Assembly (NCBI GenBank): GCA_025201365.1
Contig: JAIXMF010000014.1
Span: 372,001-436,000 of the forward strand
Length of the DNA: 64,000 nucleotides
Direction of reading: 5' to 3'
DNA from: Syncephalis plumigaleata
Taxonomy: Eukaryota; Zoopagomycota; Zoopagomycetes; Zoopagales; Piptocephalidaceae
Shown: in pieces, positions 1-64,000 of the stretch
How positions within the stretch are numbered: position 1 is the stretch's first letter
How the letters are laid out: each line of letters begins with the position of its first letter
The notes under the pieces: model-generated
Database searches by the model: none
Seen by the model: the letters and a program-made list of their open reading frames with translations, nothing else
What the model was told of the DNA's origin: nothing
Program-made: the position numbers and the translations under genes

Positions 1-230
1 TGGAATGTAGTCAATACTAAGAATATGTGTATTGTTTAATGACAAGTGGAATGTAGTTGGCACTAAGAAGACAGTATTGGTAAAGAAGTAAAGGTAAAGC
101 AACAATGAAATAGAAACTTTGAAGTTGATTAGTAAATCATTAATGTCACTAGACGCTAGTAACAAACATGTCGATTAGTATTAGTATTTATTGATTGCTA
201 GTAATAGATGAATAAACTAAATATATTTAT
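1..230 (+). repeat. diverged copy of a repeat also found inside the Fanzor element
   Basis: This stretch aligns by eye, in the same orientation, with about 36240-36680 in the 5' noncoding part of the Fanzor element. Shared blocks include GACAAG followed by a GAAGTTAGCAC-like and an AAGAAGACAG block, then AGCAACAATGAAAT, then a GGATTGGTAAACCATTAA-like block. The order of the blocks is the same but spacing differs by insertions and deletions. The copy is cut by the window edge, so its full extent is unknown. It may be part of another old element copy or an independent repeat nested in both places. Positions 231-534 hold no gene I can see. Confidence 0.45.
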
Positions 231-534
231 TAAGCATCTTTGAATGGTTCTAATTGAATAACAGTGCGGTGCTTTGTGTAGTTAACTTATGTTTATAGAT
301 TATCACAATAAAGATATCGTTATAATGATGTCAGCATAATGGCACGATGTGTTAGTTGACGCGTAGATTAGCAATATCAATATATCACAGTCATACGAAC
401 TACGAAAATTCACATATAAAAATGAAGCTATACAAACAGTTAGTAAGCTAGAACATCTGCCCTTTACTGCTTTTATCGCGAAGCATATTGACTACAATTC
501 ATTTTTACTTAGCTTAGTTATATTAAAAGGTGAG

Positions 535-1396
535 ATGGGGGTGCTAAATAATGCGAATTGGTGCAATGTCTCTTGTCGACGCGTATCCACAAAGGATAAC
601 TGGCGATATGGGTATTCAAATCCTATTAACGTCGACAATATCAATAAGCGTGCCTGCAATACCAAGACTGAGTGCATTTTTGCATCAGCCAAGATAGCAG
701 CGGACAACCCATCCGCGCAAGCTTGTATGATTCGTATCGAATCAGGTGATGAAAGTGAACTTGTCACTGGTGGTGTCATCGTTAAAGACATCACTACGGA
801 TAGTGAGAATACTCTAGCCGCGATAACTCTACCGATGCAAGGACGAATATCATCGGTGCATCATTTAGGTCGTCAGTTTCTATTCGCTATGTCGCTTGAA
901 GCGAGGGGACGAGAGTATAACGCGTATTATGCTTGCGATTTCGACAAGCGGACTAGGCAATTTCAGGCATGTAAACAAGTATTAGGTGATGTGAGTTTTT
1001 ATTACATGGAATTTATTATATTTCAAAATCATTTTGTAACAATTGAGTCAGCGACCCTGACTCCAAAGATCAATGTGTACGATCTCAATAATGGAAGACT
1101 ACTACCTAATACCGCACCACATGTCGTTAATCTTTCGGGTGATTCCTACGCCGTCACTCTTTCGTTCCAATGGACATATGAAAGTGACGTGCTTCAGTTC
1201 ACGTATTCCACCGTGATTAAGCCACCAACACTTTATACTTACCCTATGAAGACAAAGATCCCAGTAACTTCGTACCTAAGTCCAATTCCTTAGTACAAAG
1301 AGGAGGACTATGTTACCAAGGTTATCATGGCGGGTGGTATAGCAAGACGATATAAAGCGGTGACACCGGTTCCTGTCACCATTGCCTATAAGAAAA
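535..1396 (+). pseudogene. S9A prolyl oligopeptidase / oligopeptidase B fragment
   Basis: The reading frame gives 252 residues. Its second half has the spacing of the beta-propeller of S9A peptidases (oligopeptidase B type): a segment around QNHFVTIES, a VYDLNNGR strand, and then the stretch ending FTYSTVIKPPTLYTYPMKT, which matches the family motif just before the linker to the catalytic domain. An in-frame TAG follows at 1291-1293. The same frame continues past it with YKEEDYVTKVIMAGG and TPVPVTIAYKKS, which again resembles the family's linker. The alpha/beta-hydrolase domain with Ser-Asp-His is absent, and the N-terminus does not look like a normal start. This is a truncated host-gene remnant. 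Family assignment is moderately sure. Confidence 0.5.
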
Positions 1397-2640
1397 GTTT
1401 TTTTTTCTTTTAATGTTGCCGTAGTGCATTTTTATTTTAATAAACTTATTTGACAACATTTAAATGAGTGATAATATGTAAGAGAATCTATTGTACAGGG
1501 ATATAATCGTCTTCCCTTTCCCCACTATCTCATCTTCCCTTCGTTCGTTTGTTTATTCACTCATTCAATAATCACGCAACTATTACCGTAACACTCATAG
1601 ATGATAGCAATGCTCGTTAACACACACACACTCGTCTATTCCTTTTTATTCTTTTATTCCTCCTCTGACCACACATACACCACTACAACTCATGCTTTTC
1701 CTCTTACTCCACCTTCGTTTATAGTCATCAACAGGCTACGCTTAGCTGCAAGCGTATACTACTTGTATTTGTGTTGTTCTCGATCGGTCGTCTTATTCCC
1801 GTCTAGTCTGCTGCTTTGCCACTGACTACTTGTCGATTATGTTGATTGTATGCCGCATACTCGTATTTTGTATCACTACTCGTCGACAGTCTCACTCCAA
1901 TATGTATACTCTGTCATAAGCACACTTTGCTCTTCACGCTGTGTAGTAGCTGGTTCTTTATTCGTTGTCGATCAACGTGGCATATACCCCACTGGGTCTT
2001 TCATACTGATCTATCCTCTATTCAATTCTCTCTTTCTCGCTCCCTTGTCTACTTGCTTGCGACACTCCCTTGCCCTCACTCGTGTATTTCTATTATTTCA
2101 TGCCGTGCCCTTTATTCACGGCGTTTGCTTGCTACATTGTACCACTTTATTCGCGTTGACTTGCTGATCATTGCTCGTAGTATGTGGGAACACGTACGTA
2201 TACGTAACACTCGCGCTATGCATTAGACACCACGCTTGCTTGCCAGCATACAACGTCTCCACTCGCTGCTTTGCATTACTTACTCGTGCTTTATACATAT
2301 ATGCAAGTACACGGTACTCGTGTTAATTACTAACCAATGCCGTTTGTTCATCCAATTGCGACATGTATACGTAACAAACACTACACCTTCTACTCATGTG
2401 TTGTGAAAGTACGCGTACATACATAATATCCGCGCTAACTACTACCCATTACGTCGCTTAGCACTTTGTATTTGTAGTGGTACTGTCTGACATTGTATTG
2501 CATATTGTATATGTGCCGAGGCAATCCTATATGATGGTTATATCTTTATTTGCATAGTATACATCAATAGCTAACATGGCACTAATAGAGGGTAATAACG
2601 GCATTAGTACATCCATTCATTGATCATTAGCATGCTATTA
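1397..2640. other. gene-free, pyrimidine-rich intergenic DNA
   Basis: From about 1490 to 2480 the plus strand is strongly C/T-rich, with recurring short words such as CTCGT, CTTGCTTG and TTTATTC. Reading frames exist because of this skew but none resembles a protein. The purine-rich complement has a similar texture to 35560-36100 inside the Fanzor element, but I could not align the two convincingly. Confidence 0.5.
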
Positions 2641-2646
2641 TATGGC

Positions 2647-3375
2647 TTCTCCAATCGATTAACACAGTAAGTCATTAACATTTGTTCTTATTACTAAATA
2701 ATCTTGCGCATTCATTAGCACCATTATTATTATTATTGAAGTCAATATATGACATCTGTGTCCGTGTATGCAATTAATGCTCTCTATAGTACATTCGCCT
2801 TATAGTCGCTATTAATCGTGTTCATTATATGGCTGCGTATACAGTATCTTAGTGTTATACATTGAACATCGTATGCTTATAAATATGATACTTTATTAGC
2901 ATTCTAGATAAAACATTATATCTATTAACTATATCCTACATTGTAGCGTATCTATTAATGTGTGCAATGTAGTCAACCGTAGTAACATTTCGCTGATTGT
3001 AGATGTTGCTTTGCAAATGCTTAAACATCATATGTTAATTCAAGTAGCCAAAATACAGAATACACTAGACACATATGCATTAAAATAAGCTAGATCTATC
3101 ATAGAGCTTTTCATTATTTGGCAGGTACATTCTCAGTGCAAGGTAAATTTTAGTTATCCAAAGCATTGTTTGATGTGGCCTTAATGGCATTCGCATTGTG
3201 GTAAATAACATAAGACGAATGCTTAACACAGAACAAAGCATCTGCTAATGCGGGATTCCACATATGCATAATGATAACGACAATGGTGCTAACTAGTATG
3301 TAACATTACTAATAAGAGTAAAGGCTAAAGGCCATTAATGCTAACTAGTTGAAAAAACCATGTATTCAAAGGTAT
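2647..3375. mobile_element. degenerate TIR element (MITE-like), relative of the copies at 16.8, 20.3 and 21.4 kb
   Basis: The left end (TCCAATCGATTAACA then CATTTGTTCTTATTACTAAA) matches the left end of the copy at 16793. The right end (ATAAGAGTAAAGG, then GCTAACTAGTTG and AAAAAACCATGTA) is an imperfect inverted counterpart. No coding potential is visible inside. Microsatellite-like GTTGTTGTT lies at about 3428-3440. The exact termini are uncertain because both ends have decayed. Confidence 0.4.
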
Positions 3376-3662
3376 GAACGTTTCGTAAGAAGACAATATC
3401 AATATGGTTTACATTGCATTGATGATTGTTGTTGTTGTTGTTACAAATAACAAAGATATATTTGGTAGAATACACATATACTCGTCATATATATGTTTGT
3501 TGTGATTGACGACATACACCATCAGATGTCGTGAAGGTGATGATTTCATACGTTGTCACTACATAATGCATACATACACACACAGATGCATAATAAAGAA
3601 TTAATAACGAGTAAGCACTGATGAACACATATTATATTGGAATGATCTATCTGTCCACTATC

Positions 3663-4352
3663 TTAGAGTTTACTAATAAGACGTGTGGCAGATGACGATG
3701 CTTGCCTGGATGAATGAGATACGTTGAGATGATGTCGTTGCTGGTACTCCTCGGCACCAGGTACCGTGGATCGGTCAACCTCTTCGTCACGATGCCAATC
3801 GGGCGGGCAATGATTCTGGCTGATACGCTGCACATCGGTGGTAATGCGGCCGAATTCATCGGGTGCCAAACGAACATCGCGTACCACGGCATTGCTGGAC
3901 ACGGTCGATGTTGGAATGCGTACCTGTTCATCGTCATTAGTGTGTTCCGGGTCCTTTTCTAATGGAGGCAAGACATATCCCGTAGCACCAGTTGTGGCAC
4001 CAGTAGTAGCAGTTGTAGCTTTTGGTGAACTTGCCAACTGACCGGGTGAAGCGGTGGATGGCGACGATTGATGTGTTGCACCGGTTGTGTCCGTGCCAGT
4101 CTCAACATAGGCATCTGGCCGTACTGACTCGCTTGGTAGATTGGCCGAATGGACAGCTAGTGCTGCATTATCGTGAAGCACCAGCGAATGATCGAGTTGT
4201 GCCATGCTCGGTACAAATGCCGGTGCAGATGGTGTTGCCGTGTTCGTTTCCGTGGTAATTGAGGCACGACGATCTCGACGTCTTGATGGACTACGGGCAG
4301 ACCTGCCGTTCATGTTGTTGGCTGATGAGCGTGTCGTATAATAGTTAGGCAT
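3663..4352 (-). CDS. hypothetical Ser/Thr-rich protein
   Basis: A 229-residue reading frame begins at an ATG whose complement is at 4350-4352. The product is rich in Ser, Thr, Ala and Pro, has an Arg-rich patch near the N-terminus (SARSPSRRRDRRAS) and a run of TTATTGATTGATG-type repeats in the middle. I see no signal peptide, membrane segment or known domain. Codon use is balanced, unlike the surrounding AT-rich DNA, which argues for a real exon. It could be one exon of a longer gene: membrane-like frames lie upstream on the same strand at 4443-4742, but I could not join them with convincing splice sites. Function unknown. Confidence 0.4.
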   Translation of the reverse strand: MPNYYTTRSSANNMNGRSARSPSRRRDRRASITTETNTATPSAPAFVPSMAQLDHSLVLHDNAALAVHSANLPSESVRPDAYVETGTDTTGATHQSSPSTASPGQLASSPKATTATTGATTGATGYVLPPLEKDPEHTNDDEQVRIPTSTVSSNAVVRDVRLAPDEFGRITTDVQRISQNHCPPDWHRDEEVDRSTVPGAEEYQQRHHLNVSHSSRQASSSATRLISKL

Positions 4353-5457
4353 GATGATGTCGATGATAGATTATATTGATGAGGATGATGAGGATGATGC
4401 TATTGAGAATGGTGATATCAGAATATTAGTTTGTTTCTGAATTCATAGTAGTAGTAGTAATAAACTTACTATTGGCAATACTAGCGATGAATATAATAGT
4501 AAGAATGTGGTTGAAGAGCGTTGTAGAACAACGTGTATAATGGTGCTAGTATTCCCTTTTGCATTCGAGTGCTGTTGCTGTTGTAATGAGTGTAGTCTTG
4601 CCTGCCTGCTCGTTGCTAGGTTGCAGAGAACAGTTGTGAGAAAGAATGCCTGAATCAAGTATACGCCAGTGAATGAGTAGACTGGTCGATATGGAAAAAG
4701 AAGAAGAAGAATAGAAAAAGGATAGCTGACTAGTACGAGCAAACAAGGAGCGACTATAACCTACTTATCAACTATTAGCAAGAAGACTCGATCTATTTAA
4801 GACACGATTCAAGACATGTGCCTTCCTTTGTACTAGACATTCTGTATTCCCACATCAAGCATGGAAGAACAGGAACAAAAGGAGGAGAATACGACACTTT
4901 CGTTCAGTGTAGACATGCACCGCACCACGCACACACATGCGTAAATGATACATCCAACTGCCGTCGTCCATTCTAGAAAGACGACTTGTACCATCAGCAG
5001 GGGTACTTTTTGTCTGCTTGTCCTTCTACCTACCTACTCCGCTTGCATCCTTGCCTTACTTGTTTCTTTCCTCTCTTCCTCTATTCTTAGTAACACACTA
5101 TTATGATTCGTGAATGATATTGTGAATGGGGCCACACGCCATTCCCCAACCCATTTGCATCATCATTATATCAAATGATATAATGGTAACGACGTGCTCT
5201 AGCTGGTAGTACTTGTACGCATTGACCACCATAATGGGATGGCCATTTCTATCATCATTATCCGTAATAAAAGGAATAACCCACAGCTTTATTGATCAAT
5301 TAGTAGACAGGAATGGTTGTTTGCAGTTAAAGTTTACTAGGCAACAAGACACGTCCGTGTAGCGATGCTATAATCAGCTAGTTAACAAAAAGTCAAGTGC
5401 TACACGGCTGCTCATTATATCGTGTATAGACTAGTGGACAGATGATCGCCTAACATA
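4353..5457. other. intergenic, no assignable gene
   Basis: The minus strand carries Leu-rich frames at 4443-4746 that arise from GAT/GTA-rich simple sequence. The rest is AT-rich DNA without recognisable genes or RNA genes. Confidence 0.4.
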
Positions 5458-6001
5458 CAAGCTTTTTCCATCCAATTTGCGCAGTTAGCCTTTTGTTTTT
5501 ACGAATAAATAATAGTTATGATAGCACTTACAAGTATCTTTTGGGGTGTGGTCGCGATAACGCCACGGTTAATTTGATTTTTGTTGTTTGGACCCCCGTT
5601 GTCCTTGTCCTTGTTTCTTTGAACGTTTAGAAGGAACGGCACCTCGTTGGAATTGCTCTGGAACACGGCCTTCAGCACGATGACTGCGGATAATCTGAAT
5701 GAAATTCAGACATGCAGCCATATCCCGATTCCATACACGATACTCAATAGCTACTTGTAAGTACATGACATGGCAATATCCAACTATACTAGTACACTTG
5801 TATCATCTACCTTATAGAATTGATGATGATAGTTATCGCTATCAATAAATGGTTTATTACTAATACTGTATTGTTATTATTATCATGCTGTGTCAATTGG
5901 CATTTCTATGGTGATAATAGTGTTAACTATTGTCCAAATCTTTTTATTATTAAACTGCAAACGTTAAAGGATAAATGCGCAAATTGGATGGAAAAGCACT
6001 G
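5458..6001 (-). mobile_element. internally deleted Fanzor element (544 bp), TA flanked
   Basis: Both ends carry the inverted repeat core TTTTTCCATCCAATTTGCGC / GCGCAAATTGGATGGAAAA, and the element is flanked by TA at 5456-5457 and 6002-6003. In minus orientation the first ~255 bp match the left end of the full element (35285-35537). The remaining ~285 bp match its right end from about 39000 to 39283. About 3.4 kb in between, including most of the nuclease gene, is missing. The C-terminal peptide differs from the full copy at several residues, so this is not a recent deletion product of that particular copy. It should be immobile without help but keeps all terminal sequence. Confidence 0.9.
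5569..5766 (-). pseudogene. Fanzor C-terminal fragment in the deleted element
   Basis: The 65-residue frame starts in left-end sequence (MYLQVAIEYR) and then enters the last ~53 residues of the Fanzor protein, including WNRDMAACLNFIQIIRSHR, which holds the last RuvC aspartate, and the basic Gln/Gly-rich tail. Compared with the full copy there are substitutions such as RAEGRVPEQ versus RADGRIPTQ. On its own it cannot form a nuclease. Retention of this part is more likely due to its overlap with terminal or noncoding-RNA sequence than to any protein function. Confidence 0.85.
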
Positions 6002-6003
6002 TA

Positions 6004-6796
6004 ATAGAGAATGCGTTGAATTTTAATCAACAGGATAAATTATGATTATAAACTTGTATTTGTTGTTGTTGTCGATGCTAATGATGAATAAATAAAAGCA
6101 TAGATGATTGTTCGCTGGCTACGTGCAATAATAATAATAATAAATAGCGTCAGAAATTAGACATTCGACACGGTCATCACTGAGCCAAGAAATTTTGTAC
6201 ACTCTTGACCTTCGCCAGTGATGACACCTCCGTCCGCCCGTCTAATGTTATCATCACGCGCTACTATTATAGAATTACGTATGACTAAATGCAGTATGCT
6301 GCCTCGCATAGTCGACACATGGGACCTAGATTCTCTCTCGGTACCCCACCTTGTATATTGAGTGACTGTGCTCGATCTAATTGAGGAAATAGAGGAATAT
6401 CTATAGCTTCCGCATAAAGCATCTACGTAATTAACGATTCTAGGTTATTGCTCTATTCGAATCGCATCGATTTACATCTAATTAGTAACGATGCAGCTCT
6501 ACGCTGTAAAAAAGTAGTATTACACTAATAACATTATGGTTTATTTGTTTTGTTTTGATAAAGACGGCATATGCCAACGGTTTGACAAGAAAAATAACAT
6601 CAACCCCATCAATCCATCGCGACGAAAACCATAACAATCCTTGACGCTCACGTCCTACGTTCACGCCATTAACGCTTTTCTATTTATTCTACTTTACAAT
6701 TTATCTATCTCTCTCCTCTTACTTTGCTAGTGCAAAGAAATTCATCTTCACTAAGAAGTCAGTTCTCGATTTGCTTATTCAATAGTTATCATTAGG
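6004..6796. other. intergenic / upstream region of the M36 protease gene
   Basis: There is no recognisable gene. The ~100 bp before the protease start are rich in CT (TCTCTCCTCTTAC), a common fungal promoter texture. No clear TATA box is visible. Confidence 0.4.
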
Positions 6797-8725
6797 ATGA
6801 TGATGATGAACACTCGTCTTGTCGTCGCGGCGCTAGTCATGATTAGTGCTGCATCAGTAGTGTTGGCGGAACGTGTCAAAGTTGATTTGATAAATCCGGA
6901 TCCAATTCCTAAATTCGAGGTTGTTTCCCGTTCGTCGGCACTCCGTCAACAAAGTCGTAACTTCGCTGCAAATGGCAAGCCAGAGGATGTCGCCATAGCA
7001 TTCGCTCGACAACATCTAAAGGTCAATAATGGCGACTACGTTGTTAAAGACGCTTACTCAAGCAAGTCAACTGGCGTCACCCACGTATACCTTAAGCAGG
7101 TATTCCAAGGTGTCGAGATAGCCAACGGTGACATTTCCGTCAATGTCGATGCTAAAGGCACGATCATTGCCTATGGCGATAACTTCTACCGTAATGCCGA
7201 CGCATCCAAGCGCAAACTATGGGCCGGTCAATCCTCGTCACGTTTCGTCGAACCGAACAAGGCATTCGTGTCGCTAGCCAATCATATCGGCAGGCCAATT
7301 GAAGCCTCCAAGATTACCGTGTCATCCCGTACTAGTCTAGTTGGTAACAAGCCAGAATACGTGCTATCCGGTATTCCTTACGCAAAGGACGAGGTCATTG
7401 CCAAGCAGTCCTATATCCAAACAAGTGAAGGTGCTCTGGAGGCCACCTGGGAATTCTTCATCGATCTCGGTGAAAACTATTTCAATGCACATGTGCCAGC
7501 CGATGGTGGAAAACTTATTTCCATCAACGATTGGATTTCCGATGCCAGCTATAATGTGGTCAATTTCGAAGAATCCGACATTGGAACAGGTGGTCGTGTC
7601 GTATTAACCGATCCTGCCAACACTAAGGCATCTCCCAGGGGATGGCACGACTTTAATGGTGCCAATACGCGTACCACTCTTGGTAACAATGTCGAAGCGA
7701 TTGCTCCAGCCAATGCCCGACAAAGGACTACAGCCACACAGCCGATCTCTGCCAATCTGAAATTCGACTATCCTGTTGACCTTACCAAGGACCCAAGCAC
7801 TTATCGTGAGGCTGCTGTTACCAACTTGTTCTACATGAACAACATCATGCACGATGTATTCTATCAGTATGGTTTCGACGAAGCATCCGGCAACTTCCAG
7901 AACAACAACTACGGAAAAGGCGGTGTCGGTGGTGATCATGTCCTAGCTAATGCGCAAGATCCATCCGGCTACAATAACGCCAACTTCTACACGCCACCCG
8001 ATGGTCAGCGTCCGCGCATGCGCATGTATACATGGACAGTTACAAATCCACAACGCGATGGTGATTTCGAGAACGATATCATCGCTCACGAATACACACA
8101 CGGTATCTCTACCCGTTTGACCGGTGGGCCGGCCAACTCCAATTGTTTGGGTTCCGGTGAGGCAGGCGGTATGGGTGAAGGCTGGGGCGACTTTGTCGGT
8201 ATGTGGCTACGTCTCAAGAGGGGTGATAATCACGACAAGGCCATAACACTGGGCGATTACGTGAACACCAAGGGTATTCGCCGCTATCCATATAGCACTG
8301 ATATGAAGGTGAATCCAACCACTTACGGCTTAGTGTACACCAACGGATGGACTGAAGTTCATTCCATTGGTGAAATCTGGGCCAATATGCTATATCAAAT
8401 GTACTGGAACTTGGTCGACAAACTAGGATTCAACGAGGACAAATACTCGGCTGATCTTACCAAGGGTAATACGCTAGCTGCCAAACTGGTCATTGACGGT
8501 ATGAAACTGCAGCCATGCCGTCCGACATTTATTTCTGCTCGTGACGCCATTCTTCAAGCCGAGCAACAGAATACCGGTGGCAAGCACAAGTGTGAGATCT
8601 GGGCTGCCTTCGCTAAGCGCGGTCTCGGTGCGAAGGCTGAAACTAACGGTAGTTCAAAGGTCACTGAAGACTTTTCACTTCCTGCCGAATGCGGCGGAAC
8701 AGCCACACCAAGTCCAGGAGAGTAG
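6797..8725 (+). CDS. fungalysin-type secreted metalloprotease (family M36)
   Basis: This is an extracellular zinc endopeptidase of 642 residues in a single exon. The start gives four consecutive Met codons and a signal peptide ending near VVLAERV. Residues ~35-230 form the FTP/propeptide region (GVTHVYLKQVFQGVEIANGDISVNVD, typical of fungalysin). The mature domain contains the zinc-binding HEYTH at residues 431-435 and the third ligand Glu461 in GMGEGWGDF, followed by the conserved region ending CEIWAAFAKRGLG. Length agrees with M36 enzymes (~600-650). The propeptide is expected to inhibit the enzyme until it is removed. No break is seen. Such enzymes degrade external protein for nutrition or host invasion. 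The family is certain; the substrate is not known. Confidence 0.95.
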   Translation: MMMMNTRLVVAALVMISAASVVLAERVKVDLINPDPIPKFEVVSRSSALRQQSRNFAANGKPEDVAIAFARQHLKVNNGDYVVKDAYSSKSTGVTHVYLKQVFQGVEIANGDISVNVDAKGTIIAYGDNFYRNADASKRKLWAGQSSSRFVEPNKAFVSLANHIGRPIEASKITVSSRTSLVGNKPEYVLSGIPYAKDEVIAKQSYIQTSEGALEATWEFFIDLGENYFNAHVPADGGKLISINDWISDASYNVVNFEESDIGTGGRVVLTDPANTKASPRGWHDFNGANTRTTLGNNVEAIAPANARQRTTATQPISANLKFDYPVDLTKDPSTYREAAVTNLFYMNNIMHDVFYQYGFDEASGNFQNNNYGKGGVGGDHVLANAQDPSGYNNANFYTPPDGQRPRMRMYTWTVTNPQRDGDFENDIIAHEYTHGISTRLTGGPANSNCLGSGEAGGMGEGWGDFVGMWLRLKRGDNHDKAITLGDYVNTKGIRRYPYSTDMKVNPTTYGLVYTNGWTEVHSIGEIWANMLYQMYWNLVDKLGFNEDKYSADLTKGNTLAAKLVIDGMKLQPCRPTFISARDAILQAEQQNTGGKHKCEIWAAFAKRGLGAKAETNGSSKVTEDFSLPAECGGTATPSPGE

Positions 8726-9882
8726 AATCCAGAGGAGCAAAAACCATAAGCCGTAATGTCGATAGTTAAGCTTGTACGCTGCACTAATCACGAATATTTT
8801 GCATTCCTTTTATCCTAATGAATTCATTTTAATAAAGCAGAATAATTTATTTTAGAAAAATGCAGGTCTACGCTAACAGAGTTATAATAAAATAATAACA
8901 GTAACGCAATGATACACCAACAACTCTTGATAGATGGCAGTTTCATTAAGCCTATACCAAAGCTACCTATTGATATGCCCAAGTGCATGCATGGTGATTG
9001 GCGGATATAAGGGACAAAAAGCCGGTCTCATACATATGATACGTGATTTCATTGCTTTGATAAAGGTCAATAGTTCGGTTCGATCGTCATTACAAAGATA
9101 TGGTACGCATACATGACGATATCTATTGTTGACGGGAAAAGAGGTCAGATGTAAAACAGTTTCGGATCAATATACGATGTCATTGAGTGAGTACTATCTT
9201 GCCGGTCAGTGTATTCAGTCTTCCTCCTCCTAGTTATCCTGCTACAATGAAGTATTTTGCACTATTGCCAAGAGTCAATGCACCTGATACGTACTTGGCA
9301 GGTTCGGATAAATTTCTCCGCTAAACAAGCAGCCACAGTTGCATCACCTATTGCGAGTGTACGAGGTAATGACATAATGTGTGAACACAAGAACACGACA
9401 CACGATATGCTTGTGCAAGCAAACAATACACCACTATATTGGATAACATTTATACAATGATATACAATTCATTAAACTGATCGAATAGCTGACCAGCTGA
9501 CTCGTTGTCGATGAATATCCTGAATAAATCATGTGCTGACAAGTAGGATATAACGATAATTATCCTGTCACATGGTTACAAGTGTATCGCATGTAGTGAG
9601 GCGAAGTCCGCGTGTTACGTCTGGCATGTTGCACTATACTGATGATGATGATAATGATGATGATAATGATGCATCTGCAATGGACTCGGTATTTCGGTAT
9701 TAAAAAAACGGAATTGCTATAATGTTGTATTCTAAATGCTGTTTCACTATAAATACTCGCGAGATTAGCGGCGTGGTAAGTCTGTAGGTATTCCTTACAC
9801 TATTCGTATTCTTTCTGTTCACATTCAAGATATTTGTCTAGTTAACAAACGCAACCACGTCAGTCAAAAGAAGAGAAACATC
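8726..9882. other. intergenic with P450 promoter
   Basis: Apart from an ATG-rich AT stretch, the 1.1 kb holds no convincing gene; small frames at 8934 and 9257 lack any recognisable feature. A repeated GATGATGATAATG block lies at about 9640-9670. Confidence 0.4.
9748..9755 (+). promoter_or_regulatory. TATA box of the P450 gene
   Basis: TATAAATA lies 128-135 bp upstream of the P450 start codon, followed by pyrimidine-rich DNA. The position is compatible with a fungal TATA promoter. Confidence 0.4.
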
Positions 9883-12188
9883 ATGTCGTCGACAATTCAA
9901 CTTGCCCTAAGCGTTATTCCATGGCTCGAGGTCATTGGCGTGACAAGCGTCATTTACCTGGCCTATAAGGTATGTCGTTGACACGAATAATGATGATTAT
10001 CCATATATCGATCCTAACATTGCTATGCCACTACCAGCTTATCGAACAGGAATACTTGAGCCCGCTGGCCAAGATCCCTGGTCCACGTCCAGCGATGCTT
10101 GGTGCCTTTATTTCCGACATGAAGCGTGCCATTTCCCTCCAGCGTGCCGATGTCGCTGAGATGCATGAACGCTACGGTCCAATTGTGCGCATCGGCAAGT
10201 ATTCCTATTCACGCTGTAATTGATCAACTTTTGTATATCTAACCTCATATATCTATATCTTTCTACCGTCATTGGCTGTATTAGGCCCCAATACACTCTG
10301 GGTATCGAGTTCTTCCTCCATTCGAAAGGTCAACGGTACACATCAATATATCAAAGGCAGCGATTACGAGAGGGCACGTACCGGTGAAGCCAACGTGTTC
10401 AACACAAGGTATGTCGTCATTTTTTTGCTTCTGGCTAATTATGTATGCATTTGACTTACTCGGTGATCATTTAGAGATGCTGATTACCATCGTATTCGAG
10501 TAAGTGGTCGATGTACATCCGTCGTATTAGCATTAGCTAATTTCAGTTGTAGAAACGTTTAATGATACCAGCATTCACACCGAATGCCCTTAACGACTTG
10601 GAGCCACTCATCTACGATGTTGGCCTTGCCCGATTGATCACGAGAATTGACGAGTATGCCGATGCAGGCACTAGCTTCGATCTGATGGATCTACTAAAGA
10701 ACATGACCTTTGTAAGTAGTAATTCCGTTATTGATTGTAAAGCAGCAATAATAATAATAATAATAATAATGTCATTATAGGACACTATTGGTGAAGTTGG
10801 TTTTGGCAAGAGTTTCGGATTACTCGACGAGAAACGTGAGCAACATCCAATTATTCAATGGATGAATAGTCGGCTTTTATATGGTAGTTTCGTAAGTAAC
10901 AATCGCATCAATCTTCTAAGGATATATCCGCTAATCGACACGATAATAGAAAATCATATTTGGCAAACTTTTCTCTATGAATATGCTTCCGAAATTGGCA
11001 AAGAATATCAAGGATCTCGATGATGTAAGTGTAATATAAATAATGGACTCAATGACCAAGAAGGAGGAGGAAAGCTAATTCCTTATTGTAAAGTACGCCC
11101 TTCAAGCCATTGCGAAACGTCGTAAACAAGGAGACCTAGGAAGGAAAGACACGCTACAACAGCTTATCGAATCGGTCGATGAAGCAACAGGTGAACGATT
11201 GACCGATCAAAGTATTATGTCTGAAGTACTTTTACTAATGTAAGTATAATACTATATATATATACTGCTGCTGCTGCTCTTATTAAACAAAATATGATCA
11301 ATCAAATAATAATAATAATGATAATAATAATAGGATTGCCGGTACTGATACCACCGCACTTACAATGACTTGGTAAGTAATGATACTCGTATATACATGC
11401 GTATATGTATGATTGTTAACATTATGAATTAGGACCATGAATTTCCTATTGCAATATCCCGAGACATTTAAACGCTTAGCCGAAGAGGTCAGGAGTTTCT
11501 ATCCCGATCCAGACACGCGTATCGCTTATAAAGATGTACTATCAATGAAATACCTTGATGCCGTTCTTCACGAATCGATGCGCATCCGTCCTATTGCTCC
11601 ACACGGTATGCCACGCATTATCGCTGAAGGTGGTACCATGCTAGATGGTTACTTTGTTCCTGGAGGGGTAAGTGTCATCTACACATCATATATGAATATG
11701 GATATATGGATAGATATATGGATTAGGCGTGAGAGAGTACGCGCAATCCAATTGAATAATGATGATTAACATGCTTGCGTTGTTGCTTCCTCCTACAGAC
11801 TACAGTCATGGTGTCCATTGGTGTTATGCACATGAACGAGGAAGTATTCCCTGAACCACATGTATTCCGACCTGAACGATGGATCGATTCGTCTGCCGAT
11901 GAATTGGCCAAAATGAAATTGAACTTTGCTCCATTCTCGGTGGGGCCACGCGCCTGCCTTGGCCGCAAGTAAGTTTTTACTATGGTTAGGATTAATAAGC
12001 GATAATACTGATCACATATCTATCTTATTACTATTAGTTTGGCTTGGATGGAATTACGCATGACAATTGCTGAACTTGCTCGTCGCTTTACATTCGAGGC
12101 CTCGTCCAAGAATGATATGACACCCCTCTTCCGCGGTCCAACCAATCCTAAAGGCGGGAAATTTATTGTACAAGCACATCGTGCCTAA
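9883..12188 (+). CDS. cytochrome P450 monooxygenase, 12 exons
   Basis: Exons by splice-site reading: 9883-9969, 10038-10194, 10285-10408, 10475-10499, 10553-10711, 10781-10891, 10950-11024, 11094-11239, 11334-11372, 11433-11667, 11799-11968, 12038-12188; phases agree throughout. The product starts with a membrane anchor (WLEVIGVTSVIYLAYK), then the proline hinge LAKIPGPRP, the I-helix AGTDTTAL, the ExxR motif ESMR, the PERW-type region FRPERW and the haem loop FSVGPRACLGR with the Cys ligand. It should be an ER-bound monooxygenase that takes electrons from NADPH-P450 reductase. Intron 2 (10195-10284) begins GCAAGT rather than GT. The substrate cannot be predicted. Confidence 0.93.
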
Positions 12189-12430
12189 ATCGATCATTAT
12201 CAATTACTTCTTTCTCTCTGTTCTTTCTTTTTCTACTTCACTAGGTTAATATACTCATTTATGTCTATTACATATGCACATACTAAATAAATAAACAAAC
12301 GTACGATTTATTCATTAATACTGCTATTTCGAAAGAAGAAATAAATGTTTATTGATGCGTCATAATGTGGTATACAAGTAGATGAAATAAAACAGCGCGT
12401 GGTATAGTTTATAGGAAATGCGCTCGCTCC

Positions 12431-14463
12431 TTAATGTGACAATCGATCCTTCGAGCCAGTCGGTGTTGTCCGATAACATTCGGCAATCTCATCCAATATG
12501 CCGCTAGTTAGATGTGATGCATTCGACGTCTGATGACTACCTATCGAGTTCAACGTACTACTGCTATTGTTATTACCACTCGATGAATGTCCGGCACTAA
12601 CTACCGTAGTACCGCTACCACTAGCAGGATGATCATGGAAGCTGAACGTCTGCTCAGTAGTCATTGTAAAATTAACTGCGTCATCAATGTCAACCGCGTC
12701 ACAAATGATTAATGACGATGTGGGCGATGCTCGTTTTCTAGCCGTGTTAGTTTCAGTTGATTCACGGGAATCGACTGCTATTCGTTTACTAGTGCTATTT
12801 CGTAATTCGGTATTGATTTCCATAGAACTACCATCACGCTCACTTAGCAACGAATGCGAGTAACGTTGCATTAAGCTACGCTGATTGTCATCACCGGCGA
12901 ACGAGACACTTCGCTGTTTCCGAGCTGCTTCCGTCATGAATAATGGTGAACGGAGCGACGGTTTAACCGGTGATTTAGCATGATGTTGCGGTGTAGCCGT
13001 TCCATGCGCGCCATACGGTAAATAGGTGCCAATGGGACTTTGACAGGTGGATGAATATCTTGCATCGACAGTGGAGCTGGCGTGTTGTGGATTCACCTTG
13101 CTACTCGTGCTGTGATGCATTGAATCATAGCGAACATTCGTAGCTGGTGCCAGTACACCGGGATACTCCCGATTAGCAGCATCATGCGAGTAGCGAGTCA
13201 TTTCACCGTATTTGCTATTGTTGTGCGGCGATGTGGCTGACGTATAACGAGAGGAGGATGAGGAGGAAGGACGATATGTTCCCGTTGCCGGATGGATTGA
13301 CGTGGTAGCCGTACGATTTCGTCGAGCCGATTCCAATTGTTGTATCGTAAGCCACGATTGCAAAGCCCCTAATACCAATAGGGTTGTTAATACCATTACA
13401 TCGACTATTGTGCAAATGATCACTTACAACTAATATGATATGCAATACTTAGGATGTTGTTACTTATCGATTTAGTGAGAAAGAGTGTTGCTATGAGAAT
13501 GTTGCTAATGGTGCACACCATAGTAAATAGAATGCCATCACGTAGTAGTACCGAGTATAACGACGACGTGGCTTTACGCTTGTGCCGATAGACCACGACA
13601 AGGAAACACACGTTAACGAATAGATTCAAGACTAACTCGAGGATGATAGCCACGCCCATGCCTAGGTAGGCGGCCATCTCGACCGCGTAGTATCCCCAAC
13701 GCATGCTAGGCGGCGGAATCGTACTACACTTTACACCTGTCATGGCAAGACTGGCCAGCAGTAGGAATGTGCCGATCACTAGGATAAGCTTACTACGATT
13801 ATTGACATGGTATGCCTTGAGCAGTTGCATAATACTAATGAGTTGCATTGAGGTACGCTGTCCGATTACAATGATCAATCCATCGGCTTGACGATCACGA
13901 GTGAGTCGGAAGAATCCTATCAGAATCCAAAGCATGACGCCGAAACCCAAGGCAGCCTGCACCATGGAGAGTGTAGCCATGGCACGTCGCTGCCAGATAC
14001 GTGCACCCCATGCATCACCAGCTGCTCCTACTGCATGCCAGATGTTATAGGAGAATACGTAGAACAGTACGGAATAAATGGCCAGTGCCATCATACAAAT
14101 GATAACCCAATCGCCGCTAATGTTGACCACGGCAGCACCGGGTAGAAACTCGGGCAAATCATCTTGATCCGAGGATTTCGGATTGAGAATACTGCTGAAT
14201 CCATTGCCCGCCACTACTGATTGTCTACTTCTGGTGGAGGTGAATGATGGAGATATGGTTGCACCAGGATTGGCTAGTTGTATGATGGTGACTATGACCA
14301 TCATAATTGATAAGAAATACATGATGATAGACAGAAGAAGAGGAGGAGAGGAAGAAACAGAAGAAGAATACTTTGACCGGCAAAGTATTATGAATAATCG
14401 GACTGGAACAGATAGTATTGCAAAATGGAGAGATAAAGAAAGGAAGTGCTTGAACGAAGACAA
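12431..14463 (-). CDS. seven-transmembrane receptor-like protein with long cytoplasmic tail
   Basis: Two exons: 14463 (or 14322)-13428 and 13368-12431, joined across a 59-bp GTAAGT...TTAG intron that completes a Trp codon. If translation starts at the Met at 14322, the N-terminus is a signal peptide; this start is more credible than the upstream Met at 14463. Helices follow: TM1 WVIICMMALAIYSVLFYVF, TM2 around AALGFGVMLWILIGF, TM4 LILVIGTFLLLASLAM, TM5 GVAIILELVLNLFVN, TM6 ILFTMVCTISNILIATLFL, and TM7 split by the intron. A ~310-residue Ser/Thr/His-rich tail follows. The LLRDGI start of TM6 recalls the clustered 7TM family at 24-46 kb, so it may be a distant relative. A GPCR-like role is an inference. 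Confidence 0.75.
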
Positions 14464-15510
14464 CGGGAGCTTAAATCAAAATGACATACACATGTATGAA
14501 ATACCGCGTGGATTTAAGCGTGTTACAATTCAATAGTAGATACGATGAGTGAACGAGTAAATAACCAGTTGCTGCGGCTGTTGTAGGCAGTACTAGTGAT
14601 ACTGTTGCAGAGAATAGAAATGCTAAATGTCCGATAATGCTATAAACAAATAATGTACAAACAACGGTAACAAAGTGATAATGGCGGCGATGTTTGCTTT
14701 TTGTTATCCGAGTTGAGTAACTATAATTGTTGAATAAACAATTGCCAATAATGGTATGTAGTTGTAGTTTTTCCAGTTCAGTAATAAATATGCTAATGAT
14801 TAATAAACAAATAAAAAATGGTACACACGCATGTATACGTATAGGTGTATATACACTGAAGCGGCGTAATGCTATGCACAAATAAAGAGGAAGAAGAAGA
14901 AAAGAGAGAGAGAGAAGAGGAAAGAGGACGAACAAAGTGTCTGTGTATCAGTAAGTATAGCAGGCAGACCTGTTCTTGTTTGGCGGATTGTCTAGTCAGC
15001 ATGCCAGCATGCCACCATGCTGTTAGTGTAGCATCGATGCATTCATAGGACAGATGCCACCTTTGTACTCGAGCATGCATTAACAGTCCTATGATGAATC
15101 CGCCTGTTCTATTCCAATGTCCATGTCCATGCTAACGTATCGTTACTGTATACCACAACCTTTGCTTATTCCATTTAGGATTCATATTCGTAAACAGCAT
15201 TTATTCCGCATTTCATTGTATAGTCTTTTCCTTTTACCCATAAGCATAAACATTTATATTTTTATATATTTATATTTATATTAGTATCGATAGCTACATT
15301 CAATTCTGCATTACGGCATAAGTACATTACTTGTCTACGGTAGCATTCCTCAATATCCATTGCATTCTTATTGCATTTCTGTGCTATTTACTCATTCTGC
15401 ACGTTTGTTTTACCTTTACGTTTGTTTTGGCTGTGCAGTGAATAACCCGCGTCAGGGCACTTGCGGCAGGTATATCATAGTAGCACGCGGTAATCTATCT
15501 TGAAACAGCG
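14464..15510. other. intergenic
   Basis: No gene is recognised. The frames at 14471-15080 on the minus strand derive from a purine-rich run (AGAGAGAGA and GAAGAAGAAG) and do not resemble proteins. Confidence 0.4.
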
Positions 15511-16781
15511 GTGTTGTCTCCTCTCTCCTCCTCCTCTTTCTCCTCTTTCTCCTCCTCTTTCTTCCTACTATTATTCCTATCATTACCTTTTAACGGTTCT
15601 TGTATGCTAGTCAACATGCCCGTTAGTCTTCTTATCCGTACCTGTGCTGGACACAGTAGCCAACAATCGATCACTACACGTAAAATCCATCGCATCCAAT
15701 ACAAGCGGTTCAACTCTTTGTATTTGTATATAATACTAGCTATACTTGGATCGATACTATCATTATCATGTAATTATGCGGATGCACAATCATCATCACC
15801 AACGTCACAATTGTTATTTCAACCGAATGAATTGACATCCACCAGCATTGCCACTGCCCCACCACCACACACACTACTACTAGTGCATCGTCAGCTCCTT
15901 CCCTTCCTCTTCTCCTTCTTCACAACTGCGACAGTATTAAATTCACCACCAGCACAATCTACTACGCCTACCGCGGCCATAGCGCATATCAAACGTGATG
16001 GTATCGATGCCATCATTACTTTCAACTGGATGAATCTAACTAATCTCGTTCCACCCAGTAGTGAACAAGTAGTAAGGGATGAATACGCATTGCAATTAAA
16101 TGAGACAGCAGCGAGAATTGCCAGCTACTCCAACATCACTAGTTCGCCGAAACAATCGGTTTTCGGTGTAATGATACGCGTCACTATTATGTCGGGTCTA
16201 CTTGAACGTGGACCGCAGGATGGCTATGCACTTCATATCCATAAGAATCCCATTGCCGATGACGGCGATTGTGGAAGCACAGGATTGCATCTTAACACTG
16301 ATAAAGTGAACGCCGACGGTTGTTACGCTAACACGGTGCCGACCATTTCTACACGTCAGCAACATACGTGTCCCTGTCGATTGGGTGCACCCATAAATGA
16401 GTGTGAATCGGGTAATCTAAGCGGTAAGTGTATTGGATGAGACATACGTAGTTAGTAGCTTATATCAATGACACAACAATGACTAGGTAAATGGGGTCTA
16501 ATACGCGTTGATCCTAATAGTTCGCGGAATGCATCACTTCCCGTGTTTGGTACGATCCAACGTTGACCATTAATGGTGCACCCGGCGTGGTAGGACGATC
16601 GGTCGCTTTACACTGGCCGAATAGAACGACGCTCACTTGTGCCAATATCTATGCACTTGACTCGCACGCTCAACCCATAGTGACCAAGGTCCAAAGCAAT
16701 GATGCTAGCGTTTTATTCCGTACATCAATGACATGGTCAATTACTACTATTTTGACCATTCTATCATTACTAGTTTTATGA
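15511..16781 (+). CDS. Cu/Zn-superoxide-dismutase-like surface protein, probably GPI-anchored; apparent frameshift
   Basis: Exon 1 ends at GAATCGGGTAATCTAAGCG before GTAAGT (16422) and exon 2 starts after the acceptor near 16485. The SOD-like core carries LHIHKNPIADDGDCGSTGLHLN (HxH copper ligands plus Cys), the GNLSGKWG loop, and DPTLTINGAPGVVGRSVALHW near the C-terminus, then a hydrophobic tail typical of a GPI signal. This resembles fungal extracellular Cu-only SODs. The start is unsure; a signal-anchor (LYLYIILAILGSILSLS) suggests a Met within 15511-15625. Between LPVF and WYDPTLT the frame is one base short (about 16552), so the locus is either recently broken or carries a sequencing error in the TTT run. 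Confidence 0.7.
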
Positions 16782-16792
16782 ATAAACTACAT

Positions 16793-16880
16793 GGTGTTTC
16801 CAACCAGTTAGCACTGTTAGCCTTTAACTTTTGTTCTTATTAATAAATAGTTCTACATAGCAGTTAGCATCATTGTCTTT
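16793..16880 (+). mobile_element. left end of a MITE-like TIR element
   Basis: GTTTCCAACCAGTTAGCACTG followed by CTTTAACTTTTGTTCTTATT and AATAAATAG matches the ends of the copies at 20322 and 21383 and the subterminal part of the Fanzor element (CTTTAACATTTG then TTATTAATAAATAG at 35316-35347). I could not find its partner end, so it seems to be a solo or decayed copy. Confidence 0.5.
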
Positions 16881-17019
16881 GTCAGTAAAGTTGTTAACAT
16901 TCCGTTACAAACTCTGCACATTTATTAGTAAATATTAGTTATTACAAATAGAATAAATATAATGTTGAGGTATACTAATACATTCTATCATGTTACTTAT
17001 GGCAAATGATAATGGTATC

Positions 17020-17423
17020 TCACAATATAGTATTCAATAAATAACGAATGAACAGTAATAGTAATGATATGCTTGCGACACTAAATGTATTTGGTATGAT
17101 TTTCTGGCATTTGGTACACTTCTCGTCGGCAGTAAGGTAGCAGAAAATACACCCAATGGGAAGAAGAAATAACCACACCAACCAAAGCGTATAATCTTTC
17201 ATCCAATATGGGCACCTCCATCAATGCAAGTTTGATCACAGGTATACACTATCAGGAACCACAACCATTTGTGGTTGCACTTCATATTGAGCTTGTACTG
17301 GCGGTGGTGGTGGTAGGCCAGTGTTTTCATACGTATTACTAAAAATGCTGGCGGAGGATGCGGACCGTTTAGCTGTTGCTGCTGCTGTGGATGCTTATTG
17401 AAATATGAAGCATTCTCACCCAT
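17020..17423 (-). CDS. BRI3-like small membrane protein (structure unresolved)
   Basis: On the minus strand an N-terminal piece MGENASYFNKHP plus polyGln and Pro-rich sequence is followed, in another frame, by GLPPPPPVQAQYEVQPQMVV. In a third frame comes CPYWMKDYTLWLVWLFLLPI, then GCIFCYLTADEKCTKCQK. The last part has the layout of brain protein I3 (BRI3) family members: a Cys pair, one hydrophobic segment ending in Cys residues, then a CxxC with basic residues. The frames can be linked only by introns I could not place confidently, so the gene may be spliced in an unusual way or decayed. The role of such lysosome/endosome-associated proteins in fungi is not known. Confidence 0.4.
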
Positions 17424-17809
17424 TTTGACGGTATTAAGAGTAGTAAGGCAATAAAAATGAATATAAAGTAAACGAAGAGAAAGAAAGAAAGAAAGAAAGA
17501 ACGAACATGTAGTGTTGTTATAGCTTACATGTTGTACAAGTTCATTGCCAGATAAACATGCGGTCAATCAATTTCTAACATGCTACGATATGACTAGGAT
17601 GATTACGCGTGTGTGGTTAGTGAATAAATGACATTACATTTTCTGTTCCTCTTCTTGTTCATTATTCATTTCTTATTATTTCTATTTTTAGTGTTGCAAA
17701 CATTTCCTGTATATTGAATGCGAAAAACAGCGCTGTGTATTTGTACATTCGTTTATGATAAATAGTCTGAATAGTTTTATTACTATTTATACAAGTGTAG
17801 CGGCACACA
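17424..17809. other. intergenic between BRI3-like gene and channel gene
   Basis: AT-rich divergent spacer with a GAAAGAAAGAAAGAAAG tract at about 17480-17500. No gene recognised. Confidence 0.4.
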
Positions 17810-20179
17810 ATGGCGACGGGCTGGCTACTTGATGCTGACTTAGCGGCCATTCCAATTCCGCCGCTGATACAACGAGTACGTTCGGTGGTTTCGCATATTG
17901 TATACACGGAACGTATAGCTACAGCCTCGGCCACCACCGGTGCTAATGCTGATAGCGACAATACACTCTATGGACCGGACGGGCAGCGAACACTATTGCG
18001 CCCTGCATTACGTGCACTACGCGGCGAACTGCGTAATAAGGCACTGGCATACGCATGTCTAATCAGCCGTCTCAACTACCAACGTGAGGCGGCACGTGAT
18101 CCCGCTTCAGCAGGTGTACTCAACATGCGTGCCGACCTGTGCGAGTGGCTGGCCAAAGTAGCTGTGGATGCACATCGTCGTAGTCTCACGGATCTGGTGG
18201 ACGTGCTCACCTTTGACTTTTCACCGCGACAAGGTGTTCGACGTCCATCCACCGGCATACGACATAACAGATCGAGATCACGGCCCATTAGTAGTGTTAG
18301 TACTAGTGCAAGTTCACCAATATCAAATCAAGGATTTGCAACGGGAATCAACGCGGCACCACGTCAGTATGCCGGTCATTACGGCGCAACAGAGCATCGT
18401 CATTCGACAGTAAGCTGGAATGATACATTGATAAAAAATGTTAATGATTCAAATCGTTTATTACAACCCTTGGACAACAGTAATAGCAACAATAACAGCA
18501 ATAGCAGGAACACAGATAGTTATCATCATCATCATCATCGACATCAACCGGTCGAATCGGTTGCAATGATGAAACCGACATTAAGTGCACCGGGATATTT
18601 GTCGACTGGTAATCAAAGCTACCAGCCATCAAATTTGGATGAGGAGCGCTACTACGACTACACATTTACTCGGGAACAATCCGAGGAAGGTGATCCGACC
18701 AATGAGACGAGCATTGAAGACGATGAAGGTCGAGCGTCTGCCCTTGAAATTGCCGTTCTATGTGGTGCTCGTCGATTCTGCGCTAGTCCGGCCGTGCAAC
18801 GTATCGTAGATCGTATATGGCGTGGTGATGTTGTATTCTACGCCAATCTCATCGATGATGACTCGGCAGTTCCCGGTAATGGCAACTACGCCTCTATGAC
18901 GCGTGCTCGTTCCGCCATCAACGTGCGTCGCAGTCGTCCACAAGGATTTCGTGAGGTATTTCGCGTGTCTCGTATGCGAGTACCGCGTTACCAGCATCTT
19001 ATGCATATTTGCATTTACCTTATATTCATGTGCGTCTACGCGTACGTACTACTCGAGAATAGTCCCACGTTCACGGGATACGAGGCTGTACTGGGTATAC
19101 TGGCCGCAGGCTACGTATTCGATGAGTTAACGCAAATAAGCAAATGCGGATTTAGCTTCTACGTGCAACACTTGTGGAATCCCATCGATACGCTCACTCA
19201 TTTGAATCTACTCGTGTTTGCAGGTTTGCGTATACACGTTCTATGGTATGCGCAGAGTCAGTGGTCCGCGCCCACTTATGGCCTACTCGCATGCAACGCG
19301 ACCCTACTATGGCCTCGCCTATTAGGCGTGTTCGATCGATATCGATGGGCAGGACGACGTGTCGTGATTTTACGTCGACTAATCAGACGTGTACTGGTGG
19401 CGGCCACTCCCGTGCCATTTATTCTAATTGGGTTTACGCATGCATTCTACGCGCTATCCAACGGTAGGGCAGCACCATACGAAATAATATGGATGCTACT
19501 TCGAGCGGCAACTGGATCTCCGGAAATTGGATTTACCCAAGCGACCGTGTATCACCCGCAGATAGGTCCATGGCTCATGCTCATCTACCTAATGATCTCG
19601 GTAGGATCCTGTTTATCCGTATTACTTGCCGTTTCTGTACACGCTTACGCCGAGTCATCGCCATGGTCGGATATCGAGTATCGATTCCGCTACACGGTAC
19701 GTGTACTCGAGCATGTCAAATCGGAAGCGCTTTTCCCGTTTGTTCCACCGTTTAATCTACTACATATACCGTTATTTTTCATTGAACTCGTATTATCACC
19801 GCGCTATTTCGTGCAACTCAATCGACTCCTATTACGCGTGCTATTCTGTCCCATCCTCATCATCATTTACATATACGAACGGGTGTGGCGCCGTCGTTGG
19901 ACGGCATTTGGTGGATCCATTTACGGCGGTGGCGTGGGTGGATCCGGCTACGACGACTGGATTGTCATGACGGATGAAACGGCCGGTCGACTACCACCGG
20001 GTGCTGACATTAATCAGACGGTAAATGGCTACGCGACCCATGATCTTAACGGTGACGGTATGCACGAGCAATTTCATCAACTAACAAGTCAAATGCAATC
20101 ACTTCAAAAGTATTGCCAACAACTTGAACATAAAATGGACGGTCTCATAGGACAATTAGAGGGTAGAAACCGACAGTAG
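17810..20179 (+). CDS. Yvc1/TRPY-type vacuolar cation channel
   Basis: A single-exon gene for a 789-residue polytopic protein. Residues ~1-135 match the N-terminal region of fungal TRP channels (LISRLNYQREAARD, MRADLCEWLAK). A long low-complexity insert (Asn/Ser/His-rich, with a HHHHHH run) covers ~150-270. From ~395 six membrane segments follow: YQHLMHICIYLIFMCVYAYV, the segment around LGILAAGYVFDEL, WNPIDTLTHLNLLVFAGLR, LLACNATLLWPRLLGVFDRY, FILIGFTHAFYAL, then a pore region with LLRAATGSPEIGF and a last helix. The region SEALFPFVPPFNLLHIPLF and the following LLLRVLFCPILIIIYIYERV is diagnostic of the Yvc1 family. A short coiled coil ends the protein. Such channels release Ca2+ from the vacuole on osmotic or mechanical stress. 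Confidence 0.88.
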   Translation: MATGWLLDADLAAIPIPPLIQRVRSVVSHIVYTERIATASATTGANADSDNTLYGPDGQRTLLRPALRALRGELRNKALAYACLISRLNYQREAARDPASAGVLNMRADLCEWLAKVAVDAHRRSLTDLVDVLTFDFSPRQGVRRPSTGIRHNRSRSRPISSVSTSASSPISNQGFATGINAAPRQYAGHYGATEHRHSTVSWNDTLIKNVNDSNRLLQPLDNSNSNNNSNSRNTDSYHHHHHRHQPVESVAMMKPTLSAPGYLSTGNQSYQPSNLDEERYYDYTFTREQSEEGDPTNETSIEDDEGRASALEIAVLCGARRFCASPAVQRIVDRIWRGDVVFYANLIDDDSAVPGNGNYASMTRARSAINVRRSRPQGFREVFRVSRMRVPRYQHLMHICIYLIFMCVYAYVLLENSPTFTGYEAVLGILAAGYVFDELTQISKCGFSFYVQHLWNPIDTLTHLNLLVFAGLRIHVLWYAQSQWSAPTYGLLACNATLLWPRLLGVFDRYRWAGRRVVILRRLIRRVLVAATPVPFILIGFTHAFYALSNGRAAPYEIIWMLLRAATGSPEIGFTQATVYHPQIGPWLMLIYLMISVGSCLSVLLAVSVHAYAESSPWSDIEYRFRYTVRVLEHVKSEALFPFVPPFNLLHIPLFFIELVLSPRYFVQLNRLLLRVLFCPILIIIYIYERVWRRRWTAFGGSIYGGGVGGSGYDDWIVMTDETAGRLPPGADINQTVNGYATHDLNGDGMHEQFHQLTSQMQSLQKYCQQLEHKMDGLIGQLEGRNRQ

Positions 20180-20321
20180 TAATACGCTATTATATTTGTC
20201 GGTAGTATCATTCATAGGTTTACTCAATTCAATATTTCATTAGACTATTTGTTATGTTAGCAATTCATTTATCAAGTAAACAAATATTATAACTTTGCCG
20301 CTAACGTAGAGTAATAGCACA

Positions 20322-20494
20322 AAGTTTTCCAACCAGTTAGTATTGTTAATCTCTTATTTTACTAATAAATAATCCCGCTATTATTCAGTCAAAAAATAGT
20401 TTATTTAGTTGATGATGCTAATGAATGCGCGAATCTATTTATTAATAAGAACAAAACTTGAAGCGTAACAATGTTAACTGGTTGGAAAACCCTC
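20322..20494. mobile_element. MITE with terminal inverted repeats (~170 bp)
   Basis: The left end GTTTTCCAACCAGTTAGTAT pairs with the right end ATGTTAACTGGTTGGAAAAC. Subterminal ACTAATAAATAATCC and TTTATTAATAAGAACAAAAC are also inverted-like. TA occurs just outside or near both ends, compatible with a Tc1/mariner-type target. It is noncoding and sits right downstream of the channel gene. Confidence 0.7.
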
Positions 20495-20740
20495 TATAGA
20501 CTGATACATCCAAGCGACATTGCTAGTAGTTTTACCACTTGTGCTAATGCAAAGTATTCTACATAGAGCAATAATAAGACATCTTCCATCTCTACATTCT
20601 GAAATGCGAGCTTTTACAGACAATTGTACTACCATAACTACGCTTGCCATCCATTTTGCACCAATGCCATTGCGTATAACACAACAATGGTATTCCGGAG
20701 AGCATGAACCGGATTATTACAGGTATCTTACAGGTATCGC

Positions 20741-20750
20741 AGGTATAAAT
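20741..20750 (+). promoter_or_regulatory. TATA box of the Cys-rich secreted protein gene
   Basis: GGTATAAATACA lies about 135 bp before the start codon at 20883; repeated AGGTATC words precede it. Confidence 0.35.
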
Positions 20751-20882
20751 ACACGTATGCTATCATGCTTGTTGAATGGCCATTCCATACATTCATCGCT
20801 TCTTATTCCTACTTGTGTCTGCTTCAACTATCCAGTTAGTATATTCATCAAATCAACACCTACCAAGTAACATTATTTCAGT

Positions 20883-21200
20883 ATGCGTTCTTTCAGTCTA
20901 ATCGTTGTCGGTGTATTGGCATATGTGGCAACTGCTAGCCTAATCTCTCCTGCAGAATCGGCTGTGTGTACTCTGCAAGTGCGCGTGTGCAATTGTAGTG
21001 GCGGTGATCGATGCTATCGTATCGAGGATCCATGCGGGGATACTTATTGTGAACCAAAGTCGCTTAATCCTCAATGCGCCAATCCAAAGTGCGAATCTGA
21101 GTGCGGTGATGGACATATCTGCATTTACTCCAGGAAAGACCACAATGAACAAGGTTGTGGCAGGCCCATCTGCCACCTAAGCGCTAATAATCAGGTGTAA
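20883..21200 (+). CDS. small secreted cysteine-rich protein
   Basis: A 105-residue product with an N-terminal signal peptide (MRSFSLIVVGVLAYVATASL, cleavage likely after ...AESA). The mature part of ~78 residues contains about fourteen cysteines in closely spaced pairs (CNCSGGDRC, CGDTYC, CANPKCESECGDGHIC, CGRPIC). That points to a disulfide-knotted extracellular protein. The arrangement does not match a family I can name with confidence. Single exon; flanked by MITEs on both sides. It may be an effector-like or structural secreted protein; the function is unknown. Confidence 0.7.
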   Translation: MRSFSLIVVGVLAYVATASLISPAESAVCTLQVRVCNCSGGDRCYRIEDPCGDTYCEPKSLNPQCANPKCESECGDGHICIYSRKDHNEQGCGRPICHLSANNQV

Positions 21201-21382
21201 CTGGCAATTATACAGCAAATCTCCTTTGTTCTATTCATCAGTACATACTGTATAGGCAACATATTCAATCCTGCTCTTTATTGCGGACTACATTATACTA
21301 ACCAGTCAATAAACCAATTTCATTACATTTGTATTCATTGGTGCAAGGTTTATTCTCTTTTCCTTTTGCTATAGCTGCTTTG

Positions 21383-21707
21383 TATGATATAACATGCTTT
21401 TCAACCAGTTAACATTGTAGAACTTAGGTTTACTTTTATTAACGAATAGTTTTGCATAGTAGTTACCATTATTAACTAAATCATAATCCAATGACCATTT
21501 CCTTGGTCGTTAGACGTGTCACTTCCATGATCAAATGACTAACAAACAGCAGTGATCGTTGGCATTGCGCAAAACAGGTGCTTCACTACAAAATCCTACT
21601 CATTTACTAATGAACAGTCTCCTTAATTATAACTAATGGCAATTGTCTTATTGATAGAAACAAAAGTTAAAAGCTAACTGTGCTAATCAGTTGGTAAACC
21701 TTGTAAT
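21383..21707. mobile_element. MITE with terminal inverted repeats (~325 bp)
   Basis: The left end (CTTTTCAACCAGTTAACATTG) and right end (TGTGCTAATCAGTTGGTAAACC) are inverted repeats of the same type as the copy at 20322. TA-containing words flank both. Internal words TTTATTAACGAATAG and ATTGATAGAAACAAAAG are shared with other copies. Noncoding. Confidence 0.65.
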
Positions 21708-22078
21708 AAATAGCCTGAGGATTGTTCAATTACTATAGCTAATCTTCTATTTACTTACTTTCAATGTTGTGCTACATCTAATTACCTTAACGTTCATTAT
21801 ACAGTTATTATCATTCTTTTCAATATTAATATCATCATTAGTATCATTATCATTATAATCACAGTAATTACATTATGACTTGTAGTATAAATTCGTGCGG
21901 AAATATAGCAGCTATAGCTTTATTCCGCCACGACAGCAACATGCTCAAAATGCACATACACGCGTGCGGAATTGTAGCCAAACTCTCATGGAAAAGAAGA
22001 CAACATAAACTACATGAGCACACAAAAAGTATGGCCACTTGTAGTTTTAATGCGTAATACGTCTTTAATATACGTATT

Positions 22079-23203
22079 TTAAGCGCGGGCAGCGCGAGCA
22101 GGACGTTCGGTACGGAATGCACGTGGACCCTTGCCAGAGTTGGGGTGGACAACTGGGGCGGTGACGTGTACGTTTGGCAATTTGTCAAAGTTGAGGGATT
22201 TGAGCAGATCCTATTATTATTATGATTATTATAATTATCCATCGCGTATAATATTATATATTAGTCAATAAATTCATGATATGTAGTATAGTATAGTATA
22301 GTATAGACTCATTGCTTACCTTGGTGTCTGGGTCAATCTCAATGACGGTGGTGTCAAGAGCCGACACATCTGGCACGTAGTTGTCCTTGCGTTCGCGCTC
22401 CTCTTCCTGTAGCTTGAAGGAGATACCGCGCACTGGACCGCGTTGAATACGACGCATCAAGTGAGTGGTGAAACCGGCAATCTTATTGCGCAAGCGCTTG
22501 GTGGAGATGACGGCGACTTCATCACAGATACGCTTGTTGACCTGGAAATCCAAAGTCAAACGTGGGTAGTACTTTTCAATAAGGACCTTGGAGGCCTTCT
22601 TAACGGTCTTGGTGCGCACGCGACCCTATTGTTATATAGAATAGAAAGCGTTGCAATCAATTATTAGTTATATATTTCGTAAAGGTTATAAAGAAGCAGT
22701 ATAGAGCAATAGCAATGCTGTCGCGCATGACTAGATTCCTCTCTCTCTCTCGCTCATTCTATAGGAATTCGCGTGTTTAGCTAATATTGTTGCGTTGACT
22801 ACTATACTAACAACGCTTATTATCCATTATAATGTCAATGCTGAGATATAGCAATAGCTGTAACTATTGACTATGCGTTCATATATCCACCATATTAAAC
22901 TCTACCTGTGCTCTATTCATCCATCCATCCATCCATATATCTATCAATCAATCTATCTGTCTATCTATCTAGATGATCATTATTTGTTTGCAATACAAAA
23001 CAAATGTATGTCTACGCGTGTAATAGCAATCCTTCCGCGTTACTTGTGCTGGATTATAGATACTGGTAATACAAATCTACATATGCTGTAACATCCGCAT
23101 CCATCCGTCTATCCATCCATCCATCCATCCATCCATCCATCTAGCATGGCTTCTAGAGCATCCTCCATTTCTAATCTATGCTCTTGTAGCGTTTACTTAC
23201 CAT
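22079..23203 (-). CDS. RPS17: small ribosomal subunit protein eS17 (RPS17)
   Basis: Three coding exons on the minus strand: 23203-23201 (the ATG alone), 22625-22320 and 22210-22079, giving 146 residues. The product reads [20 protein letters not shown], then [59 protein letters not shown], and ends in [16 protein letters not shown], matching eS17 throughout. It is a structural protein of the 40S subunit. A start codon isolated in its own coding exon before a long first intron (575 bp, GTAAGT...AATAG) is common in ribosomal protein genes and may host regulation. The intron contains CATC tetranucleotide arrays. Confidence 0.97.
22917..23143 (+). repeat. CATC/TATC microsatellites within RPS17 intron 1
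   Basis: CATCCATCCATCCATC occurs at 22918-22934 followed by imperfect TCTATC units to 22970, and a longer CCAT array runs at about 23098-23143. Both lie inside the first intron of RPS17. Confidence 0.85.
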
Positions 23204-24095
23204 GATTAACAGTATATGCTGCTGGCGACGTTCAGTGTCTGATCAGCCTGTGTGGAAAGAGGAGGAGGCCAGCCAGCTTCCAGCCGGCAGCCAATCTCCA
23301 TGTCTGACTATAAACTGTAATCCGTTTACATTGGTATGATTTCTATTATTCCATCCACCACACTCACCCACCATACATACATTACACAATGCTCATAGCA
23401 GTCATGGCTCATATAATATGTACATTCACTTTCTTTGTTGCAAACCATTTCTTTATCTTGTTAATAATACTGTCGCATGCAGTGATTATCATGAATGCAT
23501 ACTAATTGTAAGTATTCTGTTATTATATTATCAGTAACATTATTGAAGTCAGTATATATATGCATTCTAGTTGAACTAATGTTTAATGCTAAATAAGGAG
23601 TCGCATCAAAGAGATATTATGCTATTATCATGCTAATGAGCCGTTGTTGTTACACCAGTGTATTCTAGAACCGTTGCAACAATGGCATTTGCAAGTGCTT
23701 ATGATTAACAATGAACATCAACGACCAACAATAGTTTGTTCTTCATAGATACTGCGATGATTAGTGGATACACGGTTGGTGAAGTGGTTTTCTTTCCTTT
23801 TTGAATAGTATAATGGTTGATAAGTCAAGTTTGTGCACTAGCTTGCCAGTTGAAGGCATTACAAGTAGGAACAATCGTATTACATGCACATATCCTACGC
23901 GTGCGTTGAAGTAACAGGTTTTCCATTTATGGGCGCACCCTGGCCATAAGCTGGTGTAAGTAGACGAGGAAGCGAACAATTGGATAGCTCGAGTATGCCA
24001 CCTCTACCAGCAACTTGAATACTATTCCCTACTCGTCTACTTTTAATAATATTACCTAACTGTTTATTCTTTGAAATTATATATATCTATTTACA
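23204..24095. other. intergenic
   Basis: There is no gene I can support. Words such as ATTATTGAAGTCAGTATATA at 23542 also occur near 2720, suggesting a shared old repeat. Confidence 0.35.
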
Positions 24096-25098
24096 ATGAG
24101 TGAACTTGAACAACTATTCGATATTCCAGTTGTTCCAAGCGGCGAGATAAGTATCATCCACTTTGTGATGGATACGTCAAACGATGATCGGAAGCAATTG
24201 CAAGCACGTCTCACTGGCATTCAATACCAGCTTGCGTTGAATTTCGTATCATCACTCGTATTCGGGCATAATCTTGTAACTACCCTTAAAGCTCTCTATC
24301 TAAAGCCGAATAACATCTCTATCTGGCTATGTATGCTTCCCAATCTATTGGGAATGGTGCACAGCATGGTGTCAAGTCTTAGCTTCGCTGTAGGCGATGT
24401 CAACTGTCGAACCATGATTTGGTTCGCCGTTTGCGCTCTGAATATCTCGGCAATGTGTAGTAGCGGCATCGTCCTGCAAAAAGCCTACCTGGCACTCTGT
24501 CGACAATGGTGGATCCTGACTATTGGCGTATTGCTCATTCTATTACAGCTTAGCTTCACCTACCTTGCCATATGGAAATCGCCAATTACTTTGGAGGAAT
24601 ACAAGGGCTGCGTCATTAATTATCCAGAGTATATACCATGGTATTGGTTTGGCCTGATCACTCCCACGAACCTCTTCTTCTCCGGAATCTTCAGCTATGT
24701 CACTTACAAGCAATACGTCATCTATGGCTCCGATGCCTGGCGACAACTAACCCGCGAGGGAATAGAAATCATGTGTCTCGTGATTATTTGCAATATTATC
24801 TGTGCTACATGTATATTCCTTAGGATTGGCGGAAAGTTTACCATCTACTTTTTCATGGCCGATTGGTAAGTCGATGTCTATATTGCTGTAACTTTAATAC
24901 ATCACTGACGGCAAAGAAAACAACGTCAGGATGATCACGTCCATTATTCTGACCAGCCATTATGACCGTATGTGCAAGAGACCCAGCGGCATAATGTCAC
25001 AGCAGGCTAAAGCACGTCAGCATCGGTGTACGAATACGGAATTTGCAAGAACAAAGGCAACAACGCAGTTATTATCATTTTTCTACAGTAGATCCTAG
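24096..25098 (+). CDS. clustered 7TM receptor-like protein, copy A
   Basis: Exons 24096-24865 and 24930-25098 (312 residues). The intron (GTAAGT...TCAG) splits a Trp codon in TM7, as in all family members. The family pattern is an N-terminal PxxPxGE motif, an (L/M)QARLTG segment, seven hydrophobic segments, KAYLAL after TM3, a GCVINYP loop, NLFFSGIFSYVTYKQY in TM5, and DAWRQLTREGIEIMC leading into TM6. This copy lacks the WQKNATTW start found in copies C, D and F. The topology suggests a membrane receptor or sensor. I recognise no named family; the GPCR-like label is by topology only. Confidence 0.75.
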
Positions 25099-26141
25099 TT
25101 ACGATAGGCATTTCATTCGAATATCATCCTATGTATATTGCAATATGCATAAACTAATACTTATCATATACTAGGCAATTTGTTCAAATATCCATCATAA
25201 TGCTATTTGTACGTATACAATTGAAGAAATGCAAACAAGCATAACCTTTATTCTGAAAGGGCATTGTACAATGTAGATGTCGGTGTATTTCTTTCTTGTT
25301 ATGCTAGTAGTTCCCGTTCCAATGAATAAACGATAACTGTACAAATCAATTGTTGACATAGTAAGGTAGCAATTATTGCGGACAACCGGTTTAATCCCAT
25401 GTATATGCACAGACACACATTTCTTTGTCAATCATAAATGCCAATCATCTACGCGTAGACGTGACATCCTATCATTGTAGTGTATCTAGATGTTTGGCAG
25501 GCTTGCATTCATCTTTTATGAATAAAGATTGATAGAAGAACACTAGGCCTATCATTACATTCCTAAATCAATACAAATGCAATTAATATTGACGATGACC
25601 TATGAATGATCACTATTACTACTACTACTACTACTGGAATACATCGATTGGACAGATTAACCATGTAACTTTTTATTGTTATCACAAGATCTACGGTATA
25701 TATATATCTAATGGCGACCAGTAAAAGAAAAAGAAAACGAAAACAAAAGCGAGATTCAATGTAGAATGTGATCTATTCCTCATTATCATACATTGATGAA
25801 CAATATATCTATGGAATAACAACTGTGCTTATCAACATTTAATAGTGCGATGATGACTTTGTAGCGTGTAACGTTTGATTTGAAGCGTAACCTATGAACT
25901 AACGAGACTATGAATACTGTACTTTTTCTTATCCTTGAAAACCGGTTTCATTGTACATGTAGCATACTTGATCATGCGTGTACCTTTGGAGCAATACTTT
26001 CTCCTTTCAGTTTCAATCGTTTATACCGCTAGAAATTAATACGCACACTCACCTATATATATATATATATATATATCCATTAGTGCCTACTTGATCATCT
26101 AATACTAGAGCTACATTATTATTATTATTCAACCATTTCTA
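25099..26141. other. intergenic
   Basis: AT-rich spacer between 7TM copies A and B, with an ACT trinucleotide run at 25616-25636 and a TA dinucleotide run at 26055-26077 just before gene B. No gene recognised. Confidence 0.4.
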
Positions 26142-27183
26142 ATGGATGATGAATGGAAGGAAACGGCTACTCGGTGGCTTGGTATTCCACTCCACCCGCT
26201 AGGAGAAATATCATTTTTCGACTTTATTTTGGGAAAGCCCGAGCACGATTTGAGTAAAGAGGAGGTACAAGCAAGGATGACGGGTCTTCATCGACAGCTT
26301 TTATTCTACACGGCGCTATCGCTGATGTTCGGTCATAATCTATGCACCATCATTGGTATCGCTTTTAAACAGCCGCGAAATGTAACGGTCTGGTGTTGTA
26401 TATTTACCTCGTTCCTGGGCACTAGTCTATTTCTTGTCGCCTTGCTAAGCGGCCTACTAACGACCATGAATTGTAGACAATTGATCTGGTGCGGTATGCT
26501 GCTGCTCGGCGTCTCCACCATTGCCAATAGCTTTTTACTGCTGTATAAAGCGTATCTCGCATTACTTCGACGCTACTGGGTGGCAGGTGTCGGTGCACTA
26601 ATGCTATGTCTACAGGCTGGATTCATGCTATGCGGCATGGCTACCGTTCCTATTACCGTCAAGGAGTACGACGGCTGCGTTGCTCATTACACGCAACTCT
26701 TGTCTTATACGTGGTTAGGCACCATTATGCCGACTAACGTGTTCTTCTCGGCTATATTCTGCTACGTCGCCTATACGCAGTATCGTATCTACGGTTCAGA
26801 TGCTTGGAAAAGACTCGCCGACGATGGCATACAAACGATGTGCATGGTCATCCTATGCAACATCGTCTGCGGTCTCTTTATTATCTTTCGAGTGCTCGGT
26901 GACTTTTCCGAAATATTCTTCATGATTGATTGGCAAGTAGTGTTCGGATATCATCGTGGCATAAACGATACGATTAACACTCTTATTTTCTCTTTCGATT
27001 AGGCTTCTTACCACTTCAATCCTAGTCAATCATTGTTCCAACATATTTAAGGTGGCCGCTAGCATTGCCAAATCAAATAGTGCCACGAATAAATGCGCCA
27101 ATACTGGAGTTGACATAACGGAAACGGTTACAACGTTGCATGGCTACATTCCAAATACGACTACGTATACCGTGCTATCCTAG
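26142..27183 (+). CDS. clustered 7TM receptor-like protein, copy B
   Basis: Exons 26142-26932 and 27003-27183 (323 residues). The intron begins GCAAGT and ends TTAG, a GC-AG intron at the same phase-2 TM7 position where the other copies have GT. It starts MDDEWKETATRWLGIPLHPL, closely related to copies C, D and F, and ends with ITETVTTLHGYIPNT, the conserved C-terminal motif (T-T-x-H-G-x-I). Seven hydrophobic segments are clear. If the GC donor were not used, the frame would read on to a TAG at the exon 2 border, giving a protein lacking the cytoplasmic tail. Confidence 0.78.
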
Positions 27184-27704
27184 CTATTGTAATAATCATT
27201 GCTAAAATGGTATACATATTTTTCTTTTGTTTTAACTTTCTAGATCAGTAATGATGTTGTAGTAAATAAAAAATCGAATTATTATATTGTATATCATTCC
27301 CAATATCAATGCAATGTATGCAATGTATGTACTCTCTGTTGGAATTGACTTTGAAACACAAATGGTTTAATTCGAAGGGACGACAATGTCGTAAACAATG
27401 TCTATGCAAAGAAAACAAACAAACAAACAAATAAATCAACCAGAGTTGGTATCTGTTATCGAGAGATTTCACATAAACACGGTTGTAGAAAAATCGACAA
27501 TCGCTAGCAATGAAAGAATATCCACAGATGAAAAGACGATTGCACAAAAGGGAAATAGGTAGATGGCGATCAGACAATACGATTTATGGATAGACAAATA
27601 GAAGAGAGAATAGATAGCTGGAAAGAGTAGGGAATCGCACGTATATCTATGTGTGTATATATATACGTATGTATATGACTTGCCAATGGTTATTTATAGG
27701 ACGA

Positions 27705-28861
27705 TTACGCCTTAACCACCTTCTTTGCCTTCTTTGACTTCTTTACTGGCGTCGTTGCACCGGCATTGTTGGCGGGTTTTGGCGCCGCAGGTTTCTCGGC
27801 CTCCTTGGGTTTGGCTGGCTCTTTCGTTTCTTTCTTCTCACCACCTGCCTTGGGTGCCTGCTTCTTGGCCTTCTTGGTAGGCGTTACCGGTGCTGGCACT
27901 TCTTTCTTTGGCTTGGTATTCTCAACTTCACCCTCGGACGATTCAGCACTACCGCTACTTTCTTGGCTGCTGTTGTCATTTTCAGATGATTCGCTAGCAG
28001 CTGGTGGTGGAGGAGCAGCAGCAGCCTTCTTCTTCTTCTTTGGTTTCTTAGAGGCGCCAGCTGGAGTGGCGGGAGCAGCAGTAGCAGTGGTAGCTTCACT
28101 CTTGGATGGAGCACTAGCTTGTGGTGTTGGTTTCAAGTTTTCAGTCTTGCTCTTCTTTGATGGAGTGCCGCTAACGACGGGACTGGCCGCTTTACCCTCT
28201 TCCGGTGAAGCGTTACCCTTCTTGGCGAGGTATTCCTCTTGAAGCTTAGCAAATTCCTCCTTGCTAGCATTGTATCGGCTCTCGTACACCTAAATGACGA
28301 ACGACGAATGACGAATGAGCAATGATGAATGATGATAAACGTATGCGCTAGCTTACCTCACGACGTGATTCTGGCAATGCTTTCCATAGAGTACCAATTT
28401 CCTTCATTAAATCGGAATACGTCATATCCGGATGTTTCTCCTTGATAATTGGTCGCTGGTCAGACATGAACAGCAAGAACGAGCTTGCTGGACGCTTAGG
28501 AGCATCTGGATCACGTTCACGCTTGCGCTTCTTGTCCGATTCATCGCCTAATCCATTGGCACCTGATGCAATGGACTTTAATAGCTTCTCGTCAATGCCA
28601 ACAGTTTGACTTAGGGTGCTGGCAATGAGCGATGAATGCTTGGCAATAATAGCGTAGCTTTGAGTGAGCTATTAGGGAGATTATTATTAAAGGAAACAAC
28701 ATTGATTAGCGATATTGTGTGTAAATGGCGATATTGTTAATCGATTGATTGATTGATCGATTAATTTAATCTATTACCTCCAATACTTGTTGCGCCGTAA
28801 GCGTAACAGGGGTCTCAGCCGGTATATCGGCAGGTAGTTCAAGCTTCTTTGTGTTTGCCAT
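27705..28861 (-). CDS. HMG-box DNA-binding protein
   Basis: Exons 28861-28778, 28668-28357 and 28289-27705 give 326 residues. After ~80 residues of unrecognised N-terminus, an HMG box runs from about DPDAPKRPASSFLLFMSDQR to the LQEEYLAKK region, with the family's Trp in IGTLWKALPESRREVYESRY; the box is split by intron 2. The C-terminal half is low complexity: Lys/Ala/Pro blocks, an acidic Ser/Glu stretch (SSENDNSSQESSGSAESSEG) and KKSKKAKK at the end. The layout resembles nuclear non-sequence-specific architectural proteins of the NHP6/HMGB kind with tail extensions. The nuclear role is inferred. Confidence 0.85.
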
Positions 28862-30045
28862 TGTAAACTAACAAGGGAGAACAAGTTGAGCGTAGTTAGT
28901 ATGTGCAAGTGGTAGTGGTGTTTAATACACGACAATATAGAAGGAGGAGGAAGAGGAAAGAGAGAGGGAAAGGTCCACTAATAAAAAAGGTAAACAAATA
29001 AACAAAATGATATGTGGTGTGTAATAAAATAGCAAGTGAACCAGAGAGAGAGAGAGTAAGAGGATAAGAGAGAGAAATAGGAGGAGTGAAGGGGAGAAAG
29101 GGAAAGTAAGTATCTCCGTCAGAAACGACTAGGGTAATAAATAGGTAACTGATGAATAAAGACGGAAAAGAACGCGTACATAAACCGTTCGCACTTTAGT
29201 GAGATCAACTAGCAACTCACTTACCTACGAAAAGGTGGTTAACGTCCTAGTTTATATGCAGTTTAAACAGGAGTGTAGTCTTGTTAATTGGTGGCAACAA
29301 CACAGGCTTACTGGTATCGCGTGTGTGTATGCGTGTGTGTGTGAAAGAGATGGGTTAACAATCGTAGTGTAGCGTAAGGTGTCAAGTAAGTAAATAGAGA
29401 GAGAGAGAGAGAAACCGATAACAATGTTATTGATAATAGAAAGGCTCAAGTGAAGGATAATGTTAAGAAAAGGGAAAGAAATAGGAGAGTGGGGCGGTGA
29501 GAATGAATGATTGTTCTTTAATGTTCCAAATGAGATAAATAGCCCTCCTCATTATTACAGTTAATAATGGCAAAAAGACTTTTTTTTTGTCTAATTCTTT
29601 CTCTCTTTGTGAGTGTATACTTTTGTCCAATCCACTTATAAACATCAGTTATCATCATTACGAGTAATAAACCATGCTTAATGCAACCTATGAATTTAGA
29701 TTACACATACCAATCATCAGTAACGCATAACTATTAACTCGTGAGTTTTATTTACTAAAGATACCTTTTCTAATGAACTGATTACTAGATTCTTTCCTTT
29801 CTTTTGATTATCAATTCCAATTCATTGTTATTGAATTAAACCATTATATACACATAGACATAGATAGTAAACATTATAATAATGTATTCTTTGTTCTTTC
29901 ATTTATCCGTTACATATTATTAAAGAGATTGTCGTCGCTTGTAGCATTATCCAGAAAAATATCATAGCAACGACGGTTACTCCTCTCTACAATAACATGG
30001 ATAGACATGCACATTCAAAACAAGAAAAGTGTCGACAAACTATTA
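28862..30045. other. intergenic / HMG gene upstream region
   Basis: This stretch is purine-rich with GA runs (29042-29056, 29396-29414), a CA/GT-rich tract at 29322-29342 and poly-T at 29579-29588. No gene recognised. Confidence 0.4.
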
Positions 30046-30595
30046 CTACTCCATCTCCATGTCGAATAGATCCTCGCCCTTGTTATTCTTGGCGGATCCA
30101 TCGACGGCTGTGCCGTTAAAGTTATGGACGTCTACATCGTCTTCTTCCTCGCGTGTGGTGGGCAATGTTTGTGCACGAGAATCGGTCATCGTTTCTAGAT
30201 CGACCACGTCCGATGCCGACACCGAGCGGGACAGGGAACTTGGGTGGACCGGTAACGAGTTGTTCGTTAGTGAGCATGCGCCTCGTGTCACACCTGGGAC
30301 ATTGGCCATGTTTGCCGGTGGTGTACGGGAGAGAGGCGAGTTACGAAGCGAAAGCAGCTTGTTTCTATCGTAGATAATGCGTGTACCTATGCAATAGCAA
30401 TAGCAATAGCAAGAATCGTATGATGATTAGTTCAAGTGATGCTGTTGTTTCCTCGTCTTGAATAAAACGAAACTTACCACCAGGCGTGGTTGAGAAGATT
30501 GTACCGTGTGGTGTGGTACTATAATCCGATGGCAATGGTGCACTTGGATCGGCACGACGAATGGCCACAGGAATGTCACGAGCTGATGTGGACAT
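30046..30595 (-). CDS. eIF4E-binding protein (4E-BP), canonical animal-like form
   Basis: Exons 30595-30478 and 30386-30046 (152 residues), joined by a GTAAGT...ATAG intron. It carries [20 protein letters not shown] followed by [20 protein letters not shown]. This has the eIF4E-binding YxxxxL-phi motif (Tyr-Asp-Arg-Asn-Lys-Leu-Leu), TTP phospho-sites before it, SP/TP sites after it, and the NVPGVT element. The C-terminus DLFDMEME resembles the TOR-signalling (TOS) motif, as in animal FEMDI. It should repress cap-dependent translation when unphosphorylated and be controlled by TORC1. The middle region is a longer Ser-rich linker than in animals. Yeast eIF4E repressors (Caf20, Eap1) are unrelated outside the short motif. 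Confidence 0.92.
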
Positions 30596-32758
30596 GATGA
30601 TAATTACGTAGCTACTCGATTACGTTGGTGTTACAGAGTTAATGGCAATGCAACTCAAAGACAATGATGTGGTCAATGACGTGCAAGGCTAGACTACTAG
30701 TAATTTAAACTGCAACAAAGTAGATCCTTACACTACTGTTATAGATTTTAGCGTTAGCGTTGATGTTAGAAAGCATTGTCAATTAGCAATATATATAATA
30801 TATATATATACCATGATAACTCACCAAAATAAAGAAATAACAACACAAACAAGCAAAACAACAACTATTCACTCAGTTTTACACGTTTGTATAGATCGTG
30901 GTAGTAATAACAGTGATAATAGTGATAGTAGTAGTGATAATAGTCGTAGTGATAATAATGGCTATTGTCGTCGTGCTATTGCTGCTACTATTGTTATGAT
31001 TGTATTATGGTTGTTGCTGAGATTGGCACTGATTCTAGTAAGCAAATAAACAAGATTGTAAAGCATTAGAAACCTAGATCATTGTCATATATATATATAT
31101 TCATCGCTAGTTCATCCTTCAATAATGAGCGATAAACCAGTTTGATATATAAATATCGCCATTAAGGAAAAGATAAAAGTAAAAACATCATCCAATTCGT
31201 TGCCGTTGCTCAAATAAAAAGGTCATGTATCGCAAATGGATGCACGCATTCTACTCGTGTAATAGCACTATTATTACTAGTGGTTGTACCATACCACTAC
31301 TACTACTACTCTTGACACACACATAGTAATCACGCATCTACCCGAGTTGCCTACCTTAATCCTTGTGTGGCTCACGAGCGTACTTGATCGATCGGTGCAA
31401 TGAACGTTGCTTCTTTGTTGATACACGGTCTAGAGCTTGCCTGCTTACTCGGTTTCTCTCAAAGATGCCGTGTGCGTTGATTGAAAAGGAGAAGGAGAAA
31501 TAATAATGGGTTCCGGCAGACTATTATGCAAGAAAAGAAGGTGTGTGTGTGTGTTGACCAGAGCGCCAACGAAACAGAGAAGCCAGTTAGTTAGCGGTCT
31601 TTTCTCGCTCGCTCGCTCTCTCACTCTAAGAGTGTCAGTTGAATCACTCCACAACTGGGACAGTCTGGTTTAAAACGACCAACACTGCCACCATCACCAT
31701 CACCACCGCCATCACTATAACTTGGTAATAGTGACCTATTTTCACACTCGTATTCTCAACCAAGGATGATCATATCATCAGTGGACGAATCAAGAAAGAA
31801 AATAAAGGAAACAAATGCCACACTCATACAACGATTGCTTACCAAAATAATGGAAGCGCAAGCGTACCCAGTTGCCTAGCGAAATAGATGCAAAACGTGC
31901 GGAATGTGGACTGGCCAAGTAGAATAAAAAATAGGGCAATATAGAGCAACAATAAGAGCAAACTCAAAGCAATAAGTCTTTAGCAGTATGCGCTTGTATG
32001 CGTGTGTGTGTTTGTTATGTGCCAACGAGCAATAAAGGGAAGTAAAGGCCGTAAAACACTGTAAAGAGTCAAGCACACGGAACGCAAACGACAAACGACA
32101 AACGAAACGATGCAGTACGTGCACAGCAATGAAGCAGAAAGAGTCGCGAGGAGGCTAAAAGATTTCGAATGTGTTCATACAAAAATCAAAGTGCGGCCAT
32201 CAACGAATCAACAAAATCTGTCATTCAACACACACACACACACAATCATTCCTCTTTTTTCATCCATCAATTATCATCAGAATGACAGGTAAGATAGATA
32301 GATAGATGGAGAGATGAGAGAGAGAATGATCATATGACCGAATAAATAGGCGGCTGTTTAAACCATGTCCTATGACGATACTAATAACCACCATTTTAAT
32401 CATCGAGTTGTTCCTTTATAGAGCCATTCTAGAAATACCACGTGGATCTACAATAAAAATAGATCAATAAGACATGATATCTCGGCATGAATCAACTTCA
32501 AATTAAGGATTATTATTTATTATAATGTATTATCGATGATGACGATGACGATGATTAAGTGAATGATTAGAGATATACAATAGAGTGTACGAGTAATGTC
32601 AAGATTGCCAACATGAAATAGGATAAAGGACGTGCGTGCTTGTTGGCATTACTAGCACGAGCACTACTAGTATTTGCGCTAGTATTGTCATTCGAATGAT
32701 GTGTACTAGCACTACTAACGGTATAATTGGTGGTCGTCTTGCTACGCACGTCTCTTTC
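30596..32758. other. intergenic
   Basis: No gene recognised in 2.1 kb. It has TA runs at 30789-30811 and 31087-31101, a GT run at 31541-31553 and a CA run at 32228-32245. Frames at 31445-32292 lack protein-like features. Confidence 0.4.
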
Positions 32759-33786
32759 CTAGCAGTTAGGCGTAAATTTGATCCAGTCAAAGTAGGCATA
32801 TTGCGGGAAATTGCTAGAACTGCTCTTGCCGGCCCAGTTGTCATAGTCGCTGCCGTCCCATAGCGTCACTTTGAAGCGCATAGGTTGCGTGGGGAACATG
32901 CTGGCGTCCGAGCGATACAATGTTCGAATGACCGTTCCATCTAGTAGCCATCTAAAATAAATGAATGAATCAATAAACAGACAGCATCATGTCATCAGTA
33001 ATGCATTAGTAATGACAAATCTGTCATTCTATAGGAGATTGCGTCAACGATCAACTTACGAGACTGTATCCTCTTGATAGTCGATACCGTAGACGTGATA
33101 CGTTTCCGACGTGTCACTCCCGGTGTCGTGGTATATCGGGTCGTCTTGTCCTCGTTGACCGTTAACCCAGTAGAATGACTGGAAATGATCCGGATCCTTG
33201 CCTACGAATTCAATGTCCACCTCATCTTGCGTGCCATCAGGACCAATGCCGCTACGAAGCTATTCCGGAAACGAAAGAGAAAATGATTAGCACGTCCAAG
33301 GAGATGAACACACGATGCTACAATCATCTTACATAGATGGATGTTACCACGCCATTGGTTCGACCGGTTCGAATACGCGCCTCAACCTTGCCAGTTCGAT
33401 ATTCGAAGGATGGTCCAATGGATGGGCCACATTTGGAGGTGAGCCTAAGTACCAGGTTGCCTTGGTCGAGGAAGGCGTTCTCCTGGCAATAGTTATTCTC
33501 GAACGATTCATTGGTGAACTCGTCAAGATCACTAGACTGATCAAAGTTATAGATAATGGGTGAGCAACTAGCCAACGGTTCGACTTGTTGCTGCTGCTGT
33601 TCTTGTTGTTCGGACGACCCCGCATCTTGACTAGTGGTTATCGTGTCGGCGCACCCTATAAATGGCGCTGCTGTGGTTACTACTGCTATTGCAGCAATTA
33701 GTAAACGTAACTTGAACTAGTGTACAAAAGCGTATGAATAACATGCATGAATAAATAGGTATATGAATATGAATGTAACTAACCAT
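32759..33786 (-). CDS. GH16 family transglycosylase / beta-glucanase (Crh-like), secreted
   Basis: Exons 33786-33784 (ATG only, donor GTTAGT), 33716-33333, 33259-33060 and 32951-32759 give 259 residues with consistent phases. The signal peptide is M-FKLRLLIAAIAVVTTAAP. The core has the GH16 beta-jelly-roll markers: GKVEARIRTGRTNGVVTSIY, the catalytic signature DEVDIEFVG (Glu-x-Asp-x-x-Glu type), YHVYGIDYQEDTVSWLLDG and PMRFKVTLWDGSDYDNWAGK. It ends soon after the catalytic domain at FTPNC, with no GPI tail or chitin-binding module. Crh-type enzymes link chitin to beta-glucan in the wall; a plain beta-glucanase is the alternative. Confidence 0.88.
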
Positions 33787-34924
33787 ATCAGTGGATTACA
33801 CGGGTTTAACAGTATATTAGGGACAAGTACAATTCACCAGTTGGAATAGTTACTATGCGATGTTCGCTAATGTCATGATTTATACTCGGCTGTAGTAAGC
33901 CATTTTCTCGTTAGTGTGGCCTTAGACTTATTATGATAAATTGGTCTAGCTCACAAAACACCAATATAAAGCGAGACATAATAATATGCTTGTTTAATAC
34001 GCCAATAAAAGGTCAGTAATGAAACATAAAACGACATGGTCTTCTTATCCATCACCATTCCACGGATAAATAAATTGTAACTTTCAGTTGAAACCACTTA
34101 ATAGCAGTGATTATTACTGATTCATTCAAAGTGATTGGACTGTTCGGTTGCCATGTTGGATGTAGAAAAAACTGACCATTTGTATGTCTCATTACATTGA
34201 ATGCGATTACAATCTGAGAATGATATTTTATGGTCATTCAACAAGTGATTAGATGCATATGATTCGCTAAAACCAATGCTTACTTTGTGGCATTCCTTGA
34301 TACATGCCTATTATGACAGTCTTGCATATAATGCGATCAAGCAGCGAGTGACTATACTATATCATCGTTATCGTAATTCACGCAGTATATATCTTCTTAC
34401 TCATGATGTAGTTAGAATGTACTGCATGCATACGTAAACCTGTTTTACAAAGACATCAATACATGCTTACACGCAAGTTGCTGGCTACAAGGATAAATGT
34501 ACCATCTTCAGGAAGCTAGGCATACTATAACAATGTCAATCACCTATACGAGTAGAATAGGTTCCCCGGACAAGTAGCCTATGATATCAGTTGAAATGGT
34601 CATCTCCACTGGTGCATTTGGCACAATAGCAATGGTGACAAGGCTCGTCTTGCGTGGAAAACGTGTTTTTATCAGCCGTATGACGACGCCGATAACTGGT
34701 CCTCATCTTCACGAGAACCATGCATGTTCACACCTGTTCTTTTTGCAGAATAAAAGATGACCCGCCTTCTTATTCTCTCCGCCTTACCGTCGTAATATAT
34801 ATCCTAGATTCTTTTGTATTTCTTTATTGTTAATATACACCTATATACATACATACATATATATATACTGATACCCTTTTCATTCAATTTATTACTGCTC
34901 ATAACAAGAATAATATTAATAATA
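33787..34924. other. intergenic
   Basis: No gene supported. The last ~120 bp before 7TM copy C carry TATA-rich DNA (TATATATATACTG) that may be its promoter. Confidence 0.35.
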
Positions 34925-35537
34925 ATGGACGCAGAATGGCAAAAGAATGCCACTACATGGGCCAGTGTTCCATCCCATCCACTTGGCGAGGTATCCATCT
35001 TTCGATACATCTCTGGTGAATTGGAGACTGAAGGTATATCGAGAGGAAGGGCACAGGGTCGACTTCATGGCTTTCATATTATATTGGCTAGCGATACAAT
35101 TACTTCTTTGATTTTTGCCCACAACCTATATCTTATCCTTAAGATACTAGTCAAACAGCCGCGGAATTTCATTGCGTGGTGCTGCCTGGGTACAGCGCTA
35201 CTTGGCGTTATTCCCGGCATTATGATTTGGCTGGCCGCGATAGCCGACTTATTTAACTGCAGTCAAATTGGATTTTACTACATACAGTGTTTTTCCATCC
35301 AATTTGCGCATTTATCCTTTAACATTTGCTGTTTATTAATAAATAGATTAACACAATTGTTAACACCATTATCACCGTAGAAATGCCAATTGACACAGCA
35401 TGATAATAATAACAATTCAGTATTAGTAATGGGTTATTTATTGATAACAATAACTATCATCATCAATTCTATAAGGTAGATGATACAAGTGTACGAGTAT
35501 AGTTGGATATTGCCATGTCATGTACTTACAAGTAGTA

Positions 35538-36964
35538 ATAAACTAGTATGATAGATAAACTATGCTGATAATGCTTGCGATTGATTGCATAGAGAGCAAC
35601 GAGTGAACAAAGTGAATACACGATAAACAATGTAATAAACAAGCAGTAACTAGTAGAATGACTGACTTGTCACAAACGAGCAAGGAATGAACAAGGAAGG
35701 GTGTATGAACACATATGTCAGTTTATTTGAAGAAGCAGTGTATGCTTGTAGGTGAATAGAGTATGTAGATGGCAGTAAACAAATGAAAATACAAATAAAA
35801 GCATGACGTAAGGGTGGCATACAAACAGATGACGGAAAAGAGTGGTAAAAGTAAAAGGTGGATATTACAACGAGAACAGTGAACGCTTAAGCATTGATAA
35901 ATAAGCAGGACAGCGATAGAAAACAAAGGACTAGAACGAGCAATAAACAACACTTATTGGTATAGTAATAATAACGACAAGTGAGCATGTAGATAGGATA
36001 GAGGAAGAGGAAAACAAAGAGATAAATAAACGGCATAGAGATAGTATAGCAGAATAGTTGCTATTGGGAATGTGTATGCTAAAGTGAAAGAGGAAGTAGG
36101 TGGAATGCGAATGACACGAAGAAGACGCGTATTACTGAGAAAGTAAAAGAACTAGCTAGCATATAGTCAAGAGGAAGTAGACGTGTGTTGCTAAAGAGAG
36201 GGAGAAAAGGAAAGGAAAAGAAAAGAAACAACTAGAATGCAGTTGACACAAATAAGTGTGTTATTGAATGACAAGAGAAAAGAAGTTAGCACGAAGAAGA
36301 CAGCATTGGTAAAGAGAGAGAAAGAAAGCTTTCATTGACTAATAAAGAAAATTAAGAGTTTATACATCAGTCGATAATGAGGAATGGAAATATATTAGAA
36401 TTGTTAACGAAGTAAAGGAGGAAGAAATAATGTAGGTAATGAAGTAAAGGGAAAGGGGAAAGAAAAGCAACAATGAAATGGATACTTGGAGTGGATTGGT
36501 AAACCATTAACAACAGTTAGTAGTGTTAACAAATAGATAAGGAGAAGTTGCTAATGGAAGCATTAGTAGAAGCAAATGAATATATTAACACCCATTACAA
36601 GACTCTATTCATTTATTAATAACGAATCTTTCATTAATAAAGTGTTAACAAGTTCATTAATGCTTACCGATTGCTAAATTATCATCGGCGTTATACCATT
36701 GCTACAATGACACTAGATGATACGAGTCTTACTGTGTTGCGCTGTAAATGATACTACTTACCATAATAGATTCACCCTTCCTGTATGTGTCTGCAGGGCG
36801 TTTCACCCCTGTACAATAGATTGGTGCAATTAATACTACTAACATGCCACGTATATAAAGAAGCGTCTATACTACAATAAAATAAAAGATTAATTAACCC
36901 TTCATATTGTAACTGTGCTCGTTTTAACATACTGCTTCTATATTGATATCCATCCATTTTATCC
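35538..36964 (+). other. 5' noncoding region of the Fanzor element
   Basis: Purine-rich, low-complexity DNA (GAGGAAG, AAAGAGAG, AATAAAC words) without a protein-like frame. This segment is absent from the deleted copy at 5458-6001. Part of it (36240-36680) is related to the start of the window. Confidence 0.6.
36852..36859 (+). promoter_or_regulatory. TATA box of the Fanzor gene
   Basis: TATATAAA lies about 106 bp before the ATG at 36965, a usual spacing for fungal TATA promoters. It suggests the nuclease is transcribed from its own promoter rather than from the 7TM gene. Confidence 0.4.
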
Positions 36965-39170
36965 ATGGCGTCACGGCCAGGCACTCATGGCTCGTCTACT
37001 TCTGCCGACAGTGGACGAGTTCTGGCTGTGAAGTCCTCGCTTTCCGGCATTGGTTGGAAGAGGCATTACGATGAGTTGCGCAATTTTATAAACATCGTAC
37101 ATACCACAACCTTCCATGCCTATTCGCTCTTAAGGTATATATTCCTTAAAGAGCAGCATAACCCACATTTTCAATTGGAGGAGTTTATTGATGAAGAGTT
37201 CTTCAGACAAGTTTGGCTCTCCTTAATCGAGCGGGAGACACGCAGCCCCAAACCGAAAACAATTCAACTTCGCGCGTTCATCGGCAACTATTTGGGCGAT
37301 TACCTTAAGATTGCTCGCTATCAACTGCCGGTGTTAGCCTATGCCGACCAGTCAGCAATCTACGAGGCAAAGAAGATGTACGTCGCTTACACCAACAACG
37401 TCCGATTACGCTTTGGCGAGTTTCTTCGACGCGCTATTAACAAGGTTTTCGATGTTAAGAAGAAGCTAAAGACTATGAGGGGAAGGTTATCCAAGAAAGC
37501 AAATGCTGATGAGCTTCACAAGAAAACCAGTGCTATCACTGCACCAGCAAGAGAATTCAAACTTGCAATAGCACAGCGAGGTGTGCGTAGGACGGCATTT
37601 AAAAAAGACCCTATGTCTGCTAAGGCCTTCAACAGATTCAAGAATGTTTTAAGTGCTTACCCTGATGGCTACACGTTTGAAAAAAACATTTATTACGACT
37701 GTGTAGCGCGCCCGGTGAAGCACTTTAAGGCGTTCTTTGAGCTTGCGCGCCTGTTCCCTCGCATCGGCTTGAAGCCTTTCAACTGCTTTCCCCTGCGCCG
37801 TTCCTTTTCGCCATGTTACATCCATATCGATACCGTTATTCTTTGCGAGAACATATTAGGATGCGCGTATAAGGGTAAAGATCATATGGAGGAACATTGG
37901 AGAAATGCCGTGAACTTTGACTCAGAGCCGTTAAAAAAGCAAATGGGTGAAAAGCTCAAGTTTTTGGGTTCGATTGAGACCGATGGCGTTGGTGTCACGG
38001 TCATCAAGAAGATCGAAGAGGGACGGGGAGCGAGGTCAGCAGCAAAGAAAGCAGCAAAGGAGCAGATGAGATATATCACTGAATTAAGTGAGGAGGAGCG
38101 CAAGGCAATCAAAGACAAATGCGTGGCCGTGGATCCGGGAAGAAGAGATTTGCTATTTTGTGTACACGAAGATTCGACAGTAAAAAAGCCGATCAAATAT
38201 CGGTACACAAAATCATGTCAAAACAAGACGCAGAAGAGGGGGAAATATCGCAAGATTCGTGATGACTGCAAGAAGGGGAACAAGGCGGTGCAGCAGGCCG
38301 AGCGCGCTCTTTCAAGGACCCGGAGCCGTACTCTATCTGCGAAGGATTACGAAGGATATCTGAAGTGTCGATCAAAGCACTCAGATGTTCTTACCAGCTT
38401 CTATCGGGATACTCTCACCATTCATCCCGACGCCCGTTCTACCGCCCGTTCTACCACCGATCCTACCGCCGATCCTACCTTTCAGCCTCTTTTTAGAAAG
38501 TTAAGGCTCTCAGCTTATATCAAGAAGCAACAGAGTGACCACAAACTGATCAAAGAGCTGACTGAGAAGTTCGATGGAGATGCGGTATTTGTGATGGGCG
38601 ACTGGTCCGCTCCTAACGCCAGATATCACGAGCCCACACGTGGTATTGGATTTAGGAGACTTTTGCAACGACATTTCAAAGTCTTTCTAATTGATGAGTA
38701 TATGACCAGTAAGTGTTGCCCAGCCTGCAACGAACCCACACTTGAGACGTTCAAGTGGGTCAGAAATCCTCGACCCGGTCAACGAAAACGATATTCTAAT
38801 GTCATTCGACATGGTCTCTTAAGGTAAGTACATTTTATTACACTTTGCAATTTATCATGATATATTAATTAATTATTTTATTAGATGCACAAATCAAACT
38901 TGTAAAGAGGCCATGAAGAATATCAAGGCCGAGAAGGACAAAGAGGACAAGAAGAACAAGAAGGCTAAAAGGATTTGGAAGGAAGGCGAATTCGAACACC
39001 GCTTATGGAATCGGGATATGGCGGCATGTCTGAATTTCATTCAAATTATCCGCAGTCATCGTGCTGATGGTCGTATTCCAACACAATTCCAACGAGGTGC
39101 CGTTCCTTCTAAACGTTCAAAGAGAGGAGGACAAGGACAACGGGGGTCCAAACAACAAAAATCAAATTAA
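36965..39170 (+). CDS. Fanzor: eukaryotic TnpB-like RNA-guided nuclease
   Basis: Exons 36965-38823 and 38885-39170 encode 714 residues; the 61-bp intron (GTAAGT...TTAG) splits Arg620. The C-terminal RuvC-like domain shows VAVDPGRRDLLFCV with Asp390, the segment FVMGDWSAPN (545-546) at the usual second-motif position, LIDEYMTSKCCPAC with Glu578 and a zinc-ribbon CxxC (585/588), its second half C621-x4-C626 in exon 2, and WNRDMAACLN with the last Asp664. The N-terminal ~380 residues are basic and helical. The Gly-Asp at motif II with a downstream Glu matches the shifted glutamate known for Fanzors. Family role: DNA cleavage guided by an element-encoded omega RNA. No break is seen; it looks active. 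Confidence 0.93.
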
Positions 39171-39283
39171 CCGTGGCGTTATCGCTTCCACACCCCAAAA
39201 GATACTTGTAAGTTTTATTATCATAACTATTATTTATTCGTAAAACAGAAGGCTAACTGCGCAAATTGGATGGAAAAAGACTG
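39000..39283 (+). ncRNA. candidate omega-RNA region at the Fanzor right end
   Basis: In known TnpB/Fanzor systems the guide RNA overlaps the 3' end of the nuclease gene and runs to the element's right end, with the guide read from the flank. This interval is the part retained in the deleted copy (5458-5750), including the 3' noncoding stretch 39171-39283 with TTTTGGGGTGTGG-type and CCACGGTTAATTTGATTT-type blocks (complement strand) kept almost unchanged. That conservation fits a structured RNA or transposase-binding ends; the two cannot be separated by reading alone. Confidence 0.35.
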
Positions 39284-39952
39284 TATTTGCGATTATTGTT
39301 TCTCTCGTCCTCAGCGACCTTGCCTTACTGCAGCGTGCTTACTTATCGCAACGTCGACAAACTTGGGTGCTAATTGTTGGCGCCCTAACTCTATTGCCAT
39401 ATGTGGGTGTCGCCGTAATTGCATTCGGCTATTCCTATACAAAGATGGAGGAAGAGCATGGATGTGTCGTTAACTACCCGCCCAGTCTGCCCTATCTCTG
39501 GTTCGGCGGGATGGTTCCTGTTAATTTGCTGTTTGGCGGTATATTCTGCCATGTCGCTTATAGACAGTATCGTATGTTCGGCACAGATGCATGGAAGCGA
39601 CTAGCTCGTGATGGTATCCAGGCCATGTGTGTAGTTACCATTTGCAATCTCATAACTGGCATTTGTATCTTTGCCAAAATTGGTGGCGGTCTTTCCGAGT
39701 TATTCTTCGTGCTCGATTGGTAAGTGTGAGGATGACGGTTCAAATTGGATTGCTAACAACTCTATACTTAGGCTTGTGAGCTCAACTATTATGGTGCATC
39801 ATTGTGATAGCACGCGGCGTACTGCTACTTCTGCATCATCTCATCCGTCCAGATCGCGGACTAATCGAACCTCGTATATTGACATAAAAGAGACTATAAC
39901 AACGTATCATGGACGCATTGCTACAAATACGGAATTTGCATCATTCTACTAG

Positions 39953-40528
39953 TAGTACTACTAGTAGATAATCCACCTATAAATATAATTGTGTTTATTT
40001 AACAAATAGTATTGCCATTTCAGTATAATAAAGTGATCTCGTTAAAGTTGATAAGCGTCAATCTAATCGTATATCAGTGGGAATTACCGTAAGCAGTAGC
40101 ATTTTACTACATCGATTGTTGGTGCACTATGATAGAAATCGAAAGTGCACCATTACTATCACTATCACTTGTGTGCCGACCAATAATAGTATCACGCTAT
40201 GGTATATGTTGTATCACTGCAATGCTGGTGGCATAGTCAAGTCAGGGTGGAAATCGCACTAGCGTCTGATCATTGGTCAATGCCATTTTGCGAATGCTGT
40301 TTGCTTCGGCGCATTGTCACCCGTCATGAAAGCAAATAGAAAAAACTTGTTTGTGCATATCAATCATACGGTCTTGTCGTTCTTGTTAGCTCGATTCGCC
40401 CATGCCATCACTTTTCTTTCCTTTCCTTGTCTTCTATAATTTATTAATTTATTTATATTTTCAGTCAATCAATCAGTTAATCCACTAATTTATTCTAATT
40501 TTGTATCATAAAACATAGTAAGCGTGCC
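39953..40528. other. intergenic between 7TM copies C and D
   Basis: AT-rich spacer with ACTAGTAGTACTACTAGTAG at 39946-39968. No gene. Confidence 0.45.
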
Positions 40529-41555
40529 ATGGATACGGAATGGCAAAAGAATGCCACTACGTGGGCTGGTATTCCACTGCATCCACTTGGCGAGATACCC
40601 ATATATGATTATATTAGCGGCGACAATACGGAATACGGCATATCCAGGGCGGAAAGCCAAGCTCGACTGATCGGCATTCTACAGAAGACTGTAACATTCA
40701 CGGTACTACCGTTCATATTTGTTCGCAATTTCTTGGTATCGATCAAGATCATCAACTCGCATGCTGGCAGTATATCCGGGTGGTGTTGCTTGATTGCATC
40801 TGCAATAGGGAGCGGGCTCTGTTTACTTCCAATCTCGGTAACAATATTCAGGGAAACTAATTGCAGGCATTTATCATGGGCTCTTGTACTTGCTCTTTGC
40901 CTATCCACCATTGCTAATGGTATCATCATATTGCACAAGGCGTATCTGGCCCTACTTCGACAGCGCTGGGTAGTCATAACGGGGGCGTTCTTTGTGTCGC
41001 TGCAACTCGGATTTATGATTGCCGCCATTAGATACACACCCATAACCATTAACCAAGAGCATGGTTGCGCCGTGAATTATGGCACATTTCTGTCCTACGC
41101 CTGGATCGGAACCGTCCTCCCTGTCAATCTGTTTTTCTCGGCTATTTTCAGCATTGTTGCGTATAGACAGTACGTGTCCTTTGGTTCGGATGCATGGAAG
41201 AGGTTGGCAAAGAACGGAGTGCAAACAATGTGCTTTGTCGTGCTATGCAACATAGTCTGCGGTGTTATGACCATCTCCAGACTACTCGGGAATCTCTCCG
41301 ATATCTGCTTTGTAGCCGACTGGTAGGTCCCAGCATACAATGTCTCTTGTCGTCTACTGACATGCTTTGTCTAGGGTGATTACTTCGATACTGCTAACCA
41401 GACATTGTGCAGGTATATCTAAAGCGGCGAGTATATTAACCCAAACTGAAACTACCCCTCAACCACCGAATAAAACATTCATGGAAATTAATGCGACCAT
41501 CACATCGAATTATAATCGTATACGACGGACAACCGAGTTCAGTTCGGCTTTTTAG
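40529..41555 (+). CDS. clustered 7TM receptor-like protein, copy D
   Basis: Exons 40529-41322 and 41375-41555 (324 residues); the donor is GTAGGT and the acceptor CTAG. It begins MDTEWQKNATTWAGIPLHPL, then ISRAESQARL, with seven hydrophobic segments, HKAYLALLRQRW after TM3, NLFFSAIFSIVAYRQY in TM5, DAWKRLAKNGVQTMC into TM6, and a tail ending FMEINATITSNYNRIRRTTE. It is the closest intact relative of the disrupted copy C. This is a plausible sensory membrane receptor; the family is not recognised by name. Confidence 0.8.
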
Positions 41556-42174
41556 AATAAAAACAGCAATTTATCATCTTAATATCACCTGCCGTATATG
41601 CTAATCGTTTGAACTATGGTAAGTCTAGACATGTTGCTATGACATCCTTTTTATGGATTCGGCCTTGTTACAATGATATGACGACAACACCAGGCTATGA
41701 CTACTAGTGTAACTTCTCCATTTCCTGCACGCTACCTTTCCTACTATCGCTTGCCTTGCCATGTGTGTGTGTGTATGGGCTTGGCATTTCTATAATAAAA
41801 AGAAAGAAAGATCATCATTCCGACACCATGCTATCGGTGTTGCATGCATTTGTCGAGCAAAGGAAGTTGCAACTATTTTTATCAGCAATTTTTACACATC
41901 ATTAGGGTGATGTTATGCCATTATTCGTAGTAGGGAAATAGTTGCAATGCCATACAGTGTATCAGGCATTAGTTCCATTGATATTGACTTGAAAGACGTT
42001 ACAATCCGGCAAAGCTATTAGAAAAAACCTGTTTTGATTCCACGTGCATTGTATAATTCATCCTGCCCTTGTCCCAGTAATGCAATATATACGACTCGCT
42101 TTGCGATACGCATAACAGTGCATTTCCTACACGCTTAATACATTATAATAGTTAGTTCCTGGACAATCAAGACA
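41556..42174. other. intergenic between 7TM copies D and E
   Basis: AT-rich spacer with a short GT run (41765-41774). No gene recognised. Confidence 0.4.
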
Positions 42175-43229
42175 ATGAATAAAGAAGTACCGATGGAGGC
42201 TAGTATTGTACATGCAGCCACTGTCGCATCCGAGTCGGCTGATACATACATATTCAGCTATGTCAATGGAGTAACTGAACATGTCAACTTGTCGAGAAGC
42301 GATGTTCAGGCAAGACTCACGGGTATTCAACATCAATATATGGCATTTACCATTGTATCGCTCATCTTTATACGTAATCTCTATATGATTGCCAAGACAT
42401 TCCGACGACAAACTAAAAATCTCTCAGCATGGTGCATCCTTGCTATATCGATCATGGGCGCCAGCGCCTATCCGTTGACAGTGGCAAGTGGTGCATTGGT
42501 TGACATTAGCTGCGCTATCCTTGCATCGTATATCACGTTAATTCTATGCGTGTCTACCGTTTGCAATAGCGTTATCCTATTGCATAAGGCGTATCTCGCT
42601 CTTCTTCGTCAAAGGTGGATACTCGCTGTCGGTTCGCTTACCATATTACTGCAAGTGGGTATGATAGGATATACCCTGTGGGTATTACCGACAGCGATGG
42701 AACCGTATATTGGCTGCGTTGTTAACTACACGAGTCCCATGCTGATTGCCTGGCTTATAACCGTATTTCCCATCAATCTGTTCTTCTCTGGGATATTTAG
42801 TTATGTCGCGTATAGTCAGTATAAAATATACGGCACAGAGGCATGGCGGCGGCTTGTAAAAGACGGCTTACGAACCATGTGTCTAGTGGTGTTATGCAAT
42901 CTCGTTTGCGGCGTCTTCGTCAGTAGTCATACATTTGGGAATGCTACACAAGTTTTCTTTGTAATTGACTGGTAAGCGAATGTCATGTGTCAATCCATCA
43001 TGGACTAAAGAAAGCGAAATCATTGTTTAGGGTGTTCACGTCCACGATGCTAGCTAATCATTACTCGAGTATATCGAAAACGGCATCGGCTATCGCCAAG
43101 TCTGCACAGGACAACGGACGGTTAAGAACTGACAACAACTTATACACTACTTATGCAGAATTTGGTGAAAGTATAACAACGTATCATGGCCGCATTCATG
43201 ACAATACCACTTTTACCTCTTTGTACTAG
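42175..43229 (+). CDS. clustered 7TM receptor-like protein, copy E
   Basis: Exons 42175-42971 and 43031-43229 (331 residues), GTAAGC...TTTAG intron in the same TM7 Trp codon. The N-terminus (MNKEVPMEASIVHAATVASE) has diverged from the WQKNATTW type, while the body keeps SRSDVQARLTG, HKAYLALLRQRW, GCVVNYTS, NLFFSGIFSYVAYSQYKIYG, EAWRRLVKDGLRTMC and the tail motif ITTYHGRIHDNTTFTS. The variable N-terminus with a conserved membrane core and tail is what one expects of receptors that diverge in ligand recognition. Confidence 0.78.
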
Positions 43230-43636
43230 TCTATATAATAACTATATCTCAATATCCATATCCGTATATTTATTTAGTTAGTTGTATGTGATATTATTCT
43301 AGCATAATTAATATGCTAATGAAAATGGTCACGTAGCACGCCATTCATTATGATTTTTAAAACAAAGCTGTACCCGGAGCTGCAGCTCTTAACAATAAAA
43401 ACCTGTAACTTGTTGCCATAGAATGCATAAATTCTACCTATTATAGTCCTTGTGGTCAGTTGACGGCTAGTGATGGCGTTCTCCTTATTTCCACTTTCAT
43501 TTACTTGCACTGTTTACTTTATTACTATTTTGTCAATTCCTATACATCAGTAACATCAATATCAATATCTATATTCATATCTGTATATTCATATCTGCAT
43601 ATTCATATCTATATATCCATATATAATAGACGTGCC

Positions 43637-44669
43637 ATGGACATGGAATGGCAAAAGAATGCCACTACATGGGCTGGTATCTTGCTACATCCACTTGGCG
43701 AGTTATCCATATATGACTATGTTATTGGTAAAAACGAGGAACATGCCATATCTAGAGAGGATTCCCAGGCTAGAATGATTGGATTTCATATTCAAATCAT
43801 GGCACATACGCTTCTAGCTGGTGTATTCGTACACAATTTGATTACTACCCTGAAAACGTTAAAACGTAAGCTTAATAATATATCCCACTGGTGCTGCTTG
43901 TTCATCTCATTGCTTGGTGCGGGATTTGGCGTGAACATCCTGGTGTTCGCATTGAGCAATTCCGCTTGTAGAAAAGCAACATGGTGTATCATCATAGAAC
44001 TCGGATTGATCACCGTTGCTAACGGGTTATCATGCTACATAAAGCCTATCTAGCTCTTCTTAAGAAAAAATGGGTGGCAATCATAGGCATGCTTTTCGTA
44101 TTACTTCAGCTTGGATTCACTATCATTGGAATAATACACACGCCAATAACCGTACAGCCCTATAGCGGTTGCGTTGCCGATTATCCGATTTCATACCCTA
44201 CGCCTGGATTGGCGCTGTCCTCCCCGTCAACTTGTTCTTTTCCGGGATATTCAGCTATGTCACCTATAAGCAGTATCAACTGTATGGATTAGAGGCGTGG
44301 CGTCGACTCGCCCAGGATGGTATACAAACCATGTGCTTAGTAGTGTTATGTAATATCATTTTGGCGTGCTTATCGTACGTAAGACGGCCGGAGGAGCGTC
44401 GCAAATGTTTTTCCTCATTGACATGTAAGTTATCTCTAGCGTATCCTTTCCGAATATACACTAGGCTCACCCTTATCGATGCTAGGTTTATTACCTCCAC
44501 CATTCTAATTAGATACTGCGCCAGCCTGTCCCATACGGTCACGTCATTCGCCAAATCGTCAAACAAATCAAATCGACCTCAGCAATCCACTCGAATGGAG
44601 TTAAACGCGACCGTCACATCGTATCATGGCGATATCCATGGTGTTACAGCCTACTCCATGCTAATGTAA
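43637..44669 (+). pseudogene. clustered 7TM receptor-like gene, copy F, frameshifted
   Basis: It starts MDMEWQKNATTWAGILLHPL and aligns with copy D along its length, including HKAYLALLKKKW, NLFFSGIFSYVTYKQYQLYG, EAWRRLAQDGIQTMC and a tail with MELNATVTSYHGDIHG. The frame changes about three times: near 44030 (before the KAYLAL motif), near 44190 (after GCVADYP) and near 44365 (before the end of exon 1). The intron and exon 2 (ending 44669) are still recognisable. The limited number of lesions and otherwise good similarity suggest recent loss of function. Confidence 0.78.
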
Positions 44670-44997
44670 ATTTGATAGAGTATCCACTCTTAGCTGTTAC
44701 AATTTCATTTACTAATACATTTAGCGTAAATCAATTATCCATTCGCTCCCACAACTTGTTAATATAACCATTATCTTCGACGTATGCGCCTTTCACCATG
44801 CGGCAAACAATGGGATTGCTCGGTGGTAATGCAATGATAAGACATGCGTTTGTAAACAGGTTATTTGCAGTCTCCCGATCCGCACGACCTTTGCCCATTT
44901 CTCCACGGCGCTACACATTCCATACTTGAATGCTCTTGCCTTTATCGTTCACACACAATCCGCCGTTGTTCATCCTATTTATATTTACATTTATAGT

Positions 44998-45044
44998 TAT
45001 ACCTATACCTATACCTATACATATACCTATACATATACATATTG
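44998..45044 (+). repeat. TATACC hexanucleotide repeat
   Basis: About seven imperfect CCTATA/CATATA hexamers lie in the upstream region of 7TM copy G. A similar ATATC-rich repeat precedes copy F at 43553-43625, so simple repeats sit at corresponding promoter positions of neighbouring copies. Confidence 0.75.
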
Positions 45045-45124
45045 CTGTCACTTGTTTAATTCGATTCCTTTTCTCCTGTAATTCTCATTATATAGAAAAA
45101 ACCACTAATAATAATAATAATCCT

Positions 45125-46164
45125 ATGGCACATGAACCACAAGGAACAAATGCCACAACCTGGCTTGGAACACCGATATACCCAATGGGTGAAGTCAGCC
45201 CCATGGATTATATCGCTAGCAAGCAATACACTGATAACTCGTCTAGAACGCAGATCCAACTACGTCTAAAGGGGATTTATTTCCAACTATCCTTCATTTT
45301 AATATTGTCGCTCATATTCATGCGTAACCTTAGACGAATCCTATTTTTATTTAAGAAGCAACGCACCGCTCTATCGACATGGTGTTGCCTCACTCCATCG
45401 ATACTCGGCTCGAGTCTCTACCCGTTATGTTGTGCCTTCGTATTCACCACGAATTTCGGTTGTAGAAATGCTATTTGGTATATCATTTGCATTGGCACCA
45501 TCTCCTTCGTGTGTAACACCATTATCGTGGTTCAACGGGCCTATTTGGCATCACGTCAACAGCAATGGGTGGCCATTCTCGGTGGACTACTTGTTCTTCC
45601 GCAAATTGGCTATGCCTTTGTCAGCATGTATTACAGTCCAATTACCATGGATGAAGTGGAGGGATGCGTCGTTCATTACCCGAATTTTGTGGCACTCTAT
45701 TGGTGTTTCGTATTTATTCCAGGTAACGCGTTTCTATCGGGTATTTTCAGCTACGTTGCTTTTAAGCAATACAAATCGTACGGTAATGGTGCATGGAGAA
45801 GATTGCGGAATGACGGCATCCAATCCATGTGTTTAGTGCTCGTTTGCAATATAGTCACGGCGCTTTTTATTATATTTAAGGTTGGAGGCGAGTTTTCCGA
45901 GGTGTTCTTCATAGTAGATTGGTGAGTGGATCATCCGATATTGACATACGCTGTCGTACTAACTAGACCACTCATGATAGGCTTATTACCTCGGTGATCC
46001 TAGTTAATCATACGGTGAACATTCGTAGAACGGCCTCATCACTGGTAGCATCATATGATAATCACAAGCGTATTCCCAATGGATCACTGGATATACACCA
46101 TTCTGTTACTACGATGCCTAGTTATTTCGCGTTGACCACGATAAAATCCAAATTCATTCAATGA
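45125..46164 (+). CDS. clustered 7TM receptor-like protein, copy G
   Basis: Exons 45125-45921 and 45981-46164 (326 residues); GTGAGT donor, ATAG acceptor, phase 2. I chose the ATG at 45125 because MAHEPQGTNATTWLGTPIYP aligns with the NATTW start of the family, although the frame is open further upstream. Core motifs: GCVVHYPNF, NAFLSGIFSYVAFKQYKSYG, GAWRRLRNDGIQSMC. The tail SLDIHHSVTTMPSYFA is diverged. It is the last member of the cluster; the next gene is unrelated. Confidence 0.77.
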
Positions 46165-46328
46165 ATAATTAATACTGGATTAGTTTTACCTTGATTAGTA
46201 CACGTGTGTGCGTGCGTATGCTTCCATTGCAATAAATTGTTACGGGTTTATTTTGTTTATTCTTTTTTTGCGAGTATTGTTTACAACTAACTAATTACAC
46301 CGCACTACTTAACGCTTCTTATTCCACG

Positions 46329-48692
46329 ATGAGATCACTTTTAACGAACGGTATTCGTCATTTCAGTGTTTCAAGCACATTCAGACGGTGTTTGGAAAAG
46401 TAATATACGAATCCAGAGGTATAGCAGTTCTACTATTGCAGCAAAAGATACGCGTCCCTACAAAGAGGAACGTCTTCAAGAGCTGGCTACCAACCATGTT
46501 GCCGGTTATCCTTCCTATCGTGGTCAGCACATTGGCACGGACAACTTACCGTGGTCGTCCGTTAAGAGCGTTGTCGACCGGTGGAACACGTCGTTAACGG
46601 CAGGCGAACGTTTAAGGGAAGAAACCGTACGCGTTACAGGTAACTAGTGATAGTATCCTATTCAAATAAGCTCGCCTATCACTAATTCACTTACGAAGGA
46701 CGTGTCATGTCAACACGCGAGGCTAGTGGTAAACTATTCTTCTACGATATCGTTCACAATGGTCATCGATTGCAAATTGTTACATCATTACGAAATACAG
46801 CATCAGAAATAGCAGAGAACAACGAGGAGAAAACGAAACTATTCCGTCAAACAAATAAGCGTATTCATCGAGGTGATATAATAGGTAAGCAGATGACGTA
46901 GACGTAGTGTTATTAGATAGACAACAAACTCAAATAATTACTACTATCAATAGAGATTGTTGGTTTTCCCGGCAAGACCGATAAAGGTGAATTGAGTGTA
47001 TTTACTACTAGTTTACCAACACTACTGGCACCATGTCTGCATGACCTTCCAGTCCATGATCGATTACGCAGTGCTGTACGTGAACATCCTAACTGTCTAT
47101 ATGATTACTATCGCTCCATTAACAATCGTAGCATCTATTAGGAAAAACGATTTCGTAATCGACATGTAGATCTATTGGTCAATCCGGATGCAGCACGCAT
47201 TCTACGTACACGCTCACAGGTATATCGGCATGTAGTTTATCGTCATTCATATTAATATTTCTATGCTTAGATTATTCAATTTATTAGACATTTCCTAGAC
47301 AATCGCGGTTTCCTCGAAGTGGAGACACCGATCCTTTCCTTGCAAGCAGGCGGTGCAAGTGCTCGTCCTTTTGTCACGCAATCTCAAGCTATTGGTGATC
47401 AATCGTTATACTTGCGTATAGCTCCAGAGCTTTACCTAAAGGTGGATAGCAATATTATACGCGTCGACTTACTTTACTCATTCTTACGCGTATTATAACA
47501 ATACAGCAACTAGTTATCGGTGGATTAGATTCCGTCTATGAAATAGGCAAACAATTCCGTAATGAAGGTAGTCTCCTGTTGATCATGCTAATGACAAGGA
47601 AAGTAGTAGCTAATCTAATGATCATTAATTATACGACACAGGTATTGATGCCAATCACAATCCCGAATTTACTATGTGCGAATTCTACTGGGCATACGCG
47701 GATCTACATGATCTCATGCATCTTACGGAACAAATGATGTCGAGCAAGTATTTGAACAATAACAGTTGTGATTAGGCTTTATTATTATTACTAATCATAT
47801 AACGTATAGGTATGGCCAATACCGTGCTTGGATCTACACTAGTGCCATTGCCAGCGGATGTGTCTGAAATGAAACCCGCCACCACCACCACCACCACGGC
47901 AACATCAGTCGACACACCAAGTACAATTAGTTTCGAGCCACCCTTTTCTCGAATAAATGTCATGCACGCACTTGCTAATGCTGTAGGACCATTGCCTGAC
48001 CTAGAAGCACCTGGTATGAATGAGGATTAATGGAAATTGTACACTATGCTATAACATTCATGTATTAGATGCATTGGATCGATTACTCGCTCTATGTCGT
48101 AGACAGCATGTTACCATGACTGCACCCTACACGATACCGCGTGTGTTGGATCGACTTATCGGTGAATACGTTGAGCCATTATGTCAGCAGCCGACATTCC
48201 TATACGGACACCCGACAATTATGAGTCCATTAGCCAAGACTAAACTTATTGATGGGGTAATTACCTGGTTAACTTATATATACGCGTGCTACTAACATGT
48301 CAATACTAGGCTGTGGTATCAGCTCGGTTCGAGTTATTTGTAGCGGGCAAGGAGATAGTTAATGCCTATGAGGAATTGAATGATCCGCAAGAGCAACGAG
48401 ATCGATTTGCTCAACAACAACAGGTAAATATACAATAATCACTTGTGAACCTTCCTCTTCGTGTAATAATAACAAATACGCGTGTACATGATCATTCATC
48501 ATTCACTTGTAGGAACGAGATCAAGGTGACAAGGAAGCACCACTTCCTGACAATCTATATTGTGATGCACTCGAGTATGGTCTACCACCTACAGGCGGTT
48601 GGGGTATGGGCATAGATCGTGTATGCTCATTGTTCTCGCAAGTACATCATCTACGCGAGACACTTGCATTTCCATTAATGAAACCACGATGA
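46329..48692 (+). CDS. class II lysyl-tRNA synthetase, probably mitochondrial
   Basis: A multi-exon gene. Recognisable parts in order: [89 protein letters not shown] (motif 1/2 region), [58 protein letters not shown], and class II motif 3 [15 protein letters not shown]. All match LysRS, which charges tRNA-Lys. The first 13 residues ([13 protein letters not shown]) followed by [11 protein letters not shown] would be a mitochondrial presequence, but joining them requires a weak 52-bp intron (GTTTCA...CCAG); the alternative start is at 46366. One internal intron begins GCAAGT (near 47750). Confidence 0.85.
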
Positions 48693-48967
48693 TTGCTTTG
48701 AAAAAAGTCATCATCTAACAATTACCGATCAACCCTGATTGGCTAATGATTTGTATCGGATGACGTCTCGTTGTTGTTGTTGTTGCTGTTATTTCTCTAG
48801 ATGCATGGTTGATCCACCCCAATCAACACGCCATAAACATATACATTCTATTTATAAAAGTAGTCTACGCAATAAAATAATAGTAATAGCCGCTACCTTA
48901 TTCCTTTTACTAATTATTCATTTATAATTTGCATGTAAGCTAGTCAACACTTTATTCGACAACGACA

Positions 48968-50182
48968 ATGACCACACCTGTAACGGTAACATGCACGGCA
49001 CCCGTCAATATTGCCGTGGTGAAATACTGGGGAAAACGCGATACTGCCTTGAACTTGCCCACTAATAGTTCACTATCGGTAACCCTATCGCAGGATCGTA
49101 TGTTCAGTAAGACAACGGCTCAAGCATCTCCCGATTTTATTGGTGATAAATTCTGGCTAAATGGCGTGGAAACCGATATCGCCAGTAATCCACGTATGGT
49201 TCAGTGTCTCGCTGAGTGTCGTCGACTACGTCAACAGCAGGAGGAGGAAGACGGCACGAACAATACAATGTGGCGCTGGGGACTACGTATCGCGTCAACT
49301 AATAGTTTTCCAACTGCAGCTGGACTCGCGTCATCTGCCTCGGGCTACGCGTGTTTCGTAAAGACATTGGCCGAGCTATACGAGTTACGCATCAATGCTG
49401 ATGTTCTATCGGGTATCGCACGTAGGGGTTCAGGCTCGGCTTGTCGTTCCTTGCAAGGCGGATTCGTAGCATGGGATTGTGGTGTACTCGTCGATGGTAC
49501 CGACTCGATAGCCCGACAAGTGGCCACACGCGAACACTGGCCCGAACTCGAAGCCATCATTTGCGTGGTGAATGCCGGTCGTAAGGATACACCAAGCACC
49601 ATTGGCATGCAACGTACCGTGGCCACCTCTGAACTATTCGTGCATCGATTGACGCGTGTTCCCGAACGAATGCAAGCGATGGAGGCGGCAATTATCGCGA
49701 GAGATTTCCCGAGTTTCGCTCGTCTTACCATGCAGGATTCTAATCAATTCCACGCTTGTTGTCTTGACACCGTGCCACCGGTCGTCTACCTGTCGGATGT
49801 CTCGCACGCCATTATACGTCTAGTGGAGGCGTTCAACCGAGGAGCGAAGGGTATTCGCGCGGCTTACACCTTCGATGCCGGACCTAATGCGGTTATCTAT
49901 ACGCTAAGGGAACATGTACCCGATCTACTATCGACACTTGTCCACTGTTTCCCCACCGATAATATGTCGAGCTACTTTGATGATCCGTATCAAATTGCTC
50001 CAGCACAACTTGGTCGTTTAACATCATTGAATGATATTGATCCTGAATTGAATACATTGCCGGTACACTCGGTGGGTCAGGTAAAACAACTGCTTCATGT
50101 TCGTGTAGGCGATGGTCCTCAAGTACTAGATGCTAGCCATCATTTGTTAAATCAACAAGGACAATTAAAGTCCAATAACTAA
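48968..50182 (+). CDS. MVD1: diphosphomevalonate decarboxylase (mevalonate pathway)
   Basis: A single exon of 404 residues. The enzyme converts mevalonate-5-diphosphate to isopentenyl diphosphate with ATP, feeding sterol and isoprenoid synthesis in the cytosol. Motifs of this GHMP-kinase-fold enzyme are clear: APVNIAVVKYWGKRD at the N-terminus, LPTNSSLSVTLSQD, the phosphate-binding SFPTAAGLASSASGYACFVK, and RRGSGSACRSLQGGFVAWD, then VVNAGRKDTPSTIGMQRTV and YTFDAGPNAVIYTL. Length agrees with fungal orthologues (~390-400). The region after ~residue 345 is more divergent. No disruption seen. Confidence 0.96.
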   Translation: MTTPVTVTCTAPVNIAVVKYWGKRDTALNLPTNSSLSVTLSQDRMFSKTTAQASPDFIGDKFWLNGVETDIASNPRMVQCLAECRRLRQQQEEEDGTNNTMWRWGLRIASTNSFPTAAGLASSASGYACFVKTLAELYELRINADVLSGIARRGSGSACRSLQGGFVAWDCGVLVDGTDSIARQVATREHWPELEAIICVVNAGRKDTPSTIGMQRTVATSELFVHRLTRVPERMQAMEAAIIARDFPSFARLTMQDSNQFHACCLDTVPPVVYLSDVSHAIIRLVEAFNRGAKGIRAAYTFDAGPNAVIYTLREHVPDLLSTLVHCFPTDNMSSYFDDPYQIAPAQLGRLTSLNDIDPELNTLPVHSVGQVKQLLHVRVGDGPQVLDASHHLLNQQGQLKSNN

Positions 50183-50403
50183 TAACGGTTAACAGTAGCA
50201 ACGGGATGAAATAGCTCGTAATTGCTTTCATAGTTATACTACAAAATTGCTCATTATTACAATAAATATTTCATTATGATAATTTTATTTCTAAGCAAAT
50301 GCAACAAGGAAAAGTGTAATCTTTATGTAGTAAACTTGAATATAAACAATAACTATCCTTGATGTATTACGAGTGATTTCTATCTGATATAGCAAACAGC
50401 GGA

Positions 50404-51474
50404 TTATCTATCGGGTATAGTTGCATGTTGAATCTGTTCCAGTTGAAGTAATCGACTGCCAAGTGTGCACATACTGGCGAATACCTCGGTGGTAATACAA
50501 CGGTCGACAGCTTCGAGTCCACCCTCCAGTTCACCCGGTGTTAAATAGCGTACAGTTAATCCTAGTAGACTGTCACGTCGTTCGGCGTCATTCCAGTTCG
50601 GCACCGCCAATAAGGTGAGCCAGTCATGGAGAAACGCGTCACACGCTTGATACGCATGATCCGGTAATAGACGTGTGCGTATAAGAGCGATCAATGCAGC
50701 CTCCGTTTGCTCATGGGCTTGAGGGTCGTCGGCCGGCAATCTATTCGCGTAATCGTATGATGGCATCGACACCGAACTACGTCTATGTACGATCAATTCT
50801 GAACTATTATAGAGTGACGCCTTGACCGTGTCCATATCCGATAATGGTTCAACCACTTGTAAATGATGACCAATCGGTCTATTAAACATGAATGTGGATT
50901 GATCTACGGGGACAGGATTATCAGATGGTATGGGTGATTCAATTGATTCCGGTGTACTACTACTATCTCTGTCCTTGTTGTTATTTGTTGATTTAGCTTC
51001 GATGTCTTTAGCGAGTGATTTCCCGTTGTTTATAAAGTGATCAGTACGAGTATGATGTGGAAAGTTCAAACTAATATCAAATGAACCAATCGACGTATTA
51101 TGATCAAGTTCATGGCGCAATTGTTGATCGATTACCGGTGGTGGTTCGTGCATCACTCGACTGCCCATTTCACTGTTTTACGTAATAGCAATTAATCTCT
51201 CTATTATATTTATACTTGTTAATAGTATTGACATCGCCTACTTTGGATTGATATATCCATTCAATGATGGAAGTGTATTCTTCTCGCCAGGTGCACATGG
51301 CAACTGACCAGGTGTAGTTGAGAAATCACGACTATAATTCATATCGAATAAAATAGTGTTGCGTAGAAAGAGTGACGATTCAAAAGCAAAAAAGTAGAGA
51401 GAGAGAGAAACGATGAAATAGTTGCACATACGTAATATCGATGTCAATGGGACCATTATGATTGGTGTGCTTAT
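50404..51474 (-). CDS. hypothetical protein, at least three exons
   Basis: Splice-consistent exons on the minus strand: ~51474-51432, 51331-51242 and 51172-50404. Reading across them gives DKHTNHNGPIDIDIT, RDFSTTPGQLPCAPGEKNTL then PSLNGYINPNEMGSRVMH, and a long Ser/Asn-rich segment followed by a folded-looking C-terminal ~110 residues (ALIALIRTRLLPDHAYQACD; LEGGLEAVDRCITTEVF). The second intron uses a GTAGGC donor. The first exon and start codon are not found: the frame upstream of 51474 closes quickly. I do not recognise the family and see no signal peptide or membrane segments. The exon joins are plausible but unproven. Confidence 0.5.
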
Positions 51475-51673
51475 CTATAAACTGAAACCTTTATTGTTTT
51501 AAATTTATCCAATGACGATGTTCAGTCGGAAATACGCTCATTTTACGCGCACGCATAATAACAGGAATGGCAAATGAGCAATAGTGATATATGTGTATAT
51601 GTATATATATCTACGATCTATTCAAAGTTCAAGTGCTAATATGATCGAAATGGCAAAAGAAGTAGCAGCATAC

Positions 51674-54034
51674 TTATTGATTCATACGCACTATTACCGT
51701 ATCAGAACGTGACTCGGCCTCAATTTCTTCGATTGGTTCATTTTCACCATTATTCGATTTGTTCCTTCTCTGTTGTGATGATTTGCGCTTTCTCGCTTCA
51801 TCATCGTCATCGTCATCGTCATCATCCTCCTCGTCAGCAATATCGAATATTGCCTCGCCAACCGGTGGATGTCCACCCAAGCCTACTTCACGTTGTCGTG
51901 ATCCATTGCCTCCCACCTGTCCTAGTCGAATATGATTGCCGTCTTCACCGCCGCCTACCACGCGAAAACCATGTCCTTCCTCGTCTTCATCGTCATCCAG
52001 TGCAAAGGCATCATCGGCATCCTGCTCGTTGCTCGGCAATTCTTGTAGGCCGTAGCGTTGATTCTGCGATGTAGGTCGCCAGAAGAAGGCGATCAACGAG
52101 AACACGAAAAAGTATTCGGCATTGAGCCAGCCATCCAGGATAAACCATTGGTAACGCCAACGACGAGCAACCCAATCGGGATCATTCTGATGAGTGACCG
52201 AGGCAGTATTTACGATAAAGAATAAGCCTAGCAATATGACTGATAGAATCAGTATTCGCCACAATCTACGATACATTGTCAGTTTGACATGCTGTTTACG
52301 CGTCTCTAGCAGCTGAGTGGTGACCGTAAGACCATTCAGAATGTATTAGTCGGATGAACATTTGTTAAGGAATAATCATTGTCATTAATTGCTAGTGTAT
52401 AGCGTATCATTTCATCTCATCATAAAGGATATCCAAAAGTAGAATGTTGTCATTGTAATCGATAATGGCAACACGAACACCAATACCAGTAGACCGGCAG
52501 TCTCCGGAGTAGTAAGCATGGTGCCTGAAGCGTAGAGTGCGCCACATATGAAATGCACATACGCTAGCAATTTACATCGGAACATAGCACCACCTAGAGA
52601 AGGTCTATTAACAATGACGATACATGTATTAGTAAGCATCACTACTATTCTATACATCATTCTATCTATAATCATTACTAATCACTTACCGGACAACGCC
52701 ATAGCCCAAAGAAACGATAAGTAATAGGAAAAATGATAAGCTATTACGGCCTGCATTCAATACTGCTAGGATGATCATCAAGGCCATTGCTAGTTATGTT
52801 ACTTTGTTAATACAATAATATATATATGTGTGTGATTCATTCTTATCTATCTTCTTTACGCTTACATGGTTCACCTCGACTATTGTAATCCTCCCAGAAT
52901 CCGTAGTGTACGGCCATTTCCACAGTTAGATAGAACATCAGACCGGCAATGTAATTCTAACAAGTGTTTTAGTGCAATCTACACATGATACATGTCATTA
53001 CTTGTATTGTTTACCTGCACCGGTAGAATATCCGACCAGTTAAAGTAGGATTTGGTTGCCCATGCTGCAAACATAAGTAGGTAGATCAACGAGAAGATGC
53101 CATAGAACTAAAACAGTATGATTGTACAGTTGATATCACCATTGCTACTATTATTATTAATAATATTACAGTAATAACTTACAATAAGCTTGGGATATTC
53201 GGAAGCAGGTGCATCACCAAATGAACTGCTCCATTCGACGGTAGTATCAAATTCCGTTAGTGATACCGCATTAACACAATACCATCCAGTACGCTCTATA
53301 GGATAGGTAATGGGATCGATGTGTGATCCATTTTGTCGCAATTGTACATATTTTGTAACGATAGGCGATAGTTGTCCTTCAATAGGTGTAGTGAGAAATT
53401 CCCCGCGCTGCGTTTCATTGCATAGCTTGAATTGCATCGCCGCATCATCGCATATGTAGGTTTTCGGAATCTGTTATATTCATGGAAAGAAGAATAAGAA
53501 GAATAAGAAGAAAGAAACGAATGTATTACATTAGTAGCAGTTTCACGTTATTATCCAAGTAAACGAATAACTACATACACTAGTGTCGTTGTGAGGATGA
53601 ACACCCAAGGCCAATTCGTCCTCCCAATTGTAAACGACAATGGATACGCTGGCGTCTAAGGTTGGCTCGGATGGGAAAACACTATAGGAAGAGGAGGAGA
53701 AGGAAGTTGAGGAAGTTGAGGTAGATGTAAGCATACTAAACGATAATAAAATTGTGTATAGCATGGACATTACCATTGATACTTGCATTACGCCAGCCGC
53801 GAATATCACCATGTTTGTACATGCCTTGACATAGCATGTTACTCTCCGAGTCTTTACCCTACACATATTCATCCGTATTAGTCGCTAGATGTAATGTATT
53901 ACTGACTAGGAAACAAAAGGAATTACCAAATGTTGACGGAATGCGGTTACTTGACAACTTGCATTTAGCGTCAATAGCAAAGTAATCCACCCAAGAGTGG
54001 AATTGCCGCGAAACGGCCGCCAATCTATGTACAT
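51674..54034 (-). CDS. Ptm1/GPR107-like seven-transmembrane protein (Lung 7-TM family)
   Basis: A multi-exon gene. The ATG complement at 54032-54034 gives a signal peptide (WITLLLTLNASCQ). The lumenal part includes KDSESNMLCQGMYKHGD with the family's C-x-GMY motif, YICDDAAMQFKLC and RTGWYCVNAVSLTEFD. The membrane part has FYGIFSLIYLLMFAAWATKS, ILPVQNYIAGLMFYLTVEMA, SLSFFLLLIVSLGYGVVRPS, LLVLVFVLPLSITMTTFYFW, TRKQHVKLTMYRRLWRILIL and WQW-like LDGWLNAEYFFVFSLIAFFW RPT. An acidic tail ends the protein. Homologues act in Golgi/endosome trafficking. One intron (52343-52432) is U12-type AT-AC. Exact borders of some middle exons were not resolved. Confidence 0.85.
52343..52432 (-). other. U12-type AT-AC intron in the Ptm1-like gene
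   Basis: The donor reads ATATCCTTT and the branch region TTCCTTAAC (complement of 52364-52372), both exact U12 consensus, and the intron ends TAATAC. Splicing at these points joins TTCTACTTTTGG to ATTCTGAATGG, giving FYFW-ILNGLTVTTQLLETRK without a frame change, as the family requires. No GT-AG alternative restores the frame here. Confidence 0.85.
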
Positions 54035-54812
54035 TTTGTGATAGTGATAGGCAGCAGTGATAACTAATAGTTGCCAATAGACTGGGAAGACCAAGTCAAT
54101 AAGCGTGGATTTTATCTGACCTACTCGCGTGTACTTTTAGTTATTCATAATCTTATTAGTTATCGTAGTGCTACTTACTTTGCTGATTGCAATTGCTAGC
54201 TGGAAAAGTCCTCCAGAAGAATAAGTGTGGCTAGAGCAACAACGAACACGTAGTGTGCATCAAAAGGAGACAAACGAATTACTCGAAGGTGAAGAAACGA
54301 TGAATTGGGAAAAGAACTGTACACAAGTCGCAATAGCCATTAAAAGCAACGTCAATCGTATTCTGAATACACTTTCGTATTGTTGTGACGAAATGAATCA
54401 TACACCTCGCGTGTGGACTATTACCCTTATCCGGTATCCTGAAGGAATAAGCTACTTGCCAATTGAAGACAGCTATAGTTGATTTTGCTATGGTGGAAAT
54501 ACTTCCACTCGATAGACTACCCATAGATATTATTACTATGCCAACAATGGGCAATACTGATTCTCTTAGTCCGTATTTTTGTAATAGCTTCGATAAAGGA
54601 TACCTCTCAACTTTATCTCATGCGGTATTGAAAAGAATATCGTATCGAATCCACAAATTACTAAATCCAAAGTGCTTATGAAAGTAAAGCTATCTTTTAA
54701 CGATTCAATCCCATCTGGAAGTGTAGCTAAGTCGAATGTAGGAATACGAATACGATATATGTGACATAAAATGGATTTAATGAAAGTGATACACAATCTT
54801 ATTAGATGCGAT
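54035..54812. other. unassigned region between the Ptm1-like gene and the half-LINE
   Basis: Frames exist on both strands (plus 54225-54482 and 54463-54681; minus 54279-54554 and 54566-54796) and composition looks more gene-like than its surroundings, but neither strand gave a recognisable protein or coherent splice structure. It may hold a decayed gene. Confidence 0.35.
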
Positions 54813-57072
54813 AATGGTCGGAATATCTGCCTTTCTTTCTATTTTAACTGTCCCGTTCAATGAAGCAGTCTACCCTTGCTTAGACGATAACCGTTTGTCT
54901 ATGCCTTTTTTTTCCCCTCTGTGCTACCTACATAATTTGAAGCGTACACCAGCAATTTATTGACAATAAATATGCCTCCAGACCCGGAAGCAAGCCCGAG
55001 CATAAAGAACGCCAGAGCGGCGGGCCTCATACACCTGGTCGGTCGCCTACATCGAACGAGGTGTGGTAATTTTTTCAGCGACTTGGTGCCTCAACGGGCT
55101 AAAAGCGACAAAGAAAGGATATGGCGCTGGAAATGCAATCCCAACGTCAGAAGAGGAGAAACACAGCAGCTCCCCTGCGCACCATGCGCATACACCTCGA
55201 TCCAAATCGTCGATCAGCTTTGTGGACATGTTGACAATAATCAGTATTCTGACGACGACATACTGAACGCTGGACTCCAGATGATCTCACCACGAACAAA
55301 ACAGCGAGTATACGATGCCCTGGGCAATGGCGGCCCAGCTGAATCTGCAGAGTCGCTACTGACTAGCGTACACCGACCGTTGGCAACCCCAACGAGGAGA
55401 CACCAAACGAGACCAGAGGAATGGAGTGACTCAGAGACGCACGCAATGGGTAGTACAACTGGTATACAGCCAATCACCGTCAACACACGACCTACACCAC
55501 AGGACCAATCAGCTCTCATTTACAGCAATAACGATGGCGAATTCTGGGATCAATCGGCTATTCCCAATAGCTCAATAATCCACAATATCTCAGTAGAATA
55601 TAACGATACCGAAGATGAGTCGTCGTCTCCCATGGATATGGTCGGAATAGCACCAAGCTTACCTAACATGAGCCATAACAGCCTCCGTAGTGTAAACGCT
55701 ACACGACCACAGAGTGGTAATACGAATTGGAATATGCATTCAAATCAAGTTAACGAAGAGACTAATAGTAGATTCACTACGGTCGAACGCGAAATAAAGC
55801 AGATTCATGAACACCTACGAAACCTGTTTACGCCGCTGATCGGAGATCAAGCGAAATCGATGGAGATGCCCGAGCTGATGGTAAAGGCGGGCACACTAAT
55901 CGCAGATTTAAGTAAGATGCGAAACCAAGCTACCGTAAATACGACCTACGGAGCTGAAGCTCAGGCTGCAGTCAACAACAACACGAACACCGTCAAAACG
56001 TACGCTCTAGCTGCCAGTAATGGCATTGTGCCGAATAAGCAAACGAAACGGAATATTATTAGTGATATTATCAAGAAAACGATTATTCCCGATACGCCGC
56101 ATGCGTTAAAAGCGATTTACGTAACGAATCTAGAGCGCCAAGCAATTGGCAAGATTCGCAGTCACTTACGCTTGATAGGAGTCAAGACGACATTCGTAGC
56201 AAACATTATGTTTACGCGCAATGCAACTCAGTTTCTGATAGCAGAGAATTACGTGGAAGAATTTCTAAGCATCATTAGCGACTCTGGAATGAGATATCAG
56301 CCCAACTACGATTGGACGAAAGAGGCCGAGCGCCCTGGCCTAAACGAGAAAGCTATCAAAGAAAGTAAGGAGAAGCTCCGAGCGGGCTTACAGACAATCC
56401 TTAAGCGAATGCCCGAATCCATCCAAGAGAAGTACGCTGCAGTTTGGCAATCCGAGCTTGGAAACGAAGCCATCTCGATCACCAAGCCAGCGGACGAATC
56501 AACCGATACTCCAGAAGCAGCAGATAATGAAGTGAAGGAAGGCAAGCGACGTCGCAGACAAAAGAAGAAGCAGCCGGCCACTATGGACGGAATAGAGAAT
56601 ACAACCCCTCCAACAGCAAGCGCTTCACAGGAGGCGGGTCCGACTAGTACTAGCAACTTAGTGCACACTTCAGACGATACAGGAAATGAGGTAACTCAAA
56701 GTACGCCGTCACAACACGAACTGGAATCGGAACCGAAGCAGAAATCACAAGCCCGAATCTCAGCATACTTAAACACGAAAAGGAAGGATATGTCGTTCAA
56801 CCAGTCTACTACTATACCAGAGTCGAGGAGAGCGAGGACTGTGGGCGAAGACGCCACAGATTCAGACACAAGTATACTAAACTAATGACACGCTTCTTCC
56901 TTTCAGTTATTTCTTCTTATTATTACTTTTATTACCCTAGAATTTTACAACGTACTTTTTTCCCAGTATGCTGGGTTTTTTTTAGTATACAGCTTCCCAA
57001 ACGTCCCAACGGAGGACAATGGTGGTTCAGCTTAAGCTGATTGGCAAAAATAAAAAAAAAATGGTCGGAATA
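54813..57072 (+). mobile_element. ORF1-only half-LINE with 13-bp target-site duplication and poly(A)
   Basis: AATGGTCGGAATA at 54813-54825 is repeated right after an A-rich tail at 57060-57072. The tail itself is AAAAATAAAAAAAAAA at 57046-57061. Between them lie a pyrimidine-rich 5' leader, one long ORF1 and a ~160-bp 3' UTR with two ACGTCCCAACGG-like and TTTTTTTAGTATAC words. There is no reverse transcriptase. The complete duplication and tail show insertion by target-primed reverse transcription, and the missing ORF2 shows dependence on another LINE, like the mammalian HAL1 'half-LINE' type. It landed just downstream of the micro-exon gene. Confidence 0.82.
54972..56885 (+). CDS. LINE ORF1-type protein
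   Basis: An uninterrupted 637-residue frame from the ATG at 54972. The N-terminus (MPPDPEASPSIKNARAAGLI) leads into a Cys-containing region, CAPCAYTSIQIVDQLCGHVD, perhaps metal binding. A long Ser/Asn-rich linker, a coiled coil (TTVEREIKQIHEHLRNLF) and KTYALAASNGIVPNKQTKR follow. Then comes a folded stretch, ALKAIYVTNLERQAIGKIRS, with FVANIMFTRNATQFLIAENY, resembling the RNA-binding part of ORF1 in zygomycete LINEs. A Lys/Arg-rich block (GKRRRRQKKKQP) and an acidic/Ser tail end it. The likely role is RNA packaging and chaperoning during retrotransposition. The open frame suggests a young or selected copy. Confidence 0.75.
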   Translation: MPPDPEASPSIKNARAAGLIHLVGRLHRTRCGNFFSDLVPQRAKSDKERIWRWKCNPNVRRGETQQLPCAPCAYTSIQIVDQLCGHVDNNQYSDDDILNAGLQMISPRTKQRVYDALGNGGPAESAESLLTSVHRPLATPTRRHQTRPEEWSDSETHAMGSTTGIQPITVNTRPTPQDQSALIYSNNDGEFWDQSAIPNSSIIHNISVEYNDTEDESSSPMDMVGIAPSLPNMSHNSLRSVNATRPQSGNTNWNMHSNQVNEETNSRFTTVEREIKQIHEHLRNLFTPLIGDQAKSMEMPELMVKAGTLIADLSKMRNQATVNTTYGAEAQAAVNNNTNTVKTYALAASNGIVPNKQTKRNIISDIIKKTIIPDTPHALKAIYVTNLERQAIGKIRSHLRLIGVKTTFVANIMFTRNATQFLIAENYVEEFLSIISDSGMRYQPNYDWTKEAERPGLNEKAIKESKEKLRAGLQTILKRMPESIQEKYAAVWQSELGNEAISITKPADESTDTPEAADNEVKEGKRRRRQKKKQPATMDGIENTTPPTASASQEAGPTSTSNLVHTSDDTGNEVTQSTPSQHELESEPKQKSQARISAYLNTKRKDMSFNQSTTIPESRRARTVGEDATDSDTSILN

Positions 57073-57263
57073 CGACATATTTATTCAATTAATGAACCAG
57101 TCATTGCTTGATATTTATGTGATAGACCGCGAATGATCTTGTAGACATATTTCTTGGTCCAAGGAATAATGACTTGAATGGCATGGACACTAAAGGGTCT
57201 TGCATCAATCCATTCTTGACTTGAATACCTATAATATCTACTTGATGATGTCTTTGTCTTGCT
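57073..57263 (-). other. 3' UTR / last exon of the micro-exon gene
   Basis: The last acceptor (TTACAG, complement of 57264-57269) opens an exon starting AGCAAGACAAAGACATCATC. It is related to the 3' UTR of the paralogue (complement of about 61320-61428: AACAAGACAAGAGCACCATC...GGACCAAGAAATAT). Since both genes stop just before this shared block, I read it as 3' UTR; an alternative splice could make ~50 codons of it coding. Confidence 0.55.
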
Positions 57264-57315
57264 CTGTAATCATAATGGATTAGTATGGGTATGATTATTA
57301 TGGATTATTACTTAC

Positions 57316-60300
57316 TGCTTAATGACGGCTCTGTACAAGTAGGGCATGCCATAGTGTGATTAGTACATTTATATTACAATTGGAATGGTAGCTTACATTT
57401 TGCTATTGTACAAGAGTATATACGGATCATGTGTCATACTGTGATTAGTATGCCGTAGTTTACAATCGGGAAATGACTGCTTACCATCTGGCATACACAA
57501 ATATGCATCACACATACAGTTAGTACACGGTACACTATGGCCAGAATGTCAACTCACCCGCTGTTGTATACAAGCATGCATGAGTGGTGTGCCATATTCC
57601 CGTTAGTATCTCATACACGATGATTAAAGTGTTAACATACCTCCTATCAGTCACGAAGCATACGTCGATTGCATGTCACATATCACGATTAGTACCGCAT
57701 ACACTTCAATCGAGATGCTCACTTACATTCTACAATGAACGAGTATACGCGAATGGTGTGCCAGATTGTCATTAGTACATCCATTCATTATTATTGAGAC
57801 GTCAACTTACAATCTGTTATGCACAAACATATGTGGATCGCGCACAATGTTGTCATTAGTACATCAATGCATTACGATTAGAATATTGACTTACTGCCTA
57901 TCATGCATAAACATAGATTGGTTGCATGCCATATCATCATTAGTGCATCCATTCATTGTAGTAAGAAGTATAGGAACTTACTTGCTGGTAGATGTAATCA
58001 TACGCGGATCGAGGAGTTCAATATCATAATTAGTATATCCATGCATTGCAATCAGAATGGTAGCTTACGGTCTGTTATATCCAAGCATACGTGGATTATA
58101 TGCCATACTGTAATTAGTACGCCATGTATTATCATTGGAATGATGACTTACCTCCTGCCACAAATAAACATACGGTGATTGTGTGCCATACTACAATTAG
58201 TACATCCATACGTTGCAGTTCAAATGATGGCTTACCTTCTATTTACACATGTATACGTGAATCGTGCATCGTGTTGCTGTTAGTACCTTAGACAATGGTA
58301 AGCATTTTTCACTTACCACCTATTAGTCAAAAACATATGTAGATCAATTGTCGTATCGTAGTTAATACACCGTAGACAACAATCAGAATGATAACTTACG
58401 GCCTATCGTATCCATGCATACGTGGATCGTGTGTCACATGTCATAATTAATACATCATCGTGTATAGCTAGCATAATGGCTTACTTGCTATTACATACGA
58501 ACGTATGCGAATGTGCCATGTCATGATTAGTAACAACATAGTTTACGACCGGAACATTGACTTACTTCCTATCATACGGGAACAGAGTTGAATTGTATGT
58601 CATACTGCGATTAGTGCATACATACATTTAATCAGAATGACGACTTACTCTCTATCATACACAAGTATATCAGAATCATATGCCATAGGATGATTAATAC
58701 AGCGTAGATGAGGATTGGAAAGGTAACTTACAGCCTGTTATACGTAAACACAGGTGAATCACAGGTCATATTATAGTTAGTGCGGCGCATACTACAATCT
58801 GACTAATAACTTACAGCCTATCGAGTGCAAGCATACGCAAATTGCCAGTCGTATCGTAGTTAGTATAGCATAGATGACAATTGAAATAATAACTTACCCA
58901 CTATCGTATGAGAATATACGTGTACCATATGCCATAGCGTGATTAGCATACCATAGATGACGATTGGAATGATAACATACCTCCTATCATGTGCCATAGC
59001 GTGATTAGTATAGCTATATATTACGGTTAAAATGATGGCTTACAGGCTGATATATAAGAACGTATATGAATTGTGTGCCATAATATGATTAGTATATCAA
59101 TTCATAGTAGCCAGAATGACAACTTACGTTCTGTTATGCATAAGCATGTGTGAATCATGCGCCATAGTGTAATTAGTACGCCATGCGTTACGATAATGAC
59201 TTTGACTTACGACCTATCATACATAAACATACGTAATGCGTACGTCATAGCATAATTAGCACATCCATACATTAAAACGCGAATGATGACTTACTTCCTA
59301 TTATACGGAAACACGTATTAATCATGGATCGTATCGTTATTAATACATCGACACATTATGATAAAAAATAATAACTTACGCATTGCTATGCACAAGCACG
59401 TATAGATCGTGTGTTATAGGGTGGTTAGTACCTGATAAATTACAGCTAGAATGATTACTTACGCTCTATGATACGTAAACATACGTGAATCATGTGCCAT
59501 CTCGTAGTTAGTACGCCATGCATTACAATCCTAACGGTAACTTACGCCCTATCATACAGGAACATACGTAAAACATTTGCCACATTGCAATTAATATATA
59601 TCCATTCATTGCAATCATAGTAAAACTTACTTTCTATTATACAGGAATATATATGAATCGTGTGTTATACCGTAATTAGTACAACCACGCATTGCAATCA
59701 GAATGGTTACTTACACCCTACCATACAGGAACATATGCGGGCATGTGTCATATCGTAGTTAGTACCATTCAGTACAATTCGAATGATTACTTACGCCCTA
59801 TCGTAGACAAACGTACGTGGATCATGTACCATACCGTAGTTAGCACATCCATTCATTACGATCGGAAATATTAGCTCACCTTCTATTATACAGGAACATA
59901 TATGTAGGCCGTGTGCCAAATCGTAATTAATACATCGTACATTTTAGTCGAGACATTGACTTACGCACTATTACATGCGTTTACACAAATTGTACGCCAG
60001 ATGATAATGATTAGCACGGCATAAGTTGTAATTAGAGATATTGACTTACTTTCTATCACGTAAGAATGTATATGAGTTGCACGCCATAGTATAATTAGTA
60101 CGTCATACGTATGATTAGAAACATCAACTTACGCCCTATCGTAGACAAACGCATGTTAATCATGTGTCACTTACAATTAATACATCCATTTATTACGGTC
60201 AGAATAATGACTTACTTTCTATAATTCAGGAAAATTGTATGGATCGTGTCAAATTATAGTTAGTATACCATTTGTTACAGCCAAGATGGTAGCCTACTTT

Positions 60301-60488
60301 CTCTGGAAATGGTAGCCACATAGCATTTTGATTTATATTACTGTTAGCATAGCACATGCTATGGTCAATAGAATAGCTTACCATTAGCTAATAAATTAAT
60401 AGGTAGAATAAACATTGTAATGTGATTAGAAGATCAAACAATAGACTACGATTAGTACATCGGTTGACACGCCCGTGAGAAGACATAC
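57316..60488 (-). repeat. tandem array of ~35 intron-plus-codon cassettes (~84 bp each)
   Basis: On the minus strand the unit reads: donor GTAAGT/GTAAGC, about 25 bases, TACTAAT branch word, ~40-47 bases including ATATGGCAC and CACGTATGTTT-like blocks, acceptor GATAG/AACAG/AATAG, then exactly three bases, then the next donor. On the plus strand this appears as CTTAC-NNN-CTATC. Donor variants are GTATGT (57630, 58972), GTGAGT (57552), GTGAGC (59870) and GTAGGC (60292-60297). Spacing is mostly 79-88 bp with one short unit of ~61 bp near 59000. Two units have six bases instead of three (57397-57402, 59380-59385). The three-base positions vary freely while the splice words do not. Confidence 0.93.
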
Positions 60489-60582
60489 CACGACGTTCCA
60501 GGACGGGACTAGCTTCAACGGCGACCAGACTGGTGAGAGCGACAACGGCGACGGCAATAGCGAGAACGGTAGAGAACTTCAT
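57319..60582 (-). CDS. secreted small protein encoded by one-codon exons
   Basis: Exon 1 (60582-60489) encodes MKFSTVLAIAVAVVALTSLV and then AVEASPVLERR: signal peptide plus a basic Kex2-like site. Next come 60387-60382 (6 nt) and 60302-60298 (5 nt), which restore phase 0. Then come thirty-three 3-nt exons and one 6-nt exon from 60218-60216 to 57487-57485, then 57402-57397 (6 nt), and 57330-57316 (15 nt) with a TAA stop at 57321-57319. Read together there is no stop in ~40 codons: after RR the peptide starts ANEK, then KGKCKGGKGSQC, and ends ERMQN-SRH, 75 residues in total. The Ala codon split by intron 1 matches the Ala after RR in the neighbouring paralogue. About 39 introns for 75 codons. 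Exact ends of the first and last two exons are the least certain. Confidence 0.75.
60388..60488 (-). other. first intron of the micro-exon gene
   Basis: A 101-bp intron, donor GTATGT and acceptor TTAG, with two CTAAT branch-like words. It contains a half-cassette (GTACTAATCG at 60449-60460), so the repeat array seems to begin inside it. Confidence 0.6.
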
Positions 60583-60724
60583 GTTGATGTTGACCTAATG
60601 GAATGGATAGATAGCTCAGCTGACTAGAACGAGAATGGAAATTGTGGAGGAGGAAAGTAGTGAAAGTAGTGAGAGTAGAAGAGTGAGTATGAAGGTGGCA
60701 AGTTGAGTGTGTAAAAAGTGCTCG

Positions 60725-60731
60725 ATTTATA
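60725..60731 (-). promoter_or_regulatory. TATA box of the micro-exon gene
   Basis: The complement reads GGCTATAAATCGAG, ~145 bp upstream of the start codon. The same GGCTATAAAT occurs upstream of the paralogue at 61909-61915, in a conserved promoter block. Confidence 0.6.
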
Positions 60732-61428
60732 GCCGAGATGATGATGGCGGATATTAGTATAACTGAACTACCAATCTACAAACAGTATATGATACACGGA
60801 GTAGGTAAGTACCAATTAGGCGGAGTAACATGTGACAACCTGTTTCTGTCAATTGCCGAATGCAATCCAAATACAGGAAACAGCACTGATATGAGTTGTT
60901 CAAATGGATGGAAATATGATTGCATTGTCGCCCTTGCTTAGAATGTATCAAGTAGCATTCCTCTCACCACATGAATGTACAACAAATGAACTATTACCAT
61001 TGAATTAGACATGCAACTGGTGAGTGTCAAGATAGTCAATATCGTTTAATCCCATTTAGATGCATACGACGCATATGAATGTCGATTAAAGTGGAAATGT
61101 AAGAAAAGCTATCCATCTGTTTAATCATCACAGCAATTAGTGATGAATATCTGTCATGTCGTAAAACCGCATGGTCTGTCAATTGTCAGATCTACACATC
61201 ATCATTGTTCCAAAATACACCATCAATAATGACGCGTACACCTGTTACAACCATCATGGCTAGTCATATTCTATTGAAATGACTGTATTGAGTATTATGT
61301 TTATGAGTATAGATTGACATGTTTATTCAATAAATGATCGAATGATGATCATGTAGATATATTTCTTGGTCCAATATATTCTTTACTTGAATACTTGTAT
61401 ATCTACTCGATGGTGCTCTTGTCTTGTT

Positions 61429-61767
61429 CTATGGTTGACGTTGAAATGGGTTTTGAGGTCGACGTAAAAATTGGTTTTGAGGTGGGTTTTGAAGTCGAGT
61501 AAGTTTCTCATTTGCTTGCTGAAGCCAAATTACACTGTGACTGAGTTGCCATCCAAGGAAGTTTTTCTTTTGTGGATCATTTTCGGCGGCAATTTGGCGA
61601 TTAAAGTCGTTAATTTGTCCTTGAATTTTATTGATTTCGTTTTGAGTTTGCTGTATTTGCTCAGGTGTAGAAGCACGACGTTCCAGGACCGGACTAGCTT
61701 CAACGGCGACCAGACTGGCGACAGCGACAACGGCGACGATAATAGCGATGATGGCAGAGAACTTCAT
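61429..61767 (-). CDS. small secreted protein, single-exon paralogue of the micro-exon gene
   Basis: A 112-residue product in one exon. The signal peptide MKFSAIIAIIVAVVAVASLV then AVEASPVLERR is nearly identical to that of the gene at 57319-60582. The mature part is Gln/Asn-rich with a predicted amphipathic helix (QTQNEINKIQGQINDFNRQI) and a C-terminal repeat of Pro-Gln-Asn and Phe (NPPQNQFLRRPQNPFQRQP). No Cys in the mature protein. Promoter and 3' UTR are also shared with the neighbour. It shows that the array gene's coding part once existed, or can exist, without these introns. Function unknown; it is likely exported. Confidence 0.8.
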   Translation of the reverse strand: MKFSAIIAIIVAVVAVASLVAVEASPVLERRASTPEQIQQTQNEINKIQGQINDFNRQIAAENDPQKKNFLGWQLSHSVIWLQQANEKLTRLQNPPQNQFLRRPQNPFQRQP

Positions 61768-61908
61768 GTTGATGTTGGCCTAGTGGAATGGATAGACAGA
61801 TAAGTTGACTCGAGCAAGAATAGAAAGTCGTGGTAGAAAGTCGTGAGAGTGGAGTAGAGCAGAAGATTGTGAATGAGCATGACAAGTTGAGTGTGTCAGC
61901 AGCATCTT

Positions 61909-61915
61909 ATTTATA
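61909..61915 (-). promoter_or_regulatory. TATA box of the single-exon paralogue
   Basis: The complement reads GGCTATAAATAAG ~145 bp upstream of the start codon at 61767, at the same position as in the neighbour. Confidence 0.6.
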
Positions 61916-62060
61916 GCCGAGATGATGAAGATGGCGAATATTGGTATAGCTGAATTGCCAATCTCTAACAGTAGATGGTACACAGAGTAGATTAGTGCCA
62001 ACTAGGCGGAGTAACATGTGGCAGCCAGCTTCGGTCAACAAACTATGCAATCCAAATAGA

Positions 62061-62967
62061 TAAACTGAAACAACGGCGACATGAGTTATTTTGGTCAGTT
62101 ATCGTATGATTGCATTGGCATGCTAGCCAATACACGATTTGTTTGAATGAGTATCTTTCCTATAGTAAGTATACTGTTAATGGCAAGTGATATCGTGCTA
62201 TGCTTTCTCCTTTCCCCTCAACACGGAACTTGCAACTGAAGTATCCCTTTATCCAAAGTAGGATGGAATAGAACAGCGCATTCCGAATTACCGAGATAGA
62301 ATAAAAACAGAATACAACTGGTGATTGCTATACTATTAATGGCAATTCTACATGTGGAGTTGATATTGTTTTATTCCGCAATACTCAGTTTACGGTCGAA
62401 GCATCGTTCTCTTCAATAGACTGGCATATCTGAACTATTTACGACATAATAGGAACAGCAATATTGCTCATTTTCGCGTACCGATCGTCTTCTCTCGCTT
62501 TCCTAGCTTTGGATTTTATTAGATATTATGAGTACTTACATGCCTTACTTTACTAAACGATGATAGTAAGAATTATGCATCTCGGCTTTCTTTATTTTCT
62601 ATTCTGTTCCACTTTTAATTGATCATTATTTTCATATTTATCTGACTATCTATCTATCTATATACATGGTGTGTACGTGTGTATGGCTATAAACCAATTA
62701 CTGTAAAAACATGGCATTTCTGATCCATTTGAGATACATATAGATATAGATATGTATATGCGTGTATATGTATTAGTAAAGTTGACGCAGTTGTTTAGCA
62801 TAGGAATACTACGTTCATTGTACAATGTATCGTGTAACTGGTCAATATGTTGAGTGAATTAGCAAGTGTGGATAGATGATGACGTAGTGGTGTCATGATC
62901 ATTGTTATTATTACATGTCCTTTTCATTCTATCCACCATTTATTTGATATTAGTGACAAGCACCATC
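62061..62967. other. intergenic
   Basis: No gene recognised in ~0.9 kb. TATC and TATA-type simple repeats are at 62648-62670 and 62730-62770. Confidence 0.4.
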
Positions 62968-63851
62968 ATGGCCACCAATTCTAGCAACACTAGTACTGAA
63001 CAGCGTCCGATACTCTATAGTTATTATCGGTCTTCGTGTTCGGCTCGTGTTCGTGCTGCTCTTCATTACAAGGGTATTGCATTTGAGACTAGACCAGTCA
63101 GTTTAGTGGACAACGAGCAACAGCGTGAAGAGTACAAACAATAGAATCCAAACGGTATGGTGCCAATGCTAGTTATTGATGGACATGCCATTAGTCAATC
63201 GTCGGCTATTATCGAATATCTCGAAGAGACACGACCAGGTAAATATACATATATGTGTGCGCCACGATGTTATTGCAGTATACTGATCGATCAATATGGT
63301 TAATTAGAACCAGCACTACTGCCTAAAGATCCATGGACTCGTGCTCAAGTAAGATAGATACATGATACACCGATTACGCCATCATATACAATGTATACTA
63401 ATCGATAGACTAGACACGTATCATTTGTGCTATTATCGGCTGTGATATTCAACCAACTCAAAACCTACGATTACTTCATAAGATTGGCGATACTAAAGCT
63501 GAATGGGCACGTCATTGGATTACCGTAGGATTCACGGGTAAGTGCAAGTGTGTACACAGGCACACATACGCGTCACCGATTAATGATGAATTATTGCTAA
63601 ATTACAATCATGTAGCTCTCGAGAAGGAGCTAACAAGAACTGCTGGCAAATATTGTATTGGCGATCAGATTACGATGGCTGATCTTTATTTGCCACCGCA
63701 AGTGTACAATGCTCATCGATTTAACGTGGACATGAGTCAGTTCCCAACGATTACGCGTATTGACGCTAATCTAGCATCGATCGAGGCATTCCGTCTTGCG
63801 CATTACAGTCGACAGCCAGACTGTCCACCCGAGTTACGCGCACAAGATTAA
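62968..63851 (+). pseudogene. zeta-class glutathione transferase / maleylacetoacetate isomerase with one in-frame stop
   Basis: Exons 62968-63238, 63308-63348, 63414-63537 and 63616-63851 add up to 672 nt with consistent phases (223 residues). The N-terminal thioredoxin fold has [18 protein letters not shown], containing the zeta-class SSCSxRVR active-site motif, then NPNGMVPMLVIDGHAISQSS and AIIEYLEETRP. The C-terminal half has CDIQPTQNLRLLHKIGD, HWITVGFTALEKEL and GDQITMADLYLPPQVYNAHR. The enzyme isomerises maleylacetoacetate in tyrosine/phenylalanine breakdown. A TAG at 63142-63144 interrupts YKQ-NPNGM, where a Leu is usual, and is one base from TTG. Everything else is intact, so it is either a very young pseudogene or a base-call error. 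Confidence 0.82.
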
Positions 63852-64000
63852 GCTGTTGATAAGCTGGATTGAATAAAGCGTTTTTATTATTGCTACTATA
63901 ATGTAGCATGATAAAGATATATACATTATTACGAGTCGAATGAGTAATAGTTATCATTTAGCATGGTAAATAATGCTGCATAATAGATTAGAATATGTGT
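63852..64000. other. window end, downstream of the GST gene
   Basis: AATAAAG at 63872-63878 may be the polyadenylation signal of the GST gene. Nothing else seen. Confidence 0.4.

Follow-up and report, generated by a model that had tools for sequence, protein, structure and literature searches.

We describe a gene of the fungus Syncephalis plumigaleata that is very probably an intact protein gene, the mature part of which is encoded one codon per exon and spliced in the normal manner. Splicing of the one-codon exons is something that we strongly infer from the sequence: the absence of stop triplets, the order of cysteines, the conservation of splice signals, and the homology of a second family of such genes to an uninterrupted frame all support this reading, which had been put forward in a preliminary description of the DNA.

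Structure of the focal gene

The focal gene lies on the minus strand of the window (the whole stretch of 64,000 nucleotides that was analyzed), and a splice model blind to reading frame places it between 60582, the ATG, and 57316, the end of the stop-bearing exon (Table 1). The model contains 39 introns with a mean length of approximately 80 nt (range 60–101 nt; the last intron is 52 or 78 nt), and exon 1 is followed up to 57316 by 38 small exons, namely, 33 three-base exons, three six-base exons, and one exon each of 5 and 15 nt. The preliminary description had given the coordinates correctly, and its array proved to be on the minus strand; the 33 three-base and 2 six-base spacings that it listed are the counts of exons 4 to 38, its units of donor, TACTAAT branch word, and AG acceptor were recovered by the frame-blind model, and its 39 introns for 75 residues are also the figures of the refined model. 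The TATA box and the signal-peptide exon with a Kex2-like end that it named are both present, and the 10-base core of the former occurs in 24 of the 37 starts of the gene family described below. The 5-nt exon and the 3′UTR intron, as well as the large family and a second family without a signal peptide, go beyond that description.

Table 1 Features of the focal gene and its intronless paralog in the window
Feature	Position	Strand	Remarks
TATA box, in CGGCTATAAA	60726..60731	-	149 nt 5′ of the ATG
Exon 1, 94 nt	60489..60582	-	Signal peptide (by eye) with LERR end, Kex2-like; ends in phase 1
Intron 1, 101 nt	60388..60488	-	Aligns poorly to the array introns
Exon 2, 6 nt, CTAATG	60382..60387	-	Refined splice model
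Exon 3, 5 nt, AGAAA	60298..60302	-	Resets the frame to phase 0
Array, exons 4–38	57397..60218	-	33 three-base and two six-base exons; spells KGKCKGGKGSQCEVNPEWAAREQAVKETQAINERMQN
Exon 39, 15 nt	57316..57330	-	SRH and TAA stop (57321-57319), then GCA
3′UTR intron, 52 nt	57264..57315	-	Alternative acceptor at 57238 (78 nt) in the refined model
Last exon, 3′UTR	57080..57263	-	AATAAA at 57085-57080; by eye like the 3′UTR of P0001
P0001, intronless paralog, 112 aa	61429..61767	-	Promoter, signal peptide, and 3′UTR of the same type as in the focal gene

Exon 1 translates to MKFSTVLAIAVAVVALTSLVAVEASPVLERR and also supplies one base, the first, of the codon that follows; by eye the translation is a signal peptide with a dibasic end, and the refined model yields a predicted secreted precursor of 75 residues with the sequence MKFSTVLAIAVAVVALTSLVAVEASPVLERRANEKKGKCKGGKGSQCEVNPEWAAREQAVKETQAINERMQNSRH. 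Paralogs possess an exon resembling exon 1, and in most of those modelled a 2-nt or 5-nt exon fills the phase-resetting role of exon 3.

The introns of the focal array are in phase 0 and 60–84 nt long, with a GTAAGT-like donor, a TACTAAY-like branch word, and a YAG acceptor; the branch word begins 45–51 nt from the acceptor in 34 of the 39 focal introns. They fit spliceosomal GT-AG introns in having GT, a branch site, and AG and in the lower divergence of these signals. Introns 3 to 38 resemble one another over a large part of their sequence (pairwise identity 46–80%, mean 61%) and thus have the appearance of diverged repeats that share more than common splice signals. Tandem Repeats Finder reported a single two-copy stretch within the array (60081-60118), presumably because the units are too diverged.

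The longest chain of introns with a spacing of 3 or 6 nt comprised 37 introns in the focal region, and the maximum in 200 dinucleotide shuffles of this region (made with our own routine) was 3. A scan of both strands of the window gave four other chains of 3 introns apiece in a listing that suppresses neighbors within 3.5 kb. That the focal array is free of stops is by itself weak evidence, as 37 codons with a stop chance of ~5% each give 0.95^37 ~0.15. The weight therefore rests on the family, with its near-identical copies, many paralogous arrays, and intronless paralogs.

Array genes in the genome

The assembly searched was that of S. plumigaleata (Zoopagomycota, Zoopagales, Piptocephalidaceae; 32.6 Mb in 383 contigs), so that the scope is one species, and all gene models came from our own gene finder. 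This program first learned from the focal introns, was then retrained on the introns that it had itself predicted, and required AG acceptors and GT or GC donors; after out-of-frame loci had been inspected (L035, L044, L016, and L046), it was made to take the first AG wherever AGAG occurs. A genome search with P0001 gave 150 matches (all the scored ones, of 164 candidates), most of which span the signal-peptide exon only. Forty regions at sites of these matches were taken, and together with the window they contain 37 starts found by pattern, second copies included. Twenty-eight of these 37 signal-peptide starts run into arrays; seven of the 35 modelled starts do not, and the remaining two, P0001 and its copy at L009, are intronless. 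Three regions without a match to the start pattern (L039–L041) also carry arrays.

The pattern WCTAAY-N(30-60)-AG-NNN-GTAAG occurs 2220 times genome-wide (1139 + 1081), compared with 400 times for the backwards pattern. With a gap of 4 nt between acceptor and donor, the only other gap length compared, the counts are 187 (92 + 95) and 455, respectively. The 3-nt pattern recovered 283 of 441 modelled three-base exons, which puts the assembly total, counting duplicates, at roughly 3,000 one-codon exons. Runs of three-base exons reach a length of 45 (in L020), and array genes carry up to 50 introns.

A protein search with P0001 returned seven matches, all from S. plumigaleata, and the searches with P0001 and A1 matched only S. 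plumigaleata and unnamed NCBI, JGI, or ENA proteins. Six of the JGI and ENA sequences (P0021–P0025 and P0028) have similar signal-peptide exons and seemingly read on into an intron.

Coding evidence from the array exons

None of the 441 three-base exons modelled at 18 loci is a stop triplet, frame ignored, against 25 cases of the reversed stops AAT, GAT, and AGT, which serve as a control; the arrays are mutually related, and such counts are not independent across loci. This bears out on a larger scale the stop-free phase-0 codons reported for the focal array. Ten array starts were left outside the 18-locus set (L009, L010, L028, L017, L038, L021, L027, L014, L012, and L032) as second copies or truncated, of which L028 and L012 clearly differ from their partners, L030 and L011. 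Phase 0 accounts for 398 of the three-base exons, phase 1 for 32, and phase 2 for 11, all from L035, and the column composition leads one to expect ~13 stops among the 398. The length of the internal exons before the stop is divisible by 3 in 480 of 500 cases; the other 20 exons measure 2, 5, 11, or 14 nt and are mostly the phase-resetting exon. Intron lengths modulo 3 are spread over the remainders 2 (218 introns), 0 (166), and 1 (151).

In 24 of the 28 array genes, the spliced frame meets its first stop in the short exon with which the array terminates. This does not apply to L032, where the contig ends after four introns; to L035, which leaves the frame at a single ambiguous acceptor; or to L036 and L017, which run past the array. 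Exactly four cysteines are present in seven of the 18 arrays, and they take the form C..CC..C in six of these, the exception being L031. Permutation of the residues of the four-cysteine arrays produced this form in a mean of 0.73 arrays, and six was reached with P ~2e-5. The recurrence of C..CC..C in six of seven arrays argues that the order of the one-codon exons matters.

Public annotation touches two of the arrays. P0003 tracks our model of the L020 array except for the start, the last residue, and five absent residues, which can be placed beside unusual donors (GTAGGT three times, GTAAAT, and GTAGAT); another unusual donor in L020, GTACGT, is not skipped. P0004 likewise resembles the model of L017, with scattered residues absent. 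Both models look like the work of an ab initio gene finder that threaded the one-codon exons, which in the case of P0003 would back the splice signals rather than amount to RNA evidence. As P0003 and P0004 lack residues of their source arrays, annotation can garble genes of this kind.

A second family of arrays and its uninterrupted homologs

L022, L045, and L048 form a second array family, with a first exon that begins MESSADNNNN and by eye encodes no signal peptide. These arrays contain 43, 42, and 42 three-base exons, respectively, none of them a stop triplet. In L022, for example, 15 exons in succession (13 three-base and two six-base ones), whose intervening introns measure 57–111 nt, encode WIHDYIVRIEKKTAKRR. 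The array-encoded part of L022 aligned with residues 15–66 of P0007 over 52 columns at 38% identity (pairwise E 1e-8), a score reached by none of 5000 shuffled residue orders; L045 and L048 each aligned with P0007 over 20 columns, at 55% and 65% identity, respectively, again with 0/5000 shuffles reaching the score. Residues 1–111 of P0007 match C318:1455923-1456258 and C220:4122-4457 at 96% identity, and the matching frame is open across 135 codons without a stop. The array residues of L022 thus align with a protein of an uninterrupted frame, which indicates that joining the one-codon exons yields a genuine protein sequence.

When the whole spliced L022 product was compared with the genome, 25 of 31 matches were limited to the first exon. 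The other six reach past it, with scores that include the first exon, and four of them are stop-free; at C223:1257193-1257420, for instance, residues 7–83 of L022 are matched at 39% identity (E 1.5e-9). A peptide of the L048 type had one weak contiguous match (23 residues, E 0.04). For the mature peptide of the focal gene, a search for a contiguous homolog gave no match, and the strongest test therefore depends on the second family.

Conservation of splice signals and evolution of the units

The donor is GTAAGT in 394 of the 535 introns modelled at the 18 loci, and the acceptors are TAG (390), CAG (120), and AAG (25). Splice signals diverge three times less than other intron positions in eight close pairs of loci: signal sites changed at 23/3280 positions and the rest of the introns at 271/12877 (Fisher p 5e-9), with a possible slight bias toward intact sites because one locus per pair served to annotate the signals. 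L016/L044, a pair of greater divergence that is outside this sum, differs at 7/216 donor, 53/250 branch, 12/105 acceptor, and 665/2262 remaining positions; its donors are conserved, and its branch words are hardly better conserved than the remaining intron.

Close copies also differ by whole units of an intron plus a codon. L030 has one CTT unit more and one GGT unit less than L028, and L037 exceeds L038 by two units, with flanking introns that are mostly 91–100% alike. These differences suggest that the arrays probably evolve by shuffling of single codons.

Purifying selection on the codons was sought in the close pairs and in duplicated units and was not found. Across the eight pairs, 23/726 exon sites differ, and 15 of the 23 differences come from L030/L028 and L011/L012; without these two pairs, exons (8/629) and introns (172/11468) differ at about the same rate. 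The signal-peptide exon differs at 11/752 sites. Duplicated units were compared in pairs, not independent of one another, whose two flanking introns were each at most 12% different. Within arrays, codon bases differ by 41.7% and introns by 7.0% (28 pairs), and all 16 of the differing codon pairs are nonsynonymous, 12 of them from L044. Between loci, the values are 10.0% for codons and 2.9% for introns (239 pairs), with 37 nonsynonymous and 13 synonymous differences, some of which concern exon-2 triplets and not codons. A codon divergence above that of the introns would fit diversifying selection or an exchange of codons between units.

The intronless paralog and the origin of the introns

By eye, the mature part of P0001 has no clear resemblance to that of the focal gene, and the sequence beyond its own stop resembles the focal sequence after 57264. 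An identity of 81.7% over 371 nt was measured between the focal gene and the copy of P0001 at L009. Since P0001 and the focal gene have the promoter and the signal-peptide exon in common, a simple retrocopy is insufficient as an explanation. More generally, the existence of contiguous homologs of array genes means either that introns entered contiguous genes or that some of the contiguous copies are retrocopies.

A profile of 377 array introns gave 644 matches within the modelled arrays and 88 outside them (E to 1e-3), and all 88 lie in six loci with further arrays. In the window and the 40 regions, nothing away from arrays matched the profile at E 1e-3, and within this sample the introns are accordingly not like dispersed introners.

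Discussion

An ordinary course of expression would suffice for the focal gene. A pre-mRNA of ~3.3 kb would be transcribed from the TATA promoter, and the ordinary spliceosome would take out the 39 short introns by intron definition, probably serially because a 3-nt exon is too small for two complexes at the same time. The mRNA would be translated into the 75-residue precursor, from which the signal peptide would be removed and which would be cut after LERR by a Kex2-like protease, giving a putative lysine-rich secreted peptide of 44 residues. The evolutionary unit would be one intron plus one codon, and such units would duplicate, vanish, and diversify; as they are in phase 0, each change would be in frame and affect one residue. 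This would effectively be exon shuffling at the resolution of one codon across a large family of small secreted peptides. Members of Syncephalis parasitise Mucorales, and from this lifestyle the peptides probably act on the host or on rival fungi.

The array could instead be a noncoding minisatellite, made up of intron-like units, within a single long intron, with an mRNA that joins the signal exon to the tail. The units are alike (mean 61% for introns 3–38), they are gained and lost, and their codons are unconserved between close copies, all of which such a repeat would share; however, it should have no regard for stop triplets, of which there are none in 441, for the C..CC..C order, or for a frame that in 24 of the 28 array genes stays open as far as a short terminal stop exon, and the homology of array residues in the second family to an uninterrupted ORF makes it very improbable. 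Avoidance of stops and an ordered sequence of residues would be equally unexpected if the 3-nt exons were stepping stones by which recursive splicing removes a long intron, their codons being incidental. Acceptor and donor adjoin at recursive splice sites, and the distance of 3 nt is near that layout, but recursive sites contribute no exon to the mRNA, and we find this explanation scarcely credible.

Two other explanations accept the one-codon exons as coding. If they were real but optional, in-frame skipping would give a pool of peptides comparable to that of schistosome micro-exon genes, which offer a precedent of splice variation (PMC4350168). Skipping of the 3-nt and 6-nt array exons preserves the frame, and residues are missing here and there from the public models P0003 and P0004; the absences in P0003, however, can be placed at weak donors, as an ab initio finder would miss them, and the order C..CC..C suggests that most codons are normally included, which leaves this version unlikely. 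It is rather doubtful that the arrays arose by repeated introner-like insertion into ordinary contiguous ORFs and not by duplication of units. Introners are known in fungi (PMC4457414, PMC9860276), and the array sequences of the second family have contiguous homologs, but these could be retrocopies of spliced mRNA. In addition, the copies in two close pairs differ by entire units with their codons, and the profile of array introns matches only in arrays within the window and the 40 regions.

The reading of an intact gene with one codon per exon can be extended, tentatively, to a format in which proteins are stored as tandem cassettes of an intron plus one codon, with ~3,000 such exons in two or more families that appear unrelated. 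The similar introns would provide the homology for duplication, loss, and exchange of units, so that rearrangement stays in frame and free of stops; optional codons may add variants, and the introns would make the peptides evolvable. We consider this wider proposal possible though not probable.

Among known systems, the schistosome micro-exon genes have exons of 6–36 nt with several residues each, and neither dozens of successive 3-nt exons nor tandem intron-plus-codon units are known to us from them. The micro-exon genes and the array genes are alike in their secreted products, mostly tiny symmetrical coding exons, and a high dN/dS of the mature part (PMC4350168); in our model, 33 of the 39 focal coding exons are 3 nt long and in phase 0. 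The bicycle genes of aphids likewise form a large and fast-evolving family of putative effectors with many microexons; they average ~17 exons, nearly all the internal ones being in phase 2 (PMC9168663). The array genes, by contrast, have up to 50 introns and mostly one-codon exons, the phase being 0 in 398 of the 441 three-base ones; the CYC motif is absent from the focal 75 residues, and six other arrays have C..CC..C. Exons of 1–3 nt can be spliced elsewhere: the literature reports 1-nt microexons in plant APC11 and VPS55, with flanking introns that are likely removed consecutively, and one rice transcript with two adjacent microexons (PMC8831610), and a 3 bp microexon in Drosophila homothorax (PMC7392893). 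Such exons are isolated, unlike the up to 45 in a row in L020. Introners resemble the array introns in that similar introns multiply within one genome (PMC4457414, PMC9860276), but they spread into many genes, whereas in the window and the 40 regions the array introns stay in, and their profile matches only in, arrays.

No description of a gene format of single-codon, 3-nt exons came up in our searches of the open PubMed Central literature, in agreement with the preliminary description, which knew of no counterpart. The one paper there that names S. plumigaleata draws on its genome in a binning analysis. We rate the gene format as new in kind; the chemistry of its splicing would be ordinary. 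If the reading is true, dozens of such tiny exons in a row, as the usual form of a large family, would move the lower limit of exon definition, given that the 1–3 nt exons described so far are isolated, and the question would arise of how the spliceosome keeps order and fidelity over 40–50 junctions that are three bases apart. The arrays would also let exon shuffling be tested in nature, each exchanged module being one amino acid. Given the similar signal-peptide exons in JGI and ENA sequences, genes of this kind may be hidden elsewhere.

A second family with predicted one-codon exons

The assembly contains a second family of genes with arrays of predicted three-base exons, represented by three loci (Table). 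A signal peptide was not apparent in these loci on inspection by eye. The spliced product of one of them, L022, gave 31 matches in the genome, 25 of which were to the first exon. One of these first-exon matches, at C1:1417567, lies just upstream of a cluster of matches to the pattern of branch word, acceptor, single codon, and donor (C1:1411706-1416818).

Table. Features of the second family and of the window
Feature	Position	Strand	Description
L022, L045, L048		minus	Second family; 42-43 three-base exons each; first exon MESSADNNNN
Fungalysin (M36) metallopeptidase	window 6797-8725		Single ORF
P0001	window 61429-61767		Intronless paralog of the focal gene

Copies and relatives of the focal gene

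Two additional copies of the focal locus were found, L009 on contig C281 (99.7% identity) and L010 on contig C178 (98.3%); the codon of exon 37, ATG in the window, is GCG in L010, which places two changes within one codon. In L016 and L035, which belong to a subfamily where ARR replaces ERR, intron 2 is of the GC-AG type with GCAAGT donors. Locus L044 has the same sequence at the intron 2 site.

P0001 and the focal gene have their promoter and signal peptide in common; clear similarity between their mature parts was not found by eye. Among the public gene models of the focal family, P0003 and P0004 skip residues, and in the models P0006 and P0007 other sequence precedes the signal peptide. A signal peptide similar to that of the focal family was also found in P0021-P0030 (JGI and ENA sequences), several of which seem to run on into a first intron, while P0026 and P0027 look intronless.
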